NCBI GenBank assembly: GCA_031288415.1 | Contig: JAITRL010000357.1 | Location: forward strand, 1-39,260 | From: Deltaproteobacteria bacterium | GTDB lineage: Bacteria; Desulfobacterota; Desulfarculia; Adiutricales; Adiutricaceae | DNA: 39,260 bases | Reading direction: 5' to 3' | Part shown: positions 1 to 39,260 of the stretch, one piece after another | How positions within the stretch are numbered: the stretch's first letter is position 1 | Layout of the letters: every line of letters begins with the position of its first letter | Translations under genes and position numbers: made by a program | Notes under the pieces: generated by a model | What the model was told of the DNA's origin: nothing | Database searches by the model: none | Seen by the model: the letters and a program-made list of their open reading frames with translations, nothing else

Positions 1-301
1 GGCGAGGGGTGCCCGCAGGCGGGAAAGCCATGGCGGCGGTTGCGGTCCCGTCTCCCGGCGGGCCGGTCTTCCGGGGCCGCCAGAAGCCGCGCGTAAGATT
101 GCTCGGTTATAATGCGTCGGAACGGATTTTGGAAGGGCCCGACCAGTCGGCCAGGGCCGGAAGGGTCCGGGGGGCCCTGAAGGCTCTGGGCCCGGGCCGC
201 GCGGGAGACAGGGAGGCGGCCCCGGCCTTGGGCCGGGGAGCGGAGGATGGGCAAGGGACCCTGGCAAGCGCGGGGCGGCGCCCCGAAACCCTTGTCCCGG
301 C

Positions 302-952
302 TCACCCGGCCTCCTGCAGCTCCCGGATGGCCCTGCCCTTGTCGGGGCTCTTGAACAGGAACGAGCCCGAGACCAGGACGTCTGCCCCGGCCCGGACCAG
401 CTCCCCGGCGTTCCGGTCCGTCACCCCGCCGTCCACTTCCAGGAGGATCGGGGCGCCCTTCTCCCTGATGAGGCGGGAGGCCTGGCGGACCCGCTCCGCG
501 GTTTCCGGGATATAGGGCTGTCCGGAGAAGCCCGGGTTCACTCCCATGACGATCACGAGATCCAGGCAGGAGAGGACGGGCTCGAGGAAAGACAGCGGGG
601 TCGCGGGGTTAAGGGCCACGCCAGCCTTCGCGCCTTTCTCCCGGATGGAGGCGAGGGCCTTGTGGAGGTGGGCCGTGGCCTCGGCGTGCACGGAGACGTA
701 ATGCGCCCCCTCAGCCGCGAAGGCGGGCCCCCAGAGGAGGGGGTCGGCCACCATGAGGTGGGCGTCCAAGGGCACGCCCGCCGCCTTGGCGCAGGTTTTG
801 ACGATCCACGGCCCGAAGGTGATGTTGGGCACGAAGTTCCCGTCCATGACGTCCAGGTGGAGCCAGCCGGCCCCGGCCGCGGCTACGGCCGCCGCCTCGT
901 CGGCCAGTCGTCCTGGATCAGCGGAGAGCAGGGAAGGGGCGATGATGGTCAT
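302..952 (-). CDS. rpe: Ribulose-phosphate 3-epimerase
   Basis: Protein MTIIAPSLLSADPGRLADE...LHLDVMDGNFVPNITFGP...VIVMGVNPGFSGQ...EVDGGV matches RPE family motifs; internal Met at 952 preferred over the ORF start at 1060. Confidence 0.96.
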   Translation of the reverse strand: MTIIAPSLLSADPGRLADEAAAVAAAGAGWLHLDVMDGNFVPNITFGPWIVKTCAKAAGVPLDAHLMVADPLLWGPAFAAEGAHYVSVHAEATAHLHKALASIREKGAKAGVALNPATPLSFLEPVLSCLDLVIVMGVNPGFSGQPYIPETAERVRQASRLIREKGAPILLEVDGGVTDRNAGELVRAGADVLVSGSFLFKSPDKGRAIRELQEAG

Positions 953-1300
953 GGTACCGCCTGGCTCCGGCAGCGCCTTGGCTCTTCCGGGCCGTGATCG
1001 CCAGGGCCGAAGGGGAGGCGCGCGGGTAAAGGGTTGCTGTCTTTCGCCGGATAATAGCACGTTCTGAGGGCCTGCGGGAGCGGGAAGAGAAGCCGGCGTC
1101 AGCCGAAGGGAAGCCGAAGGAACCTAAGAAACACGAGGAACCTGAGGAACCGAAGGAACCGGGCCGAATCGGAAGAAAGCGGAGGAAACCTTGGGGCGGC
1201 TCCGGCGGCCGCCTCTCCAGTCCCCGCGGCCGCCCCAGGCTCAATCCGGATCAATCCGGCCCGCTTGAGAATGGCCCCGGCTGCTGGTAAGATCGCCCGC

Positions 1301-2449
1301 ATGAAAGCGGCCTCCCCGAAAATACCCCCCGTGAGAATGCCCTTTTCGGAGGCCGACGCCGACAGGCTGGCGGAGAGGTTCAGGGCCACGCTGCTTTCAG
1401 GGCGCATCGCCATGGGGCCCAACGTCGCGGCCTTCGAGGCGGCCTTCGCGGCCTTCCTGGGGGTGCCCCACGCCGCAGGGACCGGCAACGGCACCCAGGC
1501 CCTCGAGCTCGTCTGCCGAGCCCGCGATTTCGCGGGGGCCTCGGTCGCGGTGCCTGCGGTCACCTTCATGGCCACGGCCTTCGCCCCTTTGGCCGCGGGG
1601 GCCAGGATCATCATCGTTGACTGCGACCCCGAAACCCTCCAGATGGACCCGGATGATCTCGAGCGCAAGATGCGGCCCGACACCCGGGCCGTCGTCCTGG
1701 TCCACCTGGGCGGCTTCATCTCCCCCGCATGGGAAAGGATACGGAGGATCGCCGCCGACGCGGGGGCCATGCTCATAGAGGACGCGGCCCACGCCCACGG
1801 CTCGTCCGCCGGCGGGCGCATGGCGGGCACGCTGGGAGACGCGGCCGCCTTCTCGTTTTTCGCCACCAAGGTCCTTCCGACCGGCGAGGGGGGCATGGCC
1901 GTCACGTCGGACGGGGAACTGTTCGGGCGCATGCTCCGGATCCGCCAGCACGGCCAGGCGAGGCCCGGCTCCAACGTCCACGAGGGGTTCGGCCTGAACT
2001 TCCGGCCCTCGGAATTTCACGCGCTTCTGGGCCTGGACGTGCTCGGGCGCGCGGGCGGGATCCTCCGGGCGCGCCGGGAGGCCGCCTCGCGTTACGACTC
2101 GCTCCTGGAAGGGACTCCGCTCAAGGCCTTCCGGGCGCCTCCCGGACAGAACCCCTCCTATTACAAATACGTGGCGTTCCTGCCGGAGGGAGTCCCCCGG
2201 GACCGCTTCAAGGAACTCCTGCGCGAAAGGCACGGTTACGCTCTGGCGGGAGAGGCCTACGCCCTCCCTGTCCACCTCCAGCCCTTCTGGGACAGGAACC
2301 CGGAGCGCCTGGCGCGCCCGCTCGAGCCCCTTCCGGGCGCGGAACGGATCTGCGCGGGCCACGTGTGCCTTCCCGTCTTTCCCGGCATCAGCCCCGAGGA
2401 CCAGAAGCTGCTCGTGGAGGCGATGACCGACTCGGCTCTCGCGTTTTAG
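1301..2449 (+). CDS. DegT/DnrJ/EryC1/StrS family PLP-dependent aminotransferase
   Basis: MPFSEADADRLAERF...GTGNGTQALEL...IEDAAHAHGSS...FSFFATKVLPTGEGGMAVT is typical of sugar aminotransferases of the DegT family. Confidence 0.93.
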   Translation: MKAASPKIPPVRMPFSEADADRLAERFRATLLSGRIAMGPNVAAFEAAFAAFLGVPHAAGTGNGTQALELVCRARDFAGASVAVPAVTFMATAFAPLAAGARIIIVDCDPETLQMDPDDLERKMRPDTRAVVLVHLGGFISPAWERIRRIAADAGAMLIEDAAHAHGSSAGGRMAGTLGDAAAFSFFATKVLPTGEGGMAVTSDGELFGRMLRIRQHGQARPGSNVHEGFGLNFRPSEFHALLGLDVLGRAGGILRARREAASRYDSLLEGTPLKAFRAPPGQNPSYYKYVAFLPEGVPRDRFKELLRERHGYALAGEAYALPVHLQPFWDRNPERLARPLEPLPGAERICAGHVCLPVFPGISPEDQKLLVEAMTDSALAF

Positions 2450-2593
2450 GGAGGCGGCGCGGGCGCGCGCGGTTTCCGGCCCGCGCTGTTCGGGGGCTCG
2501 CGTTAGGTTTTCCCGGTTTTTCCGCCCGTTTTTTCGGGTCCCGGCCGCCGGTTTTTTTGGCCGGGCCGTTCGGCCCGGGATTCCGGGCCCCGG

Positions 2594-2613
2594 AGCCGGC
2601 CGTTCCGGCTTTT
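2594..2613 (+). terminator. Rho-independent terminator downstream of the DegT gene
   Basis: AGCCGG-CCGTT-CCGGCT followed by TTT; further hairpins immediately upstream. Confidence 0.55.
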
Positions 2614-2779
2614 CCCGTTTCCCGTGTTTTTCCCGCCCCAGGGCCCGCCTTCCGCCGGAGGCGGCCCGGCGCTTACGACATGATCAATGCAAAACCCCGG
2701 AATCTTCCGGGGGCAAGCCCTCCGGCCGGGCCGGGGGCGGCGGCCCGCCCGGCCGCGCGGCAAGTGGGAGTACCGCAAG

Positions 2780-3352
2780 ATGACCAACGTAGTGACCGTT
2801 TTAGGAAGCCCCCGCCAGGATGCCTCCTCAGCCAGGCTGGCGGATGCGGTGGCTGAGTCCCTCGCCGGGGGGGCCGGCGCCTCCTCCAGGCATGTCATCA
2901 ACAGCCTCAAGCACGTCAGGGGCTGCCAGGCCTGCCAGGCGTGCAAGGGCAAGTCCGAGACCTGCGTCGTCAAGGACGACTTGGCCCCGGTGCTCGCCGC
3001 GGCGGCATCGGCCGATTTCCTGATCATCGCGGCCCCCAACTACATAGGCGAGATAACCGCCCAGCTGAAGCTCTTCATAGACAGGACCTACTCCTGGTTC
3101 AAGCCCGATTTCCACAGCGCGGCGGAGCCGGGGAGGCTTTCCGGCAAAGGCAAGAAGGCCCTGCTCATCTTCACCCAGGGCAATCCCGACCCGGGGGCCT
3201 ACGCCCGCGCCTACGAGGCCTACAAGGCCTACTTCCAGGGACAGGGCTTCAAGACGGCGTACAAGGCCGTGCCGGTGCCCGTAGGCCCCGGGGCCGACAA
3301 GGCCGTCGCCGACGCCGCGGCGGAGCTCAAGGCCCTCGCGGCCTCCCTGTAG
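2780..3352 (+). CDS. Flavodoxin family / NADPH-dependent FMN reductase-like protein
   Basis: MTNVVTVLGSPRQDASSARLADAV...CQACQACKGKSETCVVKDDL...ADFLIIAAPNYIGEITAQLKLFIDR, typical of multimeric flavodoxin-like reductases. Confidence 0.9.
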   Translation: MTNVVTVLGSPRQDASSARLADAVAESLAGGAGASSRHVINSLKHVRGCQACQACKGKSETCVVKDDLAPVLAAAASADFLIIAAPNYIGEITAQLKLFIDRTYSWFKPDFHSAAEPGRLSGKGKKALLIFTQGNPDPGAYARAYEAYKAYFQGQGFKTAYKAVPVPVGPGADKAVADAAAELKALAASL

Positions 3353-3660
3353 GCCGCGGGGCCCGGTCCGCTGAAGGGGCCTTCCGCCTCCGGAGGGCCC
3401 TTCCGGGCCTCCCGCGCGCCGGTCTTGGCCTGCTCGGGCCGCGGCGCGGGCCGCCGCCTTCCGCCGCAGGTTCCCGTCCTTTCAGGAAGGGGGGGTTCCC
3501 GCCCGCAGGCCCTTGGCCGTCCCTTCCCGGATGCCTGCGGGCCGAAGCCCTGCGGCCGGCCGAAAGATCGCGCGAAGCCTTCCGGTTCCGCTGTTTCGGC
3601 CGCCATGCCCTCCGTTTTCCGTTTGCCCCTCCCCCCCCTCCATTTTTGTAAAGCCTCCGC

Positions 3661-3750
3661 AGTAATACGGCTTGCCGCCCGGGGCTCCTCATTATTCCGG
3701 CTTACGGCCTTGGGGGCCTCGTTATGCCGGCTTGCCGCCAGGGGCGCTTC
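3661..3750 (+). repeat. 30-bp imperfect tandem repeat, 3 copies
   Basis: AGTAATACGGCTTGCCGCCCGGGGCTCCTC / ATTATTCCGGCTTACGGCCTTGGGGGCCTC / GTTATGCCGGCTTGCCGCCAGGGGCGCTTC. Confidence 0.8.
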
Positions 3751-3834
3751 GGCAAAGCGCTTCCGCGGCCAGGCCGGTCGCGCGGGTCGGCGGGGCCGAT
3801 CACCGGGCCGGGCCCCGGTCAGGGATGCGTACGA

Positions 3835-6162
3835 ATGGATTTCCTCAGCGAGTTGAGCGGGGTCATGGCCGAGCTGGGACTTTGCGCGAAGGCCCTGGAC
3901 GCCATGGGCGCCGGCAAGGGCGCGGCCAAGGCCAGGAAGGCCGAGAGGGCTGCGGCCGAAAGCCTCCGCTCGGCGGAGGCCAGGCTGGCCGCGCTGTGCG
4001 CGGCCGGAAGGCCGGCGGGCGCAGGCGCGCTGGGGGAGGCGCTTCTCGAGGCGGTCAGGCTCGCCTCGCGCCTGGGGGACCTGGGCCGCGCCAGGGCCTG
4101 CCACGACAGGCTCATAGGGCTTCCGCCCCCTGAGGGGGGTTCCCAGGGCAAGCTCGAGGCCGCCGCCATCCTCGCTGGGGATTACTTCCTGTGCTGCGAC
4201 TTCGGGGAGGCCGTCTCGGTCCTCCTGGCCGCGAGAAGGCATGCCGGCGGCCGGGCGGGAGCGCAGGCATGGCTCGCCGGGGCGGCGCGCCTGGGCGCCT
4301 CCCTTGCGGAAGAGGGGAGGCTCGAGGAGGCCCTGGCCGTCTACGCCGCCATGCGGCCGCTCCGGCGCTGGGAATTCTCGGGCGCGGAAAGGGCGCGCGC
4401 GGCCCTGGCCATCGTCCGAGGCCTCAGGCTGGCGGGCGACGTCGAGCGGGCTTTCGCGGTCTTCAGGGAGACGGGGTCCTACGCCAAAGGGCCCGAAGCC
4501 TTCCGGCTGCACATGGAGGCCGCGCTCTCGCTTCTCCTGGAGCTTTCCCGGGCCCCCGGGGAGGGCCGCTACGCGTTTCTCTCGCGGGCCCTCAACGACC
4601 CCGCCGAACCCCCGGAGCGCTCGATCCTCAGGGGCGAGGCGGCGCTCGCCTTCGTGACCGGGCGCGCGGCCGTCGGCGATCTGGAGGAGGCCAGGGCGGT
4701 CCTGGACGCCTTCTGCGAATTTTCCGGGGCGGGCCTGGCGGAACTCCACCGCGTGCGCTGCGCGGCAGTCTTGGCCGAGGGCTACATGGATGCGGGGCGC
4801 CTGGACGGCGCCTGGAGGCTCCTGGAAAGCGTGGCGGGCCCTTGGGCCGCTTCCGGCGCCGCCGCGCGGGAGGCTCGGGCCGCGGCCCTGGAGAGCGTCT
4901 CCGCCGGGGCGGCGGGCCCGGTCCTTTCGGAGTCGGCCGGAGCGGACTCCCTCTCCCTGGCCCCGTACGGCCTGATTCTCGGGGCGGCGCTGCGGCTCGC
5001 CGGAGCTTTGTGCGCCGGCGGCCGGGGCCCGGAAGCGCGTGTCCTGTGCGGGCTCACGGCCAGGGCCGCCCCTGGCGGGAGGGAGCTTTCCGCCTTCGCG
5101 GAAGCCGCTTTGGAGGCGGCGGAGGCGAAGTGCAAGGAGGGGCTCGCCCTGGAGGCCCTGGAACTCTGGCGGGCCATGCCGGAGACGGAGGGCCCTCCGG
5201 AAGCCTACGAGCTCGCCAGGTGCCGCATGGGCGCGGCGGCGGTGCGGGGCCTGTGCGCCAAGGGCCATACGGATGAAGCCCTCGCGGCCTGCGCCGCCCT
5301 GCCCGCGCCGCGGGCGCCCGGCGACCGCCTTTACTACGAGCGGCTCCAGGCCGACATGGACGTCTTCAACGCCCTCCTGAGCGCGGGCCTCTGCGGGCCC
5401 GCCGAGCGGCACCTCAGGCGCCGCGCGGACTTCGCGGGGCCGGAGAAGGCAGCCCAGAGATGGCTCGCGGCGGCGGAGAGGCTCGTCGAGTGTTACGCCG
5501 ACAGGGGCAGCCTGTCCAAGGCCAGGGCGATCTTCCGGCTCGCGCGCCGCCGGGCCCCCAAAGCCGGCAGGTTCATCCTGCGGCTCTTCGCCATGTCCCA
5601 GGAGCTCATATCGGCCTACTGCGCCAAAGGCGACCTGGCCTCCGCCAGGGAACTTTACGACGGCCTTCCGGATCCCGGCCCCTCAGTCAGGCTCGAGCAG
5701 GAGAAGGCCGAGATCTTCTTCTTCCTGACCCTCAACTACTGCCGCAAGGGCGAGATCAGGGAAGCCCTGGGCTTCTACCGGAGCCTCCCGGACGAGAGCC
5801 CCACGGGCAAGCTTCCCTACCTCAAGGCCCGCACCGCCTCCTGGCTGATCGCCGACCTCTCCGGCAGGGGGCTCCCCGAGGAGGCGGCCGGCGTCTACGA
5901 AAGCCTGTCCAGGCTGGGCGAGGCTGACGGCCTCGACCTCGTCCGCGCCAAGTCGGCAATCCGCCTGATCACGGCGTTCACCCTGGCCGGGGACACCGAC
6001 AGGGCCCTGGAGCTCCTGCTCGCCATCCCGTCCTTTTGCGACCCCGCCCGCATCGGCAGGCAGCTGAGGGCCGCGGCCGCGGCGCTTTCCCTCGCGCTCT
6101 CCGAGAGGAACGATCCGGAGAAGGCGGGCGCCTTGAAGGCCTTTACCCTGGAGCGCCTGTAG
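3835..6162 (+). CDS. Large alpha-helical repeat (TPR/PPR-like) solenoid protein
   Basis: Repeated helix-turn-helix pattern such as LISAYCAKGDLASARELYDGLPDPGPS, LTLNYCRKGEIREALGFYRSLPDESPT and LVECYADRGSLSKARAIFRLA; no obvious signal peptide. Confidence 0.85.
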   Translation: MDFLSELSGVMAELGLCAKALDAMGAGKGAAKARKAERAAAESLRSAEARLAALCAAGRPAGAGALGEALLEAVRLASRLGDLGRARACHDRLIGLPPPEGGSQGKLEAAAILAGDYFLCCDFGEAVSVLLAARRHAGGRAGAQAWLAGAARLGASLAEEGRLEEALAVYAAMRPLRRWEFSGAERARAALAIVRGLRLAGDVERAFAVFRETGSYAKGPEAFRLHMEAALSLLLELSRAPGEGRYAFLSRALNDPAEPPERSILRGEAALAFVTGRAAVGDLEEARAVLDAFCEFSGAGLAELHRVRCAAVLAEGYMDAGRLDGAWRLLESVAGPWAASGAAAREARAAALESVSAGAAGPVLSESAGADSLSLAPYGLILGAALRLAGALCAGGRGPEARVLCGLTARAAPGGRELSAFAEAALEAAEAKCKEGLALEALELWRAMPETEGPPEAYELARCRMGAAAVRGLCAKGHTDEALAACAALPAPRAPGDRLYYERLQADMDVFNALLSAGLCGPAERHLRRRADFAGPEKAAQRWLAAAERLVECYADRGSLSKARAIFRLARRRAPKAGRFILRLFAMSQELISAYCAKGDLASARELYDGLPDPGPSVRLEQEKAEIFFFLTLNYCRKGEIREALGFYRSLPDESPTGKLPYLKARTASWLIADLSGRGLPEEAAGVYESLSRLGEADGLDLVRAKSAIRLITAFTLAGDTDRALELLLAIPSFCDPARIGRQLRAAAAALSLALSERNDPEKAGALKAFTLERL

Positions 6163-6237
6163 GGCCCGGCGTCCTCGGCCGGCCGCCCGCCGCCGCGAAG
6201 TTCCTGTAACCGCCCGCCGGGAGCCCTGGCCGGAAGA

Positions 6238-6292
6238 GGCCCGATGAGGCCCGATGAGGCCCGATAAGGCCCGATAAGGCCCGATAAGGCCC
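6238..6292 (+). repeat. 10-bp tandem repeat (GGCCCGATRA)x5 plus partial copy
   Basis: ggcccgatga ggcccgatga ggcccgataa ggcccgataa ggcccgataa ggccc read directly. Confidence 0.95.
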
Positions 6293-6819
6293 ATTGCCGC
6301 GCCGGACAGAAAGCCGTCGGCGGCCCGTGTTTTCCCTGCCGCCGTGACTGCCGCGGCGGGGCCGGCGTGAATTCTTCCGCGAGGCGGGACAAGGCGCGCC
6401 TTTATCTCTTTTCCCCGCTTCGCCGCCGCCTGCCGGCGGCTTCGGGAACGGCCCGTCCGGCGTATTCCCTGACCTGTCCCTCCGTAAACCGGGCTCCTGA
6501 TTTCCGCCCGGGACGGCTTGCGCGGGGCCTCGCCGGGAGGATCGGCCTCCGGCTCCAGGATAAGGGGCGGAGCCCGGCCTTGGGAGGAGCGGTCCGGCAA
6601 GAGGCGGCTTCGCGTGGCCCCCCCTGGGCAGGGCGGGCTGTCCGGGCCAGGCGGCCCGGAACGCCCGGCGCCGCGAGGGCTTCCTCCCGGCCGGCAACGG
6701 AGACGGCTGCCTCATGGCGGCCGGCGATACTGCCTGGCGCGCCTGGCGCAGGGCCGGCCGGCCGGGGAAAGCCAGGGCAACGGATTCGCCCTGAGGAAGC
6801 CGCGCGCCTAAACCCCGAT

Positions 6820-6854
6820 AAAAAAGGCGCCGCGAAAAAGCCTTTCGCGGCGCC
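6820..6854 (-). terminator. Rho-independent terminator of the minor pilin operon
   Basis: Perfect 12-bp stem GGCGCCGCGAAA/TTTCGCGGCGCC; on the minus strand it is followed by TTTTTTAT. Confidence 0.9.
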
Positions 6855-7000
6855 TGCGGAAGATCAGGGTTGCGGAGGGGAAAGCCCTTGCCCTGCGGAG
6901 GCTTTCCGCGGCCTTTGATGTTGAGGGCCGGAAGCGCCAGGCCAGGGGCCAATCGGGCCGGCGCGTAAAAGGGAGGGGCCGGAAGCGGAGTCCCGGACGG

Positions 7001-7675
7001 TCACAGGAAGTTGCGGTACATGATGGTGATGAGCGAATGAGGCGAGTCGGTCCCGTTCTCCACGCTCTCGTTGGTCCTGGCGTTCACGGAGACCACTATG
7101 CCCACCTTGTATTGGGGGGCGGAGCCGCCGCCGCCGTCGCCGCCGCCTATAGTCGTGCCGGCGGAGATGAGATCGTAATCCTCGAGATTCACCACCGCGT
7201 TGGCCACCACCATCGGGTTCGCGGAGCCGCAGGGCGCCTGCTGGAACACGATGTGCGGATTGGGGGCCCCCTCGCCGGCCCCGGTATCGAGATACCGCTC
7301 GGTGTAGTCGAAATTCGTGGCCTGGCTAGTGAGATTCTCGAAGGTGAAATCCATCTGGGGGCACACGTAAATCCTGTAGCGGGGAGCCGGAGAGGGGATC
7401 GTGTCCGAGGTGATGATGGCGCTGAAGTCGTCGCTGCGGGACATCACGAGTTCCCTGGTCAGGTAGATGGCCATGCGGGCGGCGGCGTCGGCGGAGTTGA
7501 AGGCCTCCCGGCCCATCCTGGTGTTGCCCGTGATGCTCAGCTCGGTCCTGGTGTTGGACAGGATAACGATGCCCATGAGGCTCATGAGCACGAGTATGCA
7601 CAGGGCGAAGGCCAGGATAAGCCCGCTCCTGTTCCCTGCGGGGGCGACGGGGTAGTCGGCTTTCAGTGTGTTCAT
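7001..7675 (-). CDS. pilX: PilX-like type IV pilus minor pilin/assembly protein
   Basis: N-terminal GLILAFALCILVLMSLMGIVILSNTRTELSITGNTRMGREAFNSADAAARMAIY resembles the PilX N-domain; operon context. Confidence 0.8.
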   Translation of the reverse strand: MNTLKADYPVAPAGNRSGLILAFALCILVLMSLMGIVILSNTRTELSITGNTRMGREAFNSADAAARMAIYLTRELVMSRSDDFSAIITSDTIPSPAPRYRIYVCPQMDFTFENLTSQATNFDYTERYLDTGAGEGAPNPHIVFQQAPCGSANPMVVANAVVNLEDYDLISAGTTIGGGDGGGGSAPQYKVGIVVSVNARTNESVENGTDSPHSLITIMYRNFL

Positions 7676-7840
7676 CTTCTGACCTGCTGGACTGCCGCGC
7701 CTCGGCGCCGCAGGGGCGGGGCCGGCTGTCATGCTTGCCTGCGTGATGCCCTTGAGCCCGGCCGGGGCCGGGCCGGGCCGGGCGGGGTGCGGAGCGGGTT
7801 CGCCTGCCGGGCCGCCGCGGCGGGCGGCGGGGCCTCGTCG

Positions 7841-8356
7841 TCAGGACATGCCCGGCACTTCGGTCGCGGTCGACGAGTTGTGCACCGAGTGGCGCCCGGA
7901 GTTGTCGGACCAGGACACCTCCACCTCCGTAAGGATGCTGACGGTCAGGGGGTATCCGGGGAAGTACCTGAGGGTTACCGTGAAGGGGAACGCCTTGCAG
8001 GCGTCCGCTCCGGCCGGGCTGCACACCTTGTAGAACCTGTCGGCCTGCCAGGCGCGGCTGGTCCCGAGGGACGATATCTCGGCGCGCAGCTCGCCGAAGT
8101 TGAGGGACTTGACGCGCTCTATCTCCGACTCGGCCAGGAAGGTGGCGACCGTCATGTGGTCGGCCATGGAGTTGCCCCGCAGGGCGGCGGACTGCATGAG
8201 GAGCGCGGCGAGGCATCCGAAGGCGATGACCGCCAGCGTCACCAGGACTTCCACCAGGGTGAAGCCTTTTCCGGACTTGGCGGCGCCGGGCGCGGCGGGC
8301 GGGGAAATGTTCATGAGGCGTGTCTCCTCTTCGGCTGGCGGCGCGACTGGGCTCAT
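7841..8356 (-). CDS. pilV: Type IV pilus modification protein PilV-like
   Basis: GKGFTLVEVLVTLAVIAFGCLAALLMQSAALRGNSMADH; ATGA overlap with the upstream gene (alternative start 8314). Confidence 0.85.
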   Translation of the reverse strand: MSPVAPPAEEETRLMNISPPAAPGAAKSGKGFTLVEVLVTLAVIAFGCLAALLMQSAALRGNSMADHMTVATFLAESEIERVKSLNFGELRAEISSLGTSRAWQADRFYKVCSPAGADACKAFPFTVTLRYFPGYPLTVSILTEVEVSWSDNSGRHSVHNSSTATEVPGMS

Positions 8357-8919
8357 GGGAGCGTGAGATCGGCGCGGGCGGTGTTCACCCGGCCGGAATC
8401 CGGGCCCACCGTCAGGCGCCAGCCCCTCTTTTCGGCAGACGTCACCGCGGAGGGGTAAAAGAAGAGGTCGAAGGGCCTGGGGTCGGAGTACACCCTGCTG
8501 TCAGGCATGAAGATGGCGTAGCGCACCCCGGCGGGGGCCTTGGAGGCCCCGTCGTGGGCGGGGGACGCGGCGATGTCCGCCACGCTCACGCCCTTGGCGA
8601 ATCTCCGTCTGGAGCCGGTGTCGGCCTGCCACCCGGTCACGGCGGAGCCGGTGTAGACCGCGGTCTGGCTCTCGATCCAGCAGGGATCCTCCGCGCAGCT
8701 GATGACCACGCGGACGGGCTTCTGGACGGTCGCGGCCTTGAGCCTCGCCTTCTGCATGTAAGAGTCGGTCTGCTTGACTTCGGAGGACACCCTGGAGTCC
8801 GGGAGTATCCGCGACAGGAGAGGGTACGCTATGAGCGAGAGGATGCCCACTATCGCGATGACCACCAGCAGCTCAAACAGGGTGAAGGCCGAGCGGGCCT
8901 TTTCGGGCGGAATGCTCAT
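8353..8919 (-). CDS. fimT: GspH/FimT family pseudopilin
   Basis: AFTLFELLVVIAIVGILSLIAYPLLSRILPDSRVSSEVKQ prepilin N-terminus plus FimT-like pattern; 4-nt overlaps with neighbours. Confidence 0.85.
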   Translation of the reverse strand: MSIPPEKARSAFTLFELLVVIAIVGILSLIAYPLLSRILPDSRVSSEVKQTDSYMQKARLKAATVQKPVRVVISCAEDPCWIESQTAVYTGSAVTGWQADTGSRRRFAKGVSVADIAASPAHDGASKAPAGVRYAIFMPDSRVYSDPRPFDLFFYPSAVTSAEKRGWRLTVGPDSGRVNTARADLTLP

Positions 8920-10034
8920 GTGTGGAAGTTCCTCAGGAAGACTGTTTCGATAAGCACGTTCCGCAGACGGTTGTCCGGCGCGGTTCCCTCCGCGCGGTTG
9001 AAGAGCGCGGGCCTGCGGTGGATGGGGGGGCCGTCCCCGTAGGGGGAACGCGCCGTGATGCCCAGCGCCACCGCCTTCACCCTGTGGGTGTCCAGGGCGG
9101 TCGAGCTGATGTCGGGGTCGTTCGACGCGCGGGAGAAGTCGACGTCGTGGTTGTCCATGAAATAGTAAACCTGCAGGTCCTCGATGTTGCTCGCCACTAT
9201 CGAGGAGGTGCCGGCAAGGTCGTTGTAGTCCGTCTTGGCGGAGTCGTGGTAGGAAGCCATGAGGGCGTTGCGGGCCGTGTCCAGCCAGTAGGTGATGATG
9301 CCCACGTCCCGGAAGTTGTAGACGTTGAGGCCGACCGGGTCGAAGCCGGCCGGGAAGACGCTGGAGGAGGCGGTGAAGCGGCCGCCGGGCTTGACGGGGA
9401 TCTCGTCGGCCTCGCCCCCGCTGAAGCTGATGCTGTCGGACTCGAAGATCAGCGCGCTGGTGCCGGAGCCGACGGCGATGATGTCGCCGCTCTTGAGGGC
9501 GCTTTCCGAGATGCCGTTGTTCAGGGAGAGCCTGTTGCCGGAGAGGCCGGTCACTTGGGCCAGGGGGCTTCCCGTCTCCACCTCGGCGCGGAATATGGTT
9601 ACCGTGTCGGGATCGGTGTCGCCCCCGTCAACCCCGAAAATGGCCCGGACGCCGGGAGTGGAGGTGTCGGCGTGCCTGAACCAGGTGGAGACGGCCACCA
9701 TTTCGGAGGGGGGGTGCAGGCCTGCGCGCGCCTCTTCGCGGGAAGTGGTGAAGGCCTGCATCAGCTTGAAGTCCGGGCCGATGACGTAAAACCCGTTCCC
9801 GGCCATGCGCACGTCCCGGCTTATGGTGTAGAGGGCCACCCGCAGGTTCTGGTACTGCTGGAGGTAGGCATCCTCCCTCAGGTAATAGCTGGCGTTAAGG
9901 CGGTAGATGGAGAAGGCCACCCCGGTGACGATGAGCGAGATGACCATGACCACCAGAAGTTCGATGAGGGTGATGCCCCCGCGCGCGCGGGGGGGCCGGG
10001 GGCTCGCGGTATGTCTGACGCGTTTGTCCGTCAC
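8916..10034 (-). CDS. pilW: PilW family type IV pilus minor pilin
   Basis: GGITLIELLVVMVISLIVTGVAFSIYRLNASYYLREDAYLQQYQNLRVALYTISRDVRMAGNGF is characteristic of PilW. Confidence 0.88.
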   Translation of the reverse strand: MTDKRVRHTASPRPPRARGGITLIELLVVMVISLIVTGVAFSIYRLNASYYLREDAYLQQYQNLRVALYTISRDVRMAGNGFYVIGPDFKLMQAFTTSREEARAGLHPPSEMVAVSTWFRHADTSTPGVRAIFGVDGGDTDPDTVTIFRAEVETGSPLAQVTGLSGNRLSLNNGISESALKSGDIIAVGSGTSALIFESDSISFSGGEADEIPVKPGGRFTASSSVFPAGFDPVGLNVYNFRDVGIITYWLDTARNALMASYHDSAKTDYNDLAGTSSIVASNIEDLQVYYFMDNHDVDFSRASNDPDISSTALDTHRVKAVALGITARSPYGDGPPIHRRPALFNRAEGTAPDNRLRNVLIETVFLRNFHT

Positions 10035-10082
10035 GGAGGTTGTCCTTCTTGGGGCTGGCTTTACGTCTGCGGGAGATGCGGG

Positions 10083-10955
10083 TCAGGCCCGGGCTCCGCC
10101 GGCGGCTGCCTGGCCTTCCGGGGTCTGCGGAGCGGCCTGGCCTTCCGGGGTCTGCGGGGGGGCGGAAGCCCCGGGGAGATTGGAGGGCCCTGTCTGGGGA
10201 AGGGGAAGATCCACGGTTTGGGGGCGTCCCTGGATGCTGATCCTGGCCGTGTTGTAGTCCCAGCGGACCTCGATCGCGGCCGGGGACTGGCGGGGGTTCA
10301 GGCACTCGCCCACCAGGGTGAAGCCCTCGGAGGTCCTGGAGGACCAGAGCCTGAGGGCCGTTATCTCTTGGCAGAGGTCAGGGGCCAGGATAGGGACGTA
10401 ATACTTGTAGAACCTGGACTCGCTTCCGCGGTAGTCGATGCGCCTGTCGATGTGCCTGACCCTCAGAAGATCCCTCTGGATGGACAGCAGGTCGGGCAGG
10501 AGCAGGTCCCTTCCGTAATCGGGAGGGGGAGCCGCCGCCGCCGCGGTCGCCGGGGGCGGAGGGGCCGCCGCCGAATGGAAGACCCAGCCGATGGCAACCA
10601 GGAGGGCCGCCACCAGAAGGCAGGTGAGGCCCAGGAAAACCCATGTCTTTTTAGGGACCTCCGGGATCACCGGGAGGGCATCCAGCGCCTGCCCGATGTC
10701 GGTCTCCCGTCTCCGGCCTCCCAGGGCGCCGTAATCTATACGGTTCAGGATATCCGCGACTTGCCTCTGGCGGTCGGGGCTGGGGCTGCGGGACTGGGGG
10801 GGGGCGGAGAGCCCCAGCTCGCCTGCCAGGTCAGGGCGCTGAGGCCGGAAGCGCTCGCCGCATTTGGGACACCTGACCCATACCTCCTTGCCGCCTTCCA
10901 GGTAGCTGTCAGGCAAGCGGAGCTTGACCATGCATCCGGGGCAGTGGAGAATCAT
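10083..10955 (-). CDS. Zinc-ribbon (MJ0042-type) single-pass membrane protein
   Basis: MILHCPGCMVKLRLPDSYLEGGKEVWVRCPKCGERFRP has CxxC...CxxC; TM segment WVFLGLTCLLVAALLVAIGWVF; C-terminal (PQTPEGQAA)2 repeat. Confidence 0.82.
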   Translation of the reverse strand: MILHCPGCMVKLRLPDSYLEGGKEVWVRCPKCGERFRPQRPDLAGELGLSAPPQSRSPSPDRQRQVADILNRIDYGALGGRRRETDIGQALDALPVIPEVPKKTWVFLGLTCLLVAALLVAIGWVFHSAAAPPPPATAAAAAPPPDYGRDLLLPDLLSIQRDLLRVRHIDRRIDYRGSESRFYKYYVPILAPDLCQEITALRLWSSRTSEGFTLVGECLNPRQSPAAIEVRWDYNTARISIQGRPQTVDLPLPQTGPSNLPGASAPPQTPEGQAAPQTPEGQAAAGGARA

Positions 10956-11162
10956 GGGGGCTCGCGGCCGCCTCCCGCGCCGCAAGCCGGGGAGGGCCCT
11001 CTGGGCGGGCCTCCCGGCAGGAGGGCGTAAGGCCGGTAAAAGTTGGCGGGGCTTGAGGTCCCGGCCCGGACGGGCGGGGACTTGCGGCCGGAGTTGCCCA
11101 GGGAGGGGGGGATAGGGGCTGGCCGCCTGCGGGTGGCTCCGGGACATTCCGGACCCAAAAAC

Positions 11163-11191
11163 ATATTATGTTCTCGGCAGTCAACAGTCAA
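11163..11191 (-). promoter_or_regulatory. Putative sigma70 promoter for the zinc-ribbon/pilin operon
   Basis: Minus strand TTGACT-N17-TAATAT, about 200 nt upstream of the start at 10955. Confidence 0.6.
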
Positions 11192-11496
11192 GGCGCCGGG
11201 GTGTCCCGGAGGCAAGCGGATCCGCGCCTTCCTTCCGCGGGCGGCCCGCTTGCGGGTCCTATGGCCTTCCAGCCCCTGGGAGGCTACAGGGAGCGTTGAA
11301 GTTTTGGTTAACCGGATTTTGACCTTCGGACCATAAAACGACCTTGCGGGCTCTCGATCCCTGCGGCGCCGGGAAGGCTGGGTCGCGTGAAAACGCCCGG
11401 AACCGCAGGGCCGCCTGCGGCAGGCCCTGTAGGGGCCTGAAAGCCGCGGCGGGCACGGCGGGAGCGAGGGCCTGGGCTTCCGCCGTGCAAATGCAA

Positions 11497-11865
11497 TATA
11501 ATGCAAGTTCCGTGCCTCGGCCTCTAAAGACTGGCTGAGGCGGCCCCCCCGTCTCCCGCCTTGCCTGACTGTCAGGCCCTCCTCGCCGCCGGCCGCTCCC
11601 CCCCGGCCCCGCGTCGGCGGCAGGCGCCTGAGGGGCGGTCCGCCGCGGCGGGAGGTTCCGGTCGCCTCCCGGGGGGCGCGCGGTCATGGCCTGAGCGGCG
11701 CCTTGGCCAGGACCGGAAGGGTCGCGGCCGATCCTGCGGCGACGGCTTGGCGCCGAGGGCGCCGCCTTCCGCCTGTCAGGGCGGGAGGCCCGTAGACCGC
11801 TGGCCGCAGTCCTGGCCAGGCCCGGCCGCCTTCAGGCCGGCCAGCTCCGCCGGGCATGTTTTTTT
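11497..11865 (+). ncRNA. Candidate structured RNA transcript (-10-like box to terminator)
   Basis: TATAAT at 11497; nested stems GGCCAGGAC(11705)/GTCCTGGCC(11809) and CGGAAGG(11714)/CCTTCCG(11765); GCCCGGC(11820)/GCCGGGC(11849) then ATG and T7 at 11859-11865; no credible CDS. Confidence 0.4.
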
Positions 11866-12560
11866 CCTTGCCTCCTCACCGAGGCTGGAAATGTCGCCTT
11901 CGGCAAGGGACGCCTTTGACGCGGGCCGCGGACAGCGGCTCGGGGGGAGGCGGGAGCGGCGCCAGGCGCCCGAAAGGCCGGGCTTGTCCGCGGCCGCGCG
12001 GCGCGGCCGGGGCTCCCCGCGGCTCGACAGGGAGAAAATCCAGGGAGTCCGTGATCAGTTCCGGGCTCAGGGTTGCGGGAGGCCGCGCCGGCCCCTCGGC
12101 GGCGTAAGGAATGTTCCTGCGGCCGAGGGCGCGGGCAGGCTTCCTGCCTCCAAACAACCGGCGCGGAAGGGGCAATAAGCCCGGACAGGCAGGCAGGGCC
12201 GGGCGGCCGCTCAGGAGCCTGCCGCGATCGCCATGTCCGGCCGGGCCGCCGCGCGTAGCCGATAATGCCGCCTCCGGCGCGGCGGGCATGCCTGCCGCGA
12301 TTGACTCCGTTCGCGCGGCCGGCCGGGCGGCCGGGGGCGCTATGGCCTTACGGCGGGCAGGGGCCGTGGCGTGAACCCGCGCGGTTCGGCGTGGCCTTTA
12401 GGATTAAGCCGGGCGGGGCGCAAGGGCGGGGCCGGGAGGGAAGACGGGGCGGGGAGGCGGGGAAAGAGGCAGGGGGAAGGGGAGAGGGGATAATTAAAGG
12501 CGGGAGATGGGCGGCCTGCGGGCATTCAGGCGGAGGGCACGGCAGGAAGAGCGGGCATGT

Positions 12561-13130
12561 CTAGAAGATCTCGCGGCGCCTCCTGATTTCCTCGCGCTGC
12601 TTGGTGAAGATCCACTGGACAATCTCGTTCTGGTCCGAGCCCAGGATGTCAGTGAACTCGAAGCCGTAGACGAACCTTTCGCCCGTGGAGGAGGGGACGG
12701 GCTGGGGGGGGAGCTCGGCCGACGGCAGGATCCGCACCACCCTTCCCAGGATGTCCATCAGCCGGCCCTCGGTGTAGGGGAGGACCAGGCCGATCTCCAG
12801 GTAGGTCCCGATGGGGAAGTCCGTGTAATGGCCGAAGGAGAGCCCGAACTCGGAGACGTCCTGGACCAGGGCCTGGTTCATGTAGTTCTTGCGGGTGCTC
12901 GATTCGGCGAGGATGCTGAGGATCAGGGACAGTTTCCTGTCGATGCGGGCGAGGATTATCTGCGACTCGCTCTTGAGCTTGGGCATGGGCTCGGCGTCCA
13001 GGGCGGCCAGGCGCTTGACAGTCGAGTCCTGGCCCCTGATGTACTCGGCCGGGTTGTCAAGGACGTTGAAGAGCATCTGGGTGGGCATCATGGCCCTGAG
13101 GCCCTTGCGTCTCTCGTCACTGGAAGACAT
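12561..13130 (-). CDS. PilZ-domain protein (atypical)
   Basis: NQALVQDVSEFGLSFGHYTDFPIGTYLEIGLVLP (DxSxxG) and YGFEFTDILGSDQNEIVQWIFTKQREEIRRR typical of PilZ C-terminal ends. Confidence 0.8.
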   Translation of the reverse strand: MSSSDERRKGLRAMMPTQMLFNVLDNPAEYIRGQDSTVKRLAALDAEPMPKLKSESQIILARIDRKLSLILSILAESSTRKNYMNQALVQDVSEFGLSFGHYTDFPIGTYLEIGLVLPYTEGRLMDILGRVVRILPSAELPPQPVPSSTGERFVYGFEFTDILGSDQNEIVQWIFTKQREEIRRRREIF

Positions 13131-14484
13131 AGCGGCGATCCTCGATCTTGCTTTCGGGGCGGAGGTCCGAGGCGAGGCGCACGGCGTCGCGGCCATCCCT
13201 CTTGGCCAGGTACATGGCCTGGTCGGACCAGTATAACAAATCCTCGGGGGAATTGATCAGGAAATGATCCAACGTGGAGATCCCCTGGCTGACCGTGGGC
13301 CTTACTAGGGAGCCCCTGACGGGGCAGCGGGCGGTGGAGAGGGCCTCCCTGAACCGCTTTGCCAGGTTCCGGGCCTGCTCCTGGTCGGTCCAGGGAAGGA
13401 GGGCCGCGAACTCCTCGCCGCCGATGCGGCAGACGATATCCCCTGTGCGCACGGTCCTCTCCAGGGTCCTGGCGACCCATTTGAGGATCTCGTCCCCGGT
13501 CTGGTGCCCGAAGGTGTCGTTGACGCTCTTGAAATGATCGATGTCGATCATCAGCAGGCTCAGGGGGGTGTTGTGGCGGCCGGCCTTGGCGAACTCCCGG
13601 TCGAGGTTGTCCATGAAGGCGCGGCGGTTCAGGAGCGAGGTCAGGGGGTCGCGGGAGGCAAGCCGCACGGCCTCCTGGTACTGCCTGGCCCTGTAGAGGT
13701 GGAGGGAGGCCGCCCAGACGAGTTCCTCAAGGGCCCCGTGCGGTATGTCGTGGCTCTCCCCCTTCAGGCCGGGGAAGCTCATGACGAGCCGGCCCAGGAG
13801 GGTCCCCCGGCAGATCAGGTCGCGTGTCAAGCGCCCGGCCGGCGGCTCGGCCGCGTCGGAGTCGAAGCTGAACATCTCCGCGGGCTCGCCCCCGCCCGAT
13901 AATGTTCCGGGGGCGCCTTCGGGCTTGGCGAGGGCCTCGGAGAGCTCCTTCGAGAGCTCGACCCTGGTCACGGCCCCCGGCAGGAGCGAGTCGCCGGCGG
14001 CGCGGATGGAGTCGACCAGGGCCCCCAGCTCCTGGCTCCCGGCGAGCCTCTTGTAGATAGCGAGCTCCCGCTCGCTGTCAAGGCTGCTCCTGGAGACCAG
14101 GGCGTTAAGAAGCCTGATGCCGTCCAGGGCCTTGCCGATGACGCAGCGCAGGCGCTCGTGGTCAGCGGGCTTCCGCAGGATCGTGAAGACGCCGCCGGCG
14201 ACGAGGTCCATCGCCCTGTCGAAGCCCGGGTCCCTGGAGAGGACCACAAGCTGCGCGGCGAGCCTGAGCCTCTCCATGTCCTCCAGGAGCCGCGCGGGGT
14301 TTTCGAGGCCGGGCAGGTCGTCCGCGGCGATGATGAGATCGGGGCGGCCCAGGGCCATCAGGCGCAGCCCCTCCCCGAGGCAGTCGGCCCAAATGATCCT
14401 GGAACCGAAGGGCCTGGCGGCGGCGCTCACGCGGGGGACCTCGGCCCCGTCGCTGTCTATCACTAATATCGTGCTGGACTGCAT
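13117..14484 (-). CDS. Receiver-like/GGDEF diguanylate cyclase
   Basis: N-terminal ILVIDSDG...PDLIIAADDLPG...ILRKPAD (REC-like) and C-terminal RDPLTSLLNRRAFMDNLDREFA...DIDHFKSVNDTFGHQTGDEIL...RTGDIVCRIGGEEFA. Confidence 0.95.
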   Translation of the reverse strand: MQSSTILVIDSDGAEVPRVSAAARPFGSRIIWADCLGEGLRLMALGRPDLIIAADDLPGLENPARLLEDMERLRLAAQLVVLSRDPGFDRAMDLVAGGVFTILRKPADHERLRCVIGKALDGIRLLNALVSRSSLDSERELAIYKRLAGSQELGALVDSIRAAGDSLLPGAVTRVELSKELSEALAKPEGAPGTLSGGGEPAEMFSFDSDAAEPPAGRLTRDLICRGTLLGRLVMSFPGLKGESHDIPHGALEELVWAASLHLYRARQYQEAVRLASRDPLTSLLNRRAFMDNLDREFAKAGRHNTPLSLLMIDIDHFKSVNDTFGHQTGDEILKWVARTLERTVRTGDIVCRIGGEEFAALLPWTDQEQARNLAKRFREALSTARCPVRGSLVRPTVSQGISTLDHFLINSPEDLLYWSDQAMYLAKRDGRDAVRLASDLRPESKIEDRRYVFQ

Positions 14485-15220
14485 CGGCGTTCCTCCTTGG
14501 CTGCTGCCTCCCTACGGTTCCGTCGGAGGCGCCCTTTTTCTTCCTGGCCCCAATAAAGCACCTTCCGTGCCAGCTTTCCCTGCCGTAGCCGCAAACCCGC
14601 TGTTTTTCTTGCGATCGGCGGGCAGGGGCCCCCTTTCCGGAGGCCTTCAAGACCGAAGCGGAAAAATCCTCCCTCCCTGCCCGGATATCGGGCGACAGAG
14701 TCAAAAAAATGACAAGGGCTGCGGTCCAGGCCCTGCGGCAGGCGTTCCCCCGGCCTCGGCGGAGGCCGCCCGGGGCCCGCCGGAAAGGCTTTGGGGCAGC
14801 ATGTAAGGGGGGGATCGGGCCGGCCCGGAAAAGGCCTCCTGAGGTCCAAGGGGAACCGCCGGGCCGGTCAAGGGCTTTTGGGCTTGAGGCCGGGCCGGGC
14901 CAGGAAATGCCGCGGGGCCGGCAAGCCTAAGTCTGTCCGGCACGGATGGGAAAGACTGCCGGGCTTGGCTGGGAGATCCGCCCGGCATGTCCTGGGAGGG
15001 CTGCGGGCGATGGCGGGGAAATGGCTCCGGGCCCGGCCCGGGATAGCTGAGGGGCAGGGCGGCGGCGGGCCATGAGGAATGCGGCGCCTGAGGCCGGCCT
15101 CAGGGCTCGTTAACCATGATGAAGCCCCCTGCCGCAGGGAGACGCCGGGGCAAGGGGCCGGATCTGGCATAATAGGCCGGGATAGGCTATCCTCTGGGTC
15201 CGTCCGTTGCCGCGCGCCCA

Positions 15221-15263
15221 GCAAAAAAGCGCCGATCGGGATCGCAGGTTCCGGCGATCGGCG
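15221..15263 (-). terminator. Minus-oriented intrinsic terminator with no upstream minus-strand CDS
   Basis: Minus strand CGCCGATCG-N16-CGATCGGCG then CTTTTTTGC; 9-bp perfect stem. Confidence 0.75.
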
Positions 15264-15345
15264 ATCTCGAGGGGCCGGAATTCCCCGATCGCGGCTCCCA
15301 TAGGGAATGGAGCCCCCCGCGAGCCGAGAATTCCGGCGGTCCCCC
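15264..15345 (-). ncRNA. Candidate small structured RNA ending at the 15221-15263 terminator
   Basis: 10-bp inverted repeat GCCGGAATTC(15274)/GAATTCCGGC(15328) enclosing GGCTCC(15293)/GGAGCC(15309), next to a canonical terminator. Confidence 0.4.
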
Positions 15346-15423
15346 GATTTCATTACCGCTAAATTTAATGATCCCGGGAGACCGGGCGGCGCCGGCCGGC
15401 CGCTCTCCCTGGAGAACGCCCCC

Positions 15424-16050
15424 ATGAAGATCCTCTCCGTGACCCCCCTGGAGATTCCCGACGTGAAGGTGATCCGCGCCGCCCGCTTCAGGGACGGCCG
15501 CGGCTACTTCACTGAGCATTTCCGGGCCTCCGACTTCAACGAGCTGGCCTCCGGCCCCCTGGGGGCCCCCGGGGCCAGGATGCTGCAGGCCAACGAGAGC
15601 TGGTCCCGCCGGGGGGTCATCCGCGGGCTCCACTTCCAGTGGGCGCCCAGTATGGGCAAGCTCGTAAGGCCACTGAGCGGGCGGCTCGTCGACATGGCCC
15701 TGGACATCCGCCGCGGTTCCCCCGCCCTGGGGAAGATAATCCTCTACGACATGCCGTTCGACCAAGAGGCGGACTGGCTCGAGTGGATCTGGCTCCCGCC
15801 GGGGTTCGCGCACGGGTGCCTGTTCCCCTGCGATACCGCCATCGAGTACCTCTGCACCGGGGAATACAGCCCGCTGACGGAGGCCGGCATCTCGCCGCTG
15901 GCCCCGGATCTCGACTGGTCGCTGGCGGATCCCGCCCTCAAGGCCGAGTTCGAGGCCATCCTCTCCGGGGGCGCAGTGCTGTCCGCGAAAGATCGCGCCG
16001 GGGCCACCCTCGCCTCCTGGCTGGCCTGCGGGGACTCGCGTAACTTTTAG
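15424..16050 (+). CDS. rfbC: dTDP-4-dehydrorhamnose 3,5-epimerase family protein
   Basis: FRDGRGYFTEHF...QANESWSRRGVIRGLHFQ...GKLVRPLSGRLVDMALDIRRGSP...LPPGFAHGCL, RmlC motifs. Confidence 0.9.
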   Translation: MKILSVTPLEIPDVKVIRAARFRDGRGYFTEHFRASDFNELASGPLGAPGARMLQANESWSRRGVIRGLHFQWAPSMGKLVRPLSGRLVDMALDIRRGSPALGKIILYDMPFDQEADWLEWIWLPPGFAHGCLFPCDTAIEYLCTGEYSPLTEAGISPLAPDLDWSLADPALKAEFEAILSGGAVLSAKDRAGATLASWLACGDSRNF

Positions 16051-16111
16051 GGAGGGCCGCCGGGCCCTGGCCTGCTCCCGCGCGGGCGGCCCGGACAAGG
16101 GGGAAGTCGTC

Positions 16112-16552
16112 TTGAAGGCTTTGCTTCAGAGGGTGACCAGGGCCAGCGTGCGGGTCGGCGGCGAGACCGTGGGCGCCGTGGGCCGCGGGCTGTGCGTGTT
16201 TCTGGGCGTGGCCGCCGGGGACACCGAGGCCAACGCCGTCAAGCTCGCGGGCAAGGTCGTGAACCTGAGGCTCTTCGACGACGCCGAAGGCCGCATGAAC
16301 CTGTCGGCCCTGGAGACCGGGGCGGGGCTCCTGGTGGTGAGCCAGTTCACGCTCATGGCCGACACCCGCCGCGGAAGGCGGCCCAGCTGGGCCAACGCCG
16401 CGGAGCCCGGGAAGGCCGAGGAGCTCTACGGGCTCTTCGCCTCCGAGTGCGCCAAAAGCCTCAAGGTGGAGAAGGGCCGCTTCCGGGCCATGATGGAGGT
16501 GGAACTCGTCAACGACGGGCCCGTGACGGTGATGGTGGAAGATCCGGCCTGA
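16112..16552 (+). CDS. dtd: D-aminoacyl-tRNA deacylase
   Basis: MKALLQRVTRASVRVGG...VGRGLCVFLGVAAGD...LLVVSQFTLMADTRRGRRPSW; TTG start. Confidence 0.97.
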   Translation: MKALLQRVTRASVRVGGETVGAVGRGLCVFLGVAAGDTEANAVKLAGKVVNLRLFDDAEGRMNLSALETGAGLLVVSQFTLMADTRRGRRPSWANAAEPGKAEELYGLFASECAKSLKVEKGRFRAMMEVELVNDGPVTVMVEDPA

Positions 16553-16715
16553 ACCTCCGCGGCAGGCGGATCGGCCCCGCGGCCGGCGCGGGGCTCGAGC
16601 GGAGCGCCCTTCGGCAAGGCGCGGATGAGCCGTCTTGTATCCTGTCGGCCTTGAGGCCTGCCGCGCGGCGCCTGCGGAACGTCCAGGGCCGCCGTCTGCC
16701 GGCCGCGGGGCTGTC

Positions 16716-16739
16716 CCGGCCTGCCGCTTGGCAGGCCGG
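16716..16739. other. Perfect 10-bp stem/GCTT-loop hairpin downstream of dtd
   Basis: CCGGCCTGCC-GCTT-GGCAGGCCGG. Confidence 0.7.
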
Positions 16740-16910
16740 CCTGTCCGCAAAACGTCGATCAGCCTGTCCGCCTGCCAATCGGCCTGTCAGCCTGCCTGCC
16801 GGAGCGCCCGCGGTTCCGCCGGCCGACGGGCCGGGGCGCCGCGCGGGCGGGCGCTTCGGCCGCGGGCAGGGCCGCCTCAAGATGACGGCCTTGTCTACGG
16901 GACAAGGAAA

Positions 16911-16944
16911 GGCACGGCGCCCGCGCGGGCGCGGGCGCCGTGCC
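16911..16944 (-). terminator. Strong hairpin downstream of fliE (terminator-like)
   Basis: Perfect 15-bp stem GGCACGGCGCCCGCG-CGGG-CGCGGGCGCCGTGCC followed on the minus strand by TTTCCTTGTCCC. Confidence 0.7.
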
Positions 16945-17001
16945 CCATCCGGCGCCGCGGGCGCGCGCCTGCCTGCCGCCCCGCGCGGGCGCGGGAGCCG
17001 C

Positions 17002-17295
17002 CTAGAACTGCATCCTCTGGACTTCCTGGTACGCGTTGAGGACCTTGTTGCGCACCTGCATGAGCATCTTGAAGGAAGTCTCCGCCTTGCTCATGGAGAT
17101 GAGGGTCTCGTGGATGTTCCCGTTCCGTCCGGTGGCCAGCTCCTCCATGGCGGTCTTGGCCTGGAACTGCATGTTGTTGGTGTTGACGAAGGTGGCCTTC
17201 AGGTGATCCGCGAAACCCGGGCGGTTGTCCTTGCGCGCGCAGTTCGCGGGGAGCATCTGGAGGGGGGTCCCGCCTGACCTCACTGATCCGAGCAT
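17002..17295 (-). CDS. fliE: Flagellar hook-basal body complex protein FliE
   Basis: C-terminal ETSFKMLMQVRNKVLNAYQEVQRMQF is the FliE signature. Confidence 0.93.
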   Translation of the reverse strand: MLGSVRSGGTPLQMLPANCARKDNRPGFADHLKATFVNTNNMQFQAKTAMEELATGRNGNIHETLISMSKAETSFKMLMQVRNKVLNAYQEVQRMQF

Positions 17296-17392
17296 GTTCT
17301 TCTCCTTGCGCCGCGGGCGCGGCGGCGGCAGGCGGCGCCGGAAGGGGCGCGGGCCGCGAGAGGGCTTCCTCAGGGCGCCGGCCCCGGCAGGG

Positions 17393-17827
17393 CTACCTCA
17401 ACAGGTCGAGGGACTTGAGGGCCATGTTCTGGGCCGCGGTGGCGGCCGTGATGTTGGCCTCGTAGCTCCCCTTTGACGATATCATGTCCACCATCTCCTG
17501 GACGACGTTCACGTTGGGGTAGAGGGCGTACCCGAACTCGTCGGCCTCCGGGTGGGAGGGGTCGAAGACCAGCTTGAAGTCCCGCCTGTCCTCCATGATC
17601 TCCCGCACCTGCACGTCCTTGAGCTGGCCGTCCAGGCGCGGGCGCGCGCCCCTGGGGCCGCTGAAGTACGGCGCCGTCTCGAAAATGGGCACCTTGCGCC
17701 GGTACGGCCCGCCGTCGGGAGTGCGGGTGGTGTTCATGTGGCTCAGGTTCATGGCCACCATGTTCATGCGCTGCCGCTGGCTGGTGAGGCCGGACTGGCT
17801 TATGTCCATGGAGTTCAGGAAGTCCAT
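17393..17827 (-). CDS. flgC: Flagellar basal-body rod protein FlgC
   Basis: MDFLNSMDISQSGLTSQRQRMNMVAMNLSHMNTTRTPDGGPYRRK...PNVNVVQEMVDMISSKGSYEANITAATAAQNMALKSLDLLR. Confidence 0.95.
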   Translation of the reverse strand: MDFLNSMDISQSGLTSQRQRMNMVAMNLSHMNTTRTPDGGPYRRKVPIFETAPYFSGPRGARPRLDGQLKDVQVREIMEDRRDFKLVFDPSHPEADEFGYALYPNVNVVQEMVDMISSKGSYEANITAATAAQNMALKSLDLLR

Positions 17828-17833
17828 CTGAGG

Positions 17834-18274
17834 TTACCTCGATCCGCCTTCGCCGATGGCGTACTTAAGGGTGTCGAACTCTTTGGCGAGCATCTGCACC
17901 GTGGTGTTGTAGATGAGCTGGTTTTTCGTCAGGAGGGTCATCTCCTTGTCGATGTCCAGCTTGTCGTCATCGTACTCGTCGTAGCCGTAGGGGGACATCC
18001 TGACGGCCTGGCTGGCCCTGTCGAAGGCGGACATGAGGTCCCTGGACGGGATGTGGCGCCTGTCGGTCTGCCGGACGTCGAGTTCAGTGCCGTTGCCGGG
18101 CAGCCTCTGCGCGAGCACCCTCTCGAAGTTCAGGTGCCTGGCCCTGAACCCGGGCACATCCTTGTTGGCGAGGTTGGCCGCCGTGAAGTCATGGCGGGCC
18201 AGCCTCAGCCCCAGCGTGCCCTGCATGATGCCGAACTGGCTGGAGAACAGGTTGTGGTTGAGGTCAGTTGTCAT
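17834..18274 (-). CDS. flgB: Flagellar basal-body rod protein FlgB
   Basis: LGLRLARHDFTAANLANKDVPGFRARHLNFERVL...DIDKEMTLLTKNQLIYNTTVQMLAKEFDTLKYAIGEGG. Confidence 0.93.
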   Translation of the reverse strand: MTTDLNHNLFSSQFGIMQGTLGLRLARHDFTAANLANKDVPGFRARHLNFERVLAQRLPGNGTELDVRQTDRRHIPSRDLMSAFDRASQAVRMSPYGYDEYDDDKLDIDKEMTLLTKNQLIYNTTVQMLAKEFDTLKYAIGEGGSR

Positions 18275-18442
18275 GTGGGCTCCTTGCCCCTCGCGGGGCC
18301 GGGGCGCGCGGGAAGGGCGCCTTATGCGCACTGCCAAGCAAACGCCGGGCCAGCTTTTCGGGGCGGCCGGAAATAGGCTTCGCCGCTGTCCAAACGGCGG
18401 CCCCCGGCCTCGGGAAGGGAGGTCAGGGCGCAGGGCTTTGGC

Positions 18443-18520
18443 GGCCCTCAGTCCCGGAGGAGGCCTTGCCTGTCCTTGAGGGGCCCTCAGTCCCGGAGGA
18501 GGCCTTGCCTGTCCTTGAGG
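18443..18520. repeat. 39-bp perfect tandem duplication
   Basis: GGCCCTCAGTCCCGGAGGAGGCCTTGCCTGTCCTTGAGG twice in tandem. Confidence 0.95.
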
Positions 18521-19082
18521 GGCCGGCCCTCCGCCTTGAGGCGGCCTCCCGCTTCGCCGGGGAGGCGTCAGGCGCCGCTGAAGAACTCCAGCCTCCCTGA
18601 AGCCGGCCTCCGCGACGTCAAGGCGCGGATAACGGCGGAGGCCTGTCCCCTTGCGGCCGGGGCGCCGCAAATCCCCCGCTTCGCCGGCGGCGGCGTCAGA
18701 AAAGCGGACAGGGAAAAATTGCGGAGGCCCCGGCCGGCGCCGCTGCATGAGCCTGCCGGAAAAATTCAGTCCTCATTGAGCTTCAGCCGTCACGTCTTCC
18801 GAACGCGCGGGAGCGGCTTAAGGGTCGGGCGGCCTTAAGGGGAAAGCCGCGGAGGGGCGGCGAGGCGGTCCGCTGTCCCGCGCGCGGGAGTTCAGGCTCG
18901 AGGACAGCCTCAGCTTAAGCTTCCGCCGCCCTTCAGGCGGCGGTTAAGGAGCTTGAGGGACAAGCGCTCGCGGCGAGCGTTCCCGGACGCGCCTGCGGCC
19001 GCGGACGCCGGCGCGCGCGACGGAAATCCCGTCACGCGGTTTCGCCCCGAGGCGCTTGAGGGAACGCCTAAGCTCAAGCGCG

Positions 19083-19163
19083 CGAAGGTTCTCAGGCGAT
19101 CCTCAGGCGTACCTCTGGCGATCCCTGCCGCCGCCCGGCGGGCGGCAGGGCGATAACCTTCGG
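19083..19163. other. Nested stem-loop element
   Basis: Outer stem CGAAGGTT/AACCTTCG (19083/19156), inner CCCTGCCGCC/GGCGGCAGGG (19123/19141), three CTCAGGCGAT-like repeats between. Confidence 0.6.
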
Positions 19164-19348
19164 AACCGCGTTCAGGCCCCTGTTTCGGGGGCCGTCCATG
19201 CGGCGGCGCTTTCTCCGGGCCGATGCGCGACGGTTCGGGACACGCCGCTTTACATGCCCGTTCCGGGCCTGGCCGCCTTGCCCCGTCAACGGCGGCAAAG
19301 GCCCATGGACTCGGGCGGGAGGAAGCGCCCCTGCGCGCCTCTCAGCGC

Positions 19349-19663
19349 TCAGAAAGGCGCCGCGCCTAACACGTCAAGGAGCCAGAAGACCAGGAGCCCG
19401 CCGGCTATGGTCAGGAGATCCCGGCCGAAAGCCAGGGCCAGCGCGAGCGCCGCCAGGGCCGCGGCCAGCCGCGGGAAGAGGGCCGCCCCTCCCAGGAAGA
19501 ACTCGTGGAAGACCAGGGCCGCCAGCACGGAGACCGGGACGTAGTTCATGGCGTCCGCGACCTTGGGAGGCGGGGAGAGCGGCTTTTTCAGCGAGAGCGC
19601 GAAAGATCTGAGGGCCATCGTGCCGCCCGCGGCGAGCAGGAGGGCCAGCCAGAAGCCGGACAT
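19349..19663 (-). CDS. azlD: AzlD family branched-chain amino acid transport protein
   Basis: Small polytopic protein GGTMALRSFALSLKKPLSPPPKVADAMNYVPVSVLAALVF, adjacent to azlC. Confidence 0.88.
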   Translation of the reverse strand: MSGFWLALLLAAGGTMALRSFALSLKKPLSPPPKVADAMNYVPVSVLAALVFHEFFLGGAALFPRLAAALAALALALAFGRDLLTIAGGLLVFWLLDVLGAAPF

Positions 19664-19664
19664 T

Positions 19665-20555
19665 TCAGCCTCCCTCCCCGCGCCCGCTTCCCGCGCGGGA
19701 GACGAGCGCGCCGACGGCCACCCCGGCGAGTATGGCCAGGATAAGGCCCAGGCTGAAGGGGGCGCCCCGGAAGATCACCGCGCCGGCGCCGGCGGTCAGG
19801 CCCGCCAAAGCTTTGGGCAGCCTGCCGCCGGAAGTGGACTTGAAGACCGAGATCAGCAGGGCCAGGAAGACCATGGGGATGGCCATGGCGAAGGGCAGCG
19901 TCTCCGGGAGGAAGGACCCTGCGGCGTAGCCCAGGGCAGTCATGGCCTGCCAGCCGGACCAGGTGGGGCCGGCCGCTCCCAGGAAGAACCACGCGGGGCT
20001 GCGGGAGAAGCCTTCCTTCAGGAAGGCCGCCATGCTGATGGAGTAGCTCTCGTCGGTCAGGAAGTAGCCGCGCGCGAGCCCGGAGGCGAGCGAGCCCGGA
20101 GGCCCCAGCCCGGGGGCGAGGGACGCCCCGTAAATGACGAGCCTCAGGTTCACCGCCCAGACGGTCAGGACAAGGGCGAGCGCGTTGACGCCCTCGTTCC
20201 AGAGGTTGAGGAACACGAGCTGCGCGGACCCCGCGAAGATCCCCAGGCTCATGGCCTGGGCCTGGAGGCAGCTCAGGCCGGCGTTTTTGGCCGCCGCCCC
20301 GAAGATGAGCCCGAAAGGCAAGAGTCCCATGAGGATAGGCGCGCCCGCCGCGAAGCCCGCCAGGTAGTCGGACCTGATCGCCTTGAAGCGGGGGCCTGAG
20401 GCGCCCTGCGGCCCGGCGGGGGCGGCGGCGGCTTCCGCGGGCGCGGAGGCCGCCGGTCGGGCGGGCTGCCCCGGCGCGGCGGCTTTCCGGCCCGTCTCCG
20501 CGGCCGGCTTCTCGGGCTTGGCGGGGGAGCCGCCGATGGGGGGCTTGGCGGGCAA
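19665..20555 (-). CDS. azlC: AzlC family branched-chain amino acid exporter subunit
   Basis: YLAGFAAGAPILMGLLPFGLIFGAAAKNAGLSCLQAQAMSLGIFAGSAQLVFLNLW...NLRLVIYGASLAP...YFLTDESYSIS; N-terminal Pro/Ala-rich extension. Confidence 0.93.
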   Translation of the reverse strand: MPAKPPIGGSPAKPEKPAAETGRKAAAPGQPARPAASAPAEAAAAPAGPQGASGPRFKAIRSDYLAGFAAGAPILMGLLPFGLIFGAAAKNAGLSCLQAQAMSLGIFAGSAQLVFLNLWNEGVNALALVLTVWAVNLRLVIYGASLAPGLGPPGSLASGLARGYFLTDESYSISMAAFLKEGFSRSPAWFFLGAAGPTWSGWQAMTALGYAAGSFLPETLPFAMAIPMVFLALLISVFKSTSGGRLPKALAGLTAGAGAVIFRGAPFSLGLILAILAGVAVGALVSRAGSGRGEGG

Positions 20556-20609
20556 GGGTCAGAAGCCTCATGAACGGGCGCGCGGGAGCTCCGGCGCGCC
20601 GCGCGGCCG

Positions 20610-20642
20610 AAAAAAAACCGGCGTCTGCCGGGAGACGGCCGG
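20610..20642 (-). terminator. Rho-independent terminator of the ABC importer operon
   Basis: Minus strand CCGGCC-GTCT-CCCGGC-AGAC-GCCGG then T8. Confidence 0.8.
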
Positions 20643-20697
20643 GGGCCCGGGCGCGCGGGAGGGCGGCGGTAAAGGCAGGCGCCTCAGGCGGGCCCCG

Positions 20698-21501
20698 TCA
20701 GCTCAGGATCATGCGGTCCGAGACGGCCCCCTGCACGGCGGGGTTCGCGGCGTGGAAATGGTAGATCAGGTCCTGGACGGTCAGGCGGGACTTCTCCTCG
20801 GCGCTGAAGTCCAGGCAGACCTCCCCGCGGTGCATCATGATGAGCCTTTGGCCGTAGCTGAGGGCCTGCTGCATGTTATGGGTGATCATCACCGCGGTGA
20901 GCCTGTCCCTCTCGATGACGTCGCAGGTCAGGCGCATGACCAGGCCCGCCGTGCGCGGGTCAAGGGCCGCAGTGTGCTCGTCCAGGAGGAGCAGGGACGG
21001 GCGCACCAAAGTGGCCATGAGCAGGGTCAGGGACTGCCTCTGGCCGCCGGAGAGGAAGCCGCAGGGCTCGCCCAGGCGCCTGTCGAGCCCGAGATCCAGG
21101 CTCCCGAGGGCCTCGCGGAAGCGCGCCCGTTCGGCCCGGGTGATCCCCGCGCGCAGGGTCCTGCGCCTCCCGCGGCGCTGGGCCAGGGCCATGTTCTCCT
21201 CGATGGTCATGGAGGCGCAGGTGCCCAGCAGGGGATCCTGGAAGACGCGGCCTATGCGGCCCGCCCGGCGATGCTCGGGCCAGCCCGTGATGTCCGTGCC
21301 ATCCAGCACGATCCTGCCTTCGTCGGGAATGGCGGCCCCGGCGATGCAGGCGAGCAGGGTGGACTTGCCCGCGCCGTTGGAGCCGATCACGGAGACGAAC
21401 TCCCCCGGCCGCACGTCGAGGTCCAGGCGGCAGAGGGCCCGCAGCTCGTTGGCCGTGCCGCGGGCGAAATACTTGGAGAGCCCCCTGACCTTAAGCATCA
21501 C
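20698..21501 (-). CDS. ABC transporter ATP-binding protein
   Basis: Walker A GSNGAGKSTL, signature LSGGQRQ, Walker B LLLLDEHTAALD. Confidence 0.96.
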   Translation of the reverse strand: MMLKVRGLSKYFARGTANELRALCRLDLDVRPGEFVSVIGSNGAGKSTLLACIAGAAIPDEGRIVLDGTDITGWPEHRRAGRIGRVFQDPLLGTCASMTIEENMALAQRRGRRRTLRAGITRAERARFREALGSLDLGLDRRLGEPCGFLSGGQRQSLTLLMATLVRPSLLLLDEHTAALDPRTAGLVMRLTCDVIERDRLTAVMITHNMQQALSYGQRLIMMHRGEVCLDFSAEEKSRLTVQDLIYHFHAANPAVQGAVSDRMILS

Positions 21502-22405
21502 GGGCCGCCTTCCCGCCTTTCCTGCGCAGCGAGTCCCTGAACCTCGGCAGGACCAGGGCGGCCACGACCAGGGCGGCCGTCAGGAGCTTGAGGTCCGAAG
21601 GCTGGAAGGCGATCCCCCAGGGCTTGAAGCTAAGGGCGGCCGCGATCGCCAGGCGGTAGACGACGGATCCCATGACGACGGACAGGATCACGACGGCGAT
21701 CCTGCGGCCGCCCAAGATCGTCTCGCCGATGACTATCGAGGCGAGGCCCGCGACTATGGTGCCCACTCCCATGCCGACGTCGGCGATCCCCTGGTTCTGG
21801 GCGATGAGGGCGCCCGATAGGGCCACCAGGGAGTTGGAGATGCCCACCCCGGTTATGACGGTGAAGTTGGTGTTGACGCCCAGGCTGGTGATCATCTTCG
21901 GGTTCGCGCCGGTGGCGAGCAGGGCCTGGCCGTACTCTGTGCGGATGAGCCAGACGAGGGCCAGGATGACCGCCGAGACGAGGATCACGAAAAGGATGTT
22001 CGAGGCCAGGAAGGGGGAGACGTCGAGCGACCTGATGGGATCGAATACCGTGGGCATGCCCACGAGGGCTATGTTGGGCCTTCCTCCCATCACCCTGATG
22101 TTCACGCTGTAGAGCGCGGTCATGGTGAGGATGGAGGCGAGCAGGTGGAGGATCTTGAGCTTGGTGGTGAGGAAGCCCGTCACCGTGCCGGCCGCGAAGC
22201 CGGCGGCCATGGCGGGCAGGAGCGAGAGGAAGGGGTTCAGGCCTTTGGTCACGCACACCGCGGAGACGGCAGCCCCCAGGGTGAGGCTGCCGTCCACGGT
22301 CAGGTCAGGGAAGTCCAGCACTCTGAAGGTGAGGTACACCCCGAGGGCCATCAGCCCGTAGGCGAGCCCGAGCTCTATGGCCCCTGAAAAGGCGTAAAGG
22401 CTCAC
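21491..22405 (-). CDS. ABC transporter permease (branched-chain/TrpY-like)
   Basis: GLAYGLMALGVYLTFRVLDFPDLTVDGSLTLGAAV...GTIVAGLASIVIGETILG; overlaps both neighbours. Confidence 0.92.
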   Translation of the reverse strand: MSLYAFSGAIELGLAYGLMALGVYLTFRVLDFPDLTVDGSLTLGAAVSAVCVTKGLNPFLSLLPAMAAGFAAGTVTGFLTTKLKILHLLASILTMTALYSVNIRVMGGRPNIALVGMPTVFDPIRSLDVSPFLASNILFVILVSAVILALVWLIRTEYGQALLATGANPKMITSLGVNTNFTVITGVGISNSLVALSGALIAQNQGIADVGMGVGTIVAGLASIVIGETILGGRRIAVVILSVVMGSVVYRLAIAAALSFKPWGIAFQPSDLKLLTAALVVAALVLPRFRDSLRRKGGKAARDA

Positions 22406-23352
22406 TGGACGGTTACTTGCGCCCTGGAGAGCACGGCTTCGGGTATCTGGATGCCGAACTTCTCGGCATAGCCCGGGTTGACGATCAGGGTGAACTCGGT
22501 CTGCTCCTCGACCGGGATGTCGGCCGGCTTGGCCCCTTCCGTGAGGATCCTGGCGGCCATGCGGCCGGTCTGGCGGCCGAGCTGGTAGTAGCTGATGGAG
22601 AGGATCGCGGGCCCGGCCTGGGAAGCCGTGCCGTCGTCGGACGGGTAGACGGGGATCTTGGCGTCAAGGCTCACTTTGAGCACGGATTCGACGCTGGCGA
22701 TCACGGTGTTGTCGGTGGGCAGGTAGATGGCATCTACCTTGCCCACGAGGCTCTGCGCCGCCGCCATTACGCCCGCGGTGTCCGGGGTGACGGCTTCCAC
22801 GAACTCGAGGCCCAGGTCGGCCGCGGACTTGCGGGCGAGCTGCACCTGCACGACGGAGTTGCTCTCGCCGGCGTTGTAGACGACGCCGATTCTCTTGGCG
22901 CCGGGCTGCACCTCCCTGATGAGGGCGAGCTGGGCCGCGACGGGATTGATGTCGGTGGTGCCCGTGACGTTGCCGCCGGGTTTGGCGGTCGAGGCGACCA
23001 GCTTGGCGTCCACAGGGTCGGTCACCGCGGTGAAGAGGATGGGGATGTCCTTCACGCGCTGGGCCGTGACCTGGGCGGAGGGGGTGGCCACGGCGAGCAC
23101 CAGGTCGGGCTTCTCGTCGTTTATCTGGTTCGCGATCTGGAGGACCGTGGGCATGTCGGCCTGGGCGACGTGGTCGTTGTAGGCGACTTCCAGCCCCAGC
23201 TCGGCGAGCTGCTCCTTGAAGCCGCGCACGGCCTCGTCGAGCGCCTTGTGCTCCACGAACTGGTTGATGGAGATCGTGTAGGCCGAGGCGCCTGCGGCCA
23301 GCCCGAAGGCGGAGACGCAGGCTGCGAGAGTCAGGCAGAGAAAGGTTTTCAT
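22402..23352 (-). CDS. ABC transporter substrate-binding protein (PF04392-like, TrpX-type)
   Basis: Signal peptide MKTFLCLTLAACVSAFGLAAG; ISINQFVEHKALDEAVRGFKEQL...ILFTAVTDPVDAKLV...GGNVTGTTDI...IGVVYNAGESNS. Confidence 0.93.
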   Translation of the reverse strand: MKTFLCLTLAACVSAFGLAAGASAYTISINQFVEHKALDEAVRGFKEQLAELGLEVAYNDHVAQADMPTVLQIANQINDEKPDLVLAVATPSAQVTAQRVKDIPILFTAVTDPVDAKLVASTAKPGGNVTGTTDINPVAAQLALIREVQPGAKRIGVVYNAGESNSVVQVQLARKSAADLGLEFVEAVTPDTAGVMAAAQSLVGKVDAIYLPTDNTVIASVESVLKVSLDAKIPVYPSDDGTASQAGPAILSISYYQLGRQTGRMAARILTEGAKPADIPVEEQTEFTLIVNPGYAEKFGIQIPEAVLSRAQVTVQ

Positions 23353-23533
23353 GTGTTCAATCCGCCGCGGGGAATGCGGCCGGCCCCGCGGCGCCTCCGG
23401 TTTTTCGGTTGGGTGAGCGCCCCCTGCCGGGCGGAGCGGCCCGCGCTGGGGGGGCGGAAAGCGGAGCCCGGGGTTCCGCAGCGGGTGGCGGGAACGGCGC
23501 GGGTCGGCGGATTTCACGGGAACTGTCGATCGA

Positions 23534-23562
23534 CTATAAGGCTTTTCCTGCCTGCAAGTCAA
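23534..23562 (-). promoter_or_regulatory. Putative sigma70 promoter of the ABC importer operon
   Basis: Minus strand TTGACT-N17-TTATAG about 180 nt upstream of the start codon at 23352. Confidence 0.6.
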
Positions 23563-24484
23563 TACTGGCAAGGCTTCGGCGCCGCGCCGGGGCTCAGGGA
23601 GACGGCGCCGGGCGGCCGGCAAGGCTCAGGCGGAGTCGGTTCTCCGGCCCTCCGGGCCGTTCGGGGAACTGTCCCGCGCCGGAGCCCCGGAACGCGCCGG
23701 AGGCGCTTGCGGGGCTCCGGCGGGAACGGGGGAGAGGTGGCGTTTCAGGGGAAGGCCGACGGAACGGACGGTACTGGCCAGGGCAAAGGAGCGAGGATTC
23801 CCGTCGGCCGCCGATGGGGGCTCGACGGCCGGCGGCCGGCCCGCGGCGGCCGGGGGGCGCGTGCGCGGCAGCGGCGGGGGAGGGCCCGTGAGAGCGAACG
23901 GGAAAGACAGGGCAGCGGGAGTTCGCTTGACAGCCGCGGGAGGCCGGGAAGGGACCGGCGGATGGAACGGGCCGGCGGCAGGCAGGCCAAGGTTCCGGGG
24001 CTTCGGCTTCCCGGGTCCTGCGCCTCCGGCGGCGGGCGGTCCCGTGCCCCGCAGGGCCTTCGGAGCTGTCCGCCTCCCGCGGCGGACGGCCCCCCGGAGC
24101 GCTTCCCGCGGCGGGAACCGGCGGCCGCGTCTCTGCGCTCGGCGCCGCGGGAAAGAGCCCTGCCGCGCCTTCCTTACAGGAGCGGCGCCATTAGTCGAGA
24201 CGCGCCTGCCCAAGGCTTCAGCAGGCGCCGCCGCCTGCGGGCTTCTTAGGCGGGCTGCCGGCCTCAGGGGCGGGCCGAAGCGTTTAACCGGTTTTCCTTG
24301 TCCGGGCGCATGTCGCAAAATCATCGCCCATGCTCTCGACAGCAGTCACAATTTGCGCTAATTTCGCCCTGTCTTTCACTAATCAGCTAAAACTTTAAAA
24401 AAATTCAGATTTGAAATTTTTTTAAAATTCTGAAAAATCAACACTTTACCTTTCAGAAACACCGAGACGTCACTTACATGCAGG

Positions 24485-24513
24485 TTGACAGCCGTATCAG
24501 GCGGCATTATACT
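24485..24513 (+). promoter_or_regulatory. Near-consensus sigma70 promoter in an AT-rich island
   Basis: TTGACA-N17-TATACT. Confidence 0.75.
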
Positions 24514-24856
24514 TAAAACAACCTAAATTCCCATGCCGCCCAAAACGGCGGTCTTGCGGACCCCGGGGCCATCCAGGCAGCCAGGAACCCGTCGCCTGTT
24601 CCGTGTCCTTCTTCTCCTTCCCCTCCGGCGTCGCCTCATCGTCAGCGTCAGCGCGCAAGCGGTCGCCGGTTCCCGCCGGCAGCCCGAGCCCAGCGGACCC
24701 CGGCGGCACCTTCCCAAGCCCTGTCCTCAGAATAAGACCTGCCCCCCGTCCCGTCCCGGCCGAAAGCCAGGCGGCACATTCTTCAGCTCGCACCCCAGTC
24801 CATTACAAACGCGCCAGTCTGTTCCCTCGGGCTGACGGCGCCTATCCGTCTCTCGC

Positions 24857-24883
24857 CGCGGACCTTTTCGGATAAGGTCCGCG
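24857..24883. other. 10-bp perfect hairpin
   Basis: CGCGGACCTT-TTCGGAT-AAGGTCCGCG. Confidence 0.7.
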
Positions 24884-25454
24884 CGTGCCGGTTTTCCGCC
24901 CGCCGCCCGATCGCAATCCCCATCGGTTGCCCGCAAACTCAGGCCACCCGCGCCTTTCCGGGCCAGCCGCGCCTTGTCCGGCCAGACTCCGCTTCGATCC
25001 TCGCCGCGCCAGCCGGCGCCTCCCCTTTTTCAGGCCTCCTTCACTCTTCCGTTCATAAAGAGGCGCCGCCATGGCTGTTCCTGGCGCGTTCACGTCCGAC
25101 ATGGCCTTCCGCCCTGCCCAGGGAGCGGAAGCGCCGTACTTGCCTGTTATTCCGCTGTTTTAACGTTCCTTTCGGGGTTCCTCTCCGGGGCTTCCGGCAC
25201 GCGACTCACCTCATTGGCAGGAAAAAATCGAAGGCGGGCTTCCCAGCCTTCCCCGGCGGCCGCCTTTCGCTGCCGCGACGCTCGCCGCCGAGGGCTTCTC
25301 TGCGGCAACAGGGTATGTGTCTTATGTGCGGACCTTCAGGCTTACCGTTTACCGGTTCCCTGCGCCTTCCCGCGGCCGGGGGGCCGCGGGCCCTCTTTCC
25401 GGCGGCAAGGCCAGGCGCGGCCCGGGCCCTCCTTGGCGCTCCCGGAGGCGCCCG

Positions 25455-28400
25455 ATGACCGCGCGGGGGGGGGCCGAGTCCCGGCCGGCCTTTTCCCTTA
25501 ACTTCCGGGACTCCTGGGGCCGGGCGAAGGCGCTGGCGAAGCGCAATACCCTGTCGATCCTCGCGGTGTTCACCGCCGCGGCGGTGCTCGTCGTCTCCCT
25601 GTACACCGGGAGCCTCGTCACGGCCTACCTGGACTCCGACCTCACGACCTTCGCTTCCGACCTCCAGTCGGCCGCGGCCGAGGCGGCGGCCCTGGCCTCC
25701 GGGGACGAGTTCGCGGCCCTCGCGGGTTCCGGGGAGGCGGCCGCCCAAGGCTACCAGCGCCTAAAGAGCCTGCTCGCGGGCCTGCAGACGGGGGGCATGC
25801 GGGTGTGCTACGTGCGCCTGCAGGATGGCTCGGCCAAGGTGGTGGCCGACTCGGGGGCAGGGGGCCCGGCCGGCGTGCCCCAGCGCCCGGGCGATGATTT
25901 CGACGTGTCCTCGCGCAAGGGCCTCTCGGAGGCCTTCGAGGGGATTTTCCCCAGGGCCGAGCCTGTGCGGTTGAGCGCCCGCGCGGACCTTTTCGCGGCC
26001 TACGCCCCCGTCTTCGACTCCTCGGGCGCGGTGACGGCGGTCGCCGCGGCCGAGGCCGTATGGGGCGGCAGGGACCAGGCCTGGGGCGCGGGCATGCGCA
26101 GCATCTCCCTGGTCCAGATAGCCGCTCTCCTGGTCTTTCTGGCCTCGGGGTTCGCGAGCCTTCTGGGCTGGCGGCGCGAGGCCGCCCTCGCCGACGCGGC
26201 CAACTGCAGCAAGTCCATGCTCCTGGCCGGCATGTCCCACGAGATCCGCACCCCCATGAACGCCATCATCGGGCTCTCTGAACTGGCGAGGCGCGATTAC
26301 GGCAAGCTCAGGGCCCTGGAGCACCTGGAAGGCATCAAGACCGCCGGGGCCGGCCTTCTGTCCGTTGTCAACGACATCCTCGAGTTCTCGCGCCTGGAGG
26401 CGGGAGAGCCCGTCCGGGAAGGCAAGCCTTACGGCACTGCCAGGCTCATCATCGGCACCGTCGCCGTGGCCAGGGCCGGGCTGGGCGCGGCCCCCCTCAA
26501 GCTGCTCGTGGACGCCCGCCCGGATCTCCCGGAGACCCTGGTGGGCGACCAGGGGCGGGTCAGGCGCGTGATCTTCAACCTGCTGGGACAGGCTTTCAGG
26601 AACGCCCGGGGGGGGTTCGTGCGCTTCACCGTCGAACGCGAGACCGAGGGCTACGACCTCAGGCTCGTGATGACCGCCGAGGTGCCGGGGGCGGGCCTCA
26701 AGGAAGGCGACATCGATCGCCTTTTCGGCGGATTCAACCCTTCCCGGGACGGGCCGCCGGTCGACCCCGCCCTCGCCTGCGGTCCTGGCGGCAGGTCCCT
26801 CAGGCACACCGACGGGGCCGGGCTGGGCCTCGCCCTGGCCGCGCAGATCTGCCGCGCCCTGGGCGGCAGCCTCACCGTGCGCCCCGGCGCCTCCGGCTCA
26901 GGGGCCGTCTTCCGGGCGGAACTCGTCCAGAAGGTCGCCTCCTGGAAGCCCGTGGGCCAGCTCTTCGAGGCCTCATCCGCCTCCGCAGGGGGCAGTTTCA
27001 AGGCCGGGTTCTACGCGCCAGACGCCAAGGTGCTCGTCGCCTGCGGCACCGAAAGGGGCGTTCAGGAGCTCGCAGCCCTCCTGGCCCCCTACCGCATCAC
27101 CCCGGACGTGGCCTTGAGCGGCGAGGAGGCCCTGGAGCGGATCGCCGCCAGGGACTACGATCTCGTGCTGGTCGATCAGGTCATGCCCGGCCTGGGCGGG
27201 GTGGGCGTCTGCCGCCGCGTGAGGTGCGCCGTGGGCGGCCGCTTCGAGTGTCTGCCAGTGGTCGCCCTCGCGCAACCCCATGCCGAGGACGAGGCGGATG
27301 TGCTCACCTCCGCCGGGTTTTCCGGGGCCCTGGCCAAGCCGGTGGATCCTGCGGACCTGGACGAGGCCCTGAACAGGTGGATCCCCGACTCCAAGATCTT
27401 CTCCCGGCTCGATGGCCCGCAGGAGAGGCGCCGTTCCGCCTGGCCCGGCGGCATTGGCCGCCACAGGAGCGGCCTGCCGGACCTCCCGTCCCTGAACCGT
27501 CCGCTCGCGGGCCCAGTGGGCTTCGACGAGGAGGCCTGGGCCCGTTCGGTCTCCGTGTCGGAAGAGCTCAAACGCGTCGGGAGGAGCGGGGCCTGCTGGA
27601 CCTCCGTGCCGCATCCGGGGGCCAGGGCGCCTGTCAATTCTCCGGGCGCCTTCCCTGCCGTTCACTTGGCGTCTGGCGGCCGGCCGGCTGATACGAACGA
27701 TGCCGCCGCCTCCGGGCTTTCCTCAGGCGCCGCCGCCCAGGGGGCCTCCCCCGCTGAAAAAGCCTCCGCCGAGGGCGGCTCCGCCCCTGCCGAGGAAGGC
27801 GCCCCTGGAGGGGGTTCCGCCCGCGCCGACGGCGCCCGGCACGCCGGAGACCCGTTCCCTGTCTTTCTGGAAGGGGTCGACCGCGAGATCGGCCTCTCGC
27901 TGGCGGGCGGCTCCGAGAGGCGCTACCTCTCTCACCTGCAGGTGTTTTCCTCCGCCTCCAGGGGGGTGCTCGAAAGGCTCTACCAGGAACCCTGCCATGA
28001 CCCGGCCCTCAAGCCGCTGGGGCCTCCGGCGGACATGGCAGGCCGAGGCATCGGGCCCGTCTTCCGCGTCATCTCGGAAACCCGTAAGCAGGAGGCGGTG
28101 GAAAGCCTCTCGCCCCCCGCCGCCGATGGGGCGCCAGCCCAGTTCGCCCAGTTCGGCGACGGGGGGCTTCCCGGCCAGGGAGGCGGGGAATCCCCGCCTC
28201 AGCCCTCCGGGCCCCAGCCGTTCACAAACTCGGAGTTCGTCTTCGTCGCGCGCACCCTCAAGTCATGCCTGGCCGGCATAGGGGCCGAAGCCCTCTCCTT
28301 CGAGGCCATGCTCCTCGAAAGGGCCGGGCGCGCGGGGGACGCCCCCTACCTCGCCAGAAACCTTCCCGCTTTCCGGGAGGGCCTGTCCAGGCTGATCCTT

Positions 28401-28847
28401 GGCGTGGAGAGCGCCTCCCTCGGCGAGCCCTCGGGGACGGAAGCCTCTCCTGGGGAGCATGGGGACCATGCCGCTTCCGAAGGCGCAGCGGTTCACGGGC
28501 CCTCAGGCCTCTTACGGGCCTTGGCGGCCCCAGGGGACGGAAGGGCCGCTCCGGCGGCCTCCGACGCGGCTTTCTCGCCCCTCCCGCCCGGCCGCTCCGG
28601 CGCGGCCGGGCGGGGCGCCTCCCCCGTCCTGTTCGAGGAGCTCTTGCGCCTGGAGGCGGCCTTGGGCTCCAGGGACATGGATGCCGTGGACGCGGCCGTC
28701 CCTCAGATACTCGCCCGTTGCTGGTCCGAGGGGGTACGCCGCGAGGCGGAGCGGATTTCCAGGGGGGCGGGGGGCGGAGCCGGCGGCTCCCCTGAGGGCG
28801 AAGCCCGCAGGCCCCCGCTCTCCGGCGCGGGGGGAAAGGACGCCTGA
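25455..28847 (+). CDS. Hybrid sensor histidine kinase-like protein (degenerate CA domain, REC, Hpt-like C-terminus)
   Basis: Two TM segments, H-box MSHEIRTPMNAIIGLSELAR, degenerate NLLGQAFRN and EVPGAGL, G2 box DGAGLGLALA, REC DLVLVDQVMPG...ALAKPVD, Hpt-like FLEGVDREIGLSLAGGSERRYL...ARTLKSCLAGIGAEAL. Confidence 0.92.
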   Translation: MTARGGAESRPAFSLNFRDSWGRAKALAKRNTLSILAVFTAAAVLVVSLYTGSLVTAYLDSDLTTFASDLQSAAAEAAALASGDEFAALAGSGEAAAQGYQRLKSLLAGLQTGGMRVCYVRLQDGSAKVVADSGAGGPAGVPQRPGDDFDVSSRKGLSEAFEGIFPRAEPVRLSARADLFAAYAPVFDSSGAVTAVAAAEAVWGGRDQAWGAGMRSISLVQIAALLVFLASGFASLLGWRREAALADAANCSKSMLLAGMSHEIRTPMNAIIGLSELARRDYGKLRALEHLEGIKTAGAGLLSVVNDILEFSRLEAGEPVREGKPYGTARLIIGTVAVARAGLGAAPLKLLVDARPDLPETLVGDQGRVRRVIFNLLGQAFRNARGGFVRFTVERETEGYDLRLVMTAEVPGAGLKEGDIDRLFGGFNPSRDGPPVDPALACGPGGRSLRHTDGAGLGLALAAQICRALGGSLTVRPGASGSGAVFRAELVQKVASWKPVGQLFEASSASAGGSFKAGFYAPDAKVLVACGTERGVQELAALLAPYRITPDVALSGEEALERIAARDYDLVLVDQVMPGLGGVGVCRRVRCAVGGRFECLPVVALAQPHAEDEADVLTSAGFSGALAKPVDPADLDEALNRWIPDSKIFSRLDGPQERRRSAWPGGIGRHRSGLPDLPSLNRPLAGPVGFDEEAWARSVSVSEELKRVGRSGACWTSVPHPGARAPVNSPGAFPAVHLASGGRPADTNDAAASGLSSGAAAQGASPAEKASAEGGSAPAEEGAPGGGSARADGARHAGDPFPVFLEGVDREIGLSLAGGSERRYLSHLQVFSSASRGVLERLYQEPCHDPALKPLGPPADMAGRGIGPVFRVISETRKQEAVESLSPPAADGAPAQFAQFGDGGLPGQGGGESPPQPSGPQPFTNSEFVFVARTLKSCLAGIGAEALSFEAMLLERAGRAGDAPYLARNLPAFREGLSRLILGVESASLGEPSGTEASPGEHGDHAASEGAAVHGPSGLLRALAAPGDGRAAPAASDAAFSPLPPGRSGAAGRGASPVLFEELLRLEAALGSRDMDAVDAAVPQILARCWSEGVRREAERISRGAGGGAGGSPEGEARRPPLSGAGGKDA

Positions 28848-30892
28848 TGGGGGAGGAATCCGCAGAGGGCGGGCGATTCAGGAGGGGGCTGGACGGCCAC
28901 ACGATTTTCATAGCGTTCATCGTCTCCCTGGGGGCGGTGCTGGCCCTGTCCTTCTACACCTTCATCGTCATCCGCGGGTACATGAAGGCCCAGGAGGATG
29001 ACTTCGTCAGGCGCCTCAAGCGCCAGGCCGTCTCGGCGGCGGCCCTTGTGAGCGCGGACGAGCTTTCCCGCTTCAACGGGCCCGAGGACGCTTCGCTCCG
29101 CGAGTACGCGGACCTCAAGTCCCGCGTCAAGGCCTTCGCCGAACGGCTCGGCGCGGCGGGGGTGCGGTATTTCCGCATCGTCCCCGACGGCAGGATTCAG
29201 TACATAATCGACGGCGCCAACGACGAGGCCAAGCGGATCGGGATCGACGTGGAGCCCGTGGCGGCCGAGGCCGAGCCGGGGGCGGGCGCCGCCTGGTTCG
29301 AAGGCAAGGTCAACGTCAGCGGGGTAGGGTCAGGGGAGGCGGCCTGGGACGGCCTGGCCGTCTCTTACGCCCCGGTGAAGCGCCCTGACGGGGCGGTGGC
29401 GGCCGTGGCGGGCGTGGCCGTGGACGACAGTTTCATCAGGGAATCAAGTTCCCGGATGACCCTGTTCCTGTCCATTCAGACTGTAGCGGTGTTCCTGGTC
29501 AGCGTCTGCGGGCTCGCCTCCATCTTCTCGAGCCGCCGCGCGGCCAGGCGCGCGGCGGCCGCCATGCGGGCCAAGACCTCCTTCCTGGCCCGCATGAGCC
29601 ACGAGATCCGCACCCCCATGGCCGCGGTGGTGGGCCTGGCCGAGCTGGCCCAGCGCGAGTACGGCGGCCCCAGGGCGGTCGAGCGCATCAACGGCATCTC
29701 CATGGCCGGCGCCAGCCTCATCGCCGTCATAGACGACATACTGGACATCTCCAAGGTGGAGCAGGGGAAGGTCACCCTCAAGTGCCGCCGCTACTGGACC
29801 GGGGCCCTGCTCAGCGAGGCCGCCGCGGTGGCGGCGGTGCGCATCGGCGAGCGTCCCCTCAAGTTCGAGCTCGACGCCCCTCCCGATCTGCCTGCCGAGC
29901 TGTACGGGGACGGGGGGCGCGTCAAGCAGATCCTCCTTAACCTGCTCAACAACGCCGTCAAGTACACCCCGCGAGGCACGGTGAGCCTCAAGGTCAGGGT
30001 CAAGGCCCTTTCTCCGGACCCTTCCCCGGCGGGCGGCCAGCGCCTCCCTGCGGCTCCCCCTCCCGCGCCGTGGCGCCAGCGGCGCGCCTCCGGCCCCGGT
30101 CCTGGGGGCGGCGACCTGCGCGATGGCGACGTCTCCGCCATGCCGCAGGCGCTTTTCAGCTTCCGGGTGCAGGACAGCGGCGTGGGCATCAGGCCGGGGG
30201 ACCTGAAGCGGATTTTCCGGGAGTACTCGCGCGTGGACCATGACAGCAACAGCGGAGTGGAGGGGACCGGCCTGGGGCTCTCCATCGCCCGCAACCTGGC
30301 ACGGGCCATGGGCGGCGACATCCACGCGGAGAGCGTGTACGGGCAGGGATCGGTTTTCACGGCGGAGATGCTCCAGCGGGTGGCCGACCTTTCCCCCATG
30401 GGGGAGCTGGGCTCGGCCCCTGCGGCCGCGAGGGAGACGGCCAGGGTAAGTTTCACGGCGCCGGAGGCCTCCATATTGGTGGTGGATGATCTCCCCAGCA
30501 ACCTCATAGTGGCGGAAGGGCTCATCGCCCCGTACCAGGCACGGGTCTCGACCGCCTCCAGCGGCCGGGAGGCGGTGCTGGCCCTGGAGAAGCGCAACTA
30601 TGACCTGGTGCTTCTGGACCACATGATGCCGGGCATGGACGGCATCGAGACGGCCCAGGCCATCCGCGCCGCCGACGAGGGGCGGTACTCGTCCCTGCCG
30701 GTCATAGCCTTCACCGCCAACGCGCTGGTAGGCATGCGGGAATATTTCCTGGAGAACGGTTTCGACGACTTCATGGCCAAACCCATGGACGTGGAGGAGC
30801 TTGACAGGATCCTGAGCAGGTGGATCCCGGACTCCAAAAAGAAGCCGATGCCTCCGCGCGAGAAAAACGGCGTGGCCGCGTTAGGCCTGTAG
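28847..30892 (+). CDS. Hybrid sensor histidine kinase/response regulator (canonical motifs)
   Basis: H-box MSHEIRTPMAAVVGLAELAQ, N-box NLLNNAVKYT, G1 QDSGVGI, G2 GTGLGLSIA, REC DLVLLDHMMPGMDG...FMAKPMD; TGATG overlap with the upstream gene. Confidence 0.96.
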   Translation: MGEESAEGGRFRRGLDGHTIFIAFIVSLGAVLALSFYTFIVIRGYMKAQEDDFVRRLKRQAVSAAALVSADELSRFNGPEDASLREYADLKSRVKAFAERLGAAGVRYFRIVPDGRIQYIIDGANDEAKRIGIDVEPVAAEAEPGAGAAWFEGKVNVSGVGSGEAAWDGLAVSYAPVKRPDGAVAAVAGVAVDDSFIRESSSRMTLFLSIQTVAVFLVSVCGLASIFSSRRAARRAAAAMRAKTSFLARMSHEIRTPMAAVVGLAELAQREYGGPRAVERINGISMAGASLIAVIDDILDISKVEQGKVTLKCRRYWTGALLSEAAAVAAVRIGERPLKFELDAPPDLPAELYGDGGRVKQILLNLLNNAVKYTPRGTVSLKVRVKALSPDPSPAGGQRLPAAPPPAPWRQRRASGPGPGGGDLRDGDVSAMPQALFSFRVQDSGVGIRPGDLKRIFREYSRVDHDSNSGVEGTGLGLSIARNLARAMGGDIHAESVYGQGSVFTAEMLQRVADLSPMGELGSAPAAARETARVSFTAPEASILVVDDLPSNLIVAEGLIAPYQARVSTASSGREAVLALEKRNYDLVLLDHMMPGMDGIETAQAIRAADEGRYSSLPVIAFTANALVGMREYFLENGFDDFMAKPMDVEELDRILSRWIPDSKKKPMPPREKNGVAALGL

Positions 30893-30930
30893 GTCCGCCT
30901 GTGGCCGTTAACGGGAGCGCATGTCCTGTA

Positions 30931-30968
30931 ACGGGGCCTGATCCCGGCAACGGGGCCTGATCCCGGCA
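30931..30968. repeat. 19-bp perfect tandem repeat x2
   Basis: ACGGGGCCTGATCCCGGCA twice in tandem. Confidence 0.95.
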
Positions 30969-31928
30969 ATGCGGCAGGGCCGGAAATCCGCGGCGGGCCG
31001 AGGCAGGCCGCTCAGGTCCGACGGGCCGCGGAAAACCGCATGTCCTGTTTGGCCTGCATGCAGCCCTGGCGGCGGCGCAGGCCCGCCCGGCGGGCGCCGC
31101 GGGGCGGCGCCCGCCGGCGCCGATGGCCCTGCCCCGTAACCCCCTCCGGGAATTCGCCAGGCGGGGAGTTCGCCGGCGGGCGCGCGCGCCCGCAGGACCG
31201 GCCGCCTCTCGGGGCTTTCCGCTGAGGCATCATCCGGTTTGCCTCCCCGGCTCCGGCAAGGCGCTGAAAGCCCCCGCTTCCGGCCGCAAGGCGTCGGCAT
31301 TTCACGGCCTCACGCGGCGCAGGCGGCTTTTCCGGCGGGCCGAAGGCCGGAGAAAGCGGCCATGGCATGGGAAAGCCCCCTGCCGATCGTCTGGACGCGC
31401 ATTCAGCGGGGCCGCCGGGAAAGCCGACGGGGGCTGTCTCGTCACTGCCACGGCCTGAAGGCCTGGCGAGCCCGCCGGGGGCTCCCCCAAGCCGGCGCCC
31501 CCGGCGGGCTCCTTGCCGGGCTGATCCGCCGGAGCGGGAAAGATCCGGCAGGAACTTCCCCGCGCTGATCGGCGGGCGCGATGATCCCGCGAGCCCCTGT
31601 CCGGACATGGCTTCGGCTCGGTCGGCGGCGCCTTATGAGAGCCCGGCGGCATTCCGGCCGCGGAGAAGGCCGGTTTCCCGAAAAGAGGAAATCCGGCTTC
31701 CTTATGACCGGGCCGGCTTAAGCCTCCGGCCGTAAAGGGCCGTGCCTGCCCGGCACGGCGGCTTGCGGACGGGACGGGAAATCCAATGGCCTGAACCTGG
31801 CTTCCGCGCTTAAGTTTTTCCGAAAACGTCGCCTCCCGTTCACGCGGGATCGCGGCTCCGCCGCCCCCTGAGAGCCGCAGGAACGGAGGCAGGGAAAGCG
31901 GCGGCCAGGCCTGCCCCAAGGGAAAAGC

Positions 31929-31950
31929 AAAAAAACGGCGGCCAGCGCCG
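31929..31950 (-). terminator. Putative minus-strand terminator
   Basis: Minus strand CGGCG-CTGGC-CGCCG followed by T7. Confidence 0.5.
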
Positions 31951-32297
31951 GGCTTGAAGAGGCAGCCGGTCCGCGCGCTTCAGGGAGCCGCGGCTCCGCG
32001 TTCAGCATGGGCGACCCGTGATCTTTCGGCTTCCCGTCATTGCCGGGCGTTGAAGGCATGAACGCGGGCCGACGAGAGGCGGATAAGGGGGCCAGGGGGT
32101 CCGGGGCCGGCGGCCCTTGCGCGGAGCGGTTTCGGACGCAGGAGCGTGACATGGGCAGGGATCCGCGCATTACCGGACCGCCTCGGCCGGTTCCGCCCCG
32201 GAAGGCGGGCTGAAACCGCCGGGAATTCCCTTGAGAAACCCTGTTCACCTTTGACTTAACCTGAATTCCGCAAGAAATCGCGTAAATACGCGTTATT

Positions 32298-33895
32298 TCA
32301 ACCGCTCCTGATGTACTCATTGAGATCATCAATGGTCACGCCAAACCGGGAAAGAATCTCCCGTTGCTTCTTTGTGAGCGGATTCAGAAGCCGCATGGCC
32401 CCTTGACTCATGATGGCCCGGATTGTGGAGAGCTCATCGATGACATCCTTTGCGGTTAACCTATTGGTTTCCATCCATTTTGAAAGAATATTTCTAAGAT
32501 ATAGTCTAACAATAAGTGATACAAATGCGCAGAACATTTTGCCTTCTGTCGTTTTTTGCTTATGGGTTCTGAGACGTTTCATGTCAGTATGGTTTTTGAT
32601 TTCATCAAGGTTTTTTTTCTGTTATGTCTCTGTTTTTATATATGGATATGATTTATTTTGATGTTAAAGTCGTATTCGTGAGTATGCAGGCATATCCAAG
32701 ATCTTTGGCTATAGCGTCAATGGCTTCGAAATCCCTGGTCCAGCGCGGCCCTCCGGAATTATCGCGTTTAGGGAGGCTGAAGCAGCGGATGAATTCGCGT
32801 ATTTCCGCCTTTGTCAGTTCATTCTTCCGCGACAACGTCTCCTCATCGGAAGCGGTTTTCCTGCAGAGGCCGTCGGTTTGATCCGCGGCAAGCTCAGGGT
32901 TGAAATGAACGTGCAGCGTTGATGCCGCTCCATGATATTCTCCCCTTACCGCAAGACCAAACATTTTGAAGCCGTCGAGACAGTTGCAGGATGACTGGAC
33001 TGAAGCACGGTGCCGCAATATCGTCTCTTTAACGGCCTTTGCGCGGTTCTCAAACGCCGTCATGAGCGGGTACCCGTTTTGACGCATAAACTCTATGTTA
33101 GCCGCAGACGCAAAACCCCAGCCCAGGACAAAGCAAACCCCTTTAATGCCGTAATCCTCGTTATGCTCCATCATGAATTTGAGATGCGACTTGTCGACTA
33201 TCGCGCCCTGATAAGCGGCATAAAACGCAGGAGGCATGGACTGCCGCCCCAAATACATCGCCATATTGATCCGCGGCAGACGGTCACCGTCACGGTCATA
33301 TCCAGTCTCATCGTCAAGGATGCCTTTAGCGTAGGTTGAGCGCGATGTCACGCCGTAAGCAAAATATTCCGTCTGGGTCCTGCGCGGCGCCCGCTTTTTG
33401 AAAAACCTCATACGCTCGACGCAGCCGATTGACTCGAACAGCCGCGACGCTTCCTGGCCTGTCATGGACAGCGAGGGCATGGTCCGCTCGAAAGGCGCTC
33501 CAGGCGGCTCATCACGTTGCCTTCAGCAGGCATATACGCCGCTATGCCGGACACGCGCGCTGAACCGGAGGGGATCAAGGAACTCTCAAGTATCTCCCTG
33601 ACGCCTAGAGAAGACAGGATTCCGCGCGACAGGAAGGGCACGCCGATTTCGTAAACCGTGCCGTCATCGCGCGGTGTCCTGACATCAACGTGAGAGGCTC
33701 TCTCGCCATAGAATTCGTAGTAGGCGTTATTCGGGATCAGAAGTCCTGCATCTTTGTCCAGTTTGCCGATGGACTTCCTCTTATTGGTCGGCTGCCCTTT
33801 GCTGTAACGGCAAGTCCCCAAGACGTGAAACACGTACGGGTACCTGCCGGTCTTGGCGACAATGATGCCTTTGTCGGAAAGAGGGACCCGGCAAT
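32298..33895 (-). pseudogene. IS1634-like (DDE) transposase remnant with frameshifts and an in-frame stop
   Basis: Three colinear pieces: KRKSIGKLDKDAGLLIPNNAYYEFYG...AAYMPAEGNVM; MPSLSMTGQEASRLFESIG...TNTTLTSK*; IYKNRDITEKK(frameshift)LDEIKNHTDMKRLRTHKQKTTEGKMFCAFVSLIVRLYL; AT-richer than the surroundings. Confidence 0.88.
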
Positions 33896-34205
33896 TTAAT
33901 TGGGGGCCGCAGCAACCCCTCCTGGTATATCATGTATTATACACCTACAAGAGAAACTTGCAAGCCGTTTCCATGCCCTTAGTTAAATATTTTTTGTTGA
34001 ATTTATAGATATTTTCCTAAAAAAACAGAATTTATCGAGATCGTATGTTCACAATACTTGCGGGAATTTAGGATTTAACGCGTCGCGTGGCCTCGCCTTG
34101 GGTTCATGCCGTTTTAGAGGGGGCTTTTCCCGCTTGAACAGTCCGCTGAATTGATCGGGCGCCGTCCATGATCATCGGGCGGGGCTTGCGAGGGAAGATT
34201 TTTTC

Positions 34206-34241
34206 CTGAAAGCCCTGAAAGCCCTGAAAGCCCTGAAAGCC
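34206..34241. repeat. 9-bp perfect tandem repeat (CTGAAAGCC)x4
   Basis: Four head-to-tail copies read directly. Confidence 0.97.
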
Positions 34242-34461
34242 GCCGGAGGCGCCCGGGTGCGTCTCCGCCTTCACGCCGCGCTTCCGGCGGCCCTCAAATC
34301 GCGGCGGGACATGACGTCGCGCCTCCGGAGCCTGTCCGGGCGGCCGGCGGGACTTGACTGGGCGTCTCCGGACGGAGGGGCCCGGGCCTCGCGTTTCGGC
34401 GGGCGGCCGCGCGCGCCTTGCCCGCCGCGGGCGGGGTCGCCGCGGCCGGGGGAGGCCGCCC

Positions 34462-35565
34462 CTACTGCCGCACGTATGAAAAGAGGTAGATCCCCAGGAG
34501 CGTGAACAGGCAGTTGGGGAGCCATGCCGCCAGGAAAGGCGGGAGCAGCCCGGCGTAGCCCAGGCTCCGGGAGAGTTCCTGGGTCACCAGGTAAAGGAAG
34601 GAGAGGACCATGCCCTGGACCAGCCCCAGGGCCACGCTTCCGCCCTTCTCGCGCCAGAAGCCCAGGGGGATGCCCATGATTATCATGACGAGGGTGATGA
34701 GCGGCCGGGAGAACTTGAACTGCAGGTCCACCATCTGCCGCAGCGGGTAGAAGCCCTCGGCCTTGAGGAGGCCTATGCTCTCGCTCAGCGCGGCGACGGA
34801 GAGCTCGTCGCTGTCTGAGGAGCCCTGGTGGCCCAGGCCCGCCGGAGGCGCCGGAAATCCAGGCAGGAACAGCTCCTTCTCGCTCCTGAAGGAGAAGCGC
34901 CGCGCCATCCCGCCGGTCATGACTCGGTAGTCCTTGACCCTGGCGCCGAAGAGCCTGAGGCCCTCGGGGGAGAAGACCGCCCGTTCCGCCTCGACCCGCG
35001 TCTGCAGGTTGAAGGCCTCGTCGAAGATGATGAAGGAGGCTTCCGTCGCCTCGCCCCTGGACTCGTCGTAGGTTCCGAAGTGCTCGAACATCCTGCGGTC
35101 CCGCGCCCATACGTCCCGGACCTCGGCCTGGATGGACTCGGAGCGGCGGTTGCGGACCTGGCCCTCCCAGATGCGGTTGGAGACCTCCGCCGCCGCAGGT
35201 GTCACGAGGTTTTCCAGGATGAAGACCAGGGCGCTCAGGGCCAGGCCGGAGGCGACAAACGGCCTGGAGAGCCTCCAGAGGCTGAGGCCAGAGCCTTTGA
35301 AGGCCACGATCTCGGAGTTGCGGCCCAGGACCGCGAGGGTGATGAGCAGCGAGGCCAGGGCCGCCACCGGGATGAGCAGTATGGCCATGTAAGGGATCTG
35401 CGCCGCGAAATACAGCAGGATGTCGCCGTAAGGGATCCCGTGGCTCACGAAGTCCGAGATCTTCTCGATAAAGTCCACCACCATGAAAAGGGTGAGGAAG
35501 CCGGCGAGGCAGAGCCCCAGGAACCTGAAGAAGAGGCCCGAGAGGTACCTGGAGACGACGCTCAC
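34462..35565 (-). CDS. lptG: LPS export ABC transporter permease LptG
   Basis: YLSGLFFRFLGLCLAGFLTLFMVVDFIEKISDF...AVLGRNSEIVAFKGSGLSLWRL; GTGA overlap with lptF. Confidence 0.93.
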   Translation of the reverse strand: MSVVSRYLSGLFFRFLGLCLAGFLTLFMVVDFIEKISDFVSHGIPYGDILLYFAAQIPYMAILLIPVAALASLLITLAVLGRNSEIVAFKGSGLSLWRLSRPFVASGLALSALVFILENLVTPAAAEVSNRIWEGQVRNRRSESIQAEVRDVWARDRRMFEHFGTYDESRGEATEASFIIFDEAFNLQTRVEAERAVFSPEGLRLFGARVKDYRVMTGGMARRFSFRSEKELFLPGFPAPPAGLGHQGSSDSDELSVAALSESIGLLKAEGFYPLRQMVDLQFKFSRPLITLVMIIMGIPLGFWREKGGSVALGLVQGMVLSFLYLVTQELSRSLGYAGLLPPFLAAWLPNCLFTLLGIYLFSYVRQ

Positions 35566-36833
35566 GGCGCTCCCTCCCTCTCCCCGGCCTGGCCGCGGCC
35601 GGAAGCGCCTGGGCCCGCGGCCCCCGGCCCGGGGAGGCTCCCGCCGCGAGACGCCCCGGCTCCCGGACGTTCCCGGATCCGCGCGAAGGCCCTCCGGAAG
35701 GAGGCCCCGGGATCGATGGCCGCGGAGCGGTTGATGCCCTTGAGGAGGGACACGGCCAGGGCGAAGGCGATGACGTTGGCGCTCCACACGGCCGGCCCCG
35801 GCGGGACAGCCTCGGCGGCCGCCAGGGACATGCCCAGGGAGAAGACCGCATAGTACACGATGAAGATGAAGAGCCCCACGGCGAGCCCGAAGTTGCGGCC
35901 GCGCGTGCGGAAGCTCGCGCCCAAGGGCATGCCGATCACGGCCATGAGGAAGGCCGCCACCGGGAAGGCGAGCCTCCGGTGGTACTCGATGGGGTAATAG
36001 ATCCAGCCTGGATCGCCCCGGTCGCGCAGGAGTTCGGCCTCGGCCAGGAGCATTCCGGTCGGGAGCTCGGAGCGGCCTGCCGCGAAGCCGCCGTCCTCGG
36101 ACGCGAACTGCGGGCCGGGGGAGATCTTGAGCTCGTAGGTCTCGAAGAAGATGCTGTCGACGCTCCCCCTGCCCTGGAGCATGCGGTCGATCACTCCTTC
36201 CGCGAGGCGGAACAGGAGCAGCCCCTCCTCGCGGTCGATGTCCAGCAGGCCCCTGCGGGCCACGATGACGGTGTTCTCCTCCGGGAGCCTCCGGTCGCTG
36301 ATGAAGACGTTCTCCATCTCGTCGGCCCTGGCGGGAAGCTGTCCCACGTAAATCGTGAGGCCGGGGAAATCCCTGACGAAGACCTGCTCCTTGATGGCCA
36401 GGTCCGCCCTGGCCTTGGCCAGGGACAAAAGCTCGGAGCGGAAGCGCAGGTTCGCCGAGGGCGTGAGGTAGACGTTGAAGAGGGCGGTGACGATGGCCGC
36501 CGCGGCCCCGAAGAGCATCACGGGGGGCAGGAGCTGGTAGAGGGAAAGCCCGGAGGCCTTGAGGACCGTGATCTCGGAGTCAGCGCTCATCCTCAGGAAA
36601 GTGGTGAGGGGGGCCAGGAGGGCCGCCATGGGCACGGACATGGACAGCATCTTGGGCATGACCAGCATGAGCACCAGGGCGATGTCCCCGGTGGAGACGC
36701 CGTTGGCGATCACGAGATCCGTCAGCTGCATGATCCTGGCCATGAGCAGGATAAAGGTGAAGACCGCGAGGTTGACCGCGAAGGAAGGCACGGTCTCGGC
36801 CAGGATGCTGCGTTTGATGGTGAAGGACCGCAT
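35562..36833 (-). CDS. lptF: LPS export ABC transporter permease LptF
   Basis: YjgP/YjgQ family: MSADSEITVLKASGLSLYQLLPPVMLFG...FPVAAFLMAVIGMPLG. Confidence 0.93.
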   Translation of the reverse strand: MRSFTIKRSILAETVPSFAVNLAVFTFILLMARIMQLTDLVIANGVSTGDIALVLMLVMPKMLSMSVPMAALLAPLTTFLRMSADSEITVLKASGLSLYQLLPPVMLFGAAAAIVTALFNVYLTPSANLRFRSELLSLAKARADLAIKEQVFVRDFPGLTIYVGQLPARADEMENVFISDRRLPEENTVIVARRGLLDIDREEGLLLFRLAEGVIDRMLQGRGSVDSIFFETYELKISPGPQFASEDGGFAAGRSELPTGMLLAEAELLRDRGDPGWIYYPIEYHRRLAFPVAAFLMAVIGMPLGASFRTRGRNFGLAVGLFIFIVYYAVFSLGMSLAAAEAVPPGPAVWSANVIAFALAVSLLKGINRSAAIDPGASFRRAFARIRERPGAGASRGGSLPGPGAAGPGASGRGQAGEREGAP

Positions 36834-36874
36834 GTCCTGGGGCAGCCTCCCGGCCGGAAGGGGGAGCCGTCAGG

Positions 36875-36894
36875 GGCGGGGCCAAGGCCCCGCC
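36875..36894. other. Intercistronic hairpin between mltG and lptF
   Basis: GGCGGGGCC-AA-GGCCCCGCC. Confidence 0.5.
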
Positions 36895-36969
36895 TCGGGC
36901 GGGCTGAAGTTTTGAGGGGGGAAAGGGCCTGGCGGCGGACGTGCTGAAGCCCGCGGCCTCCCCGGGACT

Positions 36970-38040
36970 TTACGAGCTGCGGCCCTGCCTCTGGTATTGG
37001 GCCACCATGCGGTTGTGCTCCTTAAGGGTGGACGAGAAGTGGTGGGTGCCGTCGTTTTTCGAGACGAAATACAGGTAGTCCGCCGCGGCAGGGCTCACGG
37101 CCGCCCGGATGGCCGCCTCGCCGGGGCTGGCGATGGGCCCGGGCGGGAGGCCCTGGATCACGTAGGTGTTCCAGGCATGCGGGGTCTCGAGGTGGGCCCG
37201 GGTGATGTTGCCGTTGAAGTCCGGAATGCCGTAGATGACCGTGGGATCGGTCTGGAGCCGCATCTTCTTGGCCAGCCGGTTGTGGAAGACGGCGGAGATG
37301 AGGGGGCGTTCGGCGGGGTCGCCGGTCTCCTTCTCCACGATGGAGGCGAGGGTCACCGCCTCGTTCATGGAAAGGCCCCTGGCCGCCGCCTGGGAGGAGT
37401 ACTTGGCCCAGACCTTGAAGAACTGGTCGGTCATGGCTTTCACGACGGACCTGAGGGGAGTGCCCCGCGGGAAGCTGTAGGTCTCGGGGAAGAGGTAGCC
37501 CTCGAGGCTGGGGGCCTCGATGCCCAGGGAGCGGACAAGCTCGGGGTCCCGGCACAGGGCCAGGAAATCGGAAGAGCTCCCCAGGCCGGACAGCTCCACC
37601 TGGCGGGCGATGTCCGCCATGGCCCAGCCTTCCGGCACGGTGAAGGGATAGCGCTTGAAGTTCCCGCGGACCAGGAGCGCGAGGGTCTCCCAGGCGTTAA
37701 GGGAGGGATCCAGGGCCTGCTCGCCGGCCTTGACGGCCACGGGCCTCTTGAGCTTGGAGCTTATCCGCACCGCCCAGAGGAAGGCGTCCTTGTCCCGGAT
37801 GACGCCGGCGTCTTGGAGGATTTGGGCTATCTGGGGATAGCCCGCGCCCTGAGGTATGGAAACCAGCACCTCCCGGCTGGAACTCTCGGGCGCCGTGAAG
37901 CGGTGCCCGTATTCCAAAAGCCAGATGAAAGCGAATATTAGCGCCGCGCAGGCGGCCAGGCCAAGGAAGCCCAGCAGGCGCCCGGCGGCCCCGGGGCCGG
38001 ACTTGACCTTGGCCGCGACAGGCTTTCTTTTGAATTTCAC
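36970..38040 (-). CDS. mltG: Endolytic transglycosylase MltG
   Basis: VTLASIVEKETGDPAERPLISAVFHNRLAKKMRLQTDPTVIYG...HAWNTYVIQGLPPGPIASPG. Confidence 0.97.
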   Translation of the reverse strand: MKFKRKPVAAKVKSGPGAAGRLLGFLGLAACAALIFAFIWLLEYGHRFTAPESSSREVLVSIPQGAGYPQIAQILQDAGVIRDKDAFLWAVRISSKLKRPVAVKAGEQALDPSLNAWETLALLVRGNFKRYPFTVPEGWAMADIARQVELSGLGSSSDFLALCRDPELVRSLGIEAPSLEGYLFPETYSFPRGTPLRSVVKAMTDQFFKVWAKYSSQAAARGLSMNEAVTLASIVEKETGDPAERPLISAVFHNRLAKKMRLQTDPTVIYGIPDFNGNITRAHLETPHAWNTYVIQGLPPGPIASPGEAAIRAAVSPAAADYLYFVSKNDGTHHFSSTLKEHNRMVAQYQRQGRSS

Positions 38041-38045
38041 CTATC

Positions 38046-38600
38046 TCACCCCGCGTCGCCGTCGCCGCCGCAACCGGCGGAGCCCGGCGCCCTGGCGGCC
38101 ATGCCGCCCCCGTCCGTAGCCCCGCCGGCAGGCTCGCCGCCCGCCGGAGGGGGGCCATCCGGCAGGGAGCCCGCAGGGGCCGCGCGCTTTCCGGCCCTGC
38201 CGAGGCGCCTCTCCAGTATCAGAGCCGCCGCAATGCCATCCACCCGAGCCGCCCTGGCGCGCTCGGATCTGGTCCCGTTGGCGTCCATGATTTCGCGGGC
38301 CTCCGCGGTGGTGTAGGACTCGTCTTGGGTGAAGACGGGCACCCGGACCGTTTTTCTGAGCTCATGGGCCAGGGCCAGGGCGGCCTGGGCCCTGGGGCCC
38401 TTCCGGCCGCGGAAGAGCGGCACGCCCACCACCAGCGCCTCGGCCTCCTGGCTTAAGACCAGGGCCGCCACCTCCCTGAGGAAGCGCGCGTGCGGCCGTC
38501 TGGCCAGGGGGGGAAGCGGCCGGGCCACGATGCCCTCCCGGTCGCTCAAGGCGCATCCCACGGTCTTGTCGCCCGGATCCAGGGCGAGGTATCTGGTCAT
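38046..38600 (-). CDS. ruvX: RuvX/YqgF Holliday junction resolvase-like protein
   Basis: MTRYLALDPGDKTVGCALSD...LVVGVPLF...VFTQDESYTTAEA...RVDGIAAALIL. Confidence 0.93.
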   Translation of the reverse strand: MTRYLALDPGDKTVGCALSDREGIVARPLPPLARRPHARFLREVAALVLSQEAEALVVGVPLFRGRKGPRAQAALALAHELRKTVRVPVFTQDESYTTAEAREIMDANGTRSERARAARVDGIAAALILERRLGRAGKRAAPAGSLPDGPPPAGGEPAGGATDGGGMAARAPGSAGCGGDGDAG

Positions 38601-38835
38601 GGGCGGCGGCCGTCCTTTCACCGGCAGATCAGGAATGATAGCGCTTAAGGAGACCGATGACAATACGGGCCGCCTTTCCCCGGGGGGCCGCAGGGCAGGC
38701 GCCCGGAAGCGCCTTGCGGCGGCAGGGGCGAGGGAGGCAGGATCTCCGGAGGGCTTGCGGGGGAAGGAAAGCCCCCGGCCGGGCTGCGGGCGTCCCTGAG
38801 CGGGAAGGGGATCGGGCCGCTGCCTTCCGGGGGTC

Positions 38836-38864
38836 TTGATTTTCGCGGGGCCAATGTCTATATT
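38836..38864 (+). promoter_or_regulatory. Putative sigma70 promoter
   Basis: TTGATT-N17-TATATT. Confidence 0.65.
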
Positions 38865-39128
38865 CCGACAGGAGGCCCCTGTCGGCCTCGCCCGACCCTT
38901 GCGCGGCCCGCCAGGGCCCAGGAACGGCTCCCGCCGTCCCGGCCTGCGGGGGCCGCGGCCTTACCCTTCCTGCCCGCTTTTCTCACGGGCTTTTTCGCAA
39001 GTCTGCCATATCGGCGTCTGCAGCTTTGAGGCTTCGGGCCCTCGCCCGGAACCTTCCGCCGGAACCGTGCCACGGGCTGGCGCGACTGTCGGCAGCCCTT
39101 TCCTGCCCACTTGTCATAAGGAGCAACA

Positions 39129-39260
39129 ATGCAGGACTTCACCAAGCCGCCCCGGACCGGCGCCCAGCCCCAGAACGGCGCACAGCCCCAGAACGGCGGG
39201 TACCAACAGTACAGCTCTCCTCCGCCCCAGAACGGCTGGTACCAGCAAAGCGGCGCCCCG
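39129..39260 (+). CDS. 5' end of a Pro/Gln/Asn-rich ORF truncated by the window edge
   Basis: AAGGAG RBS 5-7 nt upstream of ATG; MQDFTKPPRTGAQPQNGAQPQNGGYQQYSSPPPQNGWYQQSGAP, no stop before the window end. Confidence 0.7.
   Translation, partial: MQDFTKPPRTGAQPQNGAQPQNGGYQQYSSPPPQNGWYQQSGAP

Follow-up and report, generated by a model that had tools for sequence, protein, structure and literature searches.

A conserved hybrid histidine kinase with an apparently ATP-dead catalytic domain and intact DHp helices is encoded beside a tandem kinase in a genus of Adiutricaceae

Several degenerate histidine kinases are known to regulate other kinases. The pseudo-histidine kinase DivL of Caulobacter crescentus, which has lost its phosphoacceptor His and is named a tyrosine kinase in the title of structure 4q20, regulates another kinase, CckA, and RcsD of enterobacteria, the membrane partner of a hybrid kinase, combines a degenerate kinase core with a live Hpt through which it works. 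RetS of Pseudomonas aeruginosa is a hybrid kinase with a degenerate HATPase and an intact HExxT motif that does not autophosphorylate and that lowers GacS signalling in three ways, by taking phosphate (for which its receiver Asp858 is required, the donor being GacS-P), by dephosphorylating the GacS receiver and by inhibiting autophosphorylation (PMC5992135). Bacterial pseudo-receivers without the acidic pair and Thr have also been described (PMC12632262).

The genes considered here lie in the window, a 39,260-nucleotide stretch of a Deltaproteobacteria genome of the family Adiutricaceae (assembly GCA_031288415.1, contig JAITRL010000357.1), and are termed HK1 and HK2 (Table 1). HK1 shares the domain order of the tripartite BarA/GacS-type hybrid kinases (HisKA-HATPase_c-REC-Hpt), arranged as TM-sensor-TM-DHp-CA-REC-linker-Hpt with all domains recognisable; however, all the active sites are intact in canonical homologs of this type from the same family, whereas HK1 keeps only that of the DHp. 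A sequence-only reading of this DNA had described HK1 as a hybrid kinase with an intact H-box and an ATP-dead catalytic domain, and the frame, coordinates and codons that it named are exact. The ATG at 25455, not an earlier GTG, is the start matched by ortholog alignment, and the HisKA (55 bits), HATPase_c (44.6 bits) and Response_reg (42.5 bits) profiles are each still recognised above the Pfam cut-off.

Table 1. Coordinates of the features of the HK1/HK2 locus and of related genes in the congener G003 (positions are those of the window unless a locus is named).
Feature	Position	Strand	Basis
HK1, pseudo hybrid histidine kinase, 1130 aa	25455..28847	+	open frame, ortholog-aligned start, Pfam
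HK1 two TM helices and periplasmic Cache-like sensor, aa 30-240	25542..26174	+	predicted
HK1 DHp/HisKA, aa 253-317	26211..26405	+	Pfam E=8.6e-15
HK1 degenerate CA/HATPase_c, aa 364-490	26544..26924	+	Pfam E=2.3e-11
HK1 N-box Mg-coordinating Asn to Gln379 (CAG)	26589..26591	+	Q in 6/6 orthologs
HK1 G1-box adenine-contacting Asp to Val410 (GTG)	26682..26684	+	V in 6/6 orthologs
HK1 pseudo-receiver, aa 523-646	27021..27392	+	active-site residue alignment
HK1 pseudo-Hpt	27873..28424	+	hhalign, sub-threshold Pfam Hpt, Foldseek
HK2, tandem hybrid kinase, 681 aa, HisKA-HATPase_c-REC, no Hpt	28847..30892	+	
ABC_sub_bind (PF04392) substrate-binding protein	22402..23622	-	Pfam E=3.1e-83, synteny
ABC transporter permease, divergent operon	21491-22405	-	Pfam, synteny
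ABC transporter ATPase, divergent operon	20698-21501	-	Pfam, synteny
G003 HK2 and HK2-like genes	L130 (G003:C144) 2456-4450 and 4651-6645; L121/L131 (G003:C281)	- (L130)	

In the AlphaFold model of residues 20-655 (pLDDT 76.9), the DHp, CA and receiver folds are preserved and the ATP-lid region falls below pLDDT 50. The top Foldseek matches to this model include ShkA, DivL, HK853, GacS and RetS; because these best matches comprise both active and inactive kinases, fold alone cannot tell the two apart. The sensor is modelled as an alpha/beta domain flanked by long helices, and neither Pfam nor a sequence search of the PDB gave a significant match to this region, the nearest indication being a weak match of sCache_3_3 to the sensor of a canonical homolog (E=0.04). 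Past the receiver, positions 27393-27872 encode a long low-complexity linker that is evolving fast.

The phosphoacceptor His262 (CAC, 26238-26240), within MSHEIRTPMNAIIGL, and Thr266 of the HExxT motif are both intact and kept in all six orthologs, in keeping with the H-box originally claimed. At the ATP site, the usual role of the N-box Asn is to coordinate the metal of Mg-ATP, and that of the G1 Asp is to contact the adenine amine (PMC10017428); in HK1, Gln379 sits at the second Asn of NLLxN and Val410 occupies the Asp position of DxGxG. Both replacements had been called from the letters alone, and both are confirmed by alignment with the catalytic Asn and Asp of canonical relatives and of the solved GacS (7z8n). 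The G2 box GAGLGL is retained in 6/6 orthologs, and in the G1 box the second Gly persists in HK1 of the window but is missing from the other five. With two nucleotide-contacting residues replaced, and the replacements conserved genus-wide, the assignment of HK1 as an ATP-dead pseudokinase is strongly supported on residue grounds, and we infer that it is unable to bind ATP.

To place these changes among related kinases, we compared 74 H-box-positive cores drawn from this genome and its relatives, gathered by an H-box-based search that misses kinases without the motif, and only the six HK1s lacked the N-box Asn and G1 Asp. Both residues are present in 68/68 of the other cores, none of which carries the changes to Gln and Val that all six congeners share. 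The loci were collected by similarity to HK1 and HK2 and represent less than a complete kinome; a profile scan without the H-box requirement added three more degenerate members, all in a single congener (G003).

The sequence-only reading missed the state of the two C-terminal domains and the significance of the tandem partner kinase. In the receiver of HK1, the acidic pair is replaced by Cys530-Gly531 and the Thr by Ala606, with Asp574 and Lys628 still present; across the orthologs, Cys, Gly and Ala are found in 6/6, the Asp in 6/6 and the Lys in 5/6. At the same positions in the 68 other cores, the first acidic residue is Asp in 61 and Glu in 6, and the second is Asp in 66. Like the bacterial pseudo-receivers described previously (PMC12632262), the HK1 receiver is without the acidic pair and Thr, but it keeps Asp574 and lies within a pseudokinase. 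Within the C-terminal third, a diverged domain aligns with the Hpt of the canonical family by hhalign (probability 99.5, E=5.8e-23), with Arg933 (CGC, 28251-28253) opposite the Hpt His; this position is Arg in five of the six species and Lys in G003. The Pfam Hpt match is below threshold (E=0.08), and a model of the region, of low overall confidence (pLDDT 57.7), has Hpt proteins as its best Foldseek matches, none of them significant by E-value (HptB: E=0.69, probability 0.97). By these residue criteria neither domain qualifies as functional, and since both appear dead, a phosphoryl group on His262 could not travel along HK1 itself. A gene annotated by Pfam as a hybrid histidine kinase, with three domains above cut-off, can therefore apparently be dead at every step of the relay beyond the first His. 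A variable low-complexity insert (28062-28225) splits the bundle of the Hpt remnant.

Orthologs of HK1 occur in 6/6 genomes of the genus, with 62-65% identity over the main part of the protein. A search of 57 further genomes from the class at E<=1e-85 recovered none, and a scan of genome contigs outside the genus returned only one remote match, at 26%. By the Nei-Gojobori method, the DHp is the most constrained part of HK1 (mean dN 0.060, median dS 0.62), followed by the CA (0.21), the receiver (0.23) and the linker (0.66), with median dS ranging from 0.6 to 0.9 across regions; the receiver of HK2 has a mean dN of 0.073, versus 0.23 in HK1. As dN is well below dS in each folded domain, HK1 is under purifying selection, which is strongest at the DHp. 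Chance, sequencing error or a frameshift as the source of the losses is ruled out by the agreement of 6/6 orthologs, and the conservation of the replacement residues together with their neighbours (LLGQA, AEVPGA) suggests selection for a new state rather than decay. At the level of sequence, the losses of ATP-site, receiver and Hpt residues, their conservation, the constraint on the DHp and the co-location with HK2 are established: HK1 is real, conserved and, by the available residue criteria, catalytically inactive, a variant of the known regulatory pseudo-histidine kinases.

HK1 lies directly upstream of HK2, and of the five loci examined, four, including the window, show a TGATG overlap between the two genes. 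HK2 has its own intact receiver and is canonical in five of the six species (the window and four of the five others). The exception is G003, in which its G2 box is broken (GNPSLGL), so that HK2 is probably inactive as a kinase there. In the same genome, a third tandem copy and an unlinked HK2-like copy are without the H-box His and most residues of the G boxes, but their receiver is intact. The kinase cores of this family have thus decayed more than once as judged from their motifs, and in a pattern complementary to HK1, which keeps its His and loses its receiver, whereas two G003 paralogs lose the His and keep the receiver. Given this repeated decay, which includes HK2 of G003, HK2 is unlikely to serve as a universal source of phosphate.

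The sequence-only reading proposed that HK1 could be phosphorylated in trans or act allosterically; of the known systems, RetS is the closest to have been studied, and it points to interference with a partner together with phosphatase action by way of HExxT. Both are hybrid kinases with a degenerate HATPase and an intact HisKA bearing HExxT, and their DHp-CA regions are similar (E=5.5e-21 to 6dk7). The lesions differ, however: in the alignment, the N-box Asn and G1 Asp are present in RetS, which is changed at later G1/G2 positions, whereas HK1 loses these two residues and keeps the G2 box; moreover, the RetS receiver takes phosphate, whereas the receiver and Hpt of HK1 are dead and its presumed target adjoins it. 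HK1 may therefore work like RetS, with which it shares the degenerate HATPase and intact HisKA, but for want of a phosphorylatable receiver it is not classed as a RetS member. DivL has a similar DHp-CA fold but is without the phosphoacceptor His that HK1 keeps, HK1 having lost ATP-site residues instead, and HK1 is the reverse of RcsD, its Hpt being dead and its DHp intact.

HK1 probably acts as a regulator of the neighbouring kinase rather than as an enzyme. By analogy, we give an even chance to its being a regulatory pseudokinase of the RetS kind, acting on HK2 through the DHp by inhibition and/or by HExxT phosphatase action. Conserved, membrane-bound and made together with the tandem HK2, HK1 would neither use ATP nor relay phosphate while keeping its dimerisation helices, phosphoacceptor His and HExxT; it would sense a periplasmic signal and pass control to HK2 by DHp-DHp contact, either because the HK1-HK2 heterodimer is unproductive, or because HK1 serves as a transmitter phosphatase on the HK2 receiver, as RetS does on GacS, or both. 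The physical partnership, the direction of control and the existence of a ligand we infer. Because its receiver is dead, HK1 retains what phosphatase action and inhibition need but not what phosphate-taking needs, and it is the fit to these two of the three RetS mechanisms that favours inhibition and/or phosphatase action on HK2. Control of HK2 is further supported by the ATP-site and receiver losses, identical in 6/6, by the loss of the Hpt His in 6/6, by the retention of His262 and the HExxT Thr under the strongest constraint, that on the DHp, and by the adjacency of the two genes; structures of RetS and DivL rank high among the matches by fold and by sequence, but so do those of the canonical GacS and HK853, with comparable scores. 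Against it stand the broken HK2 of G003, the differing lesions of RetS and the fact that HK1 and HK2 are not sisters in the tree. More tentatively, the pair may be a two-protein sensor confined to this genus: a triple-dead pseudokinase with an intact DHp would serve its tandem kinase as an obligate subunit or as a regulator, within a family that repeatedly loses active sites in complementary patterns. Control of this kind would extend RetS/DivL-type pseudokinase regulation to an unstudied lineage, and HK1 would offer a clean natural case of why the DHp alone is kept after ATP use, the receiver and the Hpt have all been lost, the presumed target being encoded by the adjoining gene.

The main alternative, which we regard as possible but unlikely, is that HK1 supplies the phosphoacceptor: within a heterodimer, the CA domain of HK2 would phosphorylate His262, which would then donate to the receiver of HK2 or to another one, so that one kinase would be split over two proteins. 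The conservation of His262 and the DHp above all other parts of HK1 fits this arrangement, as do the canonical HK2 with its intact receiver in five of six species and the inability of the HK1 receiver and Hpt to accept phosphate, which would oblige transfer to another protein; yet the His of HK2 itself is intact, which makes an extra acceptor redundant, HK1 persists in G003 despite the broken G2 box of HK2, and a phosphatase function explains the conservation of HExxT equally well. That persistence could instead mean that the chief target of HK1 is not HK2 but another kinase, the many further hybrid kinases in the genome being candidates, or that HK1 is a DivL-like scaffold needing no phosphorylation; DivL is a precedent, but the conserved adjacency and usual overlap point to HK2 and make this very unlikely.

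It is improbable, too, that HK1 binds nucleotide non-canonically, whether weakly, without Mg or as another nucleotide, and acts as a low-activity kinase or nucleotide sensor. Its fold and G2 box are preserved, and VanS kinases still work with the G1 Asp changed to Asn, although with very weak ATP affinity (PMC10017428); however, Asn can hydrogen-bond adenine, whereas the hydrophobic Val of HK1 cannot, the Mg-coordinating Asn is gone as well in 6/6 species, and the dead receiver and Hpt leave nothing downstream inside HK1. The loss of several active sites, the long stem branch and the fast-evolving linker might finally suggest a decaying gene without function, but this is already contradicted by conservation and we give it hardly any weight: open frames are full-length wherever the contig is unbroken, every folded domain is under constraint, and the replacements (GQA, EVPGA, CG) are fixed in 6/6 at a conserved operon position.

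An origin of HK1 as a recent duplicate of HK2 is unsupported, as the tree places HK1 on a long stem, grouped with two other genes, a placement in which long-branch attraction is possible; as the two are not sisters, a recent duplication gives no ground for expecting them to heterodimerise. In HK2, a low-complexity insert of Pro, Gly, Ala and Arg (30005-30136) lies in the CA domain between the N-box and G1 box; it is found in orthologs at very variable length, exceeding 100 aa in G004. The ABC transporter operon divergent from HK1 is a conserved neighbour, and the block of YceG-LptF-LptG, HK2-HK1 and substrate-binding protein-permease-ATPase is kept in G001, G004 and G005, except where contigs or fetched segments end. 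Downstream of HK2, two minus-strand frames (32653-33833) resemble a broken transposase; they have no counterpart in the orthologous loci, and 32653-33480 has no Pfam match. An AzlC-family gene (19665-20555, minus strand) adjoins the ABC transporter operon, and G001 carries two tandem ABC_sub_bind copies (L040, 13789-16035) compared with one in the window.
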